A DNA stretch of 64,000 nt. It comes from Epibacterium ulvae. GTDB taxonomy: Bacteria; Pseudomonadota; Alphaproteobacteria; Rhodobacterales; Rhodobacteraceae. The position numbers and the translations under genes were made by a program. Every line of letters begins with the position of its first letter. The first letter of the stretch is position 1. Of this stretch, positions 1 through 64,000 are shown piece after piece. The notes beneath the pieces were generated by a model, which worked only from the letters and a program-made list of their open reading frames with translations, had not been told where the DNA came from and searched no databases. The DNA is taken from NCBI RefSeq assembly GCF_900102795.1, contig NZ_FMWG01000001.1, positions 62,001 through 126,000 on the forward strand, written 5' to 3'.

Positions 1-964
1 AGGCGCAGGCAACATTCAGATCACGGACTGTATCGCGCACCTCTGCAATGCGGGCAGGGCTAGGGTCTGATGCATCCCCCAAAGAGATTGCACCTGCTGC
101 GGTGACACCAAAGCTGACTTCAAAATACTGGTAAGCATCGTGAAAGACGACAAAACTCTTGTCTGCAATATTGCTAAGTTGTGGCGCCAAATCCGCTTTT
201 GTCTGTTGGATTTTTGCGATCCCCTCTTGGGCATTCTTCTGGTATTTTGATGCGTTTTCCGGATCCAGTTCGGATAGTTCTTCTGCGATTACGCTAAGCC
301 ACGTGATTGCATTTTCGGGCGAGAGCCAGACATGCGGATCGCCAGCGCTATGGTCATGACCGTGATGATCGTCATGCTTTTTATCATGATCTGCGTGTTC
401 ATCCTGATGATGCTCATCATGCGCGTGCTCGTCATGTTCGGGATGCGCATCATGACTTTCATGCTCTTCATTATGTTTCGCGTGCTCATCGTGGTTATGT
501 TCATCATGTGCGTGTTCGCTATGCTCGTCATGACCTTCGTGATCTTTATGATCATCGTCATGCCCATGATCATCGTGCGCATCATGTTCGTCATGGTCAT
601 GAGCTTCAAACGTTGCGCCTTCGCGGTATGGAAGTATGGTCGTGCTGGGCTGTGCAAGCAACTCTAAGACATGCGCATTTGTGGCAAGTTGTTCGATCGA
701 AGGCTCTAACCAAGGAGCCAGACCTTCGCCAATCCAGACGACAAGATCCGCTTGTGAAAGCGCACGTGCTTCAGAGGGGCGCAGCGCATAAGAATGGGGA
801 GAAGCACCAGGGCGAATAATCAAATCTGGCTCTCCTAGATCTTTCATCACCTGTGAGACAAGCCCGTGTATTGGTGCGATATCTGTAGCAACGCGCGGCA
901 CATCGGCCCAACTGATCGTTGCAATCCAAGTGGCGGCAAAGGCTGTTCCCAAAAGCTGTCTCAT
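1..964 (-). CDS. znuA: Zinc ABC transporter substrate-binding protein ZnuA (3' end cut by window edge)
   Basis: Periplasmic zinc-binding protein that delivers Zn2+ to ZnuBC. The reading frame starts at the ATG at 962-964 and stays open to base 1, so the C-terminus lies outside the window. The N-terminus is a short signal peptide, followed by a ZnuA-type core with RPGASPHSYALRPS supplying a metal-site His and WIGEGLAPWLE. A very long His/Asp/Glu-rich loop covers about residues 121-206 (348-602 on the plus strand), then GDPHVWLSPENA and VVFHDAYQYF supply further metal ligands. It is divergent from zur-znuCB, with Zur-box-like sites between. The acidic His loop is longer than the few dozen residues usual in ZnuA. 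Confidence 0.93.
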   Translation of the reverse strand, partial: MRQLLGTAFAATWIATISWADVPRVATDIAPIHGLVSQVMKDLGEPDLIIRPGASPHSYALRPSEARALSQADLVVWIGEGLAPWLEPSIEQLATNAHVLELLAQPSTTILPYREGATFEAHDHDEHDAHDDHGHDDDHKDHEGHDEHSEHAHDEHNHDEHAKHNEEHESHDAHPEHDEHAHDEHHQDEHADHDKKHDDHHGHDHSAGDPHVWLSPENAITWLSVIAEELSELDPENASKYQKNAQEGIAKIQQTKADLAPQLSNIADKSFVVFHDAYQYFEVSFGVTAAGAISLGDASDPSPARIAEVRDTVRDLNVACA

Positions 965-975
965 GTCAGTCCTTC

Positions 976-1026
976 GTTACTTTATAACATTGCCCGACTT
1001 GATATGCGGGAAAGTATAACATATCA
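976..1026. promoter_or_regulatory. Two Zur-box-like operators in the znuA/zur intergenic region
   Basis: Two similar A/T-rich partly palindromic sites lie at 976-993 and 1009-1026. On the minus strand both contain the core ATGTTATA, which matches the TGTTATA half-site typical of proteobacterial Zur operators. Their position between divergent znuA and zur-znuCB fits zinc-dependent repression of both transcripts. The assignment rests on similarity and context only. Confidence 0.6.
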
Positions 1027-1064
1027 AGACAGAAACCTTCCTGCTCTTTTCAGAAAGCCCTCTT

Positions 1065-1547
1065 ATGCGTACCGTCAGCTTTGAGCCGCATGATCACAGT
1101 CGTTGCATTGCAACGACGCTTGAAACTGTCGCAGTGCTGTGCATCGACAAGGGGTTGCAGTTTACACCTGTGCGACGCAGAGTTTTGGAAATTTTATTGG
1201 AAGAACATCGCGCTTGGGGCGCCTATGAGATCTTAGATCGCCTGCGCGAAGACGGCTTGGGATCACAGCCTCCTGTTGCGTATCGTGCTCTGGATTTTTT
1301 GGTCAAGCATTCCTTTGCGCATCGGATAGAACGCCTGAATGCCTTTATCGCCTGCTCTCATCCAGGGACAGATCATGCACCCTTATTCATGATCTGCCGA
1401 AAGTGTGAGACCGTTGCTGAAGCTTCAGCAGAACTCCATCGGGGGCAGCTGAATGATACAGCACGTGCTGCCGGTTTTCAAATCGAAGGATCGATCATTG
1501 AGGCCGAGGGTGTGTGCCCAAAGTGCCAAGGTCCAGTTTCGCAATGA
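1065..1547 (+). CDS. zur: Fur-family zinc uptake regulator Zur
   Basis: Zinc-responsive repressor of the Fur superfamily, 160 aa. The N-terminal winged helix contains LQFTPVRRRVLEILLEEH and a recognition helix around PPVAYRALDFLV. The C-terminal dimerisation domain has the structural zinc cysteines CRKC and CPKC and a His-containing stretch (ACSHPGTDHAPLF). It is the first gene of zur-znuC-znuB and overlaps znuC by 4 bp (ATGA). Placement beside znu genes rather than iron or peroxide genes argues for Zur over Fur or PerR. Confidence 0.93.
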   Translation: MRTVSFEPHDHSRCIATTLETVAVLCIDKGLQFTPVRRRVLEILLEEHRAWGAYEILDRLREDGLGSQPPVAYRALDFLVKHSFAHRIERLNAFIACSHPGTDHAPLFMICRKCETVAEASAELHRGQLNDTARAAGFQIEGSIIEAEGVCPKCQGPVSQ

Positions 1548-2299
1548 GCTTAATTTCTTTGACGGATCTTAGCGTCAAGTTTGGCGGATCAACAGTCTTG
1601 TCGCGGATCAATCTTGTAATCAACAAAGGTGAAATTGTTACGATTGTCGGACCAAATGGCTCTGGTAAATCGACCTTGTTACGCAATGTGATTGGGGCTT
1701 TGCAGCCAACTACGGGGTTTGTGGAACGCGCGCCGGGACTTCGTATCGGCTATGTGCCGCAAAAATTGCATATTGACCCGACATTGCCATTGACGGTTCG
1801 CCGTTTCCTAAGCCTCCCAAAACGTGTGAGCAATACACGCGCGCTGCATGCATTGGAAAAGGCTGGCGTCAGTGCGTTAGAGCAGCGACAGATGTCAGCA
1901 TTATCTGGTGGGCAATTCCAAAGAGTATTATTGGCGCGTGCCTTGTTGAATGATCCGCAGCTGTTGATTTTGGATGAGGCTACACAGGGATTGGATCAAC
2001 CGGGGTCTGCACGGTTTTATCAACATATCGAAGCTGTTCGCCAAGATCTGGGCTGCGCTGTTTTGATGGTGAGCCATGAATTACATGTGGTGATGGCCGC
2101 GTCAGATCGCGTGATTTGTTTGAATGGTCATATCTGCTGCGAAGGCGCGCCCGAGCACGTGGCAACCGCGCCTGAATACCGGGCTTTGTTTGGAACCGGA
2201 ACACAAGGCGCGCTGGCGCTCTATCGCCACGAACACAATCACAGCCATGACGATTCGGTCAGTGATCATAATTGCGCGCCAGATGAGACTGCCACATGA
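1544..2299 (+). CDS. znuC: Zinc ABC transporter ATP-binding protein ZnuC
   Basis: ATPase subunit of the ZnuABC zinc importer, 251 aa. Walker A is GPNGSGKST, the ABC signature is LSGGQFQRVL, Walker B is LLILDEATQGLD and the switch His is in MVSHELHVV. The start chosen is the ATG at 1544, which overlaps the zur stop (ATGA); an ATG 30 bp upstream would lengthen it without domain support. The C-terminus has a small His-rich tail (HEHNHSHDD) that may bind zinc. The stop overlaps the znuB start by 4 bp, so the three genes are translationally coupled. Confidence 0.94.
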   Translation: MSLISLTDLSVKFGGSTVLSRINLVINKGEIVTIVGPNGSGKSTLLRNVIGALQPTTGFVERAPGLRIGYVPQKLHIDPTLPLTVRRFLSLPKRVSNTRALHALEKAGVSALEQRQMSALSGGQFQRVLLARALLNDPQLLILDEATQGLDQPGSARFYQHIEAVRQDLGCAVLMVSHELHVVMAASDRVICLNGHICCEGAPEHVATAPEYRALFGTGTQGALALYRHEHNHSHDDSVSDHNCAPDETAT

Positions 2300-3099
2300 G
2301 TTTTCTGGACGATTTTTTAGTACGTGCCGCGCTTGCCGGTCTTGGTTTGGCGTTGGCAGCGGCACCATTGGGATGTTTTGTTGTCTGGCGTCGGATGTCT
2401 TATTTTGGTGACGCAACTGCGCATGCCTCGATCTTGGGTGTGGCGCTTGCGTTGGGGTTTGACGTATCGGTGTTTGCGGGCGTCTTAACCACTGCTTTGA
2501 TCATGGCAACAACCGTATCCACCCTTGCAGGACGCGGTTATGCGATGGACACGTTATTGGGTGTTCTAGCGCATTCCGCCCTTGCGTTGGGGTTGGTCGC
2601 TGTTTCCTTTCTGGATGGAATACGTATCGACCTGATGTCATATTTATTTGGCGATATTCTTGCGGTAAGCCGGATAGATCTATTGCTGATCTGGGGCGGC
2701 GGCTTATCGGTGCTAGGACTATTGTGCTGGCGTTGGTCGGCTTTGTTGACAACAACGCTTAATCCAGACCTTGCCTATGCCGCCGGGTTAAATCCGAAGC
2801 GAGAGCAGCTTGTGCTGACATTGACACTGGCAGTTGTTGTAGCTGTTGCGATCAAGGTCGTTGGTGTATTGTTGATCGCTGCGATGTTGATTGTTCCAGC
2901 AGCGACAGCGCGCAATTTCGCAAATACACCGGAGCGTATGGCAATTGCTGCTGCGTTAACGGGATCTTTTGCGGTTTTATCTGGTCTGCATGTTTCGTTT
3001 GTGACGGACAGCCCTACAGGCCCAACAATTGTTAGCATTGCGGCCTGTCTGTTTGTTGTAGCAAGTGCTGTCGGTGCCGGTCTGAGAAAGACTCGGTGA
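2296..3099 (+). CDS. znuB: Zinc ABC transporter permease ZnuB
   Basis: Integral inner-membrane permease of the ABC-3 (metal) family, 267 aa, close to the family length. The sequence is a series of hydrophobic helices with the family-typical YFGDATAHASILGVALAL near the N-terminus and the conserved core KVVGVLLIAAMLIVPAATA near residues 185-205. It forms the zinc channel with ZnuC and receives Zn2+ from ZnuA. Its stop directly abuts the end of the convergent kinase gene at 3100. Confidence 0.94.
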   Translation: MSFLDDFLVRAALAGLGLALAAAPLGCFVVWRRMSYFGDATAHASILGVALALGFDVSVFAGVLTTALIMATTVSTLAGRGYAMDTLLGVLAHSALALGLVAVSFLDGIRIDLMSYLFGDILAVSRIDLLLIWGGGLSVLGLLCWRWSALLTTTLNPDLAYAAGLNPKREQLVLTLTLAVVVAVAIKVVGVLLIAAMLIVPAATARNFANTPERMAIAAALTGSFAVLSGLHVSFVTDSPTGPTIVSIAACLFVVASAVGAGLRKTR

Positions 3100-5379
3100 C
3101 TAGGTACCTGTCTGGCGGGTAATCGTATCAGTATGAGGGGCCCATTTTGCACAAGCTCCCAAAAGATCAGCTTTCTTAATAGGTTTTGTAAGAAAATCAT
3201 CCATCCCAGCGGCGAGACATTTATCCCTATGGGCATCTAACGCATTTGCGGTGAGCGCGATAATTGGAATCGCTTTCAGCTGTTGTGATGTTTCATATTT
3301 TCGGATCACTTCTGTTGCTTCCAACCCATCAATATCCGGCATCATCATATCCATCAGGATCAGGTCTGGTTTGTCTTTATGATAACGTGCGATTGCATCT
3401 GCGCCATTGCCTGCAACAGTTAGCGTGATGGGGGTATCTTTGAGCATACGAGATACCACCAATTGATTGGTTCGGTTGTCTTCGGCCAAAAGTACCTTCA
3501 GCGGATTATCTAAACTGTGCGAGGCTTGCGTTTGTTCTGGCGCCATGTCCTGTGCATCAGGGGCCGAAAGCAGCGTAGTTATGACACGCTGCAGCTGGCT
3601 GGAGCGCACCGGTTTAAGCGCAAGTTTGCAAACCCCAATCTCCTGAATATCACTTGCGGTCAAAGGGTTTTCGACAGAAGAGAGAATAATAATAGGTAGA
3701 TCAGCGCAGCCTTTTGTCTGCCGTATTTGGCTCGCCAGCTCACCGCCATGCATGACGGGCATCTGGAAATCTTGTATCACCAGATCGAAAGGATGCTGCG
3801 AAGCGGTTTCGCTGCGTAGAATTTCGAGTGCTTCGATGCCTGAGGTCGCGATTTCACAGTCCATACCCCAGGATTGTAGGCGCTCATTAAGAATGACCCG
3901 ATTCACCTTGAGATCATCGACAATCAAAACCCTCCGGCCTGTGAATTCAATTGTTGGCTGAGCCGAGGGAGCCATTTCGGAACTTGTACGAAGCGGCAAT
4001 TGAATGGAAAATTCGCTACCTTGTCCTAAAGTGGACATTACAGAGATGTGCCCGTTCATAAGCTTCAGCAAACGTTCAGAGATTGCGAGCCCTAATCCTG
4101 TTCCCTCAAAACTGCGTGAAGCTGCACCATCGACTTGCTCGAATGCACTGAAAATCTTATCAATTTTTTCTTGCGGAATGCCGATGCCAGTGTCACGCAC
4201 TTTTAAGTTCAGGGTGTACCGCTCACTCTTTTGTTCGCCTGTTACGTCAATGGAGACATAGCCGCGAGGCGTGAATTTTACCGCGTTTCCTGCGATGTTG
4301 GTGATGATTTGCCGAATACGGCCGACATCGCCTTCAAAGCATTCAGGTAGATTCGGATCGTATCGCAGAACGATTTCGACCTGTTTCTCAGCAGCTTGTG
4401 GCGACAAAAGCGTCACTACGTCCTCAAGCGTTGTCAGAAGATTGAAGGGCGCTTTTTCAAATTCCATCTTGCCTGCTTCGATCTTGGAGAAGTTCAAGAT
4501 GTCGTTGATAATTGTTAATAGCGCGGATCCAGACGTTGAAATTGTCTCTGCAAACATGCGTTGGTCAGCATCAAGATCAGTTTCTAAGATCAATTCGGCC
4601 ATGCCAATGACACCATTCATAGGCGTCCTGATCTCGTGTGACATATTGGCCAAAAATTCAGACTTTGCTTGATTGGCAATATCGGCGGTTTCACGTGCTG
4701 TTTCGAGCGCATATTCCCGTTCGTCTCGTTCATCAAACGTGTCTTCAAGAACGCCCACGGAATAGTTAAGTGCCCAAAATTCACGTGAAGAATACCACGG
4801 CAACGGCTTGTGGTGTCGTTTCAAGCCCGAGATGGCATCAGACATGCGCTGATGCACCATTTTGAGGGGACGCAAAGCCAATAGATGAACAAGTATCCAA
4901 ATGACCATCGAAAGGATGCTGACGGCCATCGCGGTCCAAAGTAGGGTTTGGTTCACCTGCGCGCGTACCATGCTTTCCGCTTCGCGGGTTGACCATTTGA
5001 CCGTCATTTCCCCAAAAGACAGGCCATCAACAATGATTGGACTTTCATAGACCACAAAAGGCTCAGAAGCCTTATGCTCAGCGTTGACTTCGGCGATGGG
5101 CGTGCTGTCAGAAGATCGGATTTCGATCGAGATGAGCTTGGGGTTGCGCGACAGGGCTTCAGCTAGCCCTGTCTGTAAGACAGGCGTATCTTCGATGATA
5201 ATGGATTCCATCATCAAACCACTGAGCAGTGAAATCGTCAGATCGGCCTGCTCTGCAAGGTGATTCTTTAGATTCTCTGCTTCAGTTTTTTGCGCAATTC
5301 TCCCCACGGCAAAAGCCACAAGAACGGCAGCAATCGACATGGAAATGACAATTTGAGCTAGGATACTTGTGCGTTTCAT
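3100..5379 (-). CDS. Hybrid sensor histidine kinase with two receiver domains
   Basis: Membrane sensor kinase of 759 aa. A transmembrane helix (about 8-26), a periplasmic sensor region (about 30-142) and a second helix (about 146-168) precede the linker. The HisKA domain has the phosphoacceptor His248 in [12 protein letters not shown]. The ATPase domain follows, with N box NAVKF, DTGIGIP and GTGLGL. Two receiver domains have phospho-Asp at D537 (VIQDFQMP) and D677 (LMDMMMP) and the conserved Lys at 589 and 732. No Hpt domain is visible, so phosphorelay would need a separate Hpt protein. It lies 17 bp downstream of a PhnD-like binding protein, which probably presents the signal to the periplasmic domain. 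The ligand is unknown. Confidence 0.9.
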
Positions 5380-5396
5380 TACTCTGGCCTCTCGGG

Positions 5397-6269
5397 CTAG
5401 AAGGACTGACTGTCTTCCATTGCATCACGTACCAATTGGTAGTCAGCGTCATCGCCTTCAAGAAAGCCATGTTTGGCTATTTGTTTGACTGCAGAAGCGT
5501 TGGCTTCTTCCAGCATGATGTGTCGCATCGCTTCTACAACGTGCGGTGCGAGTGTTGATGACGCGAGCCATGGTTTTGTTACATTATCAAAGGTTGTCAG
5601 CTCACGGATTGGGACACCTGATTTGACCAATTTTTTAAAGGTGCTCTCTTTAAGAGCGCCCGCTGTAAAGCGCTCACTGCCGACAGCAGTGCCCACGCGA
5701 TCATGTCGTCCAAGGAATTCGTACGTTTGAAGGTCGGCGCCTGAAATACCAGCAGAAAGCAACAGCGCCTGTGACAGGTAGCGCCCAATGGTAGAGAGTT
5801 CGTCTCCAAAGGCAAAGGAGTGCCCGGCAAGTTCACTCAGGTCGTTGATCTCGCTTTCCTCATGGACAGCGATGACACCTTTGAAGCGCTTTTGTCCCTT
5901 CTGGGATTCCATTGCGATAATTTCAACATCAGGGTTCTTCTTGGTTGCTAAAACGTAAGATGCGGGACCGAACCGTGAAAAGTCGACCTCGCCATTGGCC
6001 AGCTGGTCGATGCTGTGTTCATATTCCTTCGCAATCACCATCTTGATCGAGACTGCTTCACCGAGTGCTTTGGACAGCTCTATTTCCAGAAAGGAAAGAA
6101 AAGGGCGATATTTGCGCACCGTCTCGGTGGGTTTATCGGCCGCATAAGTGCCAAAGGTGAGTGAGATATCTGCTTGCGATGGCAGGGCGAGGTAAGCCCA
6201 GCACCCAATGATGGCTAACAGACGGGGAAAACCGAATTTCGGTAGCTTGTACGTTATCAAACGTTCCAT
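5397..6269 (-). CDS. PhnD-like periplasmic binding protein (phosphate/phosphonate-binding family)
   Basis: Periplasmic solute-binding protein of the PhnD/phosphonate family, about 290 aa with a signal peptide ending near ALPSQA. Family features include [14 protein letters not shown] and a [15 protein letters not shown] stretch, where PhnD proteins usually contact the anionic ligand. The start chosen is the ATG at 6269; a GTG at 6287 is also in frame. No ABC permease or ATPase gene is nearby. The only partner is the downstream hybrid kinase, so a role as a sensor subunit rather than a transporter subunit is more likely. This is inference from context; the ligand could be a phosphonate, phosphite or another oxyanion. 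Confidence 0.85.
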
Positions 6270-6475
6270 AGCAGCTTTGAACCTCACGTGAAATCAGGGC
6301 GTTTCGAAAGATGTTCATGAGAGATTAGTGCGTATTCGTTTAGAAACTCACACCGTTTTCGCAAAAGATGTAGCGTATTTTTACAATTAACGTTAACCAA
6401 TTTGTAACAATTTAATTTCAATTTTGTAAAATTATGAAATTGTTAACTGTTGGACAAAAAGTATTGGAGCACCTT

Positions 6476-9400
6476 GTGAAAACAATTTTGACCCTTCGTG
6501 GAACGTTTTTCTATGGTGTACTGTTCTTTGTTATCCTGCAGGCAAAAGCAGCTTACGCTATTCCATCACCAGAACTAATTATAGGATCAGTTTCTTCTTT
6601 GTCACAAGTTGTTGCCGCTGGTGTCGCAATGGTTGCCGCACTTGGTGCGACTGTGGCTGCGAAGCTGGGTCTAAACAAACGTGGGCCGCGTTTGGGTAAA
6701 TTTCCGACCAAGCTAGTGACTGTTTTAGTTTGCGGATTGATAGCTTTGGTTGGCGCCAATTATTGGCAGTATACTTCTAGCAAGAATAAAGAACTTGCGC
6801 GGCTGCAGGCGACCTTGTTGCGACCTGCCCAATTTGATGGGAGTACCATTAAAGATGCGGATTTAAAGGAAACCAGTTTTTCTGCGCAAAGTGGTCACCC
6901 TCAGGGTATTTCAACTGCTGATGCCTTTGTAAGGTTGGAAGCAGGCGAGACCCAGTTCTTTGATATTCGTGAAACTGGTGAACATGAGATGGGAACTCTT
7001 CCCGGAGCAACTCATATTCGGTTTCCTGACTTTCTTGAAACTATCCCGGTGCAACCAGGCGGTGAAGTTATCTTGTTTTGCCATAATGGCAACCGGAGCT
7101 CAGAAACCTGTGCAGAGCTTGCCAAGCTTGGTATCGATTGCCGGTTTATCGTCGGAGGTATCGAAAAGTGGATTACCGAAGGGTATAATTTTAGTGATGA
7201 AGAGGTCGAGACCATCGCTGACCTGCGCGCGATCCCAGAGTATCCGAATAGCGCCACTCTGCTTAGCACTGAAACCTTTTCCGATATGCTCGCGACGACA
7301 GATCTGCAGATTGTTGACACGCGTTACCCTGGTGATTTCGCAAGTGGGCATTTGCCGGGGGCGATCAATATCCCAATCCGTGCGATGACAACAAATGACC
7401 TGCAAGCGCGGATAAGGGAGTTGGAGAACAAGCCGACCATAGCGGCTTGTTATGATCGGCGCAGTTGCTTTATGTCGCAGGTTCTAGGTTTGGAGCTCAG
7501 CCGGGCGGGTATTGATTTTCAAGGTCGATACACGTTGCCCTGGGAGTACTTTGTACCTCCGACACCTAAGCCCCATGTGCAGGAATGGCTGACAGCACAA
7601 AATAGTGGGCTGTGGGATAAGGCGATTGCAGCAGTAGCTGTGGCACTGAAATGGAGCCACCAACAGACGCATCTATTTTTAGGTCTGCTTGCCCTTTCTG
7701 TTCTCACACGGCTTTTGGTTCTGCCTATTGCGCTCAAATCTGAACGGGATCAATTGCGCACTCAAGCTCTGCAACCTGAAATAAAAGCATTAAAAGAGCG
7801 TTTGGCAGAGGATCCAGTGCGTAAAGCACGCGCGTTGCAGAGCCTTTATAAAAAACAGGGTATGACTCCGATGCGTAACCTGTTGGCGCTGCTTTTCCTG
7901 CCCGTGATGATGCTGGGGGTTTCCGCTGCTGGGCTGGCAAGCAAAGACCTAAATACGTCCTTTCTTTGGTCTGCCGATATTGGTGCGGCTGATCCGTATT
8001 TTGTAGTGCCTGTTGTTTTTACCGCTTTGGCGATGGTTTATCTGTTGTGGGCCGTTGCAAAGACACCCCGGCAAAAAGTGTTGTGGAGCATATTGGGTGC
8101 GCCAGCTTTGTTTGCTATGGTCGCGACCCTCAGTTTTGCTGCGAATGTCTATCTTTGTTTTAGCCTGAGCCTTCTTTTGGTCCAACGTGCCTATGTCGTT
8201 GGTGCATTTTCAAATGGCGTGAAACGCCTGCGTATGCACCTAGGCCGCCTGTTTATAGCCCGCGCACCAAAGGGTGTTGTTGTGTTGGGAGAGACTGAGC
8301 GACTTTTAACAGCCGGAAACAAAGCGATGCGCCTGTCCGTGCTTCAGAACGCAGGATTGCCTGTGCCAGGAGGTGTGGTCTTAACGAGTGACGCATTAGA
8401 GCGGTTTGGGCGGATGAACGAGGTCGAGCAACAGGAGATGGCCGATAAGGTCTGGATGCTTGCTGGTGAAAAGCTTTGCGCTGTTCGAAGCTCTGCCAGC
8501 AATGAGGATGGTGCAGGCCAAAGTTTTGCGGGCGTATTTGACAGTGTGCTGAATGTGACAGAGCAAACGATGCTAACAGCCTTGCGTGACGTGCTTGGCA
8601 GCTTTCAATCGGCGCGCAGTGATAGCTATGATACGACAGCTGAGGGGGCTGGGCAGGCCAATATTCTTGTACAGGAAATGGTTGATGCCGAAATGGCCGG
8701 GGTTTTGTTTACCCAAGATCCCATGGCTCCAGGTATGGTGTTGTTGGAGTGGGTCAAAGGCACGGGCGATGATCTTGTTTCGGGACGTGTCACGCCGCAG
8801 ATTGAACGGTTTGGACGCTATACGGGCGCGGCAGTCGGTGACACTGCACCGGGAGGGCCTGATTTTAAAGAGCTTTTGATGTTGGCTCGGGAAATTGAAG
8901 CAGTGTTTGATACGCCGCAGGACGTTGAGTGGGCCTATGCAAAAGGGCAGTTCCGTATCCTGCAGACCCGTGACATCACCACGCTTGATCTTGGTACCGA
9001 TGAGCAGAAAGTTCGCAGTTCTGAGTGGAGCAAGCTTCTGGAACGTTTTGCGCAGGCCGCGCCAGATGAAGTTATCCTGGAACAGGATGAAATGTCTGAG
9101 GTTTTGCCGCGTCCGACGCCACTTTCGTTTAGTATGATCAACCGGGTCTGGGCTCCGGGGGGGAGCCTCGATCTTGCGAGCCGCGCTTTAGCGCTTCCTT
9201 ATCGTCTGGATGAGGAGCCAGGCAGCCATTTGGTCAACCTGTTTGGAAAGACCTACGTGGATCGTGCCTTGAAAGAGGAAATGGCACTGCGTTTGAGCGG
9301 TTCAAAATCGAAGCAATTGCGCAAACAAGCCAGGGACATCCAAGCGTCTTTCCCAAATCAAGTTCTGCCAGAATTCCATGCTAAACTGGCTTACTGGAGA

Positions 9401-10492
9401 GCGCTTGATTACGCAGCCTTGCCACGAGCTGCTTTGTTGGAGACGCTAGATACGCTGGTCGATGAGTTTGTCGGTGGTATTTATGTCGAAGCGGAAAAGA
9501 TCAATATCCTGGCGGGCTTCACGATGGGCGAAGCTCTGGCACGGGCAGCTGGTGATCTGGCGCTCAAAACCAAATTAACGCAGGGGGAATTGCCCCATGC
9601 GCCTTCGACCTTGATCGCTGAGTGCAAGGGAAATCTGAACGAAGCGCTCGCACATATGGGGCACCGCGCGATGTTTGATTATGAATTGAGCAGCCCGCGC
9701 TACCATGAAGCGCCGTCTTTGTTAAAATCACTAATGGAGCCGACTGTAGAGATTTTGAAACCTCTTGAAACAGACGGGATTCCTCTGCCTGAAGAGTTAA
9801 AAGAGTGCATTGATCTTGCAGTCAGCTATCAGGATCTCAAAGAGCGCGCAAAACACGAAGCACTTAGGCTTTATGCGGAAATACGGCGTGCTTTGCTTGC
9901 ACTGGGAGCGCAAACTGGGTTGGATACCGCAATTTTCTATCTGACGATTGAGGATGTGCTGAAGGGGGATTGGGCACAAACGGATGCTCTTTTGCAGCGA
10001 GCAAAAGAAAATGAAGATTTAGAAGCACTTCGTAAACCGCTCGCACCTTCGCAAGTCTCTCTGACGCTTCACGATATCGAGCTTTTGTCACTGGGTGAAC
10101 AGATTACAGCTGAAGGGGGGACACTGGCGGGGACATGTGTTGCAGGGCAAGGGCCTGTTAGCGGTCGTGTATTTTGGGTTGATCCTATTTTGGCAGAAGA
10201 GAACGGCCCGATCGAAGTGTTGTTTGATGGGTTTGAGCCGGGAGATATCTTAGTGTGTCAGATGCTTCACCCGGCATGGCTGCCTCAGATGCTGCAAGCC
10301 GGTGCAGTGCTCAGTGAAATTGGTGGATGGCTCAGCCATATGTCAATTGTTGCGCGAGAGAAGAACAAGCTGATGCTGGTCTCTTGTTCGGGCCTACAAG
10401 GGCTGACCTCTGGTCAGCAGGTGACCATCAATGACGATGGCAGTATTGATGTGGCGGAGATCGACACAGGCTTTCTGGCAGTCGGGGAGTAG
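6476..10492 (+). CDS. Signal peptide, two rhodaneses, YidC/Oxa1-like domain and PEP-synthase-like module in one protein
   Basis: A 1338-aa multidomain membrane protein. The GTG at 6476 was chosen because GGAG sits 6 bp upstream and it gives a clean signal peptide (cleavage after about A28, AAYA); an ATG at 6434 is also in frame but has no ribosome site. In order: two more hydrophobic helices (about 35-60, 75-97); rhodanese 1 with the canonical loop CHNGNRS, Cys202; rhodanese 2 with the shorter loop CYDRRS, Cys325; a YidC/Oxa1-like region (about 395-590) containing LTRLLVLPIALKSERDQLRT and QSLYKKQGMTPMRNLLALLF; a PEP-synthase/PPDK ATP-grasp-like domain (about 605-835) with AVRSSASNEDGAGQSFAG and ILQTRD; a helical spacer; and a C-terminal swivel domain with GGWLSHMSIVARE, His1288 being the expected phospho-His. 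The PEP/pyruvate-binding barrel of true PEP synthase is absent. It is divergent from the binding-protein/kinase operon. Function unknown: a membrane-tethered phosphotransferase linked to sulfur transfer is inference. Confidence 0.85.
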   Translation: MKTILTLRGTFFYGVLFFVILQAKAAYAIPSPELIIGSVSSLSQVVAAGVAMVAALGATVAAKLGLNKRGPRLGKFPTKLVTVLVCGLIALVGANYWQYTSSKNKELARLQATLLRPAQFDGSTIKDADLKETSFSAQSGHPQGISTADAFVRLEAGETQFFDIRETGEHEMGTLPGATHIRFPDFLETIPVQPGGEVILFCHNGNRSSETCAELAKLGIDCRFIVGGIEKWITEGYNFSDEEVETIADLRAIPEYPNSATLLSTETFSDMLATTDLQIVDTRYPGDFASGHLPGAINIPIRAMTTNDLQARIRELENKPTIAACYDRRSCFMSQVLGLELSRAGIDFQGRYTLPWEYFVPPTPKPHVQEWLTAQNSGLWDKAIAAVAVALKWSHQQTHLFLGLLALSVLTRLLVLPIALKSERDQLRTQALQPEIKALKERLAEDPVRKARALQSLYKKQGMTPMRNLLALLFLPVMMLGVSAAGLASKDLNTSFLWSADIGAADPYFVVPVVFTALAMVYLLWAVAKTPRQKVLWSILGAPALFAMVATLSFAANVYLCFSLSLLLVQRAYVVGAFSNGVKRLRMHLGRLFIARAPKGVVVLGETERLLTAGNKAMRLSVLQNAGLPVPGGVVLTSDALERFGRMNEVEQQEMADKVWMLAGEKLCAVRSSASNEDGAGQSFAGVFDSVLNVTEQTMLTALRDVLGSFQSARSDSYDTTAEGAGQANILVQEMVDAEMAGVLFTQDPMAPGMVLLEWVKGTGDDLVSGRVTPQIERFGRYTGAAVGDTAPGGPDFKELLMLAREIEAVFDTPQDVEWAYAKGQFRILQTRDITTLDLGTDEQKVRSSEWSKLLERFAQAAPDEVILEQDEMSEVLPRPTPLSFSMINRVWAPGGSLDLASRALALPYRLDEEPGSHLVNLFGKTYVDRALKEEMALRLSGSKSKQLRKQARDIQASFPNQVLPEFHAKLAYWRALDYAALPRAALLETLDTLVDEFVGGIYVEAEKINILAGFTMGEALARAAGDLALKTKLTQGELPHAPSTLIAECKGNLNEALAHMGHRAMFDYELSSPRYHEAPSLLKSLMEPTVEILKPLETDGIPLPEELKECIDLAVSYQDLKERAKHEALRLYAEIRRALLALGAQTGLDTAIFYLTIEDVLKGDWAQTDALLQRAKENEDLEALRKPLAPSQVSLTLHDIELLSLGEQITAEGGTLAGTCVAGQGPVSGRVFWVDPILAEENGPIEVLFDGFEPGDILVCQMLHPAWLPQMLQAGAVLSEIGGWLSHMSIVAREKNKLMLVSCSGLQGLTSGQQVTINDDGSIDVAEIDTGFLAVGE

Positions 10493-10663
10493 GCGCGAGG
10501 CGATCATAGCACAGAAGAGTGTTTTAAATATTTCGGGGAGCAACTTTGGATCACCCGAATAATTTGATGTACCGCGAGGCGTCAACCGGTCGAAGACTGT
10601 TGTGTCTCCAGGCTGTGGAATAACGCGGCAAATGCTACCTTTGCCGTTCCAGCATGAGATTGT

Positions 10664-10700
10664 AAAAAGGCCAGACAGATATGACCCGTCTGGCCTTTTT
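10664..10700. terminator. Bidirectional intrinsic terminator
   Basis: A perfect 13-bp stem (arms 10664-10676 and 10688-10700) with an 11-nt loop, beginning with five A and ending with five T, so it reads as an intrinsic terminator on both strands. It sits between the convergent fusion gene (ends 10492) and the chemotaxis receptor (ends 10720). Confidence 0.85.
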
Positions 10701-10719
10701 ATCATAGTTGGAAATGGCG

Positions 10720-12417
10720 TTAAGCTGCGGCGCTAGACGTTCTGGCTGAATTGGGGCTGGTTTCAGCGCCCACACTGAAATGTGAGACCAGTTGTGCCAG
10801 TTCACTCGCATCGCCGTTCAACATGTGGCTTGCAGCGGTTGCTTCTTCCACCATCGCCGCGTTTTGTTGGGTGACACTGTCAAGCTGCATCATGCCAGTG
10901 TTGATTTCACTCAACCCAGTTGATTGGGTGCTGGTGGCTTCTGCGATACCGCTGATTAGCTCAGAAATGTGGGCGACGCGATTTACAATGCTTTGCAATG
11001 CATCCCCTGCTTTGCCGACAAGATCTACACCACGGTCAACCTGACTAGAGCTGTCCTCAATCAGTGTTTTGATTTCCATAGCAGCCTGAGAAGAGCGTTG
11101 GGCTAGAGCTCGAACTTCAGAGGCAACAACCGCAAAGCCACGACCTGCTTCTCCAGCGCGCGCAGCTTCGACACCGGCGTTCAAGGCAAGCAAATTCGTC
11201 TGGAAGGCGATATCGTCAATAACACTGATAATCTGTGCAATGTGATTCGAAGATGTTTCGATTTCGGCCATTGCAGATACGGCATCTTGAACGACCACAC
11301 CGCTTTGCTGGGCTTCGCTTCGTGCTTCGCCAACGATGTTTTCTACGCTGCGGGCGCCATCAGCGGCATTGCGAACGCTTGTCGTCAATTCGTCAAGAGC
11401 TGCAGCGGTTTCTTCCAGCGTTGCCGCTTGGCTTTCTGTCCGGCGGGAGAGATCGTCAGACGCTTGACTAATTTCAGTCGAACCACGACGGATGCTATGA
11501 GAGGTTCCGACCACTTTGTTCACAAGATCACTGAGATTGTCTACAGCGTCGTTGAAGTGCTGACGCAATTGATCGTAGCCTTTGCCGAATTTTTCTTTGA
11601 TTTTGTGATCCAGATCGCCACTTGCCAAGGCTTGCATCGCGACACCTAGACGGTCCACAACCTGCTTTTGAATTTCTTGAGCACGGGCTTGCTCTTGCGC
11701 AAGTTTCTGGCGTTCTTCCAGTGAATTGCGGAAGGTTACAAGAGTGCGACCCAGTGCACCAATTTCATCGCGCCGATTGGCTTCATCGATTTCAAACCCC
11801 ATGTCGTTTTTTGCGAGGCGTTCAAATTTGTCGATGATTCCAAGCAGTGGGCCCGTCACTGAGCGCGCAATACCAAAGAGTACTGCCGCGAACAAAGCAA
11901 AAGAAATGGCACCGATCGCACCGGCCAGCTTGTTTGCTTCCGCGATAACGCCATCAATTCGGCTGAGATCAAATGTTAAAATGAGCTGACCAATCTCGCT
12001 ACCATCTTGGATCAACAGCGCTTTCTTGAAGAATATTGGACCCACCTCGGCTTGCTGTGCCTCGGTATCTGCCAATAGGCTGGTTATCGCTTCATCCCAT
12101 GCAGGGTTCCATTCTCCTTCAAAGGTACTCTCTGCAAATACACTGTTATCAGAATATAGTTTCGCAAAAACAAAACCATCAAACTGTGCAAGAGAAGACA
12201 GTGACGTTTCGGCCAAATGGCTGTCAAAGTTCCAACTTGCTTCAATAAGAGGTGGCAGAATAAACGTCTCTGTGAGACCAATTTTTTCATTAAAGCTGGC
12301 CCGCAAACTGTCTGCGTAACGAGTCGCCCAAAAATAGGTGATCGAAATGACAAAGAGCGTAAGGCAAACCAATCCGGGTAAGATCAGTTTTTTACTGATC
12401 GGTAGATTTTTGAGCAT
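10720..12417 (-). CDS. Methyl-accepting chemotaxis protein
   Basis: Chemoreceptor of about 565 aa from the ATG at 12417, which has GGGA 8 bp upstream; an ATG at 12480 would add 21 residues. The first helix (PGLVCLTLFVISITYFW) and a periplasmic sensor domain of roughly 130 residues are followed by a second helix around IGAISFALFAAVLFG. Then come a HAMP linker (RRDEIGALGRTLVTF) and a long signalling coiled coil with the conserved CheW/CheA-binding tip FQTNLLALNAGVEAARAGE. No che genes are nearby, so it is an orphan receptor feeding a remote chemosensory array. The ligand is unknown. Confidence 0.93.
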   Translation of the reverse strand: MLKNLPISKKLILPGLVCLTLFVISITYFWATRYADSLRASFNEKIGLTETFILPPLIEASWNFDSHLAETSLSSLAQFDGFVFAKLYSDNSVFAESTFEGEWNPAWDEAITSLLADTEAQQAEVGPIFFKKALLIQDGSEIGQLILTFDLSRIDGVIAEANKLAGAIGAISFALFAAVLFGIARSVTGPLLGIIDKFERLAKNDMGFEIDEANRRDEIGALGRTLVTFRNSLEERQKLAQEQARAQEIQKQVVDRLGVAMQALASGDLDHKIKEKFGKGYDQLRQHFNDAVDNLSDLVNKVVGTSHSIRRGSTEISQASDDLSRRTESQAATLEETAAALDELTTSVRNAADGARSVENIVGEARSEAQQSGVVVQDAVSAMAEIETSSNHIAQIISVIDDIAFQTNLLALNAGVEAARAGEAGRGFAVVASEVRALAQRSSQAAMEIKTLIEDSSSQVDRGVDLVGKAGDALQSIVNRVAHISELISGIAEATSTQSTGLSEINTGMMQLDSVTQQNAAMVEEATAASHMLNGDASELAQLVSHFSVGAETSPNSARTSSAAA

Positions 12418-12782
12418 TTTACGATTCCCATCTAGCTTGCGAAAAACAATAACTGTCTGACCTTTTTTCTTTGTTAACACCGGATCGTGGTCTAGAGCGC
12501 GAGAGCCGTAGGATAGGTTTAATTTTCAGTAAGTCTGAACCGATGACTGTGCAGATTCTTCCATTGCCAGAAAATCAGAAGCCTGTTAAACGCGCTCTAT
12601 CCTGTAAGCCTCGGATTCGTTCCGGGGCTGTTGTTTTACGGGATGTTCGAACTTTGGGACCTTCGGGGCCCTTTACATTGGTCACCTGAACCGGTTGCAG
12701 GCGCAGCAAGGCAGGGGGCTTTCACATAGCGGTGCCTCGTTTCTTCCTTGGGGTATCGCACGCTAAACGGAAGACAGAAAGC
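12418..12782 (+). promoter_or_regulatory. Gene-free leader upstream of the rplB operon
   Basis: A 365-bp stretch between the divergent chemoreceptor and rplB. It must hold the promoter for the ribosomal operon, because rplW, the usual upstream neighbour, is absent. A 48-codon open frame from about 12543 (MTVQILPLPENQKP) resembles no family I know. A weak GC hairpin lies near 12656-12671. I see no convincing riboswitch or protein-binding leader. Confidence 0.4.
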
Positions 12783-13625
12783 ATGGCACTTAAGTCGTAT
12801 AAACCGACTACGCCGGGCCAGCGTGGGCTGGTTCTGATCGACCGTTCGGAGCTTTGGAAAGGGCGTCCGGTCAAGTCTCTCACTGAGGGTTTGACTAAAT
12901 CGGGCGGCCGGAACAACACCGGACGGATCACTTCACGCCGCCGCGGCGGTGGCGCAAAGCGTCTCTACCGGATCGTTGACTTCAAACGGAACAAGTTTGA
13001 TGTTGCCGCAACTGTTGAGCGCATCGAATATGACCCTAACCGTACTGCCTTTATCGCACTGGTAAAGTACGAAGACGGTGAACAAGCTTACATTCTGGCG
13101 CCTCAGCGTCTGGCCGTAGGTGATCAGGTCATTGCCTCCAATAAGGCAGACATCAAGCCGGGCAACGCAATGCCGTTTTCAGGCATGCCAATCGGTACAA
13201 TTGTCCACAACATCGAAATGAAGCCCGGCAAAGGCGGTCAGATTGCCCGCGCAGCTGGTACATACGCTCAGTTCGTTGGTCGTGATGGTGGATACGCTCA
13301 GATTCGCTTGTCTTCAGGTGAGCTGCGTCTGGTGCGTCAGGAATGCATGGCAACAGTTGGCGCCGTGTCAAACCCTGACAATTCAAACCAGAACCTGGGT
13401 AAAGCCGGTCGTATGCGCCACAAGGGTAAACGCCCTGCAGTGCGTGGTGTTGCGATGAACCCGATCGATCACCCTCATGGTGGTGGTGAAGGTCGTACCT
13501 CTGGTGGTCGTACACCTGTGACCCCATGGGGTAAGGACACCAAAGGTAAGCGTACCCGTAACAAAAACAAAGCGTCGCAAAAGCTTATCGTTCGCTCGCG
13601 CCACGCCAAGAAGAAGGGGCGTTAA
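12783..13625 (+). CDS. rplB: 50S ribosomal protein L2
   Basis: Large-subunit protein L2, 280 aa, which supports the peptidyl-transferase centre. The start is the ATG at 12783 ([15 protein letters not shown]), the normal L2 N-terminus; an upstream in-frame ATG adds 17 unrelated residues. The conserved C-terminal segment [19 protein letters not shown] is intact, including the functionally important His in HPHGGGEG. It heads the block rplB-rpsS-rplV-rpsC-rplP. The canonical upstream genes rpsJ, rplC, rplD and rplW are not in this window. Confidence 0.98.
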
Positions 13626-13628
13626 TCT

Positions 13629-13907
13629 ATGTCTCGCTCTGTTTGGAAGGGTCCTTTCGTTGACGCTTACGTGCTTAAAAAAGCCGAAGCTGCACGTGAA
13701 TCGGGCCGCAACGAAGTTATCAAAATCTGGTCACGTCGTTCCACCATTCTGCCCCAATTTGTGGGTCTGACATTTGGTGTGTACAACGGTCAGAAGCACA
13801 TTCCCGTCAACGTCACTGAAGACATGATCGGTCAGAAGTTTGGTGAATATTCGCCAACTCGTACCTATTATGGTCACGCGGCTGACAAAAAAGCGAAACG
13901 GAAGTAA
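13629..13907 (+). CDS. rpsS: 30S ribosomal protein S19
   Basis: Small-subunit head protein S19, 92 aa, full length. Family motifs include [26 protein letters not shown] ([14 protein letters not shown]), [22 protein letters not shown] in shortened form [12 protein letters not shown], and the basic C-terminus. It lies 3 bp after rplB and 3 bp before rplV, in the standard S10-operon order. Confidence 0.98.
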
Positions 13908-13910
13908 GTC

Positions 13911-14291
13911 ATGGGCAAGGCAAAAAACCCCCGCCGCGTGGCAGATAACGAAGCAATGGCAAAACTGCGCATGCTTCGGACTTCCCCGCAAAAGCTGAAC
14001 CTGGTTGCAGGCATGATCCGCGGTAAGAAAGTTGGCAAGGCTCTGACCGACCTGACATTCTCCAATAAGCGGGTTGCGCAGGACGTGAAGAAATGCCTTC
14101 AGTCTGCAATTGCGAATGCTGAAAACAACCATAATCTGGACGTCGATGAGCTGGTCGTTGCCGAAGCATATGTCGGTAAAAACCTGGTCATGAAGCGCGG
14201 TCGTCCTCGTGCACGTGGTCGTTACGGCAAAATCCTGAAGCCGTTCTCGGAGATCACCATCAAGGTGCGTCAAGTTGAGGAGCAAGCCTAA
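13911..14291 (+). CDS. rplV: 50S ribosomal protein L22
   Basis: Large-subunit protein L22, 126 aa, whose long beta-hairpin lines the exit tunnel. Recognisable segments are [20 protein letters not shown] near the N-terminus and the hairpin/C-terminal [19 protein letters not shown]. The stop overlaps the rpsC start by one base (TAATG), indicating translational coupling. Confidence 0.98.
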
Positions 14292-15010
14292 TGGGACATA
14301 AAGTCAATCCGATCGGCATGCGCCTGCAGGTCAACCGCACCTGGGACAGCCGCTGGTACGCCGACACTAAGGATTACGGTGATCTTCTTCTGGAAGACAT
14401 CAAGATCCGTGACTTCATCAAAGAAGAGTGCAAGCAGGCCGGTGTGGCGCGTGTTATCATTGAACGCCCCCACAAAAAATGCCGTGTGACCATTCATACA
14501 GCACGTCCTGGTGTCATCATCGGTAAAAAAGGTGCAGACATTGAAGTTCTGCGCAAAAAAATTGCCGCAATGACCGAGTCTGAGCTGCACCTGAACATTG
14601 TTGAGGTTCGCAAGCCTGAACTGGACGCACAGCTGGTTGGCGAGAGCATCGCCCAGCAGCTGGAACGTCGTGTATCCTTCCGTCGCGCAATGAAGCGTGC
14701 GGTTCAGAACGCAATGCGTATGGGCGCCCAGGGTATCCGGGTGAACGTTGCTGGTCGTCTGGGCGGCGCTGAAATCGCGCGTACAGAATGGTACCGTGAA
14801 GGTCGTGTGCCTTTGCACACCCTGCGCGCAGACATCGATTACGCACATTCTGAAGCGATGACACCTTATGGTATCATCGGGATCAAGACCTGGATCTTCA
14901 AAGGTGAGATCATGGAGCACGATCCTCAGGCGCGTGATCGCAAATCGCAAGAAGTCCAAGACGGACCGGCACCTCGTGGTGCAGGTGGTAACCGTCGCGG
15001 CGACCGGTAA
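14291..15010 (+). CDS. rpsC: 30S ribosomal protein S3
   Basis: Small-subunit protein S3, 239 aa, part of the mRNA entry channel. It opens with [15 protein letters not shown], has the KH-domain GxxG-type loop in [13 protein letters not shown], and the C-terminal domain segment [19 protein letters not shown] with the basic residues implicated in mRNA helicase activity. The length and order are normal for Rhodobacteraceae. Confidence 0.98.
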
Positions 15011-15022
15011 GGAGATCGCGAT

Positions 15023-15436
15023 ATGCTTCAGCCAAAGCGTACTAAATTCCGCAAGATGCACAAAGGCCGGATCAAAGGTCTGGCTAAAGGCGGCTCCGAT
15101 CTGAACTTCGGCACCTACGGTCTGAAGGCTCTTGAGCCTGAGCGTGTAACCGCGCGTCAGATCGAAGCTGCACGTCGTGCCATGACACGTCACATGAAAC
15201 GTCAAGGTCGTGTTTGGATCCGTATCTTCCCTGATACCCCCGTAACCTCTAAACCTGTCGAAGTTCGTATGGGTAAAGGTAAAGGTTCCGTGGACTTCTG
15301 GGCGTGCAAGGTTAAGCCTGGCCGTGTGATGTTCGAAATCGACGGCGTTGCAGAAGATATCGCACGTGAGGCTCTGCGCCTTGCAGCGATGAAACTGCCG
15401 GTAAAAACCCGCGTTGTTGTTCGCGAAGACTGGTAA
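15023..15436 (+). CDS. rplP: 50S ribosomal protein L16
   Basis: Large-subunit protein L16, 137 aa, near the A site. It begins [19 protein letters not shown] and has the conserved [20 protein letters not shown] stretch. It is the last gene of this ribosomal block: an intrinsic terminator follows within 30 bp, and rpmC/rpsQ, the usual next genes, are not present before 64 kb. Confidence 0.98.
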
Positions 15437-15462
15437 GTCTTACCGTCTTTGAAAAAATTTAG

Positions 15463-15492
15463 ACCCCCGTCACGCAGGTGGCGGGGGTTTTG
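15463..15492 (+). terminator. Intrinsic terminator after rplP
   Basis: An 11-bp GC-rich stem (arms 15463-15473 and 15478-15488, one G-T wobble) with a GCAG loop, followed by TTTT. It ends the rplB-rplP transcript 26 bp after the rplP stop. Confidence 0.9.
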
Positions 15493-15529
15493 TGTTCTAC
15501 CTTTTGAAAATTGAAAGGTATTCTTGTCG

Positions 15530-16306
15530 TTAGGTGTCTTTGTCAATGAGTTGGTCATAGAGGTGCCACGTGGCATGACCCAGCAATGGGAGCGCGATGA
15601 ATAGCCCAAGGAAACCAGGAATCATTGCGACAAAAGTAATGGATGCGATGAATGCCGCCCAGCTGAACATTAACAATGGGAAGCGCTGAACGTAGGTAAA
15701 ACTTGTGATCATTGCGGTGATGAAATCCACTTCACGGTCCAATAGAAGGGGTAGTGCCAGTACTGTCAGCATATAGAGTAGCGCTGCAAAACACGCACCG
15801 ACCGCTGTGCCAAAACTTAGCATCATCAATCCGTTTGAGGTAAAGAACACATCAAGTGAGCTGGAAACATGTGTCATGGTGCTAAGCCCGAGGAATAGGG
15901 CAAAGATCATATGAGCAAGAAAGAACCAAAAGAGGAAGATCATCACAATGATCGCGCAGAGCGACGGCAGTTGGCGTTTGGACTGTTGTAAAATCACGCT
16001 GAGCGTTGCGCGCCAGTTCATTGTCATGCCCCGAGAGAAACGCCGACTGACATCATAAAAGCCGATGGCGGCAAATGGGGAGAACAGCGGGAATCCAACG
16101 GCCGCCAGTACAAGCCAATAAGTTTGGCCGCTGGCATGTGTCACCCATGCCATGAACCAGCCCAAAAGAACGTAGATTGAAGCAATCCCCACCGCAAATA
16201 TGGGAGCACGTTTCATATCGGCTGCAGAGCGCTGCAGGGCCGTGCGCAAGATTAAGGGTGTTACAGGAACAAATTCTGGTGTTCCCGGTTTTGGTGTGAG
16301 GTGCAT
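15530..16306 (-). CDS. DUF2189 multi-pass membrane protein
   Basis: Integral membrane protein of 258 aa with about six hydrophobic helices (for example IFAVGIASIYVLLGWFMAWV and LPLLGHATWHLYDQLI near the C-terminus). It matches the DUF2189 family, typical features being the FPLFSPFAAIGFYDVSRR segment and the terminal GHATWHLY. The family has no assigned function that I can name. It is convergent with rplP and divergent from the oxygenase gene at 16430. Confidence 0.85.
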   Translation of the reverse strand: MHLTPKPGTPEFVPVTPLILRTALQRSAADMKRAPIFAVGIASIYVLLGWFMAWVTHASGQTYWLVLAAVGFPLFSPFAAIGFYDVSRRFSRGMTMNWRATLSVILQQSKRQLPSLCAIIVMIFLFWFFLAHMIFALFLGLSTMTHVSSSLDVFFTSNGLMMLSFGTAVGACFAALLYMLTVLALPLLLDREVDFITAMITSFTYVQRFPLLMFSWAAFIASITFVAMIPGFLGLFIALPLLGHATWHLYDQLIDKDT

Positions 16307-16429
16307 GCTGTTCCTTTCCTCCCAAGGTCTCAGCGCGCGTTTCCAGATTTTAGCTTATCGTGAAGGATTTAAGCTGTCGATAGATGACAGCGCCTCGCCA
16401 AGTGAGCGACGCTTCGCTAAAGGTATGGC

Positions 16430-17050
16430 ATGGCTCAGATTGATTCTCTCTTCGTTACTCGTCTTTATCGTGCAGCTCTGTCCGAACATGGCCCAACTGT
16501 TGACCCAGAGGAGTTGCAAAACTCTTGTATTGTCATTGCCGAGGATGATGATGCAGGCCAAGAGTGGTGTGAAAAGAATGGCTATCCGGGCTATACCTCT
16601 TATGCATCGCTCACGGATCTGCCTTGGCGTTTTCCAATCTTTACCGATCTTGTGAAATCGCTAGATGCACATGTTTCCGCCTTTGCGAAAGATCTTGAGC
16701 TTGATCTGGATGGGCGTAAGCTGGTTTTGGAAGATCTTTGGATCAATATTCTGCCCGAAGGTGGAACACACGCAAGCCATATCCATCCCCATTCGGTTAT
16801 TTCCGGCACCACTTACGTGCAGATGCCGGAAGGCGCGAGTGCGCTAAAGTTAGAAGACCCCCGCCATGCGATGATGATGGCACATCCTCCGCGCCTAAAG
16901 ACCTGCAGGGATGAGCTGAAAACCTTTGTGTATCAATCTCCTAAGGTGGGTGATGTTCTCTTGTGGGAGAGCTTTATACGCCATGAGGTGCCATTGAATA
17001 TGGCTGAAGAAGAACGAATTTCAGTAAGCTTTAATTATCGCTGGGACTGA
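16430..17050 (+). CDS. TIGR02466-family putative 2OG-Fe(II) oxygenase
   Basis: A 206-aa protein of the TIGR02466 / 2OG-Fe(II) oxygenase_5 type. The central ILPEGGTHASHIHPHSVISG provides His candidates for iron binding. The distal FIRHEVPLN and a C-terminal Arg-containing strand (RISVSFNYRW) fit the distal His and the 2-oxoglutarate-binding Arg of the double-stranded beta-helix fold. The substrate is unknown. It stands alone, the last intact core gene before the mobile debris at 17.1 kb. Confidence 0.82.
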   Translation: MAQIDSLFVTRLYRAALSEHGPTVDPEELQNSCIVIAEDDDAGQEWCEKNGYPGYTSYASLTDLPWRFPIFTDLVKSLDAHVSAFAKDLELDLDGRKLVLEDLWINILPEGGTHASHIHPHSVISGTTYVQMPEGASALKLEDPRHAMMMAHPPRLKTCRDELKTFVYQSPKVGDVLLWESFIRHEVPLNMAEEERISVSFNYRWD

Positions 17051-17106
17051 TCTGGTAGCAGTTTAGGAGCTATTATGCACTGGAGTAAGCCCTCGACTTC
17101 CACTCG

Positions 17107-17310
17107 GACCTGTTTCAGCGCAAAGAGCAGAACGCCCGGTTCCGAAAAGGTATTCTTGTTTCCTTGATGGCCTCACAGGGCGCAAAAAGAAAACTGAGGA
17201 GCAAAACCGTATCGAGCGTGACGAGTTTCGTATCAACAGATCAAGCAGCAGTAAGGTCAGCAAGAACGAGCGTCTGCGCAGCAAAAGCCATAGTCGATAT
17301 GATGTTGTAG
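17107..17310 (+). pseudogene. Scrap resembling the C-terminal region of a mobilisation relaxase
   Basis: A frameshifted coding remnant. One frame reads DLFQRKEQNARFRKGILVS, then a shift leads to LDGLTGRKKKTEEQNRIERD. Joined, this resembles the charged tail of alphaproteobacterial TraA/MobA-type relaxases (typically RFRKGLRGLFDRLTGR). No start and no catalytic part are present. The match is from memory of the family only, so the assignment is tentative. Confidence 0.3.
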
Positions 17311-17314
17311 GTTC

Positions 17315-17464
17315 TCAGGGATTTCGTCGTATAAGCATTTCTTCGAGGCATTGCTTCGTTGGTTCTCTCATACTGCTGACATGGTAGATTTCGATGCCGT
17401 GCTGGTCAGGGCCAAAATGGTGTTCGTATTCGTCCACAGCGATGATCCAGGTATTTTCTGTCAC
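17315..17464 (-). CDS. Small hypothetical ORF, 49 aa, possible fragment
   Basis: A GTG-initiated frame reads VTENTWIIAVDEYEHHFGPD and ends IRRNP. The composition looks protein-like rather than random, but I recognise no family, and it lies in a zone of decayed mobile genes. It could be the tail of a lost larger gene. Confidence 0.25.
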   Translation of the reverse strand: MTENTWIIAVDEYEHHFGPDQHGIEIYHVSSMREPTKQCLEEMLIRRNP

Positions 17465-17567
17465 TCCTCTGATGTCTCAGCACAGGCTAAATAATCGCGA
17501 AAGTTGGACTTGATTCACTTCCATTCTGGTTTTCTGCGAGCAATGCTCGCCATAAAGGAGACTGGAA

Positions 17568-18711
17568 ATGTCACCCAGATAGAGTAAAGACTTCAAACGC
17601 GAGGCGGTTCGGATCGCAACATACAGCAGCCTAGCACGATGCCAATTGGCCTCAGATCTTGGTGTCGGATTTCCTCCCTTGCGCAAGTGATGCAGGACAA
17701 TTCGCCTGACCCAGCAGCAGCCGAGGACATTGAACTGCGCCGCTAGAATGAGCGCTTGCGCAGGGAAAACCGTATCTGCGGGCGGAGAGGGAAGTGTTAA
17801 AAATGCTGCGATCGACTTCGCGAGCCAGTAAATGCACGAACGCTATTGGTCTGAGAGAATGTCTGAACCAATGATATTTTAATTCATTGCGGAGTATCGG
17901 GCCCATTTTCACGTGCTCATCGGTGCCGCCTGCTGCAGGTTTCAGATCGTGAGCTATAGGCTTGGCGCTGCCGACCGCCATCACATTGTCAGCATCGCGA
18001 CATGATCTTTCTGGCACATATCCTCGAACAGCATCGGTTCAGCTTGGGCCACTACGGTTGTCTACGGATGGCGTAGGAATTGAAGGAACTGGGTCTTAAC
18101 CTAGGTCAGCGCGGCATCATCCGGACCATGCTTGAAAACGGCATCTAAGTTCTACGCAGCCGTAATTTCAAACGCACCGCCTCCAGCGACCACTGCTTCA
18201 ACACCGCCCCGAACCGTCTGAACCAAGATTTCACGGCAACGGTGCCCAGCCCAAATGGGCCGGTGACATAATCTACATCCAGACCTGTGAAGGTTGCTCG
18301 GAACTCTCTGTAATCATTGATCTATATCCGATTCGCGTGATCGGTTGGGCGCTCAGTAATCGCATGAAGCAGGATCTTGCATTGCGTGCTTTGGATATAG
18401 TCACCGTCCTGCGCGGCTGCATTCACCAAACCGATCGCAGAGCCCAATACTGTGCACACGCGTACCGGAAGCGTCTTCGCTACAACAAACTGCTGCCTTC
18501 GATGGGCGGCAAGGGAAACTGCGATGACAATTCTACTGTCGAGAGTTTCTCTAAGTCGTTCAAGACAGAATTGACCTAGCAATCAGGTCGCGACGTCGAA
18601 GTCACGGTGTTCGTATACATCAATGATTTCTGAAATCTATGCGGGCAATAGTCAGCGCCGGATGGAAAATCTCACGTGGCCTTTGAAAAGATCGCCGCCT
18701 CACATGAATAA
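17568..18711 (+). pseudogene. Decayed IS3-family transposase (orfA + orfB), copy 1
   Basis: Reading across several frames recovers a full IS3-type pair. OrfA begins MSPR, stop, SKDFKREAVRIA and continues to RRENRICGRRE-like text before the orfB junction near 17830. OrfB retains LGQRGIIRTMLENGI, HCFNTAPNRLNQDFTATVPS, WAGDIIYIQTCEG, SVIIDLYPIRVIGWALSNRM and GGKGNCDDNSTVESFSKSF, the DDE region with the downstream Glu. Multiple stops and frameshifts show it is dead. Terminal inverted repeats were not identified. Confidence 0.85.
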
Positions 18712-18867
18712 CACACCGGAATGGAAACCGTTCAAACCCAATGATCTCGATAACAAACACCAGCTTGAAACAGACATGAGGGCCCGTGTGAATCCCTTGT
18801 GTTAATATGACCCAGTTTTTGGGGTGAACCGGCCAAGGAAATCAGAATTGCTACCTTATTACTTCAT

Positions 18868-21651
18868 TTAAGCGATCACTCGGGTCCCTAGTGATTTCAG
18901 GAGTTTCGATGGATAATTGGGGCGAACCTGTTCCATGATGCACGCTACTGAAGGTAACTCAAGTCCCGGTTTTGGACGGTTTTCAAATAACTCCGGGAAC
19001 AGGGATAAAATCTCACATCGCTGTTGCTTCGAAAAACCTGCCAATGCCTGTGTGCCCGGATAGAGGGTTTCTGTGGCGACGCCATCTGCAAAAATAATTT
19101 CATGTTGTTGCGTAAGCAAATGAATATAGATCACTTCGCGTTTGCCATGTGCAATGCGTGCTTGCCCCCCCAATACATGCGGCAGGTCTTTGGCTCGTAT
19201 CAGGAAATCATCACTGATGGAGTTGATGAGAAACCGGTGCTGGGGAGACACCTGCATGGGCTGATCGTTTCCCAAAGCTCCAGTCGCAATATGAATTGGG
19301 CGAAAATTCATATTGTTGGTAAGTATTTGATTATCTAGATGCCGGCTCCCAATCCAGAGTATTTCCTGAAATCCGTTGTCAGAGGTCTGAACGTAGTCCC
19401 CGAGCTTTATCTGTTCAACAGGTATAGCACCCCGGTGCGTCTTGATTAGAGTGCCGGGTGTAAAACAGGGAACAACGTTTTCGATATTTGCGAAATTCAG
19501 TACGCCTTCTAAGACATCATCTGAATCATAATATTCAACGACCCCAGAAGTTGGATCTCCCGCATCATATGTGACGGAAATACTGCCACCTGGACTTGTA
19601 GATCCAGTAAGATCGAGCACGTCAAAGCCATCACCGCCATCAATGCTATCCCCGAGGTTGGCGTAGATCGTATCATCGTCGTCTCCGGCAAAGACGGTAT
19701 CATTGCCATCACCGGTGTAGATTTGATCATCCCCTGCCTCACCGAATATCAGGTCGTGGCCTTCGTCACCCGAAATCAGATCTCCGCCGCCACCGCCATA
19801 TATGGTATCATCGCCTGCACCGCCGTCGATAGTGTCATCCCCTGTTGAAATCAGGAAAAAATCTTCAATGGCCGTTTGAGGCCCGCCGCTGTTGAAATCA
19901 AAATGGAAAGTCTGCACATTTCCACTGGCATAGGTCACTTCAAATTCACTGCTACTCGACGTTGCAGATGTATTTTCGATTTTTACAGGAGCTTCTGGCA
20001 ACGCGACGGAATCACGGCCGTATTGAAACTCAGCGATATTCAGCACACCACCGTCATCGGTATCGCCGACCGAAATGCGGTTTGTGTCGGTGGTTGCGGG
20101 CGCGTATAATGTGATATGTGTTTCCGCGCCGCCATCGGTATCCCAAGTATACTGGCGCCAAGAGGTGTGGGCTATTTCATGTTCACCATCATAGATGGCT
20201 TTACCCACCTCACCATGGCGATCACCGTAGATAAGGTCAGCATCTATACCGCCATCAACTTGGTCTCCCCCATCGCCGCCAAGGATCGTGTCGCTTCCAC
20301 TGCCGCCCAAAATGGTATCATTACCGGTTCCAGCGAAGACTGAGTCATTGCCGGTTCCTGCGTCAATGCTGTCGTTGCCTCTTCCAGCGGTCTCGACCGT
20401 ATCATCACCAGCGCCAAGATTGATGCTATCGTCACCAGCTGAAGTGTCGATAATATAGTCGTTGCCATCACCTGTATTGATTGTGTCTGTGCCACCACCA
20501 GTTTTGATGGTATCATGTCCACCACCTGATGAGACGTCATTGGCACCATGGCGTGCGTTTATTGAATCATTGCCGGCCCCTGATACGATGGTGTCATGTC
20601 CATTTCCTGCGATGACTGAGTTATTGCCATCGCCGACGTTCAGGTTGATACTTTGACCTGCTGTGAATTTAGCACCTAGGTCCCATGTTCCAGAAACAAA
20701 GTCACCTTGATCCGAAAGCTCTATTTTTTCGATTTCGCTGAATTGAGCCGTATTCGCACCATCAGAGATAGTGCCGCCTTCGGAGGCATCATTATAAGAA
20801 ATCGAAACACCGCTGGTGAGGCCAGTTAAATCCAGAAGGTCGTTGTCATCTCCGCCTTCGCCGCCAATGATGGTATCGTCGCCAAAATTGTCATGCAGAA
20901 CGATTGTATCACTATCATCGCCCCCTGAGAGATTTTGATTCCCTATGCCACCGACGAGGGAGTCATTTCCCGTCCCGCCGTCAATTGTGTCATCCCCTTC
21001 GCCCCCATAAATCGTATCGTCGCCGCCAGCACCATCAATGATATCATCTCCATCGGTGATCTGGTCACCTTGAGTATCATTGTAGGTATAATCGATAAGG
21101 TCTCCATTGTTGGTGCCATCTACGACTCCATCTGATGTATGAAATTCCGTTTCAACCCGATCGACAGCTATGTTTCCCCTAGAGAAAGTATTCACTGAGT
21201 TTAGCGTCAAAGCCTGAATTGGCTTTGCTTCCATTGCGTCGCTATCAACGGAATCTCCACCAAAGGTTCCTTCGGGGGCTAGAAAAAGGTTTCCGTCAGT
21301 GTCTTGGATTAATGTGGCTGTAATATCGGCCGTTGTTCCATCTGTATAAGTAAGTGTAGCGTTATATAGCGCTCCGGCATCAAAGGTTGTGGTTTGAAGA
21401 CCGGCACCTTGTCCCAAATCAAATTGGATTTGGTCATTGTGAGAGTCGTTGTTACTCTCAAGTTCACCGAAGCCCGACGAATGATCAAGCGCGCTAACTG
21501 ATAAAACACTATCTAAAAGTGGATTATCATTTGTTCCATATGTCTGCCCCACGAGTGCGCCAGCATTTTCGGAAATACTGTCGCCTTCAACGACATCCAA
21601 GAGCTTACTCGGGTCATTTCCTAAAAAAATGGCTTTCCAAGTGTTAGACAT
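18868..21651 (-). CDS. RTX-type calcium-binding protein with C-terminal Hint domain
   Basis: A large acidic protein of 927 aa. The N-terminus (about 1-190) is a beta-rich domain of unknown role. Two blocks of glycine/aspartate nonapeptide repeats (about 190-480 and 605-690; for example GGEGDDTIDGGTGNDSL) form calcium-binding beta-rolls, separated by a non-repeat domain. The C-terminal Hint_2-type domain starts at Cys729 (VPCFTPGTLIKTHRG) and includes SPQHRFLI, the region carrying the conserved autoprocessing His. Such proteins are common in Rhodobacteraceae and are expected to be secreted by a type I system, but no secretion genes lie in this window. The ORF is intact although flanked by broken IS copies. 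Confidence 0.88.
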   Translation of the reverse strand: MSNTWKAIFLGNDPSKLLDVVEGDSISENAGALVGQTYGTNDNPLLDSVLSVSALDHSSGFGELESNNDSHNDQIQFDLGQGAGLQTTTFDAGALYNATLTYTDGTTADITATLIQDTDGNLFLAPEGTFGGDSVDSDAMEAKPIQALTLNSVNTFSRGNIAVDRVETEFHTSDGVVDGTNNGDLIDYTYNDTQGDQITDGDDIIDGAGGDDTIYGGEGDDTIDGGTGNDSLVGGIGNQNLSGGDDSDTIVLHDNFGDDTIIGGEGGDDNDLLDLTGLTSGVSISYNDASEGGTISDGANTAQFSEIEKIELSDQGDFVSGTWDLGAKFTAGQSINLNVGDGNNSVIAGNGHDTIVSGAGNDSINARHGANDVSSGGGHDTIKTGGGTDTINTGDGNDYIIDTSAGDDSINLGAGDDTVETAGRGNDSIDAGTGNDSVFAGTGNDTILGGSGSDTILGGDGGDQVDGGIDADLIYGDRHGEVGKAIYDGEHEIAHTSWRQYTWDTDGGAETHITLYAPATTDTNRISVGDTDDGGVLNIAEFQYGRDSVALPEAPVKIENTSATSSSSEFEVTYASGNVQTFHFDFNSGGPQTAIEDFFLISTGDDTIDGGAGDDTIYGGGGGDLISGDEGHDLIFGEAGDDQIYTGDGNDTVFAGDDDDTIYANLGDSIDGGDGFDVLDLTGSTSPGGSISVTYDAGDPTSGVVEYYDSDDVLEGVLNFANIENVVPCFTPGTLIKTHRGAIPVEQIKLGDYVQTSDNGFQEILWIGSRHLDNQILTNNMNFRPIHIATGALGNDQPMQVSPQHRFLINSISDDFLIRAKDLPHVLGGQARIAHGKREVIYIHLLTQQHEIIFADGVATETLYPGTQALAGFSKQQRCEILSLFPELFENRPKPGLELPSVACIMEQVRPNYPSKLLKSLGTRVIA

Positions 21652-21851
21652 CGTATTCCCTTATTCATTTATCCAATTGAATATGAGGGATAGAGTCTTA
21701 ATTTTTGTTTTCCATAGGGGTTCTGTTGCATAAATCGGCTGAGGATCGAGCTTCCCCTTTTCCCTGTTTGAGATTAGTGCCTATTGGGTCCCAATAGAGG
21801 TATTTGATAAGAGAGAGTTCTTGGCTCATCGTAACCACTGAGGAGTGGAAG

Positions 21852-22762
21852 ATGAGAAAGATAACCAAGAACCCTGACGAGAAGATCATCAAAGACATAA
21901 AGCGGGCGACCCGCAAGCCGTATTCTTCAGAAGAGAAGATGCGGCGCGTATTGGATGGCCTGACTGGCTAAGACAGTATTGCTGAGCTTTGCCGTCGTGA
22001 GGGCGTTTCCTACAAATGCTCAAAAGACTTCATGGAAGCTGGCAAGCGGCGTTTAGCTGGCGATACCGCCCATGCTGCCACGCCCGACGAGGTTAAAGCC
22101 CGCGATCTGAAGGAAGTTGTAGCCGAGCAAACGTTGGAGTTGCGCCTTCTCAAAGAAAGCATGACAGGGGATGGGGGCGACCAAAATGAGGTATGCTGCA
22201 TCCAAGAAACTGGAGAGCACCCACCTTGTCGAGAGCTGGTCAAGCTGGGTAGCCCCCGTACAACGTTCTACTGCTGGTACGACCGATTTCCCACGCCCAA
22301 GCATGTCTGGAACCGCATCCCGGATGAGATGCGTCGTAAGGTAGTTAGATTGGCGCTGAAGGAGACCGAGCTGTCACCACGGGAGTTGGTTGTGATCTTC
22401 ACCGACCGAGAAAGCCACTTTGTATCAGAAGCTTCCGTCTATCACGTGCTGAAGGCGTATGATCTGATCACAAGCCCTGCCTTCATCGTGATCAAGGCTA
22501 CCAACGCGTTCAAAGACAAAACGACAGCGATCAACCTACTCTGACAGACTGACGTCACCGATCTCAGCATTTGCCCATTGTGCTTGGACCAATGGCGGAA
22601 AAGGCTCATTCCTTGACGTTTCCAGCTACTATATCATCGCGTGTAAGCTTCGCCCCAATATGAGAGCTGAGGATGTCACAGATACCTTGAACTTAGCTTT
22701 ACCAGTTTTTGGCTGCGGCCAGGTTCAAGTCATTCACAATCCGTGTCTCCTTAGCGAGTGAG
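21852..22762 (+). pseudogene. Decayed IS3-family transposase (orfA + orfB), copy 2
   Basis: A different IS3-type element from copy 1. OrfA reads MRKITKNPDEKIIKDIKRAT and YSSEEKMRRVLDGLTG, then a stop, and later DLKEVVAEQTLELRLLKESM. OrfB fragments include FYCWYDRFPTPKHVWNRIPD, LSPRELVVIFTDRESHFVSE, TSPAFIVIKATNAFKDKT and, after a frame change, FLDVSSYYIIACKLRPNMRA. The text stops matching near 22762, so the DDE C-terminus is missing. In-frame stops and shifts make it non-functional. Confidence 0.85.
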
Positions 22763-22774
22763 CTATTGATGCGC

Positions 22775-23240
22775 CATTGGTTCGAGCACACTGGCGAACG
22801 CTGATGTCGCCCGCCCATTTCTGGTTCTAGGGGTCGGCGCGGAAGTCCCGGTTCAAGAGGTTCGGTGCGATGTTGAAAGCAGGGGTACTGTCGGTCGCCA
22901 CCTTGTCTTTCTTAGGTCTTTCAATGCGAATGTCATTCTGATGCCGTGACGAGAGTTCCGCATATGATCCCGGGGATCATTTGCCCGAGGAATACGGCTC
23001 ACCCGACGCTGACCAATGTGCGGGCCCAGCTCTTTCAACTCTTCCGTGATTCTTGGACGGCCATAACTGCGAAAGCTAAGACGGGACTGTTCCTTGATGT
23101 GGGCCAGAACCCCCATGTCAGCGCGTTGCTTTTGACTGGCAGGTCAGCTGTGAGAGGGCGTGCAGGCCACGTTCGCTGACATCCAAAACCTTGCCAAGGC
23201 GGTTAGTCGATACCCCACGGCTAATGCTCTTCCCCTCTCG
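22775..23240 (-). pseudogene. Decayed IS3-family orfB fragment, copy 3, opposite strand
   Basis: Minus-strand remnant of a third IS3-type transposase. Recognisable segments are LGKVLDVSERGLHALSQLTC, HIKEQSRLSFRSYGRPRITE, ELGPHIGQRRVSRI and, in another frame, FNIAPNLLNRDFRADP followed by a stop and NQKWAGDIS. It ends just after the first catalytic-Asp region, and the rest of the DDE domain is missing. It abuts the copy-2 remnant head to head near 22.77 kb. Confidence 0.8.
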
Positions 23241-23323
23241 TGCATTTTCAATGCATTGCCGGGCAGTGGACAAACCGGATTCTCGAAAACCCTTGTAAAG
23301 TATGGCGTTCAGGGAGGTGTGAC

Positions 23324-23475
23324 TTGCAGAAAATAGTGCTGCGTTTGGTGTTTTCGGAGTCAGTTTTGTACTGTCGAGAGAAAAGCTTTTTGAGTACCAA
23401 TCTCTTATGCCATTTAAGGCTTTGGGAGGTCATATCATAATTAAATTTGGAAATGGTGCTGCTGGAGAGAATTGA
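23324..23475 (+). pseudogene. C-terminal remnant of an older serine recombinase
   Basis: With one frameshift at the T-run near 23392, this reads LQKIVLRLVFSESVLYCREK then EYQSLMPFKALGGHIII and ends NGAAGEN, stop. It parallels the last 49 residues of the intact recombinase at 33356-34891 (LRLAFTSPFAYHR, ISLPFKALDMV, DGAAGEN). It runs into the left 46-bp repeat exactly as the intact gene runs into the right one. I infer it is the tail of a related integrase left by an earlier element in the same tRNA site. Confidence 0.75.
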
Positions 23476-23498
23476 ACTCTCGACCTCTCCCTTACCAA
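23453..23498 (-). repeat. Left attachment repeat (displaced 3' half of tRNA-Thr)
   Basis: A 46-bp stretch identical to 34869-34914, the 3' half of the tRNA-Thr gene from the anticodon-stem region to the CCA end. It lacks the 5' half, so it is not a functional tRNA. It marks the left boundary of the island. Confidence 0.92.
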
Positions 23499-23699
23499 TG
23501 TGTTTGCGGTGTCCTTGGATGAGTTTGGAGAAAGCCGGACAGATCAGTTCGGCACCGCATAACCTTCTGCCTTCAAATGCATATTTTCGGAAAGTGAATT
23601 GCAGATAGCCACATTTAGCCTTCCAGTCTTTCACTACTCTGCCCTACTAACGCCCTACACACTTCAAAGTCACACGTGGGGCCGGAACGTTCAGAACGG

Positions 23700-24743
23700 T
23701 TAAGCAAGGGCCGCGCGGACAGTTGCTTCAACGAGTTCTGATGACGCTTTGAACCATTCCGTCGCACGAAAAGCCCGGCCATCCGGCCCAGTCACCTTTA
23801 AAACGACATGATTGGGCCGCAAGGCACGGTGGATAAGTTGCTCAGCCTCCTTTGCGGAGTGACCAATCAATTCGTAGGTTTCAACCAGTTCGACGGCTGC
23901 GAACAAGAAGGTTGATTGTGTCTCAGCCCTAGCGATCCGATCTTCCACCGTCCCAGAAGTGGTTCCGACTTTGAGCAACCCGTGTACCTCAGGTTTTTCA
24001 GAAAGGGAGCGTAGGACATACACGAACCCTGTACTTGCGCCTTGGAACAAAGGGCCTGCATCGGTTGTGCCAATACGGCGAGCGTCTTTGTCTTCGTAAA
24101 GACGGCGCACCAACGATGACATCAACAAGTTGGACTCCATTCCATTGTCGAATATGAGCCGTAGGCGAGCATCCGGCTTTCCATTGCGTCGATGCTCATC
24201 GCGAACATCGGCCACATGGACCAGTTGACCCTTCAAGGTAAAAAATTCCCCCAGATCGACCCGTTCTTGCCGAAACCGTTGGGGTTTGCGACTGCCATTC
24301 GCAACACTTTCTCGAACCTGCTCAAACAAGGGTTCAAAACGCTCGAAGTCCGGGCATGGTTGTCGGTCTGCTACAAAATCTGGGCGGGCGATGGGTTTGA
24401 GTTCGTCACGGACTTCAAATATTCCGACTGGGTCTGACAAAAGAGGGTCTTCTAACGGATCAAAGTCTGATTGCTCGCCAAATATCAGACTATTGGTGTC
24501 ATAAATTGCAAGCTCAGAGAGGCCTGCTTTCGACGCTCGCAAACCCGCCAACTCGTTGGCCAACATACGTTCGCGCACGCTTCGCCCTTGCTCGGAAATT
24601 GGCACCCTACCGGTCTCAGTTAAGAATGCGTCTATGCGCTCCAAGACTTCTAATGCTCTGTCTATGACAGGTGTTCTTGCCGCCTTTGGCTTTTCATCTG
24701 CGGTGATTAGCAGTTCGTCATTAAGGTAGTCGATCTCAGGCAT
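23700..24743 (-). CDS. GIY-YIG (T5orf172/MUG113-type) nuclease-like protein
   Basis: A 347-aa protein, last gene of the island operon. The N-terminal 200 residues are helical and unassigned. The C-terminal domain carries GIY-YIG signatures: GFVYVLRS at 239-246, LLKVGTT at 256-262, an Arg in EDRIARAE, and AEQLIHRALRP around 301-311 for the metal-site region. The start is the ATG at 24743 (MPEIDYLNDELLI), which overlaps the helicase stop by 8 bp; a longer upstream frame only reads through the helicase gene. Domain and position suggest it is the DNA-cleaving subunit of a modification-guided defence system. Activity is inferred, not shown. Confidence 0.8.
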   Translation of the reverse strand: MPEIDYLNDELLITADEKPKAARTPVIDRALEVLERIDAFLTETGRVPISEQGRSVRERMLANELAGLRASKAGLSELAIYDTNSLIFGEQSDFDPLEDPLLSDPVGIFEVRDELKPIARPDFVADRQPCPDFERFEPLFEQVRESVANGSRKPQRFRQERVDLGEFFTLKGQLVHVADVRDEHRRNGKPDARLRLIFDNGMESNLLMSSLVRRLYEDKDARRIGTTDAGPLFQGASTGFVYVLRSLSEKPEVHGLLKVGTTSGTVEDRIARAETQSTFLFAAVELVETYELIGHSAKEAEQLIHRALRPNHVVLKVTGPDGRAFRATEWFKASSELVEATVRAALA

Positions 24744-26898
24744 CGCTTGCACCCTGCATATCCGCGCCCGCCATTGCCGCGCGTTTCTCACGGGACAATT
24801 TCCGCAGGAAGGCAAGGGCTTCTGCCAAGCGCACTTCCCGCCCATTTGGAGCATTTAAGTTCGGTTCTCTGCTTTCTCGCGCAATGAACTCCTTTACACG
24901 GTCGTAAAGCCGTTCGGCCTCTTCCTGTGTCATGTTAACTTTCAGAGCGCGAACTTCGCCGTGCAGGCGCGCAAGCAGTTCTTCGGATAGCTCCTTTGAC
25001 AACAACTCATAAGCATCGTCGAAGTCGCGCCGACCGCCAAGTAGATCGACCTGCAACTCACGAACATTGATGAACCGCTTTGCCTGCTGAACAAACCGGT
25101 CTCCGGCATTTGGCCCATCTGAAGCCTGCGTGTCAGTCCCTTGTTCTGGCATTTCAAACAGGGCTTGCTCACCCTCGGACATCCCCGGTGTCTGAATAAT
25201 GCTGGGGTCCTTTGCGACCTCTCTGCCAAGTCCGGCGCGCACACCGAACAGTCCGACGGCATCCTCCACCTGTGCGTCAGAAAAACTTGGGTAGCGCTTC
25301 TTGATCACATCCGTAACAACTAAATCATACATGACATCTGTATGATGATCATCCGGGTTGATCATAACCGTAAGCGTTCTGGGGTCACTTTGAACGTCAG
25401 CAAACAAATCGTTGAAGTCTGTTTCGATTGCCTCCACCGCTTCTTGATTGATTTCCGGCATTCCAACGATTTCGATCTCGCCCGCATTGGTGACAGGCGC
25501 ATCATCGCCCTGTTCGCCCGGTGTCCCGTCGAATTGATCCGCGCCTTTATGGGTCCGAAACTTAAACACAGGGGCCATCACCTGCTCCATCAGAAGCGAT
25601 ACGGAAATTGCCTTGAGCATGTCATTTACAGCCCGCGTTATCGCTTCATCTTTGGCAAATGGGGCGGACACAAGGTTGGTGAATTGCGCTTCCTCTTTGC
25701 CCGGAGCATCCCGTGTTGCGCGGCCAATAATCTGCACCACTTCGGTCAGCGACCCGCGATATCCGACGGTCAGGACATGTTCGCACCAGACCCAATCAAA
25801 ACCTTCTTTTGCCATGCCGAGCGCAATTATAACGTCAACGTCTTCTCGACCTTGCACTGCACGCAGAGAACTAAGAACCTGATCCCGATCTGCACTATCA
25901 TCCACAAGGTTTGCTATGCGTAGAGTTTTGCCGCCTGCGGACAGATGGACAAAGCCAGTTGCAGGATCGAGTGTAGTAGTTGCGTTTTCGCCAAGCCGGT
26001 CTCCGATAGCATCCACAATGGCATCAACCGCGAACATCTTATTGACGCCACCAGCTTCCGTAGATCCGACATGCGGAATGTGAACAATCGTTTTCAGATT
26101 TGGGTCGAGCGCTTCGCCAATCGCGTCAAGGTATTTGCCTTGGTAGAATCGAAAATTGATGCGCAGAGTCTTGAGGTGCTCATAGCCGTTTAGCTGTTCA
26201 TAATAAGTATAAATGACTTTTTCAAAACGCGCCTCATCTTCGGGATGTAGTACCGCCGTGCCATCGCCACGGAAATAAGAGCCGGTCATCGCCAGAATGT
26301 GTGCAGCATCACTGCCGACCTCGCCCGCACGGTCGATCAGGCCACGCAGCAGATTGCCGAGGCGACTGTTTTCGTCAGATGAGGCATGGTGCAGTTCGTC
26401 AACACACACCAACGTCCGGTCGAACAGTGAAACGTCGTTCGTTTTGGCATATGCTGAGCGTAGTGTGGAATGGGTGCAAAGGGCTGTATTGCCCCCTTCA
26501 CCATTAAGGAATGAGATCAACTCATCCACTTTGCGGCCCGTCTCAGAGCCGATAGTGCAAAGATCGACATCAAGCTGCCAATCCGAATGGAAACCGTGCT
26601 GCGCAAGCGCGGTATCCCGAAAGGAAGCACCGATAGAGCGTTCGGGTACGGCGATCACAACGCGAGCAGTTGCGGAAGTTCGCAGCTTTTCCAGCCCAAC
26701 AAACATAGCAGCGCGTGACTTCCCGGATGCAGGCGGTGATTTCACAAGCAGATGCTGGGCGTCGCGCTTATCCCAAACCCGCGCTTGCATTGCGCGCATA
26801 CCGAGATCATTCGTCGATTTTGACGCCCCTGTCGCTTCATATTGCAATGTGGTCGAACCAAGACTGTTCTGCGCTGTTGTAGCGGTTTCGTCGTTCAT
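24736..26898 (-). CDS. SF2 DEAD/DEAH-type helicase of the island operon
   Basis: A 720-aa superfamily-2 ATPase. Motif I is SPPASGKSR (Lys60), motif II is DELH (167-170), motif III-like is AMTGSYFRGDG and motif VI is QIIGRATRDAPGK (389-401), which together form a complete two-lobe helicase core. The C-terminal 300 residues are acidic and helical and of unknown fold. The start overlaps the methyltransferase stop by 4 bp and the stop overlaps the nuclease start by 8 bp, so the proteins are probably made in fixed ratio and work as a complex. A translocase role between DNA recognition and cleavage is the natural inference. Confidence 0.87.
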   Translation of the reverse strand: MNDETATTAQNSLGSTTLQYEATGASKSTNDLGMRAMQARVWDKRDAQHLLVKSPPASGKSRAAMFVGLEKLRTSATARVVIAVPERSIGASFRDTALAQHGFHSDWQLDVDLCTIGSETGRKVDELISFLNGEGGNTALCTHSTLRSAYAKTNDVSLFDRTLVCVDELHHASSDENSRLGNLLRGLIDRAGEVGSDAAHILAMTGSYFRGDGTAVLHPEDEARFEKVIYTYYEQLNGYEHLKTLRINFRFYQGKYLDAIGEALDPNLKTIVHIPHVGSTEAGGVNKMFAVDAIVDAIGDRLGENATTTLDPATGFVHLSAGGKTLRIANLVDDSADRDQVLSSLRAVQGREDVDVIIALGMAKEGFDWVWCEHVLTVGYRGSLTEVVQIIGRATRDAPGKEEAQFTNLVSAPFAKDEAITRAVNDMLKAISVSLLMEQVMAPVFKFRTHKGADQFDGTPGEQGDDAPVTNAGEIEIVGMPEINQEAVEAIETDFNDLFADVQSDPRTLTVMINPDDHHTDVMYDLVVTDVIKKRYPSFSDAQVEDAVGLFGVRAGLGREVAKDPSIIQTPGMSEGEQALFEMPEQGTDTQASDGPNAGDRFVQQAKRFINVRELQVDLLGGRRDFDDAYELLSKELSEELLARLHGEVRALKVNMTQEEAERLYDRVKEFIARESREPNLNAPNGREVRLAEALAFLRKLSREKRAAMAGADMQGASDA

Positions 26899-29582
26899 GT
26901 CTTGGTTTCCTTCTTCTTTTTCTTTGTTTGCTTTTCAGCTTCCTCAGCAATCATGCGTTCGTAAAGCTGCAGCATATGCTCGATCCGATCCGAATCAGAA
27001 CGGTAACGACGTGACCCAAAGATCGTTTCCATCGTTTCGTCTAACTCTTCATGCGCACGGCGTAGTGCACGGGGCATTTCCTTTGGGGAGTACAGGTTTC
27101 CTAAAGTCTTGTTCCAACCCGCTTCTTTGCGCGCCAAATCGATTTCCCACCAATGTTCTTCCAATTCGCTTTTTCTGCGTTCCGAAAGTATCGGCAGTGG
27201 AAAAGTATTCCAAACCAAGGTATTGGAGTAACGAGGGTCTTCTTTGAGACGTCCTCCAACTGTTTCCAACCACAGCCGATGAAGACGCGACGACAAAACC
27301 GCCGCTTGCCAGACAGCGCCATCGAAAATACCAAAAGCAAGGTTCGACACTATATTATTCTCATCCTTAATATCGACTGGTAACCAAATACGGTCTTCAC
27401 TTGCAGCTCCTGGGATCAAAATTGTCCAACACTGCGCCGCACCTGGTCGCTGCAAAAAGCGATGGGGTCGATCCGCGAAAGACTTTGATATCTTGCTAGC
27501 TTTTTCATTGGAGCGTGTTGTTGCAACTGCATCGAAACGCATAGCCAATTCAGGTATCGCTCTCGCACTTTGGGCTTCTTCGTCTGCCACCCATAGGCAC
27601 CATCTTTCGATACCTTTCATAAGCTCTTGTGATCCATAAAGTCTCCGAACAAACCGCTCGGCCTGCGGGTTTTCATCAAGCAGCTTTATGCGTTCTTCTC
27701 GGTTAAGGATTAGATTTCCACCATCTGTTGGTTGGTTGCCTCGTGTCATTTGTTCGAGCAATGCAATCGGTGTACTTGTCTTTGCAACGACCACAGTTGT
27801 ATTGGGTGCCAAATAGGGGCCAATAACTTCAACATCACGCACAGTGTCTGAATCGAACAAGCGTTTAGGCGAACTGGATGGCAAACCCATGCTTACAATA
27901 ACGCATGTAACCCCCGCATTGTGAGCGGCGAGATTTGACCACTTGAAGGACCGATGAGCGAACTTTATTTCCAATTGATTCAAAAGATGGGGCCACAGTT
28001 CTGGCACTTGCACCCCTTGGACGATTGAGTTCGTCGAAACAAAAGCAAAAGGAGCGCCTGTCGCTATGCAATAATCACGGGCCTTTGCAAACCATAGCGT
28101 CACATAGTCGAGGTTGCCCCAATTCTTCACACGCCCTTTGAAAACCAGTTCCATGTCCGCTTTTTGCTCAGGCGTCCAATATGATGACCCTCGGAACTGT
28201 GGGTTGCCAACCAAAAAAGTCTCAGAGTTTTCACTTGTTGGGCAAACGTCAAGCCAATCCACCTCCGCCGAGTTGCCCTTCTTAATCACCCCAGCCTTCT
28301 GCAACGGCAGAAAATCGGTTCGCTGTCCAAGGTCCAATTCAAGCTGTTGGTCACATTGGTACTTGGCTATCCACAACCCGAGCCGCGCCGCTTGGCAGGC
28401 GAAATCGTCAATCTCAATGCCAAAGAACTGCTCCAGTTGAATGCCAGACAGGCGCACCTCTGCTAGGCGTCTCAGTGCTTCGACCTCAAGCGCTCTCATC
28501 TCTTTATAGGCTAGGATCAGAAAGTTACCCGACCCGCAGGCCGGATCAAAAACCCGGATGCGACCCAAACGCTCCAAGAACGCGCGCAGCTTGCCCTTGT
28601 TGGCCCCCGCGCGCTCCAATTCCGACTTGAGCGGATCTAGCAGAATTGGCTCCAGAACTTTCATAATGTTGGAGGGCGAGGTGTAGTGCATCCCCAGCTC
28701 GCCGCGCTTTTCCACGTCTACGACCGCCTGCAACATAGAGCCAAAAATATCGGGATTGATCAGCTTCCAATTAAGTTGAGCGCAATCGAGCAAAAGCTTA
28801 CGGCATTTGCTGTCGAGCGTGGGCATGGGCTCTTGCTCTTCAAATAGAGACCCATTCACATATTTCAGCTTTGACCAACCCGCCGTTTCCGACGGTCTGT
28901 CTTTGGGCGGGGTGTTCATATGTTGGAATGCACCAGACAGGAACTCTGCCAAATCAGACCCATCAACTTTGGTTGATTGCCGAACGGCCTTTTCGAACAC
29001 GTCTTTTTCAAAGATTCCAACATCGTCAGAGAACAAGCAAAATAGAATGCGCGCCATGAAAATGTTGAGTGCATGCCTGTCTTTCTCACTTGTCCATGAG
29101 GGGTTCATGTCACGGACGGCATCGTGGAAACGCGATATAAACCGCGTGGCGCGCACGTCGGCCAGTTTCTCCTTGGCTGGCACATAGCGTTCGTGCCCGC
29201 CCAGCGGGAAGAAGAGGTCACCCTCAAGCGACAACATATCCAAGCCAACGCGTAGGGGCTCATCAGCAATTCGCGTATCGAAAGCTGCAATGCTCTCGCC
29301 ATCGTAGGCTAGAAGAATACGCGGGCGACGGCTTTTCGGAGATGCCTCTGCCTCTTTCTGCATTTCTTCGAGCGCAGAATGCGTTCCGCCGACGGGCGTG
29401 GATTTGAAACGCAGCATGCGCGTCCAAACAAACTCACCATCTTTTGCTTTATCCCTCAGCTTGGTAATTGTCGCACGGGGCGCGCCAACCGCTTCCATCA
29501 GCTCTAGGCCGAAAGCTCCACCCTTCGGTGGGGATGCTGCCAAGTCATCCAGATTGCTGTAAATTTCTCCGGGAGTGAGCAT
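26895..29582 (-). CDS. MmeI-like class I DNA methyltransferase
   Basis: An 895-aa adenine-type DNA methyltransferase. An N-terminal region and a helical spacer (about 140-300) lead to GELGMHYTSPSNIMKVLEP. SAM motif I is FDPACGSGNF (345-354). Motif IV reads GNPQFRGSSYW (459-469), with Gln where the usual NPPY/F has Pro. Beyond residue about 600 is a target-recognition-type region, and the C-terminus is very basic (KKKKKETK). The architecture resembles the MTase-TRD part of MmeI/type IIL enzymes, but I do not see the PD-ExK nuclease motif expected at their N-terminus. It lies 3 bp downstream of an XRE regulator and is coupled to the helicase and GIY-YIG genes, which could supply the missing translocation and cleavage. 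Confidence 0.87.
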   Translation of the reverse strand: MLTPGEIYSNLDDLAASPPKGGAFGLELMEAVGAPRATITKLRDKAKDGEFVWTRMLRFKSTPVGGTHSALEEMQKEAEASPKSRRPRILLAYDGESIAAFDTRIADEPLRVGLDMLSLEGDLFFPLGGHERYVPAKEKLADVRATRFISRFHDAVRDMNPSWTSEKDRHALNIFMARILFCLFSDDVGIFEKDVFEKAVRQSTKVDGSDLAEFLSGAFQHMNTPPKDRPSETAGWSKLKYVNGSLFEEQEPMPTLDSKCRKLLLDCAQLNWKLINPDIFGSMLQAVVDVEKRGELGMHYTSPSNIMKVLEPILLDPLKSELERAGANKGKLRAFLERLGRIRVFDPACGSGNFLILAYKEMRALEVEALRRLAEVRLSGIQLEQFFGIEIDDFACQAARLGLWIAKYQCDQQLELDLGQRTDFLPLQKAGVIKKGNSAEVDWLDVCPTSENSETFLVGNPQFRGSSYWTPEQKADMELVFKGRVKNWGNLDYVTLWFAKARDYCIATGAPFAFVSTNSIVQGVQVPELWPHLLNQLEIKFAHRSFKWSNLAAHNAGVTCVIVSMGLPSSSPKRLFDSDTVRDVEVIGPYLAPNTTVVVAKTSTPIALLEQMTRGNQPTDGGNLILNREERIKLLDENPQAERFVRRLYGSQELMKGIERWCLWVADEEAQSARAIPELAMRFDAVATTRSNEKASKISKSFADRPHRFLQRPGAAQCWTILIPGAASEDRIWLPVDIKDENNIVSNLAFGIFDGAVWQAAVLSSRLHRLWLETVGGRLKEDPRYSNTLVWNTFPLPILSERRKSELEEHWWEIDLARKEAGWNKTLGNLYSPKEMPRALRRAHEELDETMETIFGSRRYRSDSDRIEHMLQLYERMIAEEAEKQTKKKKKETKT

Positions 29583-29585
29583 TGC

Positions 29586-29930
29586 CTAAAATGCTCCCAG
29601 AGCAAACGAATCTTGAGAGCCCTCAGCTCCCGTCACAACCAATTTCACTTCATTGCCTAAAGCGGAAAGGCACCGCGCAAGTCGCTCTGCCGAGTAGCCA
29701 CTAAACTTGCCATTCAACACCGCAGATAAATCTGGCTGCTTAAGCCCCATGATTTCAGCAGCTTTGGTTTGGGACAGTCCTCTGCTCTCCATACTTCGAG
29801 CTATGTGAGAAACTATCCAAGCTTTGAGTTGGGTGTCACTGTTTTCAGCGTTGTTATTCTGAGCCAAATTACCACTACCGATAGGAACCGCTTTTGTGTC
29901 CAGAATTATAGTCATATGACTATAATTCAC
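29586..29930 (-). CDS. XRE-family HTH regulator of the island operon
   Basis: A 114-aa protein with a helix-turn-helix of the HTH_37/HigA-like type: GLSQTKAAEIMGLKQPDLSAVLNGKFSGYSA in shortened form GLSQTKAAEIMGLKQPDL, then SAERLARCLSALGNEVKLVV. The start taken is a GTG at 29930 behind a close GGGAG; an ATG at 29915 is also in frame. A perfect 24-bp palindrome covers the start region. No HigB-type toxin gene is adjacent. As first gene of the methyltransferase-helicase-nuclease operon, it most likely acts like a controller protein that represses or times expression. Confidence 0.83.
   Translation of the reverse strand: MNYSHMTIILDTKAVPIGSGNLAQNNNAENSDTQLKAWIVSHIARSMESRGLSQTKAAEIMGLKQPDLSAVLNGKFSGYSAERLARCLSALGNEVKLVVTGAEGSQDSFALGAF
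29904..29927. promoter_or_regulatory. Perfect 24-bp palindrome over the start of the XRE gene
   Basis: Each 12-base arm reads AATTATAGTCAT on its own strand, with no mismatch and no spacer. It spans both possible start codons of the XRE gene, as expected of an autoregulatory operator. Binding by the XRE protein is inferred from position and symmetry. Confidence 0.7.
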
Positions 29931-30466
29931 AAGCTCCCTTTTGGAGGCAGTTGAATACCCAAGGCGGCCTAACGGTATACGGCATGGGAAGAGTACGGGA
30001 GAGCTGTTGCCTTTTGATCTCTATCCCTAGGCTATCGCGTTTAGTTCACTTTTTTTGCGCGCTAGGCTGGATTTGATACTCCATCTTGTTGCGAGTGTTG
30101 ATGCTGTGCCGCTCGAACTGATCTTACATAGATGCCATCGGGCAAAGGTGGAGTTTTTGTTGATCGCTTCGAGAGGAAGGGACTGCCGAACGTCCGCGCC
30201 GAACTGTACCGTAAGTGAAAAAAGCGCATCCTAGAACTGAAAGAGCCGCGCGATTGAACCACAGGTGACCCCACCCCATCGACGGCTCTCAGAGCAATGG
30301 CAGCGCTGGCCAATCCCGCTTCGACGGAATCCGAGAGCGTCCTTGATCATAGAAAAGACGAAATTCATGTGTTTAACCGGTGATCATCCGGTTGCGCCTT
30401 CGCGCGGGCACACGTGAGATTTCAAGGTTTTGTTCAACAGTTCATAGATTGAGTAGGAGTATTACT
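29931..30466. other. Gene-free stretch between divergent island genes
   Basis: A 536-bp region without a convincing gene. It must contain the promoter of the XRE-methyltransferase operon (leftward) and that of the 30467 gene (rightward). Short open frames around 30062-30313 have no family resemblance and no ribosome sites. I see no repeats or RNA structure that I can support. Confidence 0.4.
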
Positions 30467-31060
30467 ATGTCCGACGAAAGCACCGAACAGACCGAAGACA
30501 ATTACGGAGATTTTGCAGTCGGCACTTTGTTTGGGCGTACCTATCTGGAAAAACTGCTTCTATCGATTATCGAGGCCTACCCATTCGGTCACGAAACCCC
30601 AGAAACCCGTCTTGGCGTTGCCGTCCGCGCCTTAACTGGCGAAAGCTCAAAAGCGGAGGCAGTGAAGTAGGACGGCGATTTGCGCGCGCTTCGACACATG
30701 GCCAGAGAGCATCATCGCGATAAAGGGAACAGATTCCTACTTTATATGAAGCATCGCAAAGATAAGACCCCACCGGAGCTTCCAAAGGTCCGCTCTGATT
30801 TGGCCCTCGCCAAGGAGGCAACTGACAAGTTCTTTGATCCTTCCAACGAACAGGCTCGAAAATCAATATACGACCGTCTACGCGAGAAGTTCAGCGGTGT
30901 TTATTATCGAAAACAAGGCAAGGGGCACGGTGTCAATTTCCGCGAGTATTTTGTGTACATGGCGGTTGAGCATGATGATGTCGCGGAAACACTTGAGGCT
31001 CAGAGCCTTGATATTGTTTGCAAAGAGCTTCGCGAAAACGGTGTGAAAACCACGCGTTAA
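30467..31060 (+). pseudogene. Unknown island gene interrupted by one in-frame amber codon
   Basis: Starts at an ATG with TAGGAGT upstream (MSDESTEQTEDNYGDFAVGT). It is open to a TAG at 30668-30670 and then continues in the same frame without another stop (DGDLRALRHMAREHH) to the TAA at 31060. Without the TAG it would encode a single protein of about 197 aa. The second half contains a basic segment (SGVYYRKQGKGHGVNFRE) and ends KELRENGVKTTR. I recognise no family. The amber may be a recent disabling mutation, a sequencing error, a true gene boundary with a TTG restart at 30680, or readthrough. Confidence 0.55.
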
Positions 31061-31163
31061 CCGAATCCCCCATGTTGCGAAAAGATACAAGTTTGTTTCG
31101 CAACTTGGACCGTTGCGCCCTTGGCAAGGTCCTCGTCATCACAAGATGACAAAGGAGGACACC

Positions 31164-31382
31164 ATGTCTGCTAAATCAGAATACCTTACCACAAAAGAAC
31201 TGCCGGAAATCACCGGTTTCAGCGCAAGTTTTTTCGAGAAGGGCCGCTTCTTGGGTTACGGACCTCGCTTCATGCGTTTTAAATCCAGTGGCCGCACCGG
31301 CAAAGTACTATATCGCCGCGTAGATGTCGAAAGATGGATGAATGACATGATTTGCGATCCGAAAGGAGGCGCAAATGTCTAA
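31164..31382 (+). CDS. AlpA/excisionase-like helix-turn-helix protein
   Basis: A 72-aa DNA-binding protein. The start at 31164 is fixed by a strong AAAGGAGG. YLTTKELPEITGFSASFFEK is a MerR/AlpA-type helix-turn-helix, followed by a wing-like GPRFMRFKSSGRTGKVLYRR and VDVERWMNDM. Proteins of this type act as excisionases or activators of integrase and morphogenesis genes in islands. It overlaps the primase fragment at 31375 by 8 bp. Role here inferred from fold and context. Confidence 0.75.
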   Translation: MSAKSEYLTTKELPEITGFSASFFEKGRFLGYGPRFMRFKSSGRTGKVLYRRVDVERWMNDMICDPKGGANV

Positions 31383-31863
31383 TGACGGAAGCACATCAAG
31401 TCTCGTAGTGGCGCTTGTTCAGCAAATAGCAGAGCTTGGAAATCCATCAGTACACGCAACTTACAAACCAAAAGGAAAAGCGAAATATCAGCCCCGAAAG
31501 GCTGCGATCACAAAAGAGGTTGCTTTCGAGCATCTGAACGGGGAGCAGCCAATTGGCTGCTACTTCGTTTTGGGTGAGCACACTCAAGTTGCTGTAATCG
31601 ACTTCGATGACCATGATAGCTCCATGACTTGGGACGATATGGCAGAAGCCGCAAAACCCCTCGTGGATAGTTTGAAGGGTATAGGTCTGAAACCTTTGTG
31701 TTGTCGTTCCGGTGGTGGCGCAGGTCTCCACATCTGGCTGGTTTGGCAATTGCCGCAATCGGCAAAGCTGATGAAAGAGTTTCTTCGCCATCATGTATCT
31801 ACTTGTGGTTTCAAGCACGGCACTAAGGGCGTTTTGGACCACGCGGTTGGCCAAAGCCGCTGA
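31375..31863 (+). pseudogene. Truncated archaeo-eukaryotic-type primase (TOTE-like) domain
   Basis: A 162-aa product matching the first two-thirds of an AEP primase domain. Catalytic acidic residues are in AVIDFDDHD (D76, D78), the second hallmark is RSGGGAGLHIWLVW (His119), and the upstream GEQPIGCYFVLGE matches the family start. The frame stops at GTKGVLDHAVGQSR, just where the family normally continues with a V-E-V/I-F-P-K-Q segment and the third catalytic region. It is therefore probably inactive. It may be the left part of a deleted primase or replication gene of the island. Confidence 0.65.
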
Positions 31864-32041
31864 GGCAAAAAACATCGCTTCCGACTTGGGGGAGGCAGAT
31901 GTCTTTTTCGCGGACATCGCACGCGCCAAGCTGGGTGATTGGGAGGCTTTGCAGACTGTCGGTGCGCGGGAATGGGCGCGTCTCAAACCGTTGAATGAAA
32001 ATCTTCTTCCCATGTTGCCGTATTATGCGGATTCAACTTGA
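31793..32041 (+). pseudogene. C-terminal fragment of an unidentified protein
   Basis: In a +1 frame relative to the primase fragment, this frame stays open and becomes protein-like from about 31840 (AKAAEAKNIASDLGEADVFF, then LKPLNENLLPMLPYYADST). There is no ribosome site for an independent start. It may be the tail of a gene fused to the primase by deletion, or the original tail after a frameshift. I recognise no family. Confidence 0.35.
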
Positions 32042-32754
32042 ACTCTAAGAACATGCCACTCAAGCGTTTCAGACGCTGTTGGTTGCGTGTCAAAATCGGG
32101 AAAATCACCCGATTGCGAAGCAAGGACAACAAATTGATGCGGTCCAAGATCATGTTGCTCAACCAGTGGATCAGGTGTGCCGTCCGCAAGCACAGGCACA
32201 AGCTTCTGTCGCGCTGTGATTGTTGTCCCCATAGCTTCATTTGCACCTACAGGAATGGGATGCCATTCGCCTTTGTAGATCTGAAACGCTCGCACATACC
32301 TGTCATCCTCGCATTCAAGCTGGAAGCAAAATTTCTCGCCGAGCTTGATCGTATCATCTGGCTTTGAGGTCTGGCGTGTTCGCTCAACAAGACCGAGTGA
32401 ACTGGGTTTGAACTTTACCAATCGCAATTTTCCGCGCGTGGCGTATCGCTCAAGAAACGCGTCCCAAGCACTGCTCTGCGCCTCAGGAAAGAGACCCGCC
32501 GCAAACATCCGCCCCAAATCTGCATGGTGCTCTGTGATCCACTTGTGAAGTCGCGCTGCAATGCTAGTGGCATACTGACCTTTGCGCATGTTGCTGAGAT
32601 AATCAGTACCTCGGCTTAAGAGGTGCCCCATGGCGTCATCTAACACATCCAGCGGCCCCTTGTGCGGATCTTGATCGGCCAAGGCTTTGAGGACAGGGTA
32701 GAGTTGCTTGCGGTGTGTAATGTTTTTTGGATCAAATGCCATAATTACATGCAT
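32023..32754 (-). CDS. Hypothetical protein, 243 aa
   Basis: An uninterrupted minus-strand frame convergent with the primase fragment (19-bp overlap at the 3' ends). It begins MHVIMAFDPKNITHRKQLYP, with a possible start at the internal Met5 (32742). The N-terminal half is helical. The C-terminal half (YVRAFQIYKGEWHPIPVG, then LVPVLADGTPDPLVEQHDLG) has the look of a beta-sandwich or DUF4384-like fold, but I cannot assign a family. No catalytic motif is evident. It may be a regulator, defence or anti-defence cargo gene of the island. Confidence 0.6.
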   Translation of the reverse strand: MHVIMAFDPKNITHRKQLYPVLKALADQDPHKGPLDVLDDAMGHLLSRGTDYLSNMRKGQYATSIAARLHKWITEHHADLGRMFAAGLFPEAQSSAWDAFLERYATRGKLRLVKFKPSSLGLVERTRQTSKPDDTIKLGEKFCFQLECEDDRYVRAFQIYKGEWHPIPVGANEAMGTTITARQKLVPVLADGTPDPLVEQHDLGPHQFVVLASQSGDFPDFDTQPTASETLEWHVLRVQVESA

Positions 32755-33008
32755 ATGTATTCTTCACTCATCTTCCAACCGCGCTGATTACCCGTTATCA
32801 CCCGCCCATTACCCGCGATAGCCAGCGGCTTCGTTGATAGTTTGTGACGTGTAAGCACATGGATTTACGTCGTTAAATTCTTGCTGCGACGCACAGGATG
32901 AGTTATTTTGTTCTTTATATGTTCTCAAATTGCGCCTGCATTTTTTACGCAGGCCAGAGCAATAAGAACGGATTTCTCATCAAACAATTTAACGAAAGGA
33001 GCATTGGC

Positions 33009-33356
33009 ATGGCCCCCGCACCAACAAATGTGCCACCAGAATTTAATCCCGAAACCGCGCCTCCGCGCCTGACTATCGACTGGGACGCGTATCTGCCATT
33101 CTTCGAAAGCGAAGATATTTCTGAAGAAGAAAAGCGCGAAATGATCGAAGCTCTGTGGACGATCATGGTCAGCTTTGTTGATCTGGGCTTTGGCATTCAC
33201 CCTGTCCAGCAGGCCATTTCAAAACAAAACGGGGGACAAGATGTTTCTCTTGCACAATTGCCTGCTGCTGATGTGGTAAACTCAGATCAGACCACCAATC
33301 AAAGTTCAAAACTAACGCGCATCTTTGACGCTGCGCAACGAGGAGGGAGTCTTTAA
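33009..33356 (+). CDS. Small partner protein of the serine recombinase, 115 aa
   Basis: The start at 33009 follows GAAAGGAG at proper spacing (MAPAPTNVPPEFNPET); a longer upstream frame lacks support. The middle is an acidic amphipathic segment (FFESEDISEEEKREMIEALW) and the tail is polar. The stop overlaps the recombinase start by one base (TAATG), so the two are translationally coupled. I recognise no named family. A role as recombination directionality factor or chaperone for the integrase is a guess from the coupling. Confidence 0.65.
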   Translation: MAPAPTNVPPEFNPETAPPRLTIDWDAYLPFFESEDISEEEKREMIEALWTIMVSFVDLGFGIHPVQQAISKQNGGQDVSLAQLPAADVVNSDQTTNQSSKLTRIFDAAQRGGSL

Positions 33357-34868
33357 TGCAGACAAAACAACACGCTATCATCTATTGCCGCGTCTCCTCG
33401 CGGGCGCAGGAGGCCGAGGGGCATGGCTTGCAGTCCCAAGAGACCCGTTGCCGTGAGTACGCGGCCAACAAGGGCTATGAGGTTACGGCGGTTTTTCCAG
33501 ACACGATCACAGGCGGCGGCGACTTTATGAAACGCCCAGGCATGATGGCGTTGCTGTCTTTCCTTGATGCACAACCAGATCAGCGCTTTGTGGTGATTTT
33601 TGATGACTTGAAGCGCTTTGCCCGTGACACACGGTTCCACCTCGATCTGCGCGAAGCTTTCCGCAAACGCGGGGCAAGCATCGAATGTCTGAACTTCAAA
33701 TTCGATGACACGCCTGAGGGTGAGTTCATTGAAACCATCATGGCCGCCCAAGGCGCGTTAGAGCGCAAACAGAACGGGCGGCAGGTGGCGCAAAAGATGA
33801 AAGCGCGCATGCAAAATGGCTATTGGGTGCATACTGCGCCTGTTGGCTATCGCTACAAGACCGTCAAAGGCCACGGCAAGCTACTGATCTTGGATGAACC
33901 AATGGCCAGTGTTGTGAAAGAGGCCTTTGAAGGTTTTGCGATGGGACGTTTTCGCAGCCGCTCTGAGGTAAGGCGCTTCTTTGAGTCCCACCCAGATTTC
34001 CCGCGCAGCAAACATGGTGAGATCCGCCAGCAGCGCGTGGACGATATTTTCAACCAGCCACTTTATTCGGGATATATTTGCAGCGAGACATACGAGCTGG
34101 AGTGGCTCAAAGGGCAGCATGAAGCCCTGATTTCATTGGAGACCTTCGACAAGGTACAACAGCGTATCAAAGGAACGGCCCTCGCGCCTGCACGCAAGAA
34201 TATCGGTGACGATTTCGCGCTGCGTGGGTTTGTGACCTGTGGGGAATGTGGCGTGCCGCTGCGCTCGTCTTGGTCAAAAGGCAAATACAAGCGTTACCCG
34301 TATTATCTCTGCCAGAACAAATCATGTTCCTGCTCCGGCAAGTCTATTCCGCGTGACAAGTTGGAAGGGGCATTTGGTGAGGTTGTGAAGAGTTTGCAGC
34401 CCAGCCCGTCCATGTTGGCTCTGGCTAAGGCTATGTTCCACAATGCGTGGAGTGCACGGGATGAGCAGATGAAGCAGGCCAGCACATCGGTGAAGCGTCA
34501 AATCACTGAGGTTGAGAAACAGATTGAATCACTCTTGGGGCGGATCATGTCGGCAACCAATGACACCGTGATTGGAGCCTATGAAGATAAGATCGCGAGT
34601 TTGGAAAAATCCAAGATCAGATTGCAGGACAAGCTCAATTACCAACGCCCACCACAAGGGAGGCTGGAAGAGGTGCTAGAACTCTCCCTAAAGTTCCTAT
34701 CAAGCCCTTGGAAACTCTGGGAAAGCGGCAATATCACATCGCGTAGATTGTTGTTGAGATTGGCGTTTACATCGCCTTTTGCCTACCACCGAAACGAGGG
34801 TGCTAGAACTCCCGAAATATCGTTGCCTTTCAAGGCTTTAGATATGGTTTTACAGGGTAATTTTAAAG

Positions 34869-34891
<23 letters not shown>
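33356..34891 (+). CDS. Large serine recombinase (integrase of the island)
   Basis: Site-specific recombinase of 511 aa. The resolvase-type catalytic domain begins IIYCRVSSRAQE, with nucleophile Ser14, and includes FDDLKRFARDTR. A recombinase domain follows (about 155-260), then a zinc-ribbon (CGECG and CQNKSC, about 297-325), a coiled-coil (about 365-430) and a C-terminal tail. It lies against tRNA-Thr, and its last seven codons (GAAGEN plus the preceding Gly) and stop lie inside the tRNA-derived repeat. It is therefore very likely the enzyme that inserted the island. The reading frame is complete. Confidence 0.92.
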
Positions 34892-34944
<53 letters not shown>

Positions 34945-34957
34945 GCCGGTGAGGGGG

Positions 34958-34986
34958 CTTTTAGGCATAAATGTGTAGGGGTGCAA
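34958..34986 (-). promoter_or_regulatory. Possible sigma70 promoter of tRNA-Thr
   Basis: On the minus strand, TTGCAC (34981-34986) and TAAAAG (34958-34963) are 17 bp apart, ending 13 bp upstream of the tRNA 5' end. The spacing is right; the -10 match is weak. Confidence 0.4.
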
Positions 34987-35029
34987 GAGCAATCTGGACG
35001 GTTTTTTCACTCTCAGGTACAGAAGTTCC

Positions 35030-35191
35030 ATGGTAGATCAGAAAACACCAAAAAAGCAGGGGACGGCCGCTTCTCGTGAAGATCGATTGAAGGCGGCCTT
35101 AAAAGCAAATATGGCGCGGCGTAAGGCGCAAGCGAAAGCGCGCGCGCAACAAGATGAGGAACAGACAGGTAAGTCTGAGAGGGACGACTAG
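35030..35191 (+). CDS. Small basic protein upstream of murA, 53 aa
   Basis: An open frame reading MVDQKTPKKQGTAASREDRL followed by an Ala/Lys/Arg-rich helix and ending GKSERDD. Its TAG stop directly abuts the murA ATG, so it is likely co-transcribed and coupled. I believe short basic ORFs of this kind occur before murA in related Rhodobacteraceae. No function is known to me. An AGAAG lies 7 bp upstream of the ATG. Confidence 0.65.
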   Translation: MVDQKTPKKQGTAASREDRLKAALKANMARRKAQAKARAQQDEEQTGKSERDD

Positions 35192-36463
35192 ATGGATTCG
35201 ATTCTGGTAACGGGCAATGGCCCTTTAAATGGGCAGATTGACATTGCAGGTGCCAAGAATGCCTGTTTGACTTTGATGCCTGCAACGCTTTTGACCGAAG
35301 AGCCGCTGACGCTAACAAATGCGCCGCGTTTGAGTGATATTCGGACGATGACAACTTTGCTGCAGTCACTGGGAGCTGAAGTTTCTAGCTTGCAGGATGG
35401 TAAAGTCATCGCGATGTCGAGCCATGATATTAATAATCATACCGCAGAATATGATATCGTGCGAAAAATGCGGGCTTCTATCCTTGTTCTAGGACCCATG
35501 CTGGCACGCGATGGCCATGCGGTTGTTTCACTACCTGGCGGCTGTGCAATTGGCGCACGCCCAGTTGATCTGCACCTCAAAGCACTGGAATCGCTTGGGG
35601 CTGAGATGGAGCTGAAAGATGGTTACGTTCATGCAAAAGCGCCACAAGGGCGTTTGCAAGGTGGCGTAGTAGAGTTTCCGATTGTGTCAGTTGGTGCGAC
35701 TGAAAACGTGTTGATGGCCGCCACATTGGCAAAAGGGACGACCATAATTCGCAATGCCGCGCGTGAGCCAGAAATCGTTGATCTGGCTGATTGTTTGCGT
35801 CGAATGGGGGCGCAGATTTCCGGTGATGGTACCTCTGTGATTACTGTTGAAGGGGTTGATCGCCTGAACGGTGCGACTCATCCTGTGGTAACAGATCGTA
35901 TTGAGCTGGGCACTTATATGCTTGCACCAGCGATTTGCGGTGGCGAAGTAGAGCTGCTTGGCGGACGCATCGATTTGATCGGAGCTTTTGTTGAAAAGCT
36001 TGATCAGGCGGGGATCTCTGTTGTGGAGACTGAGGCAGGTTTAAAGGTTTCGCGTCGCGGAGCGCGTGTTGCGGCTGTTGATGTTGTCACCGAGCCTTTC
36101 CCGGGTTTCCCAACTGATCTGCAAGCACAGATGATGGCGCTTTTGTGCACGGCGGATGGGGTGTCCGTTCTTGAGGAAAAGATCTTTGAAAACCGTTTCA
36201 TGCATGCTCCTGAACTGATGCGCATGGGCGCACAGATCGACGTGTCTGGTGGCACCGCGACCGTTACTGGTGTGGAGCGGTTAAAGGGTGCGCCCGTAAT
36301 GGCAACAGATTTGCGTGCTTCGGTATCTTTAATCCTGGCTGGCCTTGCGGCCGAAGGTGAAACCCGTGTGAGCCGAGTGTATCATTTGGATCGCGGCTAT
36401 GAACATGTTGTGCGCAAGCTTTCAGGTGTTGGTGCAAAAATCGAACGAATTCGGGAAGAGTGA
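35192..36463 (+). CDS. murA: UDP-N-acetylglucosamine 1-carboxyvinyltransferase MurA
   Basis: First committed enzyme of peptidoglycan synthesis: it transfers enolpyruvate from PEP to UDP-GlcNAc in the cytoplasm. At 423 aa it is standard length. The active-site Cys118 lies in [15 protein letters not shown], so the protein is the fosfomycin-sensitive Cys type. Other signatures are the [20 protein letters not shown] start and the C-terminal [19 protein letters not shown]. It overlaps the DUF2948 gene by one base (TGATG). Confidence 0.97.
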
Positions 36464-36948
36464 TGACAGACGCGCGTTTTGAAGATGGGCGAGAGGCTCC
36501 TTTAAACCTTGGTGCGTTGGAGGCAGAGGATCTAGTTGTCCTTTCGTCTTTGGCGCAGGATGCAATTTTTCCGATCACTGAAATGCGCTGGCAGGTAAAG
36601 CAGCACCGGTTTGCGGTGTTGCTGAACCGGTTCCGTTGGGAGGATAAATCTGCTGCGCAAGCACGGGGGCGGGCCTTTGAGCGGGTGCAGTCCATGCTTG
36701 TGGTTGACAACGTGCTCTCGGTGTCTTCTCAGGGGATCGATCGCAGTGAAAAAGATACGATCTTGTCTCTCATGTCAGTAACGTTTGAGCCGGGTGATGA
36801 CGGTGTCGGGCATATTCTGTTGACCCTCGCTGGCGATGGCGCTTTACGACTGTCTGTTGAAGCTTTGGACGTCAGTTTGAAAGATGTAACACGCCCCTAC
36901 AAAGCGCTTTCTGGTCAGGCACCAGATCATGGCTCTGATGAGGTGTGA
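36463..36948 (+). CDS. DUF2948 family protein
   Basis: A 161-aa protein typical of Alphaproteobacteria, always near murA in this group as far as I know. It contains LEAEDLVVLSSLAQDAIFPI, RFAVLLNRFRWE and LRLSVEALDVSLKDV. The start is the ATG at 36463 overlapping the murA stop. It has no catalytic motif and no assigned function. Confidence 0.88.
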   Translation: MTDARFEDGREAPLNLGALEAEDLVVLSSLAQDAIFPITEMRWQVKQHRFAVLLNRFRWEDKSAAQARGRAFERVQSMLVVDNVLSVSSQGIDRSEKDTILSLMSVTFEPGDDGVGHILLTLAGDGALRLSVEALDVSLKDVTRPYKALSGQAPDHGSDEV

Positions 36949-36963
36949 TACAAGGGAAGCGAG

Positions 36964-37449
36964 ATGAGTGGTTCTATCCGCGGCAACGAGACGTTTCGTA
37001 GAGCAGTACTGTCTGATTCTGGCGATATTAGCCGCGTGCTTATCCGTTCAATCAAAGAGCTTTGCTATCTCGATCATCAGGGTGATGCAGCAAAGATTGC
37101 GGATTGGTGCGCGAATAAGTCACCTGATCACGTTCTGGCTTGGTTGGAGAGCGGTGCAGACATATGGGTCTGTGAAGACGCATCTACGCTTTTGGGTGTA
37201 GGCGGCTTAAGACGTGAAGAGATCACGTTGCTGTATCTGCAACCCACTGCTGTTGGGCGGGGCGTTGGTAAAACTTTACTGTCACACCTTGAAAGCGAAA
37301 TGCTCCACAGTGGTGTTGAAACGGCTAAATTAAATGCGACGAAAACCGGATTGCCATTTTACCTGTCGCAAGGCTGGGCGCAAACGGGCGGTGAAACATC
37401 TTGTGGGCAGCAATCCTGTTTGGAGATGCAAAAGACATTGGCCAGATAG
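36964..37449 (+). CDS. GNAT-family N-acetyltransferase
   Basis: A 161-aa acetyltransferase of the GNAT fold. An N-terminal FRRAVLSDSGDISRVLIRSI precedes VLGVGGLRREEITLLYLQP-like strands (LLGVGGLRREEITLLYLQP). The acetyl-CoA pyrophosphate-binding loop is AVGRGVGKTLL, and LNATKTGLPFYLSQGW is the C-terminal strand/helix. The substrate is unknown. It lies 15 bp after DUF2948 and probably shares the murA transcript. Confidence 0.87.
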   Translation: MSGSIRGNETFRRAVLSDSGDISRVLIRSIKELCYLDHQGDAAKIADWCANKSPDHVLAWLESGADIWVCEDASTLLGVGGLRREEITLLYLQPTAVGRGVGKTLLSHLESEMLHSGVETAKLNATKTGLPFYLSQGWAQTGGETSCGQQSCLEMQKTLAR

Positions 37450-37463
37450 CGGTCTGGCTGACA

Positions 37464-38066
37464 CTAAAACGGTTTACGCGCTTTGAGTGCAGCTCCAATT
37501 GTACCATCGTCGAGATAATCTAACTCTCCACCAATCGGGACGCCCTGCGCAAGTGACGTGATGGTGACGTTATCACCGAGTTGGTCAGCAATATAGTGAG
37601 CTGTCGTTTGTCCATCGATGGTGGTGTTCAGGGCTAGGATCACCTCCTGAACCTCTTCAGTTGCGACACGATCGATCAACCTTGGAATACGCAGGTCTTC
37701 TGGCCCAACCGCGTCTAGGGCAGAGAGTGTGCCGCCAAGTACATGGTAACGCCCTTTGAATTGTCCAGCACGTTCCATCGCCCAGAGATCTGAAACATCT
37801 TCGACCACACAAATTTCACCGTTTTTACGGCGCTCGTCGCCGCAGATGGCGCAGATGTCATCGGTACCAACATTCCCACAGTTCAGGCATTCGCGTGCAG
37901 AATTGGCAACATCTGTCAAAGCGGCCGCAAGCGGCGTTAAGAGTTGTGCGCGTTTGCGGATCAGATGAAGCACAACACGGCGCGCAGAACGTGGGCCCAG
38001 ACCGGGAAGCTTTGCCATCAATGCGATCAGATGTTCGATCTGGCTGGTGGAGGACTGGCTCATCAT
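37464..38066 (-). CDS. recR: Recombination mediator protein RecR
   Basis: DNA-repair protein that with RecO loads RecA on gapped DNA, about 200 aa. The N-terminal HhH region contains [20 protein letters not shown]. The zinc finger is [18 protein letters not shown]. The Toprim domain starts [19 protein letters not shown] and includes the conserved acidic residues, and the C-terminal part has [23 protein letters not shown] text ([19 protein letters not shown]). The ATG at 38066 was chosen; a GTG at 38072 is two codons upstream. It is downstream of ybaB and dnaX on the same strand. Confidence 0.96.
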
Positions 38067-38180
38067 AGGCACCTAATTTCTGGTGTGGTCTTTTATAGGC
38101 ATCGCGTGCGGACGGTGTATAAACAAAATGCGGGCGATGGGCCCGCATTGTTTACTGTCATTACTTATGTCGCAGAGATA

Positions 38181-38525
38181 TCAGAAAGGCAGCTTCATGT
38201 CTGCGGGAAGGCCCATGGATTCTGTCAGGGCTTTCATTTCGGCTTGCGCCTTATTTGCGGCTTTGGCCTGAGCATCTTTGATTGCTGCGAGAATGAGATC
38301 TTCGACGACTTCTTTGTCATCGCCATTGAAAATGGACGGATCGATGTCCAGAGCTTTCAAATCCCCTTTGGCGGAAGCAGTTGCTTTGACAAGGCCAGCA
38401 CCTGCTTCACCAGTCACCATGATATTGTGCAGGTCTTCCTGCATCTGGGTCATTTTGCCCTGCAGTTCCTGCGCTGATTTCATCATCTTGGCCATATCGC
38501 CAAGACCACCAAGGCCTTTTAACAT
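38181..38525 (-). CDS. YbaB/EbfC family nucleoid-associated protein
   Basis: A 114-aa DNA-binding dimer of the YbaB/EbfC family. The N-terminal helix GGLGDMAKMMKSAQELQGKM and the central VTGEAGAGLVKATASAKGDL are typical. It sits between dnaX and recR in the conserved bacterial order dnaX-ybaB-recR. Confidence 0.96.
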   Translation of the reverse strand: MLKGLGGLGDMAKMMKSAQELQGKMTQMQEDLHNIMVTGEAGAGLVKATASAKGDLKALDIDPSIFNGDDKEVVEDLILAAIKDAQAKAANKAQAEMKALTESMGLPADMKLPF

Positions 38526-38627
38526 GTCTTTTGTCTCCTGAGTGACGTCGTTGCAGGCTAGATACGCAGCATACCGCTACCAGACAAGGGGCATGGCGTA
38601 CGGCCTTTGTCGAAGGTTTGACCGGTT

Positions 38628-40421
38628 CTAGTCTTCCTCAAATGGGTCCCATTCATCCTCAACTTCGGGCAGAGCTTCCGCCTCCACCTCTGCAGCCAGA
38701 TCTTGGGCGGTGCGTATCTGTTTTATACGAGCTTTGGGGAAAGCTTCGAAAATGGCCTGTACTAAGGGGTGCGCCCGTGCTTCAATTTTAAGTGCATTGT
38801 CGGCTGCATCTCGAACTTCCGCGATTGTTTCTGCAGAACAGCCGCTGACGATCGAAACCACCCAGCGATTGCCTGTCCAGTTTTGCAAGGCAGTGCCCAG
38901 GCGTGCGGCTAAATCACGTGGTGCGTTATCGGTTGGGGTAAATTCGATGCGTCCGGGCTGATAAGATGCAAGCCGAATGCTGCCTTCGACTTCCACCAAT
39001 AGCTTTACATCCCGGCGGTTGCGGATCAGTTCAACTACATGTTCAAAGCTTGGGTAGCGCGCCAGTGCTTGGTCCACATCCCGCGCCAGCATGGTATTGG
39101 CTCCTGCGCCACTTTGCATGCGATGTTGGGGAGCATTGGATCCTTTTGGTCCAGTTTGTGGTGCGCTGACAGGCGGCGTATATGTGTTGTTGCCACTGGA
39201 GGCAGGGGGCATTGCCCCGGGCATCTGATGGCCACCGCCTGGATTTGGTGGGGGGGGCGGCATATCTTGGAGCTTGCGGAGCAACTCTTCGGGGCTTGGT
39301 AAATCTGCCACATGGGTGAGGCGAATAACGGCCATCTCAGCTGCCATCATTGCATTTGGAGCGGCTGCTACCTCTTCCAAAGCCTTCAGGAGCATCTGCC
39401 ACATCCGGGTTAGAACACGCATTGGCAGCGCTTCCGCCATTTGCTGGCCACGCGCGCGTTCATCGGGTGAAATGGTCGGATCTTCTGCGGCGTCGGGCGT
39501 AATTTTTACGACGGAAACCCAATGGGTGATCTCAGCCAGATCGCGCAGGACAGCTAACGGGTCTGCCCCTTCTGCATATTGGCTGCTCAACTCCGTCAAA
39601 GCCGCCGCTGCGTCGCCGCGTAAAATCATGTCGATCAGATCCAGAACCCGACCCCGATCTGCAAGACCCAACATGGCGCGAACTTGATCGGCTGTCGTTT
39701 CACCGGCGCCATGGGAAATCGCCTGATCCAGCAAAGAGGTTGCGTCTCGTGCTGACCCTTCTGCGGCACGTGTGATCAGGGCGAGTGCATCTTCTGCAAT
39801 AGCGGCCCGTTCTTCAGTTGCTATTTTCTGCAACAGTCCAATCATCACTTCAGGTTCGATGCGGCGCAGATCAAAACGTTGGCAGCGTGATAGAACCGTG
39901 ACAGGAACTTTGCGGATTTCGGTGGTCGCAAAGATAAATTTCACATGCGCGGGAGGTTCTTCCAGTGTCTTGAGGAGCGCATTAAATGCGCTGGTCGACA
40001 GCATGTGAACTTCGTCGATGATATAAATTTTATATCTCGCTGAAGCTGCACGATATTGGACCGAATCGATGATTTCGCGGATATCATTCACACCTGTGCG
40101 TGATGCAGCATCCATTTCAAGCACATCGACATGGCGTCCTTCCATGATTGCGGTGCAATGTTCGCATTTGCCGCAGGGTTCTGTGGTTGGACCGCCTGTA
40201 CCGTCTTCCCCGATGCAATTCATACCTTTGGCAATGATACGGGCAGTGGTGGTTTTACCGGTGCCGCGGATGCCAGTCATGATAAAGGCCTGCGCAATCC
40301 GATCGGCTGCAAAAGCGTTTTTCAGCGTCCGTACCATCGCGTCCTGCCCAACCAGATCTGCAAAGGTTTCAGGACGGTATTTACGTGCAAGAACTTGATA
40401 GGCAGAGGTCGTGTCAGTCAT
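38628..40421 (-). CDS. dnaX: DNA polymerase III subunits gamma/tau
   Basis: Clamp-loader ATPase of 597 aa. The start is YQVLARKYRPETFADLVGQD. Walker A is GIRGTGKTTTARI, followed by the zinc site CGKCEHC, Walker B IIDEVH and the sensor-1 region. A flexible proline-rich linker (about 385-435, PPPPPNPGGGH) separates the AAA+ part from the C-terminal domain that contacts the polymerase, and the tail is acidic (EDEWDPFEED). Order dnaX-ybaB-recR is conserved. Confidence 0.97.
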   Translation of the reverse strand: MTDTTSAYQVLARKYRPETFADLVGQDAMVRTLKNAFAADRIAQAFIMTGIRGTGKTTTARIIAKGMNCIGEDGTGGPTTEPCGKCEHCTAIMEGRHVDVLEMDAASRTGVNDIREIIDSVQYRAASARYKIYIIDEVHMLSTSAFNALLKTLEEPPAHVKFIFATTEIRKVPVTVLSRCQRFDLRRIEPEVMIGLLQKIATEERAAIAEDALALITRAAEGSARDATSLLDQAISHGAGETTADQVRAMLGLADRGRVLDLIDMILRGDAAAALTELSSQYAEGADPLAVLRDLAEITHWVSVVKITPDAAEDPTISPDERARGQQMAEALPMRVLTRMWQMLLKALEEVAAAPNAMMAAEMAVIRLTHVADLPSPEELLRKLQDMPPPPPNPGGGHQMPGAMPPASSGNNTYTPPVSAPQTGPKGSNAPQHRMQSGAGANTMLARDVDQALARYPSFEHVVELIRNRRDVKLLVEVEGSIRLASYQPGRIEFTPTDNAPRDLAARLGTALQNWTGNRWVVSIVSGCSAETIAEVRDAADNALKIEARAHPLVQAIFEAFPKARIKQIRTAQDLAAEVEAEALPEVEDEWDPFEED

Positions 40422-40519
40422 GAAAAGCTACCGGATCTTTAGGAGCGTTGGTGCGGCGTAGACCACATATGCTAACCTATGGGAGCAAGCATGGCGCGTC
40501 CACTGCTGTTGCACCCATG

Positions 40520-41548
40520 TTAGCGGCGTTTGCGCTTTTTTCCCCGTGTGGCGGGGCGTGCCATTTTGTTGAAATGTTTGTCTTTACGACGGGCTTCGCC
40601 TGCGCTGAGGGAGTTGTATTCATCCTCACGTAAGAGCTTTTTCCAGCGTAAAAACCGCTTTTCATCCAAATCGCCTGCGTCAACCGCGGCTTGTACTGCG
40701 CATCCCGGTTCTCCCTCATGTTTGCAGTCCGAAAATTTACAATGCTGTGCGAGGGCGTGAAATTCAGAATAGACCACTTCGATTGCGTCACTTGCACCTT
40801 TTAAAGGCAAAGCGCGCATTCCGGGTGTATCAATCAGCCAGCCGCCGTTCGTCATTTGGCGTAAATGGCGGGCTGTTGTGGTGTGGCGACCACGAGCATC
40901 GCTTTCGCGAATCGCAGCTGTTGCGTCACTGCGTTGGGTCAGCCCGTTTGCCAGTGTTGTTTTGCCAACCCCCGAAGAGCCAACCAGAGCAGTGGTCTTG
41001 CCTTTGGGGCAAAGGGCCAAAAGCGCAGCAATATCTTTGGGATCATGGGCATTGATTGCGAGCACTTGCAGATCTAGCAACAGCGCGTCGGCCTGATCGC
41101 GATAGGCGGATGCATCACTGCAGGTATCAGCCTTGGTCAGCAAAATAACAGGTTCGCAGCCAGCTTGGTGGGCAAGGGCCAGATAGCGTTCAAGCCGCGC
41201 AATATTGAAATCGTCATTACAGGAGGTTGTGATCATCAATGTGTCCACATTGGTGGCGATCAACTGCCGTCCCATTGCACTCGCTGCGGAATTTCGTCGC
41301 AGGGTGCTTTGTCGATCTAATAGCTTAACAATCTGGAGATCGTCATCTGTGAGAACCCAATCCCCGACTGCAAAGCCGCTGGTGATTTGTTCAGGGGGCA
41401 GTGTCAGCCGTGCGGTGCCCTTCGGTGACAGGCCTGTGACGGTGCTGCGATGGACAGCTGAGACACGGTACGCAACCAATGCGTTTTCTGCATCTTGTTG
41501 GTTTTGGAAAAAAGGCGTCCAGCCAAGATCTGAGTAGGTAAGCGACAT
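40520..41548 (-). CDS. rsgA: Ribosome small-subunit-dependent GTPase RsgA
   Basis: Circularly permuted GTPase that acts in 30S subunit maturation, 342 aa. After an OB-type N-terminal domain, the G motifs appear in permuted order: G4 LLTKAD, then G1 GSSGVGKTTL, then G3 DTPGMR. The C-terminal zinc knuckle is CKFSDCKHEGEPGC, and the tail is very basic (RGKKRKRR). The permuted order is diagnostic. It stands between dnaX and the SRP RNA. Confidence 0.95.
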   Translation of the reverse strand: MSLTYSDLGWTPFFQNQQDAENALVAYRVSAVHRSTVTGLSPKGTARLTLPPEQITSGFAVGDWVLTDDDLQIVKLLDRQSTLRRNSAASAMGRQLIATNVDTLMITTSCNDDFNIARLERYLALAHQAGCEPVILLTKADTCSDASAYRDQADALLLDLQVLAINAHDPKDIAALLALCPKGKTTALVGSSGVGKTTLANGLTQRSDATAAIRESDARGRHTTTARHLRQMTNGGWLIDTPGMRALPLKGASDAIEVVYSEFHALAQHCKFSDCKHEGEPGCAVQAAVDAGDLDEKRFLRWKKLLREDEYNSLSAGEARRKDKHFNKMARPATRGKKRKRR

Positions 41549-41662
41549 AGCACTGCCTATACTGGATAAATAGCAGGAGGCTCCACTGAAATTATATCAG
41601 TTTGCAGAACACACAGTGCATTTGGGCTAGATCGTAGCGTTTTACATGTACTGTTGAAAAGT

Positions 41663-41756
41663 GAGAGGCTGGACATCGACCCAAGCGGGGCTCGTTGTGG
41701 CTGCTTCCTTCCGGACCTGACCAGGTTGGCGAGGCGCCTGCCCGCGCCAACCTCTC
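41663..41756 (-). ncRNA. ffs: Bacterial signal recognition particle RNA (4.5S type)
   Basis: The minus strand contains the universal SRP domain IV core: GTCAGGTCCGGAAGGAAGCA, including the tetraloop and the asymmetric loop bound by Ffh. The ends pair (GAGAGG with CCTCTC), giving a single hairpin of about 94 nt, the small type found in Alphaproteobacteria. A good promoter ends 7 bp upstream. A short T-run follows the 3' end. Confidence 0.95.
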
Positions 41757-41763
41757 AAGCACT

Positions 41764-41792
41764 CGTATAGCTAAGCGCGCAAACATTGACAA
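41764..41792 (-). promoter_or_regulatory. Sigma70 promoter of the SRP RNA
   Basis: On the minus strand TTGTCA (41787-41792) and TATACG (41764-41769) are separated by exactly 17 bp, and the -10 element is 7 bp from the first base of the RNA hairpin. Confidence 0.75.
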
Positions 41793-42014
41793 GAGCAGGT
41801 GCACTAATGATCGCGCGCTTAGCTGTGTGGATGGTGAAATTCCGGTAAGTGTTTCGTAAAATTTTCCGGTTTCAGAGTGCGCCTTTGGTAGCTGGGACAC
41901 GCTTGTCATAAATTCAGAGGCTTGGATCAGAAATGAAAAGCTGCGATTGGGCGCTTGTGCTACACAGTGCAATGACGCTGAGGTGTCGCAACTAGGAATG
42001 CCAGAGGTGGGCTG

Positions 42015-42995
42015 ATGCTGCACGCAGAGACAGTAACATTTGGAGGCGGCGGACTGATGCGTGCCGCGCACCTACGCAGCGATGAATCTGCTTTAAAGGC
42101 GCTTTGGGAGCAAGGCGGACAGGTGCTTTTGGTATGGCATGGTAAGCCTCTGATGCAGCGCAGTCATGCAGAGGCTCCATCCGATCAGCTTATGTGGCTT
42201 GAGAGTTCTCATGAACTTGTTGCTGGACAGTTCAATCAGAGTGTTTTTTTAGGTCTTGCCGAGGGTGGAGCAGGACTGTTTGCGGTGGAATTAAAGGATT
42301 GGACACCCGCTGAATTTGACCAAAGCAGCCTCGGCAGCTTTGTGGATAGGACCGAACAACAGCACCCGGATCTTCCAGATATAGCTTGTTTTGCGGAGTT
42401 GCGTCAGGTGATGGTCGCACTTTCGCCTTTTGAAGCCGAAGTCGCCAGCACCGCGAAGGCCGTGTTGGCATGGCACAGCAGTCATGGGTTTTGTGCAAAA
42501 TGCGGGACAGCCAGCGATTTAATTGAGGCGGGTTGGCAGCGTAAATGTTCGAACTGCGGCGCAAGCCACTTCCCACGCACGGATCCCGTGGTCATTATGT
42601 TGATCACACAGGGAGATCGTGTTTTGGTTGGCCGGTCGCCTGATTGGCCAGAAGGGATGTATTCGCTGTTGGCGGGATTCGTAGAGCCCGGGGAAACCAT
42701 TGAGGCTGCGGTCCGCCGTGAGGTATGGGAAGAGGCCGGAGTTAAAGTTGGTGCGGTTTCTTATCTTGCCAGCCAGCCTTGGGCTTTCCCGATGTCGTTG
42801 ATGTTTGGATGTGCTGGTAAGGCGCTGAGTGAAGAAATCACCATTGATCCGAACGAAATCGAAGATGCGCTTTGGGTGTCAAAATCGGACATGATGCAGG
42901 CTTTTGCCGGTGATCATCCAAAAATCAAACCAGCACGCAAGGGTGCGATTGCACGTTTTCTAATTGATAACTGGCTTTCGGATACCTTGGATTGA
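42015..42995 (+). CDS. nudC: NAD(+) diphosphatase NudC
   Basis: Nudix hydrolase of 326 aa that cleaves NADH/NAD+ and can remove NAD caps from RNA. The zinc finger is CAKCG and CSNCG (about 159-184). The Nudix box reads GFVEPGETIEAAVRREVWEE, and the NudC-specific SQPWAFP follows it. The N-terminal half is the usual dimerisation domain. All catalytic Glu residues are present. Confidence 0.95.
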   Translation: MLHAETVTFGGGGLMRAAHLRSDESALKALWEQGGQVLLVWHGKPLMQRSHAEAPSDQLMWLESSHELVAGQFNQSVFLGLAEGGAGLFAVELKDWTPAEFDQSSLGSFVDRTEQQHPDLPDIACFAELRQVMVALSPFEAEVASTAKAVLAWHSSHGFCAKCGTASDLIEAGWQRKCSNCGASHFPRTDPVVIMLITQGDRVLVGRSPDWPEGMYSLLAGFVEPGETIEAAVRREVWEEAGVKVGAVSYLASQPWAFPMSLMFGCAGKALSEEITIDPNEIEDALWVSKSDMMQAFAGDHPKIKPARKGAIARFLIDNWLSDTLD

Positions 42996-43044
42996 TTATT
43001 GAATTCAGGTAACCCTAGGTCAAATCAGAGAGTGGAAGGATAGA

Positions 43045-43512
43045 ATGGATCTTTCAACACAGGAAGACGTGGAAGCTCCGATTGCGCAAGTCTTTGGCGC
43101 GCTGTCAGACTTTGAGGTGGTCGAGCGGACCGCGACGCGTCGTGGCGTAGATGTTGTGCGACGTGGTGGCGCTGGTGGTGCCGAACTTGGCATGGGGTGG
43201 GACATTTCGTTCCAACTGCGTGGCAAAGACCGCAATGCAACCATGGAGTTGGTCGGGTATGAACCAAGTACTTTGATAGCGATCGAAGGAGATGGTGGTG
43301 GTATCACTGGTCGCTTTGATATCGAGCTGATTGAGCTGTCGCCATCGCGCACACGTATCGTGGTGCGCACAACACTTGGCGCGAAGACATTGCCTGGACG
43401 TTTGCTATTGCAGTCGATGAAATTGGCGCGCGGCCGAATAGCGCAAAAATATGCGCAACGGATCAGTGAATATGTTGAACTGATTGAAAGCAAATTAGTC
43501 AACATGGCTTAG
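43045..43512 (+). CDS. SRPBCC (CoxG-like) family protein
   Basis: A 155-aa START/SRPBCC-fold protein with the typical opening MDLSTQEDVEAPIAQVFGAL, a central glycine-rich hairpin (GDGGGITGRFDIELIELSPS) and a long C-terminal helix (RGRIAQKYAQRISEYVELIE). The fold binds hydrophobic ligands. No partner gene indicates a ligand here. It is transcribed alone after nudC and ends at a shared terminator. Confidence 0.82.
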   Translation: MDLSTQEDVEAPIAQVFGALSDFEVVERTATRRGVDVVRRGGAGGAELGMGWDISFQLRGKDRNATMELVGYEPSTLIAIEGDGGGITGRFDIELIELSPSRTRIVVRTTLGAKTLPGRLLLQSMKLARGRIAQKYAQRISEYVELIESKLVNMA

Positions 43513-43521
43513 CACTTAAAT

Positions 43522-43549
43522 ACACCCACCTTGTCACTAAGGTGGGTGT
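43522..43549. terminator. Bidirectional terminator between the SRPBCC gene and pheA
   Basis: A perfect 11-bp stem (arms 43522-43532 and 43539-43549) with a 6-nt loop, followed by TTTTC on the plus strand and an A/T-rich tract on the other. It serves the two convergent genes. Confidence 0.85.
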
Positions 43550-43554
43550 TTTCT

Positions 43555-44385
43555 TTAGCGTGCTTGTGCTGCTGGATAGACGCCTAGGATTTCAATATCC
43601 GTGGTGAAATACGATAACTCATCCATTGCAAGTTGTACGTTTTTATCATCTGGATGCCCTTCAATATCCGCATAAAAGCGCGTCGCTGTAAAAGAGCCGT
43701 CGACCATATAGCTTTCCAATTTCGTCATGTTGATTCCATTGGTGGCGAATCCCCCGAGCGCTTTGTACAGCGCAGCTGGAATGTTACGGACCTGAAACAC
43801 GAAAGTGGTAATCATTTTTCCCGCACTTCGCCTGCTGTGATCCGGCGTTGGCGACATGGTGAGAAAGCGCGTGGTATTATTACCTTCATCTTCGATGTGT
43901 CTGGCAAGAACTTGCAGCCCGTAGATCTCCCCCGCGAGCTCGCTGGCGAGAGCGGCCACAGCCGAATCACCACGCTCTGCCACATCTCGTGCAGCACGGG
44001 CATTATCTGAACTGACGCGCCCGATGATTTTATGTTCACTTAAAAAGCTTGCACATTGCGGCAGAAGGACAAGATGTGAGTAAGCTTCTTTAATGTCTTC
44101 CAATGTGGCTCCGGGCAGGGCCAGAACGTTGATATGGACCCGAACAAAGGCTTCATCGATGATGTGAAGCCCAGAATGTGGGAGTAAGCGGTGGATGTCG
44201 GCGACCCGACCATAGGTAGAGTTTTCGACCGGCAGCATAGCTAGACTGGCTTTGCCGGTGTTTACAGCGGATATCGCATCTTCAAAGGTGCGACACGGCA
44301 AAACTTCCATTTCGGGTCGCGCCATTCGACAAGCTTCGTGGCTATACGATCCCAATTCCCCCTGAATCGCGATTTTTTGGGTCAT
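43555..44385 (-). CDS. pheA: Prephenate dehydratase
   Basis: Converts prephenate to phenylpyruvate in phenylalanine synthesis, 276 aa from the ATG at 44385 (MTQKIAIQGELGSYSHEA), which has GGAAG upstream; an ATG five codons earlier is possible. The periplasmic-binding-like catalytic domain contains MLPVENSTYGRVADIH and the signature NNTTRFLTM with the catalytic Thr. The C-terminal ACT domain (ALGGFATNGINMTKLESY) is the phenylalanine feedback site. It is a stand-alone dehydratase without chorismate mutase. Confidence 0.95.
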   Translation of the reverse strand: MTQKIAIQGELGSYSHEACRMARPEMEVLPCRTFEDAISAVNTGKASLAMLPVENSTYGRVADIHRLLPHSGLHIIDEAFVRVHINVLALPGATLEDIKEAYSHLVLLPQCASFLSEHKIIGRVSSDNARAARDVAERGDSAVAALASELAGEIYGLQVLARHIEDEGNNTTRFLTMSPTPDHSRRSAGKMITTFVFQVRNIPAALYKALGGFATNGINMTKLESYMVDGSFTATRFYADIEGHPDDKNVQLAMDELSYFTTDIEILGVYPAAQAR

Positions 44386-44504
44386 AGGCGTGTCTTCCAT
44401 GCAAAACTTAGGTATTCGGACAATTCGTCACGCTGTCTATACCTTGCCACTTGGCAGGGGAACCCTTAGACAACCATGCAGACAGTTTAGATGGACTCGC
44501 GATC

Positions 44505-45002
44505 ATGTTTGACACGATGACCCTTACCAAAGCGACCGCAGGCGTTTGCGGCGCGTTCCTTGTTCTCCTGCTCGGCAAATGGGCCGCAAAGGAGATCTAT
44601 CACATGGATAGCCACGGTCAGGCTTCATATGTGATCGAAGTGGAAGAGGCAGGTGGAGCAGAAGCAGCGCCAGAAGTGAGCTTGGAAGAGCTCCTTGCAG
44701 CCGCTGACCTTGGTAAAGGGGCCAAGGTTTTCAAAAAATGCTCCGCATGCCACAAGCTGGAAGACGGCGCCCATGCAACAGGCCCTTCGCTTTATGGCGT
44801 TGTTGGGCGTGATATCGCGGCGGCAGCTGGTTTCGGTTTCTCTGGTGCACTGCCTGCGGGTAACTGGACAGCCGAAGAACTGGACGCATTCCTGAAAAAG
44901 CCTTCTTCATATGCACCAGGCACTTCTATGAGCTTTGCCGGTCTTAAGAAAGACACAGACCGCGCAAACCTGATTGCGTATCTCGACAGCTTGGATAATT
45001 GA
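44505..45002 (+). CDS. Membrane-anchored c-type cytochrome (cytochrome c-y/c552 type)
   Basis: A 165-aa cytochrome c. The start at 44505 (MFDTMTLTKATAGVCGAFLV) gives an uncleaved N-terminal anchor helix; an upstream in-frame ATG lacks support. An Ala/Glu-rich linker (about 45-65) leads to the heme domain, with CSACH and an axial Met in GTSMSFAGLKK. The layout matches cytochrome c-y of Rhodobacter and c552/CycM, which carry electrons from the bc1 complex to terminal oxidases. This suits the cbb3 oxidase encoded 9 kb away. Confidence 0.9.
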   Translation: MFDTMTLTKATAGVCGAFLVLLLGKWAAKEIYHMDSHGQASYVIEVEEAGGAEAAPEVSLEELLAAADLGKGAKVFKKCSACHKLEDGAHATGPSLYGVVGRDIAAAAGFGFSGALPAGNWTAEELDAFLKKPSSYAPGTSMSFAGLKKDTDRANLIAYLDSLDN

Positions 45003-45029
45003 TCCCAGCATTCGAGCGAAGAATTGAGC

Positions 45030-45063
45030 AAGCCGTTGCCTCACTCCGAGGCAGCGGCTTTTT
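45030..45063 (+). terminator. Intrinsic terminator after the cytochrome c gene
   Basis: A 13-bp stem with one G-T wobble (arms 45030-45042 and 45048-45060), loop ACTCC, followed directly by TTT. Confidence 0.85.
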
Positions 45064-45188
45064 CATGTCAATGCGACTACTTCTTCACACTTGGTTCATA
45101 ATCTCTAAATTTCTAATTGTTCTTATTGGAGAATGTCAGTGAGATGTTATCTTGCTAGAAAGAAACTATGATATCGGAGGAAGAGCAC

Positions 45189-47105
45189 ATGATGCCATTT
45201 CGTAGCACTGCTTTGACGAACAAGAGCCTGTTGCGACATGGTATATTACAAAGCTTGTTCTTCGCATTTGCGGTCACCCTGTTTGCGAATGATTTTGCTC
45301 AGGCCGAGGAAAATATTGTTAAAACCCACGGGTATTCCTATTTCGGGAATTTAGACTATGCAGCCGATTTTGCACATTTTGATTATGTGAACCCTGATGC
45401 TCCTAAAGGTGGTGAGCTGTCATTGAATACAACAGGGACTTTTGACTCCCTGAACCCTTATTCACGCAAAGGTCGTGCGGGTGTTTTGACAACCATCCAA
45501 TACGACAGCTTATTAGAGTCCACCAACGACGCTGTTGGACAATATTATGGGCTGTTGGCCAAGAGTTTAGAATACGATGAAGGCCGGAACTATGTCGTCT
45601 TTCATTTGCGCCCCGAAGCAAAATTCTGGGATGGTACACAGGTGACAGCCCATGACGTTGTGTACAGTCATAAGCTCTTTGTGACGCAAGGGCTGCCTTC
45701 CTATGCGCAGGCGGTTAGTCGTATGGTACCTGAGGCGGAAGCGTTGGATAACCTGACGGTTAAATTTACGTTTAACCCTGAGGTGTCACGAAGAAGCTTG
45801 ATCGAAACCGTCGGCAACACCCCAGTTTTTTCAAAAGCATGGTTCGAAGCAGATGCGGAGCGTCGCTTGGATGAACCGCGGCTTGAAGTTGCCTTAGGGT
45901 CTGGGCCATACCAGCTGGATAATTATGATATCAATCGTCGTATCACCTATAAACGGAATGCAGACTATTGGGCAAAAGACCTACCTATCAATCTTGGTCG
46001 GCATAATTATGATCGGATTAGGGTTGAGTATTTTGCAGATCAAACAGCTGCCTTTGAAGGCTTTAAGGCTGGAGAATATACCTTTCGTGTAGAGGGAGAC
46101 CCAAAGGTTTGGGCCTCGGGGTATGATTTTCCAAATCTTGCGGAAGGCCATGTGATTAAGAAAGAGCTGCCAAACGGCAACCCGCCTACGCCTTCGGGAT
46201 TTGTGTTTAACCTTGGGAAAACTCAATTTGCGGATAAGTCTGTGCGCGAAGCTCTGGCATTGGCCTTTAATTTTGAGTGGGTCAATGAATCGCTGATGTT
46301 CGGTTTGAACACGCAACGCAGCTCATTTGTTGAAGGGACACCAATAGAGGCGACGGGCTTACCAGAAGGGGAGGAACTTACGTTTCTCGAGACGCTTGGT
46401 GATGTTGTCCCTGCAGAATTCCTGAACGAACCAGTGCGCACCAGCCATGTGTCCAAACCAGAACGTTTGCGAGATCGTCGCAATCTCCGGAAAGCGGCTA
46501 AGATGCTTGATGCCGCTGGATGGAGTGTTGGAGAGGACAAGCTACGTCGGAACGCGAGCGGTGCGACGCTTGAGGTAAATATTCCCTACCCATCGAATCA
46601 GTCAAATTCAGTCGCAACCATGATCGAGACTTACGTTCAAAATCTGCAGGCGCTTGGCGTGGACGCAACGGCTGAAAAGGTAGATCCATCGCAATTTACC
46701 TCACGCCGCCGCGATCGTGACTATGATATGATCCATTCAAGCAGCTATGGTTCATTCTTGTCGACAGGGGAAGGTTTGAGCCAGATGTATGGGTCAGAAG
46801 AAGCTTCCTTTAGCCTCTTTAACCCTGCAGGCTTGGCGAGCCCTCTTGTTGACGCAATCATCAATGCGTCGTTTGATACGGCCAATCAGGTTGATCAGGA
46901 TATGGCACTAAAAGCGTTGGATCGGGCGTTGCGATTTGAATTCTTTGTTGTGCCTGATGGGTATGTGCCAAACTATTGGGTATCTTACTTTGACATCTAT
47001 GAGCATCCTGAAACTCTTCCACCTTATGCCTTAGGGCGGTTTGATCTGTGGTGGGTTAATCCCGATAAAGCCGCCGATTTGAAAGCAAAAGGCGTATTGC
47101 GCTAA
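45189..47105 (+). CDS. Oligopeptide-type ABC transporter substrate-binding protein (YejA-like)
   Basis: Periplasmic family-5 solute-binding protein of about 638 aa. The start at 45189 has GGAGG 8 bp upstream, and a signal peptide ends near NDFAQA. Typical segments are [40 protein letters not shown], the SBP_bac_5 core [20 protein letters not shown] and a C-terminal [16 protein letters not shown]. The four-gene order and the DAPKGG segment match YejA, the binding protein of the YejABEF importer for microcin C-like peptides and other oligopeptides. The gene before the permease ends 1 bp before its start. Confidence 0.9.
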
Positions 47106-47106
47106 G

Positions 47107-48210
47107 ATGGCCGCCTATATCTTTCGACGCTTATTACTGGTGATCCCAACATTGCTGGGAATCATGGTTGTCAACTTTACCTTAGTGCAGTTTGTTCCAG
47201 GTGGGCCGATTGAACAGATTATTGCCCAGGTCGAAGGGCAAGGTGATGTTTTCGCGGGCTTTGCTGGAGGCGAAACTGGCGCTCCAGATCTTGGAAATGA
47301 TCTTGGCGGCATAGGTGCCGGGGATGAAAAATACGCTGGTTCACGTGGTCTCCCTCCCGAATTCATTGCTGAATTAGAGAAAGAGTTCGGGTTTGATAAG
47401 CCACCACTAGAGCGCTTTCTCTTGATGCTGGGTAACTATATCAGGCTCGACTTTGGCGAAAGCTACTTTCGCAAAATTGGCGTGGTAGATCTGGTGCTTG
47501 AGAAAATGCCGGTCTCTATTACGCTTGGACTCTGGTCGACGCTGATTGCTTATATGGTCTCTATTCCCTTAGGGATTCGCAAAGCACTGCGTGATGGATC
47601 GCGGTTCGATACATGGACGTCGGGCGCGATCATTGCGGCCTATTCGATCCCAGGGTTTCTTTTTGCGATTCTCTTACTTGTGCTATTTGCGGGTGGATCC
47701 TATTGGCAAGTGTTCCCCTTGCGTGGACTGACGTCAGATAATTTTGATCAGTTAAGTCTATGGGGGAAAGTCGTAGATTACGCATGGCACATTACCTTGC
47801 CGGTTCTGGCATCAACCGTTGCAAGCTTCGCAACATTGACGCTTTTGACGAAGAACTCGTTTCTGGATGAGATCAAAAAACACTATGTTATGACCGCCCG
47901 CGCCAAAGGGTTGAGCGAAAATCGTGTGCTTTATGGCCATGTGTTCCGCAATGCGATGTTGATTGTGATTGCGGGGTTTCCTGCAGTGTTTATCAGCGTC
48001 TTTTTCGGTGGCAGTTTGATCATTGAGACGATTTTTTCACTGGATGGCCTGGGACGCTTGGGCTTTGAGGCGGCTGTGGCCCGTGATTACCCAGTTGTCT
48101 TTGGGACTTTGTTTATCTTTGGCTTGATGGGGTTGGTCGTCGGAATTATCTCAGATCTGATGTATGTGCTGGTTGATCCGCGCATCGATTTTGAAAAGCG
48201 GGAGGGGTAA
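47107..48210 (+). CDS. yejB: Peptide ABC transporter permease (YejB-like)
   Basis: Inner-membrane permease of 367 aa. It opens [20 protein letters not shown] and has a long periplasmic insert (about 40-90, rich in Gly/Asp) that is characteristic of YejB rather than DppB/OppB. The permease core [20 protein letters not shown] is the EAA-type loop contacting the ATPase. It forms the heterodimer with the YejE-like subunit encoded downstream. Confidence 0.92.
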
Positions 48211-48214
48211 ATCC

Positions 48215-49315
48215 ATGTCACCGCTGAATCAGCGCCGCTGGCGTAATTTTTGTAACAACCGTCGTGCTTATTGGTCGCTTTGGATCTTTGGCGTGCTTTT
48301 TGGCCTGACGCTCTTTGCCGATGTGTTGGCCAATGACAAACCGTTTTTGGTGAATTACCGAGGTGAATTTTATGTGCCGGTCCTAACGTCATACCCTGAA
48401 ACCACCTTTGGCGGGGATTTCGAGACGGAAGCGCAATATGACGACCCCGAAGTGCAATGTCTGATCGCATCCGGGGGGATCGAAGACTGTTTTGACGACC
48501 CCGAAGGTATTCTTGCAGCGATTGATGCAGATGAATATAGCGCGGTGGGTTTTGAAAAAGGCTGGGCTCTGTGGCCTTTAATTCCTTATTCGTTTGATAC
48601 GGCTGTCGATCGTCCAGGTGCTGCGCCTCTTCCCCCCAATGGCCAGAACTGGCTCGGCACGGATGACCGCAAACGTGATGTTTTAGCGCGTGTTATCCAT
48701 GGGTTCCGCCTATCAATTGTCTTTACACTGATGGTGACGCTGGCCGCGACGGTCATCGGCATTCTTGCAGGCGCAGTTCAAGGTTATTTTGGCGGTTGGC
48801 TGGATCTGATTTTTCAACGGATTATCGAAATTTGGTCCTCTACGCCGTCCCTGTATGTCATCATCATTCTTTTTGCGATCTTGGGGCGAAGTTTCTGGCT
48901 GCTGGTGGTTTTGACCATTCTCTTTGGCTGGACCGCCCTGGTTGGCGTTGTACGGGCCGAATTTCTGCGTGCGCGCAATTTAGAATATGTCCGCGCTGCC
49001 AAAGCCTTGGGAGTAGGGAATATGACAATTATGTTCCGCCATATGCTGCCAAACGCGATGGTGGCGACAGTGACGATGCTACCTTTTATCGTGACCGGAA
49101 CCATTGGCACGTTAGCGAGCTTGGACTTCCTTGGTTTTGGTCTTCCGTCGTCGGCACCTTCTTTGGGTGAGTTGACGTTGCAGGCCAAACAAAACCTACA
49201 AGCACCGTGGCTGGCCTTTACGGCCTTCTTTACCTTTGCCATCATGTTGTCGCTTCTGGTCTTCATTTTTGAAGGCGTGCGTGACGCCTTTGACCCCAGA
49301 AAGACTTTCTCATGA
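48215..49315 (+). CDS. yejE: Peptide ABC transporter permease (YejE-like)
   Basis: Second permease subunit, 366 aa, from the ATG at 48215 behind GGGAGGGG. A first helix (WSLWIFGVLFGLTLFADVLA) and a large periplasmic loop, with FLVNYRGEFYVPVLTSYPET as in YejE, are followed by GTDDRKRDVLARVIHGFRLS and the EAA-type loop RAAKALGVGNMTIMFRHMLP. The stop overlaps the ATPase start (ATGA). Confidence 0.92.
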   Translation: MSPLNQRRWRNFCNNRRAYWSLWIFGVLFGLTLFADVLANDKPFLVNYRGEFYVPVLTSYPETTFGGDFETEAQYDDPEVQCLIASGGIEDCFDDPEGILAAIDADEYSAVGFEKGWALWPLIPYSFDTAVDRPGAAPLPPNGQNWLGTDDRKRDVLARVIHGFRLSIVFTLMVTLAATVIGILAGAVQGYFGGWLDLIFQRIIEIWSSTPSLYVIIILFAILGRSFWLLVVLTILFGWTALVGVVRAEFLRARNLEYVRAAKALGVGNMTIMFRHMLPNAMVATVTMLPFIVTGTIGTLASLDFLGFGLPSSAPSLGELTLQAKQNLQAPWLAFTAFFTFAIMLSLLVFIFEGVRDAFDPRKTFS

Positions 49316-50898
49316 GCGCGATGTTGCAGGTGAACAATCTCCGAGTGGCATTCCGTCAGGATGGCCAATTGGTGGAGGCTGTGAAAGGCGTGTCTTTTGC
49401 GGTCGATCGTGGAGAAACGGTGGCGCTGGTTGGCGAAAGCGGGTCTGGCAAGTCTGTTTCCGCGCTTTCAACTGTCTCTCTCTTGGGGGAAAACGCGCAA
49501 GTTAGTGGATCAGTAACATACGACGGCACCGAAATGGTTGGCGCAGATGAACGCCATCTGCGTCAGGTACGTGGAAATGATATTTCATTTATCTTTCAAG
49601 AGCCGATGACATCGTTGAACCCGTTGCATACGCTGGAAAAGCAGCTGGCAGAGTCGCTTGCTTTGCATCAGGGGCTTGCTGGGGGAAAGGCACGCGCACG
49701 CATTCTGGAGCTGCTTGAGAAGGTTGGAATTCGGGATGCAGAGAGCCGGTTGAACGCCTATCCGCATCAGTTGTCAGGGGGGCAGCGTCAACGTGTCATG
49801 ATTGCGATGGCCTTGGCGAATAAGCCTGATATTCTGATTGCAGATGAGCCGACAACAGCGCTGGACGTTACCATTCAGGCACAGATCTTGGATCTTCTGG
49901 CCGAGCTGAAAGAGAGCGAAGGCATGGGGGTGTTGTTTATCACGCACGACCTCAACATCGTTCGCCGTATTGCGGATCGTGTTTGTGTGATGAAAAATGG
50001 TGAAATTGTTGAGGCTGGTCCAACCACTGAAATTTTCGCCAACCCACAGCACCCTTACACGCAAAAGCTTTTGGCAGCTGAACCATCAGGTCTTCCAGAA
50101 CCTGTGTCTGGTAGCGCGGAAGAGATCATTTCAACCGAAGATCTGAAAGTGTGGTTCCCGATTCAAAAAGGTCTGCTGCGTCGTACCGTTGGGCATATCA
50201 AAGCCGTAAATCCCTGTTCGTTGAGCTTGCGCGCTGGAGAGACTTTGGGGATCGTAGGTGAATCGGGATCTGGCAAAACGACGATGGCGCTTGCGATTAT
50301 GCGTTTAATAGCGTCTGAAGGCGCGGTCCGGTTCCATGGGCAAGATTTACGGCAGTGGTCCACTAAAGACCTACGAGGTCTGCGCAAAGATATGCAAATT
50401 GTCTTTCAAGACCCCTTTGGTGCGCTTAGCCCCCGGATGACTTGCGCGCAGATCATTGCAGAAGGCCTGTCTATTCACGAGGTTGGCGAGGGACGTGATA
50501 GCCGTGGTCTCGTTGCAGAAGTGTTGGAAGAGGTCGGACTCGATCCCGCTGCAATGGATAGATATCCTCATGAATTTTCGGGGGGCCAGCGCCAGAGAAT
50601 TGCAATTGCACGGGCGATGGTGCTTCGGCCAAAGCTTGTCGTATTGGATGAGCCGACATCAGCTTTGGACATGACCGTGCAGGTGCAAATCGTGGATTTG
50701 CTACGTGATTTGCAGAAACGTTATGGGCTGGCCTATTTGTTTATTAGCCATGATTTGAATGTTGTACGCGCTATGTCTCACAGAATTATGGTGATGAAAC
50801 AAGGCGATGTGGTCGAGACCGGCTTAGCTGAGGCAATCTTTCGCGAGCCAAAACAAGATTACACGCGGCAGTTATTGTCTGCGGTAAAAGCAGGATAG
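49312..50898 (+). CDS. yejF: Peptide ABC transporter ATP-binding protein, two fused ABC domains (YejF-like)
   Basis: ATPase of 528 aa with two complete ABC modules. Module 1 has GESGSGKSVSAL, LSGGQRQRVMIAMAL and ILIADEPTTALDVT. Module 2 has GESGSGKTTMALA, FSGGQRQRIAIARAM and LVVLDEPTSALDMT. The fused arrangement is typical of YejF. It completes the yejABEF-type operon; all four genes are separated by fewer than 5 bp or overlap. Confidence 0.93.
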   Translation: MSAMLQVNNLRVAFRQDGQLVEAVKGVSFAVDRGETVALVGESGSGKSVSALSTVSLLGENAQVSGSVTYDGTEMVGADERHLRQVRGNDISFIFQEPMTSLNPLHTLEKQLAESLALHQGLAGGKARARILELLEKVGIRDAESRLNAYPHQLSGGQRQRVMIAMALANKPDILIADEPTTALDVTIQAQILDLLAELKESEGMGVLFITHDLNIVRRIADRVCVMKNGEIVEAGPTTEIFANPQHPYTQKLLAAEPSGLPEPVSGSAEEIISTEDLKVWFPIQKGLLRRTVGHIKAVNPCSLSLRAGETLGIVGESGSGKTTMALAIMRLIASEGAVRFHGQDLRQWSTKDLRGLRKDMQIVFQDPFGALSPRMTCAQIIAEGLSIHEVGEGRDSRGLVAEVLEEVGLDPAAMDRYPHEFSGGQRQRIAIARAMVLRPKLVVLDEPTSALDMTVQVQIVDLLRDLQKRYGLAYLFISHDLNVVRAMSHRIMVMKQGDVVETGLAEAIFREPKQDYTRQLLSAVKAG

Positions 50899-50916
50899 CG
50901 CGTCTGCTCTCACTGA

Positions 50917-50946
50917 TGCCGTGATTGGTGTCACGGCACCTTTGTT
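50917..50946 (+). terminator. Probable terminator after the yejABEF-type operon
   Basis: An 8-bp perfect stem (arms 50917-50924 and 50931-50938, TGCCGTGA/TCACGGCA) with a 6-nt loop, followed by a poor T-tract (CCTTTGTTA). Confidence 0.5.
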
Positions 50947-50998
50947 AGGTTGGGCGAGGAGAGAGCGCCCGCGGTGAAGTGCATGGTTTCGATGGTGT

Positions 50999-52354
50999 TT
51001 ATATCGCAGCGCTATGACCTGCTTTGCTCAGCTCATAAGTATCACAGGCGCGCGCAATAACGCGTGTCAGAGGTCGACCTTCTGGAAGAATGATGAATGA
51101 TTGGGGCGTTCGCTCAACCATCCCTTCGAACCTATTTGAAAGTTGGCCGAGTAGTGTTTCGATTTGGAGTTGGTGCGCGGGAAATGCCTCTGCTAATATA
51201 TGTTGATCAACGCGAAAATCGCACATGAGCATTTCGATAAGGCGCCCGCGCCAAGCATCGTCTTCTTGATAAATATGGCCACGGGCCGTTGCGAAGTTTT
51301 GGGTTTTTATTGCTGAATTATAGGCAGAGGTTGCAGCGGTGTTTTGTGCGTAGCCTTGTGGAAAACGCGAGATCGAAGAAGCCCCAAGACCAATCAGAAC
51401 TTCACTGGTGTCATCAGTATACCCTTGAAAGTTTCTGCGCAGTCGGCCAGCTTTTTGCGCAACAGACAGGCCGTCGCCTGGACGGGCGAAATGATCGATG
51501 CCGACCTCATCGTATCCATCTAAGGTAAACAATTGCCTCGCGGTCTCAAACAGTTGCAGCCGTGCTTCTGGGGTTGGTAAGCTGTTCGAGGGGATCATTG
51601 TTTGGCGGCGTGCCATCCAAGGCACATGCGCATAACCATAAAGAGCGACACGATCCGGGTTTAACGAGAGCAATTTTTGTACACTGTCCGCAACGCGGGG
51701 CGCAGTTTGATGGGGGAGGCCATATAAAATATCTGCGTTTAAGCTTGTGACACCTTGTGCGCGCAACAGTTTCACGGCCTGCTGTGTGATCGCATAGCTT
51801 TGCGGCCGCCCGATTGTTTCTTGAATTTCAGGGTCAAAATCCTGCACGCCAATAGAAACGCGAGTCATCCCTGCTTTTGCAAGCGCTTCTGCCCGATGAC
51901 CATCAATCTCATTTGGATCAACTTCTACAGAAAACTCGGCGCCGGAAGCGAATGGGAGGATTTGAGTGATCGCGCAAGCAAGGCTGGTGATCATTTCGGC
52001 ATCTAGCAAGGTTGGCGTCCCCCCGCCCCAATGCAAACGGCTTAGAGAGATTTCTGATGGTAGATGTTCTGCCAAGAGTTGAAGTTCTTGTTTTAGAATT
52101 TCAACATATACGCGGACTGGGTCTATGGATTTTGTGCCTTGTGTTCGACATGCGCAAAACCAACAGAGGCGGCGGCAAAATGGGATGTGCAAATACAATG
52201 AGATCTGGCTCCCCGCAGGTATTTGCGAGATCCAGTTTTGAAATACAGCAGGCGTCACGTCTGCGTTGAAATGCGGCGCGGTTGGATAACTTGTGTAACG
52301 CGGTACTTTCGCGTCAAACAAACCCATACGGGCCAATTGTGAAACTCTTTCCAT
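50999..52354 (-). CDS. hemN: Oxygen-independent coproporphyrinogen III oxidase HemN
   Basis: Radical-SAM enzyme of about 451 aa that makes protoporphyrinogen for heme without oxygen. The [4Fe-4S] motif is CRRLCWFC (C60, C64, C67) with the extra HemN cysteine (C69), and the family start VPRYTSYPTAPHF and GGGTPTLL are present. The start at 52354 (MERVSQLARMG) is normal for the family; a longer frame overlaps fnrL antisense. An FNR box lies 35 bp upstream, consistent with anaerobic induction. It is divergent from fnrL. Confidence 0.95.
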   Translation of the reverse strand: MERVSQLARMGLFDAKVPRYTSYPTAPHFNADVTPAVFQNWISQIPAGSQISLYLHIPFCRRLCWFCACRTQGTKSIDPVRVYVEILKQELQLLAEHLPSEISLSRLHWGGGTPTLLDAEMITSLACAITQILPFASGAEFSVEVDPNEIDGHRAEALAKAGMTRVSIGVQDFDPEIQETIGRPQSYAITQQAVKLLRAQGVTSLNADILYGLPHQTAPRVADSVQKLLSLNPDRVALYGYAHVPWMARRQTMIPSNSLPTPEARLQLFETARQLFTLDGYDEVGIDHFARPGDGLSVAQKAGRLRRNFQGYTDDTSEVLIGLGASSISRFPQGYAQNTAATSAYNSAIKTQNFATARGHIYQEDDAWRGRLIEMLMCDFRVDQHILAEAFPAHQLQIETLLGQLSNRFEGMVERTPQSFIILPEGRPLTRVIARACDTYELSKAGHSAAI

Positions 52355-52388
52355 GTCGATAGAGTAGAAGACAAGACGTATCCATTCT

Positions 52389-52402
52389 TTGACCCAGATC
52401 AA
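52389..52402. promoter_or_regulatory. FNR box between hemN and fnrL
   Basis: TTGACCCAGATCAA matches the FNR consensus TTGAT-N4-ATCAA with one mismatch. It is 35 bp upstream of hemN and only 6 bp before the fnrL ATG, so it could activate hemN and repress fnrL at the same time. Confidence 0.8.
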
Positions 52403-52408
52403 TCGAGT

Positions 52409-53155
52409 ATGCCTATGACTGCGCCGAGCCTGACCCATGTCAAATGTGCGGATTGCCCTATTCGCCATCGTGCAGTGTGCGCGCGTTGTGATAGTGATGA
52501 ATTAGAATTGCTGGATCAGATTAAGTATTATCGCAGTTATGAAGCTGGTCAGGCGATCATTTGGTCTGGGGATCAGATGGATTTTGTAGGGTCTGTTGTT
52601 TCGGGTGTTGCGACATTGACGCAGACGATGGAAGACGGGCGGACGCAGATGGTAGGGCTATTGCTGCCGAGTGATTTTGTCGGGCGACCAGGTCGAGATG
52701 GTGCTGCGTACAATGTTATGGCCACGACCAATGTCATGATGTGCTGTTTTCGGAAACGTCCGTTTGAAAAGCTATTGGATGAGACACCGCATATTTCGCA
52801 TAGATTGCTTGAAATGACTCTAGATGAATTGGACGCGGCACGCGAGTGGATGCTTGTGCTTGGTCGAAAGACGGCGCGTGAAAAAATCGCTAGTCTTCTT
52901 GCGATTCTGGCGCGAAGGGATAGCAGCTTTGATAAAGCGAACTTTCAGACAGAATCTGAATTTGAGCTTTCGCTAACGCGGGAGGCGATGGCTGATTATC
53001 TGGGTCTCACACTTGAAACAGTGAGCAGACAGATTTCAGCGCTGAAAAAAGCTGGTGTCATTGTTCTAGAAGGCAAGCGCCATGTGATTGTTCCAGATAT
53101 GGGGCGCTTGCTGGAAGAGGCCGGAGATGACAGTGATGGCGGTCTGCTGGCTTAG
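52409..53155 (+). CDS. fnrL: Oxygen-sensing Crp/Fnr-family regulator FnrL
   Basis: Transcription factor of 248 aa. N-terminal cysteines CADCPIRHRAVCARC (C13, C16, C24, C27) plus an internal cysteine (MMCCF) are candidates to hold the oxygen-labile [4Fe-4S] cluster. A cyclic-nucleotide-binding-type barrel and a dimer helix precede the winged helix, with recognition region LTLETVSRQISALKKAGVI, whose E/S/R pattern reads TTGAT half-sites. Neighbours hemN and cco genes carry FNR boxes, as in Rhodobacter FnrL regulons. Confidence 0.94.
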   Translation: MPMTAPSLTHVKCADCPIRHRAVCARCDSDELELLDQIKYYRSYEAGQAIIWSGDQMDFVGSVVSGVATLTQTMEDGRTQMVGLLLPSDFVGRPGRDGAAYNVMATTNVMMCCFRKRPFEKLLDETPHISHRLLEMTLDELDAAREWMLVLGRKTAREKIASLLAILARRDSSFDKANFQTESEFELSLTREAMADYLGLTLETVSRQISALKKAGVIVLEGKRHVIVPDMGRLLEEAGDDSDGGLLA

Positions 53156-53162
53156 CAGACGA

Positions 53163-54002
53163 TTAGTGCGCCATTAGAACGGGCCTATCCATTTGCTCCA
53201 GTATATTGCGTGTTGCACCGCCTAAGATCGCCTCGCGAAAACGCGAATGCCCATATGCACCCATCACAAGCAGCTCAGCGCTTTTGTCTTCTGCATGACG
53301 CAAAAGAACGTCTGAGGTGCGTGGCAAGGATTGGCTTAGGACGTCAATTTCGCAACTTACGCCGTGACGCGCGAGCATCTGGCAGAGTTGTCCCCCAGGG
53401 TCCGAGCGTTCAAGGCTGCGTCGCGGTGGATCGATCACCGCCACATGAACGCTTTCGGCGCGTTGCAGAAATGGCAATGACTTTCGAATGGCAGTAAGCG
53501 CTTCAGCACTTTCGTTCCAACCGATGACAACATGTCGTGGAACGCGCTGCAAAAGGCGGTCTTCAGGCACCACCAGAACAGGTGCGGCACTTTGAAACAG
53601 ACCAGCTTCGACCAGCGCTTCGTTTTCGCTGATGTCTTGCGGGCCATATGGTTTGTTCAGCACTATTAAATCCGTAAAGCGGCCATGGCGCGCGACTGCG
53701 CGGGCAAGGTCTCCAATCAGAGAAACTTCATCAAGCGTGCCAAAATTCACTTCGTTGCGGGCCAGCACTGTACTTGCCAATTCATGTAGTTTTTTTGCGT
53801 CTTTTCGCGCTTGTAACAGGGATTCTTGCCATAAAGTGGCGTTCGTTGCTCCATAATCGATGCCCAACTGTGTTTGATCTATACCCAAACACAGGGCGTC
53901 AGCGTGGGCGTCAAACAGCGACGATAAGATCGTCAGCTGGGTCAACGGGACTAAAGCTGTTTCGGGATCAGTGATTACAGTCAAAAGGGATTTGTAAGAC
54001 AT
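53163..54002 (-). CDS. Tandem universal stress protein (UspA family)
   Basis: A 279-aa protein from the ATG at 54002 (MSYKSLLTVITDPETALVPL), preceded by GAGG. Two Usp domains can be seen. The second has the ATP-binding type glycine motif ending MGAYGHSRFREAILGGATRN and PVLVVPEDRLL between the halves. It shares the intergenic FNR box with ccoN, so it is probably induced at low oxygen. It is convergent with fnrL, with 7 bp between stops. Confidence 0.9.
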   Translation of the reverse strand: MSYKSLLTVITDPETALVPLTQLTILSSLFDAHADALCLGIDQTQLGIDYGATNATLWQESLLQARKDAKKLHELASTVLARNEVNFGTLDEVSLIGDLARAVARHGRFTDLIVLNKPYGPQDISENEALVEAGLFQSAAPVLVVPEDRLLQRVPRHVVIGWNESAEALTAIRKSLPFLQRAESVHVAVIDPPRRSLERSDPGGQLCQMLARHGVSCEIDVLSQSLPRTSDVLLRHAEDKSAELLVMGAYGHSRFREAILGGATRNILEQMDRPVLMAH

Positions 54003-54071
54003 CTCAGACCTCATGTCGGGTTGTCACGCGGTTCCTTTCGGCAGTTTAGGCGCGTTTTGCCGCATTTCGTT

Positions 54072-54085
54072 TTGATGCAGATCAA
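54072..54085. promoter_or_regulatory. Perfect FNR box between usp and ccoN
   Basis: TTGATGCAGATCAA is an exact match to TTGAT-N4-ATCAA. It lies 95 bp upstream of the ccoN start used here and 70 bp upstream of the divergent usp gene. Confidence 0.88.
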
Positions 54086-54179
54086 TGCTTCTTGAGATCA
54101 ACAAAAATATCAGGGTGTCAGTCTAAACCGCCCAATGCGATCAAAAAGAATCGTTCAGGGCAAGGTAAAGGGACGAAGT

Positions 54180-55784
54180 ATGTCTAATTATATCAAGCTG
54201 ATAGCGCTTGGTTTCATCACGTTTTTTGCGATGCTTGGGACCAACTTCGCGCGCGATTTAGCCTATCAGGTCCACGCTTTTATCGTTATGGCTGTGGCAG
54301 GTGGGTTATTTCTTTATACGTTGCGCCAAACGGATGAGGTGCAAAAGCCAGAGCCAACACATGAGTACTTTGACAGCGTTGTGCGCGCGGGTGTCATTGC
54401 AACCGTGTTCTGGGGCGTGGTTGGATTTTTAGTCGGAACGTTTATTGCGTTTCAGCTGGCTTTCCCGGCGCTGAACTTTGAATGGGCCAATGGTCTTGCC
54501 AATTTCGGCCGTCTACGCCCGCTGCACACCTCTGCAGTGATCTTTGCGTTTGGTGGGAATGCCCTGATCGCGACCTCTTTTTACGTGGTACAACGGACCT
54601 CGGCCGCGCGGCTTTGGGGCGGGAACCTGGGATGGTTTGTCTTCTGGGGCTATCAGCTCTTTATTGTGTTGGCCGCGACCGGCTATCTTTTGGGTGGTAC
54701 GCAGTCCAAAGAATATGCAGAGCCCGAATGGTATGTTGATCTATGGTTGACCGTCGTGTGGGTGGCGTATCTGGCGGCCTACCTCGGCACAATTATCAAA
54801 CGCCGTGAGCCGCATATCTATGTAGCAAACTGGTTCTACCTTGGCTTCATCATCACAGTTGCCATGTTGCACCTTGTCAATAACATGACCATCCCAGTCA
54901 GCATCTGGGGGTCAAAATCGGTAATTATCTGGTCCGGTGTCCAAGATGCGATGGTGCAATGGTGGTATGGCCACAATGCGGTTGGTTTCTTCCTAACGGC
55001 GGGCTTCCTAGGCATGATGTACTATTTCATTCCGAAACAGGCAGAACGACCCGTTTACAGTTATAAACTCTCTATCATTCACTTCTGGGCGCTTATCTTT
55101 CTGTATATCTGGGCAGGTCCACACCATCTGCATTACACCGCGCTGCCGGATTGGGCATCTACCCTTGGAATGGTGTTTTCGATCATGCTCTGGATGCCGA
55201 GCTGGGGAGGAATGATCAATGGTTTGATGACGTTGCAAGGGGCGTGGGACAAGTTGCGCACTGATCCAGTGTTGCGGATGATGGTGATTTCTTTGGGCTT
55301 TTACGCGATGTCAACATTCGAAGGTCCGATGATGTCTATTCGCGCGGTGAACGCATTAAGCCATTATACGGATTGGACCATTGGACACGTGCATTCAGGG
55401 GCGTTGGGCTGGAACGGTATGATCACCTTTGGGGCGATGTACTATCTGGTGCCTGTCTTATGGAAACGGGAACGTCTGTATTCACTTTCTTTGGTCAGCT
55501 GGCACTTCTGGCTCGCGACAATTGGCATCGTGCTTTACGCGGCGTCCATGTGGGTCACTGGTATCATGGAAGGCCTGATGTGGCGTGAAGTTGATGCAAA
55601 CGGTTTCCTTGTGAACTCCTTTGCGGACACTGTCGCGGCGAAATTCCCAATGTATGTCGTGCGTGGACTGGGCGGGGTGTTGTACCTCACCGGGGCGCTC
55701 ATGATGGCTTACAACCTTTGGATGACTGTTCGAAAAGCTCCGGCAAAAGAAGCCAAGCTTTCCGTTGCAGTCCCGGCTGAATAG
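54180..55784 (+). CDS. ccoN: Cytochrome cbb3 oxidase subunit I
   Basis: Catalytic heme-copper oxidase subunit, 534 aa from the ATG at 54180 ([20 protein letters not shown]); an ATG 45 bp upstream is in frame. It has about 12 helices. Likely metal and heme ligands include [52 protein letters not shown] and [13 protein letters not shown]. It reduces O2 with high affinity and pumps protons under microaerobic conditions. First gene of ccoNOQP, controlled by the upstream FNR box. Confidence 0.97.
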
Positions 55785-55795
55785 GAGAGCGGGTT

Positions 55796-56524
55796 ATGTC
55801 CATTATTGACAAGCATAAGATCCTTGAAACCAATGCAACCTTGTTGCTGATCTTTTCATTCATCGTGGTCACAATTGGAGGGCTGGTGCAAATCACCCCT
55901 CTATTCTACCTCGAAAACACCATTGAGAAAGTCGAAGGGATGCGCCCTTATACGCCTTTGGAACTGGCGGGACGGGACATCTATATTCGTGAAGGCTGCT
56001 ATGTCTGCCATAGTCAGATGATCCGCCCGATGCGAGATGAGGTGGAGCGCTATGGTCATTACTCGCTTGCGGCGGAATCCATGTATGATCACCCGCATCA
56101 GTGGGGGTCAAAACGCACCGGCCCTGATTTGGCGCGTTTAGGGGGGCGCTATTCGGATGAATGGCATGTTGACCACCTACGTAATCCTCAAGCCGTCGTG
56201 CCGGAATCGGTTATGCCTAAATACGGCTTCCTTGAAGAAAAGCGTATTGATGGGCGTTACATTGGAGATCTGTTGGCGGCCAACGCCATGGTTGGCGTTC
56301 CTTATAGTCAACAGATGATCGATAATGCGGAACGGGATTTCCGCGTCCAGGTCAATCCCGACGGTGACTATGATGGCCTTCTTGAACGCTACGGCGAGGA
56401 TATCAATGTGCGCAACTTTGATGGTCAGCCCGGAGTCTCTGAAATGGATGCGCTGGTGGCATATCTGCAAATGCTGGGGACTTTGGTTGATTTCTCAACC
56501 TTCACCCCAGATGCGAGCCGGTAA
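55796..56524 (+). CDS. ccoO: Cytochrome cbb3 oxidase subunit II (mono-heme cytochrome c)
   Basis: Membrane-anchored cytochrome c subunit, 242 aa. An N-terminal helix ([18 protein letters not shown]) leads to the heme motif [12 protein letters not shown] (C68, C71, H72). The family sequence [20 protein letters not shown] is present. It passes electrons from CcoP to CcoN. Confidence 0.97.
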
Positions 56525-56535
56525 GGAGAGAGACT

Positions 56536-56724
56536 ATGGAACTCTATACTCTACTCAGACAGTTCGCTGATAGCTGGATGCTTCTTGTTTTGTTTCTGTT
56601 TTTCATCGGCGTGATTGTCTGGGCTTTTCGTCCAGGTAGCACCACAACCTATGCCGATACCGCAGATATTCCATTTCGCAACGCTGATCGGCCAGCTCCT
56701 GCCACTGAGGAGGATCGGATATGA
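56536..56724 (+). CDS. ccoQ: Cytochrome cbb3 oxidase subunit CcoQ (FixQ)
   Basis: A 62-aa single-span subunit: MELYTLLRQFADSWMLLVLF followed by FFIGVIVWAFRPG and a polar cytoplasmic tail with the usual DIPFRNADRP. It stabilises the cbb3 complex. It overlaps ccoP by 4 bp (ATGA). Confidence 0.95.
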   Translation: MELYTLLRQFADSWMLLVLFLFFIGVIVWAFRPGSTTTYADTADIPFRNADRPAPATEEDRI

Positions 56725-57599
56725 GCCAGAAGAAACCTAACAATCCGAACAATCCAAATAATGTTCCAACCACTGGCCATGTTTGGGATGGGATTGAAGA
56801 ATATGACAATCCGATGCCGCGCTGGTGGTTGTATTGTTTTTATCTCTGCATCATTTGGGCCTTCGTCTATGCGATCTTTTATCCAGCCTGGCCTTTGGTA
56901 AGTTCCGCGACAACAGGGCTTACTGGCTGGTCATCACGTGGGGATGTTGCAGCAGAAATCGCTGCGGTTGATGAAGCAAATGGCCCGATAAATGCGCGGC
57001 TTGAAGCTGCAGAGCTGACAACAATTGCGGGAGATCCTGATCTTGGCCCCTATGCAGTGTCGGCAGGAGCTGCAGTGTTCAAAACCTTCTGTGCGCAATG
57101 CCACGGATCAGGGGCCGCGGGCGCGAAAGGCTATCCAAATCTTCTCGACGATGATTGGCTGTGGGGAGGATCCGTCAGCGATATTCATGAAACTGTCAGC
57201 AATGGTATTCGCAACGAAGACTATGATGACGCGCGCTATTCTGCCATGCCAGCCTTTGGGCGCGATGGTCTGTTGGAAGCAGAGCAAATTGATGCGGTCG
57301 CAAACTATGTGATGTCTCTATCAGGCACGCCTGCCAACGCAGAGGTCGTTTCTGAGGGAGCGGTACTTTACGGCGAAAACTGTGCCTCTTGCCATGGCGC
57401 CGAAGCATTAGGGGATCGAACACAGGGGGCGCCCAACCTAGCGGATGCGATCTGGCTTTATGGGGGGGATTATCAAACGTTGATAAACACCATCTCAAAC
57501 GCGCGCTTTGGTGTGATGCCGGGGTGGGGGACACGTTTGAGTGAAGCTGAAATCCGTGCTGTTACATCCTACGTGCATCAGCTGGGTGGCGGCGAGTAA
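56721..57599 (+). CDS. ccoP: Cytochrome cbb3 oxidase subunit III (di-heme cytochrome c)
   Basis: A 292-aa di-heme subunit that receives electrons from soluble or membrane cytochrome c. The N-terminal PTTGHVWDGIEEYDNPMPRW is the CcoP signature. One transmembrane helix is followed by two cytochrome c domains with CAQCHG (C124, C127) and CASCHG (C221, C224). An intrinsic terminator follows within 35 bp of the stop. Confidence 0.97.
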   Translation: MSQKKPNNPNNPNNVPTTGHVWDGIEEYDNPMPRWWLYCFYLCIIWAFVYAIFYPAWPLVSSATTGLTGWSSRGDVAAEIAAVDEANGPINARLEAAELTTIAGDPDLGPYAVSAGAAVFKTFCAQCHGSGAAGAKGYPNLLDDDWLWGGSVSDIHETVSNGIRNEDYDDARYSAMPAFGRDGLLEAEQIDAVANYVMSLSGTPANAEVVSEGAVLYGENCASCHGAEALGDRTQGAPNLADAIWLYGGDYQTLINTISNARFGVMPGWGTRLSEAEIRAVTSYVHQLGGGE

Positions 57600-57630
57600 G
57601 CGTCAAAGTCTGTCGATCAAAACGAATGCG

Positions 57631-57658
57631 AAGGGGGCGCAATCTGCGGCCCCTTTTT
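57631..57658 (+). terminator. Intrinsic terminator after ccoP
   Basis: Outer stem AAGGGG/CCCCTT and inner stem CGCA/TGCG separated by one G-G mismatch, loop ATC, followed by a run of T. Confidence 0.7.
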
Positions 57659-57673
57659 CCATGAAGACGTGTA

Positions 57674-57687
57674 TTGATTTATATCAA
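57674..57687 (+). promoter_or_regulatory. Perfect FNR box upstream of ccoG
   Basis: TTGATTTATATCAA matches TTGAT-N4-ATCAA exactly. It lies after the ccoP terminator and is the only recognisable regulator site for the ccoGHIS operon, about 450 bp before ccoG. Confidence 0.85.
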
Positions 57688-58137
57688 AGCCCTGTCTCCC
57701 AGGTGTTTGCTAGGGTGAGATTATCCTTAGGATTGCTGACAATCGTTGGTGAAACGTGACAGCATTTTTGGGGCGGGTTTTCCTGCGCCAAATCTGGGGG
57801 CCGGTTTTTTGATATGTTCGCGCGTTTCCTAAAAGCTGGCCCCCTTATCGTACTTTGCTCGATCGCATTGCATATTGCGTGCTTCGTCTTTTAGTTCAGC
57901 ACTTTTGGTAGCGGCTGTGCTCCCAAAAATTCCAGTTCAGACAGGTGTAGCATGAGCGCCTCACTGGCAGGCTGCGCGCAAACGTCACAGGGAAAACACC
58001 CTATTTTTCGAGGGTTGAGCCAGTTGGTCGCAGCGCAAACATCAGCCAAAGATGCTCTTTTTGATCCACGTCAAGGTTTCTTCGGGAACTCTTTGAGACA
58101 ACATCAATCGAACTGCAATCGCCGTGGAGCGCTTCTC
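57688..58137 (+). other. Gene-poor region between the FNR box and ccoG
   Basis: A 450-bp stretch. A frame from an ATG at 57814 reads MFARFLKAGPLIVLCSIALH and ends after 26 codons; it looks like an orphan signal anchor, perhaps the start of a lost gene. A second frame (57952 onward) runs in frame into ccoG, but its composition is unlike CcoG and it lies before the better ccoG start. I regard neither as an established gene. Confidence 0.35.
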
Positions 58138-59577
58138 GTGTCGCAATCTCACACTCCTCCTAGCCTTTATTCTGCACATGAACCGGTGTTCCCGCGCCGC
58201 GTAACGGGGAAATTTCGTAACCTCAAATGGATCCTTATGGCGGTGACATTGGGCATCTACTATCTGCTGCCCTGGCTGCGCTGGGATCGCGGATTGAACC
58301 TACCAGATCAGGCTGTGCTTGTAGATCTGGCAAACCGGCGTTTCTATTTCTTCTGGATCGAGATCTGGCCGCATGAATTTTACTTTGTCGCAGGTCTCTT
58401 GATTATGGCGGGGCTTGGCCTGTTTCTGTTTACCTCTGCGCTTGGGCGTGTTTGGTGTGGCTATGCCTGCCCGCAAACGGTTTGGACTGATCTTTTCATA
58501 TTGGTCGAACGCTGGATTGAAGGGGATCGCAATGCGCGTCTACGCCTCTACCATCAAAAGCAGCTCGATCTGCGGAAAATTCGTTTGCGGGTCACAAAGT
58601 GGGTGGTGTGGTTGCTGATCGGGCTCGCGACAGGTGGGGCTTGGGTGTTTTATTTTGCTGATGCGCCGACGTTGGTGCAGGATCTCGTGACCGGGAATGC
58701 GCATGCTGTTGCCTACACCACGATGGCATTTCTAACCTTAACGACCTTCTTCTTCGGTGGGTTCGCACGCGAACAAATCTGTATCTATGCCTGTCCCTGG
58801 CCTCGCATTCAGGCAGCAATGATGGATGAAGATACGCTAACGGTGGGATATCGTCATTGGCGCGGTGAGCCGCGTGGCAAGCATCGGAAAATTAAAGAGG
58901 CACAAGTCGAGACTTCACCATTGGGAGACTGCATTGATTGCATGGCCTGCGTCAATGTTTGCCCGATGGGAATTGATATTCGCGATGGACAACAGATGGA
59001 GTGTATCACTTGTGCGCTTTGTATTGATGCCTGTGATGACGTGATGGATAAACTCGGCAAGCCGCGTGGCCTGATCGACTATATGGCGCTTTCCGATGAA
59101 ACACGTGAACAGGCCGGTGAGGCACCGCGTAGCGTGTGGCGGCATATTTTCCGTCCACGGACTATCCTTTACACCGTTCTCTGGGCCGGGATTGGTCTTG
59201 CCATGGTCTATGCGCTCTTTATCAGGCCAGACGTTGATCTGACCGTCGCGCCTGTTCGCAACCCAACTTTTGTGGTTTTGTCTGATGGATCTATTCGCAA
59301 CACCTATGATGTTCGTTTGCGCAACAAACATGGAGAGGCGCGTGAATTCGCTCTCACGTTAACCGGTGCAGATGGACTGGAGCTTGAGCTGGAAAGCGTT
59401 GCGGGTCATGTCGTCACTGTCCCTGCTGACAGTGCAAAATTGCAGCGCGTCTACATCGTGTCACCCAAGGAGGAAGCGCCTGCACTGCGGGATGCAACGT
59501 CGCTCCGCATCTGGGTCGAAGACCTGATCAGTGGCGAACGTGCCAGCAAGCAGACCAGCTTTAACGGGAAAGGGTAG
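58138..59577 (+). CDS. ccoG: Cytochrome cbb3 oxidase accessory protein CcoG (polyferredoxin)
   Basis: Membrane polyferredoxin of 479 aa needed for cbb3 copper delivery or assembly. The start is the GTG at 58138 (SQSHTPPSLYSAHEPVFPRR), preceded by GGAG; the frame stays open 186 bp further upstream. Redox motifs include CGYACPQTVWTD, CIYACPWPRIQ and the two ferredoxin clusters CIDCMACVNVCPMG and CITCALCIDACDDV. A C-terminal Ig-like periplasmic domain completes it. It leads ccoGHIS. Confidence 0.94.
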   Translation: MSQSHTPPSLYSAHEPVFPRRVTGKFRNLKWILMAVTLGIYYLLPWLRWDRGLNLPDQAVLVDLANRRFYFFWIEIWPHEFYFVAGLLIMAGLGLFLFTSALGRVWCGYACPQTVWTDLFILVERWIEGDRNARLRLYHQKQLDLRKIRLRVTKWVVWLLIGLATGGAWVFYFADAPTLVQDLVTGNAHAVAYTTMAFLTLTTFFFGGFAREQICIYACPWPRIQAAMMDEDTLTVGYRHWRGEPRGKHRKIKEAQVETSPLGDCIDCMACVNVCPMGIDIRDGQQMECITCALCIDACDDVMDKLGKPRGLIDYMALSDETREQAGEAPRSVWRHIFRPRTILYTVLWAGIGLAMVYALFIRPDVDLTVAPVRNPTFVVLSDGSIRNTYDVRLRNKHGEAREFALTLTGADGLELELESVAGHVVTVPADSAKLQRVYIVSPKEEAPALRDATSLRIWVEDLISGERASKQTSFNGKG

Positions 59578-59581
59578 AACC

Positions 59582-60055
59582 ATGGTCAAAACCGAACGTA
59601 AATTGACGGGCCGTCATGTGGCGCTCATCTTTGTTGGGGCGTTTGCCGTGATCATCGGTGTAAATATTCTACTCGCTTACAATGCGGTCACGAGCTTTCC
59701 AGGGCTTGAAGTGAAAAACTCTTATGTCGCCAGCCAAGAGTTTAACGATCGTCGTGATGCGCAGCTGGCGCTTGGCTGGCAGGTCGAGGCGCGCGCGGAT
59801 CAAGAACAGCTCCGCGTTTGGATTGCTGATGCTGACAATACGCCAGTTCGTGTGAAATCTCTTGCGGCAACCTTGGGGCGAGCGACGCATGTTCAGGATG
59901 ACCAGTCTCCTGAACTCTCATTTGATGGGATGGCATATGTCGCCCCTGTAACGCTTGCGCCGGGGAATTGGAATCTGCGGATGAAAGCGGTGTCTGCAGA
60001 CGGTGTGGAATTCACTCAACGTATCATTCTTCATGTGCGGGAGGCGCGGGAATGA
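59582..60055 (+). CDS. ccoH: FixH/CcoH family protein
   Basis: A 157-aa single-span protein (VALIFVGAFAVIIGVNILLA) with a periplasmic domain, used in cbb3 assembly. It contains the family segment FPGLEVKNSYVASQEFNDRR. The start at 59582 (MVKTERKLTGRHVA) follows the ccoG stop by 4 bp. Its stop overlaps ccoI (ATGA). Confidence 0.93.
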   Translation: MVKTERKLTGRHVALIFVGAFAVIIGVNILLAYNAVTSFPGLEVKNSYVASQEFNDRRDAQLALGWQVEARADQEQLRVWIADADNTPVRVKSLAATLGRATHVQDDQSPELSFDGMAYVAPVTLAPGNWNLRMKAVSADGVEFTQRIILHVREARE

Positions 60056-62241
60056 CAGCACATACCCACTCTCGTCTGGCAGTTTGTCCGGGCTGTGTGA
60101 CAGGATCAGATACTCAAGTGGAGCCAGCGCCGCCGACCAAAGTAAGCTTGGCGCTTTCGTTGCCGACAATTCATTGCCAAGCGTGTATTTCAAAAGTGGA
60201 GCGTGGTCTGGCCAAAGTGCCGGGGGTTCGCGAGGCCCGTGTAAACCTGACTCTCAAACGTGCATTCGTCGAAGCTGCCCCAGAGTTGCATGCCGCAGAT
60301 CTTATCCCGGTGCTCAACGACCTTGGGTATGAAAGTCATGAGCTTGATCTTGCGACGTTGAATGCTACGGCATCCAATCAACAGGGGCGGGATCTTGCGA
60401 TGCGTCTTGCCGTGGCAGGGTTTGCATCTATGAACGTTATGCTCTTGTCGGTTTCCGTTTGGGCTGGGGCAAGTGACGCCACACGTGATATGTTTCACTG
60501 GATTTCCGCCGCGATCACGATCCCGGCGGTGGCTTTTGCGGGGCAACCTTTCTTTAAAAACGCATGGGCTGCATTGCGCGTCCGACGCTTGAACATGGAT
60601 GTTCCAATTGTTTTGGCACTGTTGCTCGCGCTTGTGACCTCATTGTGGGAAACCAGTTTGGGCGGAGAGCATGCCTATTTCGATGCAGCACTTACCCTCG
60701 TGTTTTTCCTATTGGTTGGACGTTTCCTAGATCAGCGCACGCGTGCGGCGGCACGTTCCGCCGCCGAAGAGCTTGCTGCGCTAGAAGTGCCCAACGCTAT
60801 GCGGCTTGATCCCAAGGGAAACCCACAGGATGTCCCAGTCCGTGCACTTGCCGTGGGAGACAAAATCTTAGTGCGACCGGGTGGACGGATGCCTGTTGAT
60901 GGTGAAATCATTGAGGGTAAATCCGAATTGGACCGTTCCTTGCTGACCGGGGAAACCGTGCCTGTATATGCGGAGACAGGCACCATTGTTTCGGCAGGTG
61001 AAGTGAATTTAACCGGCCCGTTGACCATTCTAGCCACTGCCGTTGGCGAAGATACGTCCCTGCATCGGATGGCGGATTTGGTTGCGATCGCTGAATCTGG
61101 TCGCTCTCGTTATACATCGCTTGCGGATCGGGCTGCGAAACTCTACGCGCCGGGGGTTCATATCTTATCTGCTTTGGCCTTTGTAGGCTGGTACCTTTAT
61201 ACGTTTGACCTGCGCACCGCGTTGAATATCGCTGCAGCTGTTTTGATCATCACCTGTCCTTGCGCGCTTGGTCTTGCGGTTCCCGCTGTCACCACGGCTG
61301 CATCAGGGCGTTTGTTCAAAAAGGGGTTGCTGATCAAAAACGCTACCGCAATGGAACGGTTGGCTGTCGTTGACACTGTTGTGTTTGATAAGACCGGGAC
61401 ATTGACCGCAGGGACGCCTGAATTAACAAATGCAGAGCTTTATTCTGTCAAGGATCTCTCCATTGCCTTTGCCCTTGCACAGGGATCCGAGCACCCGTTG
61501 GCGCGTGCAATTGTCAAAGCCGCTCATGGTCTCAATATTGAAGCGGCTCCCATAACCGATCTCTGTGAAATACCAGGTTTTGGAACCGAAGGATATGTCG
61601 CGGGGCAGCGGGTAAGGTTGGGGCGTGCCGGTTGGCTTGGAGTTGATGTTGTTCCCGGCCATTTGACCAGCAGTTATTTGGACACAGGAGAGGGCACTCC
61701 TCGTGTGTTTACCTTTGTTGATCGATTGCGCCCCGGTGCACACGAGGCAGTTTCTGCACTACAAACGGCTGGGAAAACAGTCATCTTGATGTCAGGTGAC
61801 AATGAAGCCCCTGTCGAACATCTCGCTGCGCGTCTGAATATTGAACATTGGCACGCAAATGCGCTGCCGTTGACCAAACTGCAGGAGATTAATGCCATGG
61901 CGGCGGCGGGGCGAACGGTCTTAATGGTCGGCGATGGCTTAAATGACACTGCAGCCTTAACGGCCGCACATGTCTCGGTCTCTCCGGCATCTGCTCTTGA
62001 TGCGGCACGTGTTGCATCTGATATCGTTTTACTTGGGCAAAACCTTGAACCCTTGGCAGATGCGTGTCGCACTGCAGAACAGGCAACCCGCCGCATTCGT
62101 GAAAACTTCCGCATGGCAACATTTTACAATGTAGTTGCGGTACCCTTGGCAGTTGCCGGACTTGCGACACCCTTAATCGCTGCCTTGGCGATGTCTTTGT
62201 CATCTATTACGGTGTCTTTGAATGCCCTGCGCTTGCGTTGA
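60052..62241 (+). CDS. ccoI: Copper-transporting P-type ATPase CcoI (FixI)
   Basis: A P1B-type ATPase of 729 aa that supplies copper for the cbb3 CuB site. The N-terminus has a CPGC motif and an HMA domain with CQAC (C42, C45). The transmembrane metal site is CPC (C402-P-C404), the phosphorylation motif is DKTGT (D446), and the hinge is VGDGLNDTAAL. The start at 60052 overlaps the ccoH stop; an earlier in-frame ATG lies inside ccoH. Confidence 0.95.
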   Translation: MTAHTHSRLAVCPGCVTGSDTQVEPAPPTKVSLALSLPTIHCQACISKVERGLAKVPGVREARVNLTLKRAFVEAAPELHAADLIPVLNDLGYESHELDLATLNATASNQQGRDLAMRLAVAGFASMNVMLLSVSVWAGASDATRDMFHWISAAITIPAVAFAGQPFFKNAWAALRVRRLNMDVPIVLALLLALVTSLWETSLGGEHAYFDAALTLVFFLLVGRFLDQRTRAAARSAAEELAALEVPNAMRLDPKGNPQDVPVRALAVGDKILVRPGGRMPVDGEIIEGKSELDRSLLTGETVPVYAETGTIVSAGEVNLTGPLTILATAVGEDTSLHRMADLVAIAESGRSRYTSLADRAAKLYAPGVHILSALAFVGWYLYTFDLRTALNIAAAVLIITCPCALGLAVPAVTTAASGRLFKKGLLIKNATAMERLAVVDTVVFDKTGTLTAGTPELTNAELYSVKDLSIAFALAQGSEHPLARAIVKAAHGLNIEAAPITDLCEIPGFGTEGYVAGQRVRLGRAGWLGVDVVPGHLTSSYLDTGEGTPRVFTFVDRLRPGAHEAVSALQTAGKTVILMSGDNEAPVEHLAARLNIEHWHANALPLTKLQEINAMAAAGRTVLMVGDGLNDTAALTAAHVSVSPASALDAARVASDIVLLGQNLEPLADACRTAEQATRRIRENFRMATFYNVVAVPLAVAGLATPLIAALAMSLSSITVSLNALRLR

Positions 62242-62252
62242 TGGAGTCTAAA

Positions 62253-62411
62253 ATGACGGTGATTTCTTATCTTATTCCGATTTCACTGTTGTTGGGTGGT
62301 GTTGGCCTTGCCGGGTTTCTTTATACGCTGAAAAGCCGCCAATATGACGACCCAGAAGGGGATGCACGCCGCATTTTAAACCCTGATTGGGACGATCATC
62401 CAAAGCCTTGA
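62253..62411 (+). CDS. ccoS: Cbb3 oxidase assembly protein CcoS
   Basis: A 52-aa single-span protein, MTVISYLIPISLLLGGVGLA then GFLYTLKSRQYDDPEGDARR, the canonical CcoS layout with the conserved SRQYDDPEGDA. GGAG lies 6 bp before the ATG. It is needed for cofactor insertion in the oxidase and ends the ccoGHIS operon. Confidence 0.93.
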   Translation: MTVISYLIPISLLLGGVGLAGFLYTLKSRQYDDPEGDARRILNPDWDDHPKP

Positions 62412-62424
62412 TGAAGAATAATTC

Positions 62425-62469
62425 AAACACAATAAACGCCCGTGGTGGAGTGGGGCGTTTATTGTGTTT
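62425..62469. terminator. Strong terminator between ccoS and the carboxypeptidase gene
   Basis: A perfect 17-bp stem (arms 62425-62441 and 62453-62469) with an 11-nt loop; the arms begin AAACAC and end GTGTTT. It probably serves both convergent genes. Uridine runs are short. Confidence 0.75.
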
Positions 62470-62480
62470 AGCAGCTTTAT

Positions 62481-63983
62481 TTAAGAGCGAGGGCCTATCG
62501 TACGGCACGTTAGGTTGCGCGCCGCGAGACGTCGGCATGCAAGCTCTGCGCGATCTTGGCTAAGTCCTTGAAAAGTCGCGTCAAACCCGCGTGGAGATTT
62601 TACGACTTTGCGCAATGTCCCGCTGAGCGTGGACATTTCTGTCAGCGCTGTTTTTAACAAGACCTTCTCCGCTTTGAACCGGTTGGTATAGCGGCCTACA
62701 TTGATCCCCCAATACCGCCCGCCTGAGCTTGAAAGCCGTGTGACAACAACAGGTTCAGGAGCGACCGCGGCTGTTTCTATATTGGCAGGCCGTGCAATCG
62801 GACGCAGACCACCGCGATAAGGTTGTACGCGTGAAACGGTAGGCAGCGCACTGCTGACCGAGGCGACCGCTGCAATGATTTGAGCATCGTTCAGATCTTC
62901 ATTGGTTGCCTGTGCAGTTTCTAGTGTCGCTTCAGTGATTGCAGCGTCAATACTGGCTTTCAGTGCGTCATCGTCTTGTTCTGGTGTCTCATCTGCGATT
63001 GCAACCACTACAGTACTTTCTGGGCGGCTCTTAGGGCGTAAGCTTTTCAAGACTGCGCCGTTCACGCGGATGGTTTTGCCTGCGCGGCCATCATGAGGTT
63101 CGCTTGAGGCAACCTGAATTCCTTTGTTGCCTTGGTATGATGGGCGTGAGGGGCGGCGTAGTTTTGCGTGTGTTGGTGCACGCCTGAACCCAAGATCTAG
63201 CAATTCCGCGACCTTTGCGTTTCGGGAAGCAGAGGATTTGCCACCAAACACGGTTGCAATAATTCTTTCATCTCCCCTCTTCGCAGAGGCTACAAGGTTA
63301 AAGCCCGCAGCATTGGTGTAGCCGGTTTTGATACCATCTGCGCCTTTATAGGATCCTAGAAGGCGGCGATTGGTGTTGGCGACCTGGCGTACTTTTGCAT
63401 CGGCAGTGCGACGCGAAAACAGATTGTAATATTCAGGATAGTCATACAGCATATGGCGACCCAGAATGGTCATGTCATGTGCTGTAGAAAGATGCCCCTT
63501 TTGCGTAAGGCCATGGGCGTTTTTGAAAGTCGTTTTTGTCATGCCCAAGGCTTTTGCAGTCCGCGTCATACGGCGTGCAAAAGCTGCTTCAGACCCTGAA
63601 ACCGCTTCTCCCAATGCTGTGGCTGCATCGTTTGCCGATTTGATTGCCGCCGCACGGATTAGATACCGCACGGCTATTTTTTGACCACTGCGCAAGCCAA
63701 GTTTTGAGGGAGGTTCCGCCGCCGCATTGCGTGAGATTTGGACCTTCGTGTCCAAAGAGAGTTCACCGTTTCGGATAGCTTCAAAGGTGATGTAAAGGGT
63801 CATCATTTTTGTCAAAGAAGCTGGATGCAGGCGCGTGTTTGCATTGCGCGAATGCAGTACTTCACCTGTGCGCCCATCCATGACCATCGCGGCGTAAGGC
63901 GCTGCCTGAACCTGTGTGGAATGACCAAGCAGCAAAAGAAATGCTACCATGACAGCAATCAATTGGAGAGGTCGTCTCACCAT
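62481..63983 (-). CDS. D-alanyl-D-alanine carboxypeptidase (penicillin-binding protein) with SPOR-like C-terminus
   Basis: Periplasmic peptidoglycan carboxypeptidase of 500 aa. A signal peptide ends near TQVQA. The S11 peptidase motifs are SLTK (Ser56, Lys59), SAN (116-118) and KTG (219-221). After a long low-complexity linker (about 290-410), the last 80 residues (GRYWGINVGRYTNRFKAEKV) look like a SPOR domain that would direct the enzyme to septal peptidoglycan. It removes the terminal D-Ala from pentapeptides. Confidence 0.93.
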   Translation of the reverse strand: MVRRPLQLIAVMVAFLLLLGHSTQVQAAPYAAMVMDGRTGEVLHSRNANTRLHPASLTKMMTLYITFEAIRNGELSLDTKVQISRNAAAEPPSKLGLRSGQKIAVRYLIRAAAIKSANDAATALGEAVSGSEAAFARRMTRTAKALGMTKTTFKNAHGLTQKGHLSTAHDMTILGRHMLYDYPEYYNLFSRRTADAKVRQVANTNRRLLGSYKGADGIKTGYTNAAGFNLVASAKRGDERIIATVFGGKSSASRNAKVAELLDLGFRRAPTHAKLRRPSRPSYQGNKGIQVASSEPHDGRAGKTIRVNGAVLKSLRPKSRPESTVVVAIADETPEQDDDALKASIDAAITEATLETAQATNEDLNDAQIIAAVASVSSALPTVSRVQPYRGGLRPIARPANIETAAVAPEPVVVTRLSSSGGRYWGINVGRYTNRFKAEKVLLKTALTEMSTLSGTLRKVVKSPRGFDATFQGLSQDRAELACRRLAARNLTCRTIGPRS

Positions 63984-64000
63984 TCGGCGAAATAGGAATG

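Follow-up and report, generated by a model that had tools for sequence, protein, structure and literature searches.

The window, a 64-kb stretch of DNA from the marine bacterium Epibacterium ulvae, contains four consecutive genes on the minus strand, all open according to the ORF list and their translations. The first ORF (29930–29586) encodes an XRE regulator with an HTH_37 domain (Pfam, 3.5e-17). It is followed by a DnmA/YeeA-like methyltransferase of the MmeI family with a target recognition domain (26895–29582, 895 aa; Pfam and PDB 5hr4), a YeeB-like SF2 helicase/translocase (24736–26898, 720 aa; Pfam and motifs), and a YeeC-like GIY-YIG protein of the T5orf172/MUG113 type (23700–24743, 347 aa; Pfam). 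The XRE and methyltransferase genes are separated by a 3-bp gap, while the methyltransferase and helicase genes overlap by 4 bp and the helicase and GIY-YIG genes by 8 bp. The ORF list starts the GIY-YIG gene at 24854, but starting it at the ATG at 24743 yields the 8-bp overlap with the end of the helicase gene, an arrangement that recurs in many relatives. The coordinates agree with the tightly joined, single-strand arrangement described in an earlier note on this DNA, and the Pfam domains fall on three distinct ORFs, consistent with its view of the methyltransferase, helicase, and GIY-YIG activities as separate proteins.

The operon lies on an 11.4-kb serine-recombinase island inserted at a tRNA-Thr gene (GGT; 34870–34944, minus strand, ARAGORN). 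One 46-bp direct repeat is found at the intact tRNA-Thr, at the proximal island end (34869–34914, plus strand), and a second, repeating the tRNA-Thr 3' end, at the distal end (23453–23498, plus strand). The distal repeat matches the tRNA-Thr region of 6/6 same-genus genomes over 45 to 46 bp with 98 to 100% identity. A large serine recombinase of 511 aa (33356–34891, plus strand; Pfam Resolvase 2.7e-26, Zn_ribbon_recom 1.9e-12, and Recombinase 3.3e-07) is probably the integrase of the island. The tRNA island described earlier was borne out and could be delimited more sharply, with the tRNA-Thr and the 46-bp copy of its 3' end bracketing the operon.

Conserved Residues of the Three Proteins

The methyltransferase contains the Pfam domains MmeI_N, MmeI_hel, MmeI_Mtase, MmeI_TRD, and MmeI_C (4.6e-98 for MmeI_Mtase and 1.4e-71 for MmeI_TRD), and it matches the structure of MmeI (PDB 5hr4, 3.4e-157). 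The DPACGS and GNP motifs are invariant across 78 aligned sequences, and the protein probably modifies adenine. It had been suggested that the usual PD-ExK nuclease is replaced in this operon, and the residues point the same way: D70 and K82 of the MmeI nuclease are missing in 23/23 aligned members, in an alignment that is weak across this region (E 0.0047), a weakness that bears on the E80 column as well. As 5 of the 23 sequences carry Glu at that column, where the protein in the window has Lys, the loss is uniform for D70 and K82 only. We infer that the N-terminal domain, a nuclease in MmeI, is inactive in this operon. A fold search with a structure model of the N terminus returned nothing at E ≤ 0.001; DrdV came first in the list, at 0.029.

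The helicase matches DEAD (5.7e-07) and Helicase_C (4.6e-05), and G59-K60-S61, D167-E168-x-H170, T205-G206-S207, and Q389-x-x-G392-R393-x-x-R396 are invariant in 23/23 sequences. A sequence search for solved relatives produced chance-level matches only; the best matches among the PADLOC models were PbeA and HamB, and one plasmid helicase match (H16) carries the annotation YeeB.

The YeeC-like protein begins with a helical region, continues with a possibly SH3/KOW-like barrel, and ends in a GIY-YIG (T5orf172/MUG113) domain, the GIY-YIG residues of which are invariant in 42/42 aligned sequences. With these residues kept and D70 and K82 of MmeI gone, the GIY-YIG protein is the likely cutter. When its structure model was compared with the PDB, nothing reached E ≤ 0.001, and the only matches were weak ones to a barrel at 149 to 227; no GIY-YIG chain was listed, which does not count against a GIY-YIG fold, and a sequence search found no solved relative. 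The C terminus of the helicase and the N terminus of the YeeC-like protein look alike by eye, yet BLASTP gave no alignment between them, and we rejected the idea of a common repeat.

Distribution of the Three-Gene Set

We studied the neighborhood of the helicase gene at 79 genome loci, the best of 126 confirmed stretches. The GIY-YIG gene is present in 79/79, immediately following the helicase gene on its strand in 77, and the methyltransferase lies upstream on the same strand in 77/79, exceeding 850 aa in 75. These counts omit 30 loci with flanks of ~1.5 kb, too short for an XRE gene, and three relatives on viral contigs; for all 112 loci, the numbers are 110 with the GIY-YIG gene, 102 with the methyltransferase, and 2 with the XRE, the window's own locus (L001) being too short for the XRE gene in this count. 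The earlier note would have been refuted by rare co-occurrence of the genes in other genomes; the opposite was observed, as the three genes occur together widely (77 to 79 of the 79 loci).

An XRE homolog was found ahead of the methyltransferase in just 2 of the 79 loci, several of which have little or no sequence in that position (e.g., L047, L060, L057, and L099). With very few sequences behind the search profile, HTH genes of a different kind would escape it. Some ORF is located near the methyltransferase start in 50/77 loci, many of them surely not genes; five were scanned with Pfam. Including one plasmid and the window, the XRE-bearing loci number four, and the regulator can no longer be regarded as a fixed fourth part of the system, as had been proposed.

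The XRE Regulator and a Putative Operator

A perfect 26-bp palindrome, GAATTATAGTCATATGACTATAATTC, is located at 29903–29928, with the core ATAG-N8-CTAT at 29908–29923, and forms a putative operator. It is the longest of three perfect palindromes of at least 16 bp in the 64 kb and overlaps a sigma-70-type promoter-like site, TTGTGA-16-TATAAT (29905–29932, minus strand). The site agrees with the consensus in 10 of 12 positions and is the best of nine consensus matches in 23300–30600, where shuffled sequences average 5.0 (SD 2.3). Because transcription from this site would begin past the codon at 29930, the XRE protein is unlikely to start there; TTG 29867, the first in-frame ATG, GTG, or TTG behind the site, is probably the start (29586–29867, minus strand).

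The four XRE loci belong to one subclade, with helicases 86 to 87% identical to that of the window, and the three homologous XRE proteins are 51 to 58% identical to the window's. The junction to the methyltransferase is a 3-bp gap in three loci and a 7-bp overlap in one. In 4/4 loci, ATAG-N8-CTAT is found 95 to 98 bp upstream of the conserved LK codons of the XRE core; in shuffled controls, any match within 300 bp appeared in 5 to 14 of 3,000 per locus. Ten near loci lacking the XRE contained a single match within 600 bp, at a different distance. As these loci have neither the XRE gene nor the motif there, the three-gene system can do without the XRE.

The same motif precedes pairs of Gp49-toxin and HTH_37 genes in 5 of 29 HTH_37 relatives (shuffles mean 0.08, maximum 2); the exact motif is missing in the other 24 within the 700 bp scanned (578 bp in one). 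All six scanned ORFs upstream of HTH_37 relatives contain a Gp49 domain. Beside the XRE of the window we met no Gp49 toxin gene: its downstream neighbor is the methyltransferase, and the upstream ORFs 30062–30313, 30380–30670, and 30680–31060 have no Pfam match. The window's XRE, itself with an HTH_37 domain, resembles the antitoxin of the Gp49–HTH_37 modules and differs in that its operon has no toxin gene, restriction–modification (RM) genes coming next instead. It is probably an antitoxin-type autorepressor derived from a toxin–antitoxin module and now controlling the RM operon.

The XRE could also be a bystander, a solitary antitoxin left by a toxin–antitoxin pair and by chance placed ahead of the operon, as might be expected from its rarity among the 79 loci and from its relatives elsewhere adjoining Gp49 toxins. 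We consider this unlikely, since the XRE adjoins the methyltransferase in four loci despite the low identity of the proteins and the motif keeps its distance although the flanks upstream of the XRE loci seem, by eye, unrelated.

Comparison with Known Systems

By domain make-up and gene order, the last three genes match the dnmA(yeeA)-yeeB-yeeC-type cluster of Bacillus subtilis and relatives: a nuclease-less MmeI-family methyltransferase (without D70/K82, subject to the weak alignment), the SF2 helicase gene next downstream, and then the T5orf172/GIY-YIG gene. In contrast to that cluster, the set in the window is preceded by an HTH_37 regulator and a putative operator. As the gene set is already described and common, we abandoned the idea of a new defense system. 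PMC7261158 and PMC9973331 discuss dnmA-yeeB-yeeC as a possible Type I-like RM set or its relic and credit earlier reports to Morgan 2009 and Makarova 2011. Of the earlier interpretation, a probable defense or RM role carried out by separate proteins stands, while the claim of an unrecognized combination does not.

According to the two papers, neither a plasmid nor any of three phages was restricted by the B. subtilis cluster, and phages show no avoidance of its motif. These published negatives favor an orphan methyltransferase retained for gene regulation, with the restriction half dead, an explanation put forward for B. subtilis DnmA. In the case of the window's operon we find this quite unlikely: its three genes are all open, and none of the aligned relatives departs from the GIY-YIG and helicase motifs. 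The restriction-inactive B. subtilis set also differs in that its YeeB and YeeC are without stretches in the C-terminal part, and deletion of a dnmA or yeeB homolog in Vibrio crassostreae made the host more sensitive to some phage subclades (another study; both points as given in PMC9973331).

Scans of the locus proteins with Pfam, PADLOC, and NCBIfam agreed with the earlier statement that no DISARM, BREX, or classic Type I gene set is present. DISARM was rejected as DrmA, DrmB, and DrmC were absent among the seven proteins scanned with PADLOC, only the methyltransferase matching DrmMI, and BREX as PglZ and BrxC were absent (seven proteins with PADLOC and five with NCBIfam), the only link being weak PglX matches of the methyltransferase. 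Those weak DrmMI and PglX matches, and the lack of any tested activity for the T5orf172 protein in the cluster papers cited here, are compatible with a BREX- or Pgl-like exclusion, in which methylation marks self and the other two proteins, rather than cut unmethylated DNA, stop replication or target DNA in other forms. Such a mechanism appears very unlikely, given the absence of PglZ, BrxC, and DrmA/B/C matches among the seven scanned proteins and the strictly kept nuclease residues of the GIY-YIG protein.

The single-chain MmeI/Type IIL enzymes share the methyltransferase, target recognition, and related N-terminal domains; membership was rejected as an active PD-ExK nuclease is absent from the same chain (in the weak alignment), and here the motor and the nuclease each have a protein of their own. 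Type I RM systems (HsdR/HsdM/HsdS) similarly combine a methyltransferase, a motor, and a nuclease, with site recognition presumably in the methylating part, but among eight proteins scanned with Pfam, we found no HsdS and no HsdR with its own nuclease domain: the helicase has no HSDR_N, and the nuclease domain is GIY-YIG.

For the regulator, RptR, a small repressor of Type I RM islands, is likewise encoded at an RM operon and has its binding site over the −10 box; this site consists of TAGCTA repeats, and the paper on RptR reports no close structural homolog of it, so that it is not described as HTH_37 (PMC12255303). The C proteins of Type II RM, described for systems with a separate endonuclease, are small HTH regulators as well and control their own gene together with the RM genes (PMC3874152). 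An HTH_37 or antitoxin-type controller of a DnmA-YeeB-YeeC cluster was not found in searches of open-license papers.

Discussion

The gene set and its order, the motifs and their conservation, the catalytic residues lost and kept, and the island ends can be read from the sequence. We propose, with a probability of roughly 0.7, that they represent a DnmA-YeeB-YeeC-type RM set with Type I-like action, a GIY-YIG cutter, and an XRE repressor, carried as cargo of a serine-recombinase island; the methylation target, restriction, repression, and order of events are our interpretation. The MmeI-family protein would read a short site and, as the family suggests, methylate an adenine in it. At a site without methylation, as in phage or plasmid DNA entering the cell, it would be joined by the SF2 motor, which translocates, and by the GIY-YIG protein, whose GIY-YIG domain cuts. 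The HTH_37 repressor would occupy ATAG-N8-CTAT over the promoter and hold expression of all its genes steady. The RM set would travel as cargo of the island in tRNA-Thr, and entry into a new, repressor-free cell would lead to strong initial expression.

The XRE could even be a labile, working antitoxin-type protein, degraded or bound by free Gp49-type toxins from elsewhere in the cell upon stress or phage infection, such that the operator is freed and restriction induced. We regard this as highly doubtful; if true, it would tie toxin–antitoxin networks to RM expression.

Under the proposed repressor-controlled RM set, the three proteins are already known, if little studied, and the antitoxin-like switch seems the less ordinary part. 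Published results on the restriction role of the widespread DnmA-YeeB-YeeC set diverge, with negative tests in B. subtilis and an effect on phage sensitivity in Vibrio reported second-hand (PMC9973331). The copy in the window, being compact, carried on an island, open in all its genes, and equipped with a predicted operator, makes a good test object for the question of the GIY-YIG cutter. If an antitoxin and its operator have indeed been reused as an RM controller, this would be a simple route for defense genes to gain regulation.

A Known Three-Gene Set behind an XRE Gene

The operon consists of four open frames on the minus strand: an XRE gene (29930–29586; Pfam HTH_37), a methyltransferase gene (29582–26895; five MmeI domains), a helicase gene (26898–24736; DEAD and Helicase_C), and a GIY-YIG gene (24743–23700; MUG113/T5orf172). 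These ORF coordinates bear out the genes and junctions reported in the earlier note, which was right in its observation as such. Its proposal that the combination was unnamed did not hold, as the three-gene set is already known as dnmA-yeeB-yeeC. Sections of two papers (PMC7261158, PMC9973331) describe the Bacillus subtilis set as an MmeI homologue without nuclease motif, a helicase, and a T5orf172/GIY-YIG protein, conserved in gene order in other bacteria and suggested to be Type I-like; we liken it to the set in the window by this published description. According to the same sections, tests in B. subtilis with one plasmid and three phages were negative, and a study cited there found that deletion of dnmA or yeeB homologues led to higher sensitivity to some phages in Vibrio crassostreae. 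With PADLOC, the methyltransferase matched a Type IIG model at 6.9e-250, and the XRE, helicase, and GIY-YIG proteins gave weak matches only.

Distribution of the Genes

At least 7,999 helicase candidates, every one scored up to the limit of the search, had E ≤ 0.001. Matches were found in 263 of 72,556 plasmid records (153 of them covering at least 80% of the query) and, some of them partial, in 35 of the 292 genomes of the order, the host genome counted. Of 126 stretches confirmed by scanning genome contigs, 79 loci were kept; as these were found via the helicase, the counts describe the helicase with its partners and not the reverse. All 79 contained the GIY-YIG gene, which in 77 followed the helicase directly and on its strand. 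The methyltransferase was present in 77, always upstream on the same strand and in 75 cases longer than 850 amino acids; the exceptions were L039 and L057, the latter starting at a contig end 1.1 kb before the helicase. The two ORFs overlapped or lay within 50 bp of each other in 61 of the 77 loci and were 51–300 bp apart in 1. In the remaining 15 (L069, L073, L080, L084, and others), the gap exceeded 300 bp and reached 1.6 kb, suggesting that the operon of these relatives has an additional gene.

Some 700 bp ahead of dnmA, behind a 160-aa ORF, loci L033 (1131–3617) and L036 (1140–3626) carry another methyltransferase-like ORF, of distant similarity (828 aa; E about 1e-21). The host genome contains a second, broken helicase-like stretch (contig C18, 435643–436499; 76% identity across 55 residues and 35% thereafter) that may be a decayed extra copy.

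Of the four-gene order that the earlier note proposed to look for in other islands, the three-gene set was seen in most loci; a homologue of the XRE gene was found in only 2 of the 79 (L031 and L038). Homologues were also present in the window and on a plasmid of Roseibium that has all four genes in the window's order, with the 3-bp gap; no XRE gene preceded the operon on an Agrobacterium plasmid. The helicases of the four XRE loci are 86–87% identical to that of the window, and by this sequence measure the loci form one subclade. In other lineages, Pfam scans of 5 cases out of 50 placed different genes before the methyltransferase: WYL (L048), HTH_17 (L086), and HSDR_N (L050) protein genes, all three overlapping it by 4 bp, and Mrr-type genes at distances of 130 bp (L034) and 48 bp (L053).

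The Candidate Nuclease

An MmeI structure entry aligned with the methyltransferase over residues 125–890 at 3.4e-157, and a profile of 23 N-terminal regions extended into the MmeI nuclease part with a weak match (E 0.0047). In that alignment, the residues that we take to be catalytic in MmeI, D70, E80, and K82, had an Asp counterpart in 0, a Glu in 5, and a Lys in 0 of the 23 sequences. The AlphaFold model of the N terminus, predicted with good confidence (pLDDT 85.4), comprises helices and strands; its fold matches were weak. In the GIY-YIG protein, Tyr242, Lys258, Gly260, Arg269, and Glu301 were invariant in 42 of 42 sequences, as were the helicase motifs in 23 of 23. These alignments indicate that the MmeI nuclease has been lost in this methyltransferase and make the separate GIY-YIG protein the natural candidate for the cutter. 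The part of PMC7261158 dealing with DnmA likewise describes it as without nuclease motif.

A Putative Operator

Three perfect palindromes of at least 16 bp occur in the window, the longest of 26 bp at 29903–29928; its core, ATAG-N8-CTAT, has no second occurrence in the 64 kb. This putative operator is overlapped by TTGTGA-16-TATAAT, the best promoter-like site of the window. The core is present in all four XRE loci, 95, 97, 98, and 96 bp before LK codons common to the proteins. Dinucleotide shuffles of the four 300-bp stretches produced any match in 14, 6, 14, and 5 of 3,000, counts that are descriptive since the motif was first seen by eye in the same loci. Ten near loci lacking XRE yielded a single match within 600 bp, located 521 bp ahead of the methyltransferase.

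A second set, 29 loci of HTH_37 relatives (30 fetched for 42 places, the window's own locus left out), bore out the putative motif: five contained it exactly, 387–442 bp ahead of the match, compared with 0.08 on average and at most 2 across 300 shuffles; these occurrences had been noticed before being tested. The exact motif was absent from the other 24 and is therefore not family-wide. All six ORFs scanned between motif and HTH gene encoded Gp49 proteins; in five of these cases the motif was exact, and in the sixth it had a single mismatch. Three ORFs scanned ahead of the XRE gene in the window gave no Gp49 match.

The tRNA-Thr Island

ARAGORN placed a tRNA-Thr at 34870–34944, the 3' end of which is repeated over 46 bp at 23453–23498; the operon is therefore carried by an element of 11.4 kb that encodes a large serine recombinase next to the tRNA. 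All 18 same-genus genomes searched, the host's counted, possess the flank past the tRNA. On the other side, 11–12.5 kb were read in six same-genus relatives, all with the tRNA-Thr in place; among 14 proteins compared with them, the recombinase alone matched (E ≤ 1e-3), in a single genome and along 48 residues next to the tRNA.

The host genome holds, on several contigs, 10 matches to this recombinase, itself counted (best other 65% identical; several are fragments), and may therefore contain further such elements. The island also carries what looks like a fragment, a piece of a TOTE/LigD-type primase-polymerase (31375–31863, plus strand; AEP-TOTE 8.9e-12) followed by an overlapping frame (31793–32041, plus strand). 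Outside the island end, 18868–21651 (minus strand) encodes a protein of 927 aa with RTX repeats and, at its C terminus, a Hint_2 domain.

A Proposed Origin of the Regulator

The XRE protein appears to be an autorepressor of the antitoxin type that arrived together with its operator, its toxin missing, and now stands ahead of a restriction–modification operon. A parallel is RptR, described in part of PMC12255303 as a small repressor that sits over the promoter in a Type I restriction–modification island; the C proteins, as treated in part of PMC3874152, are a second. The regulator and its putative operator, an arrangement of which we found no description in the literature searched, make the window's copy a variant of the known three-gene set.
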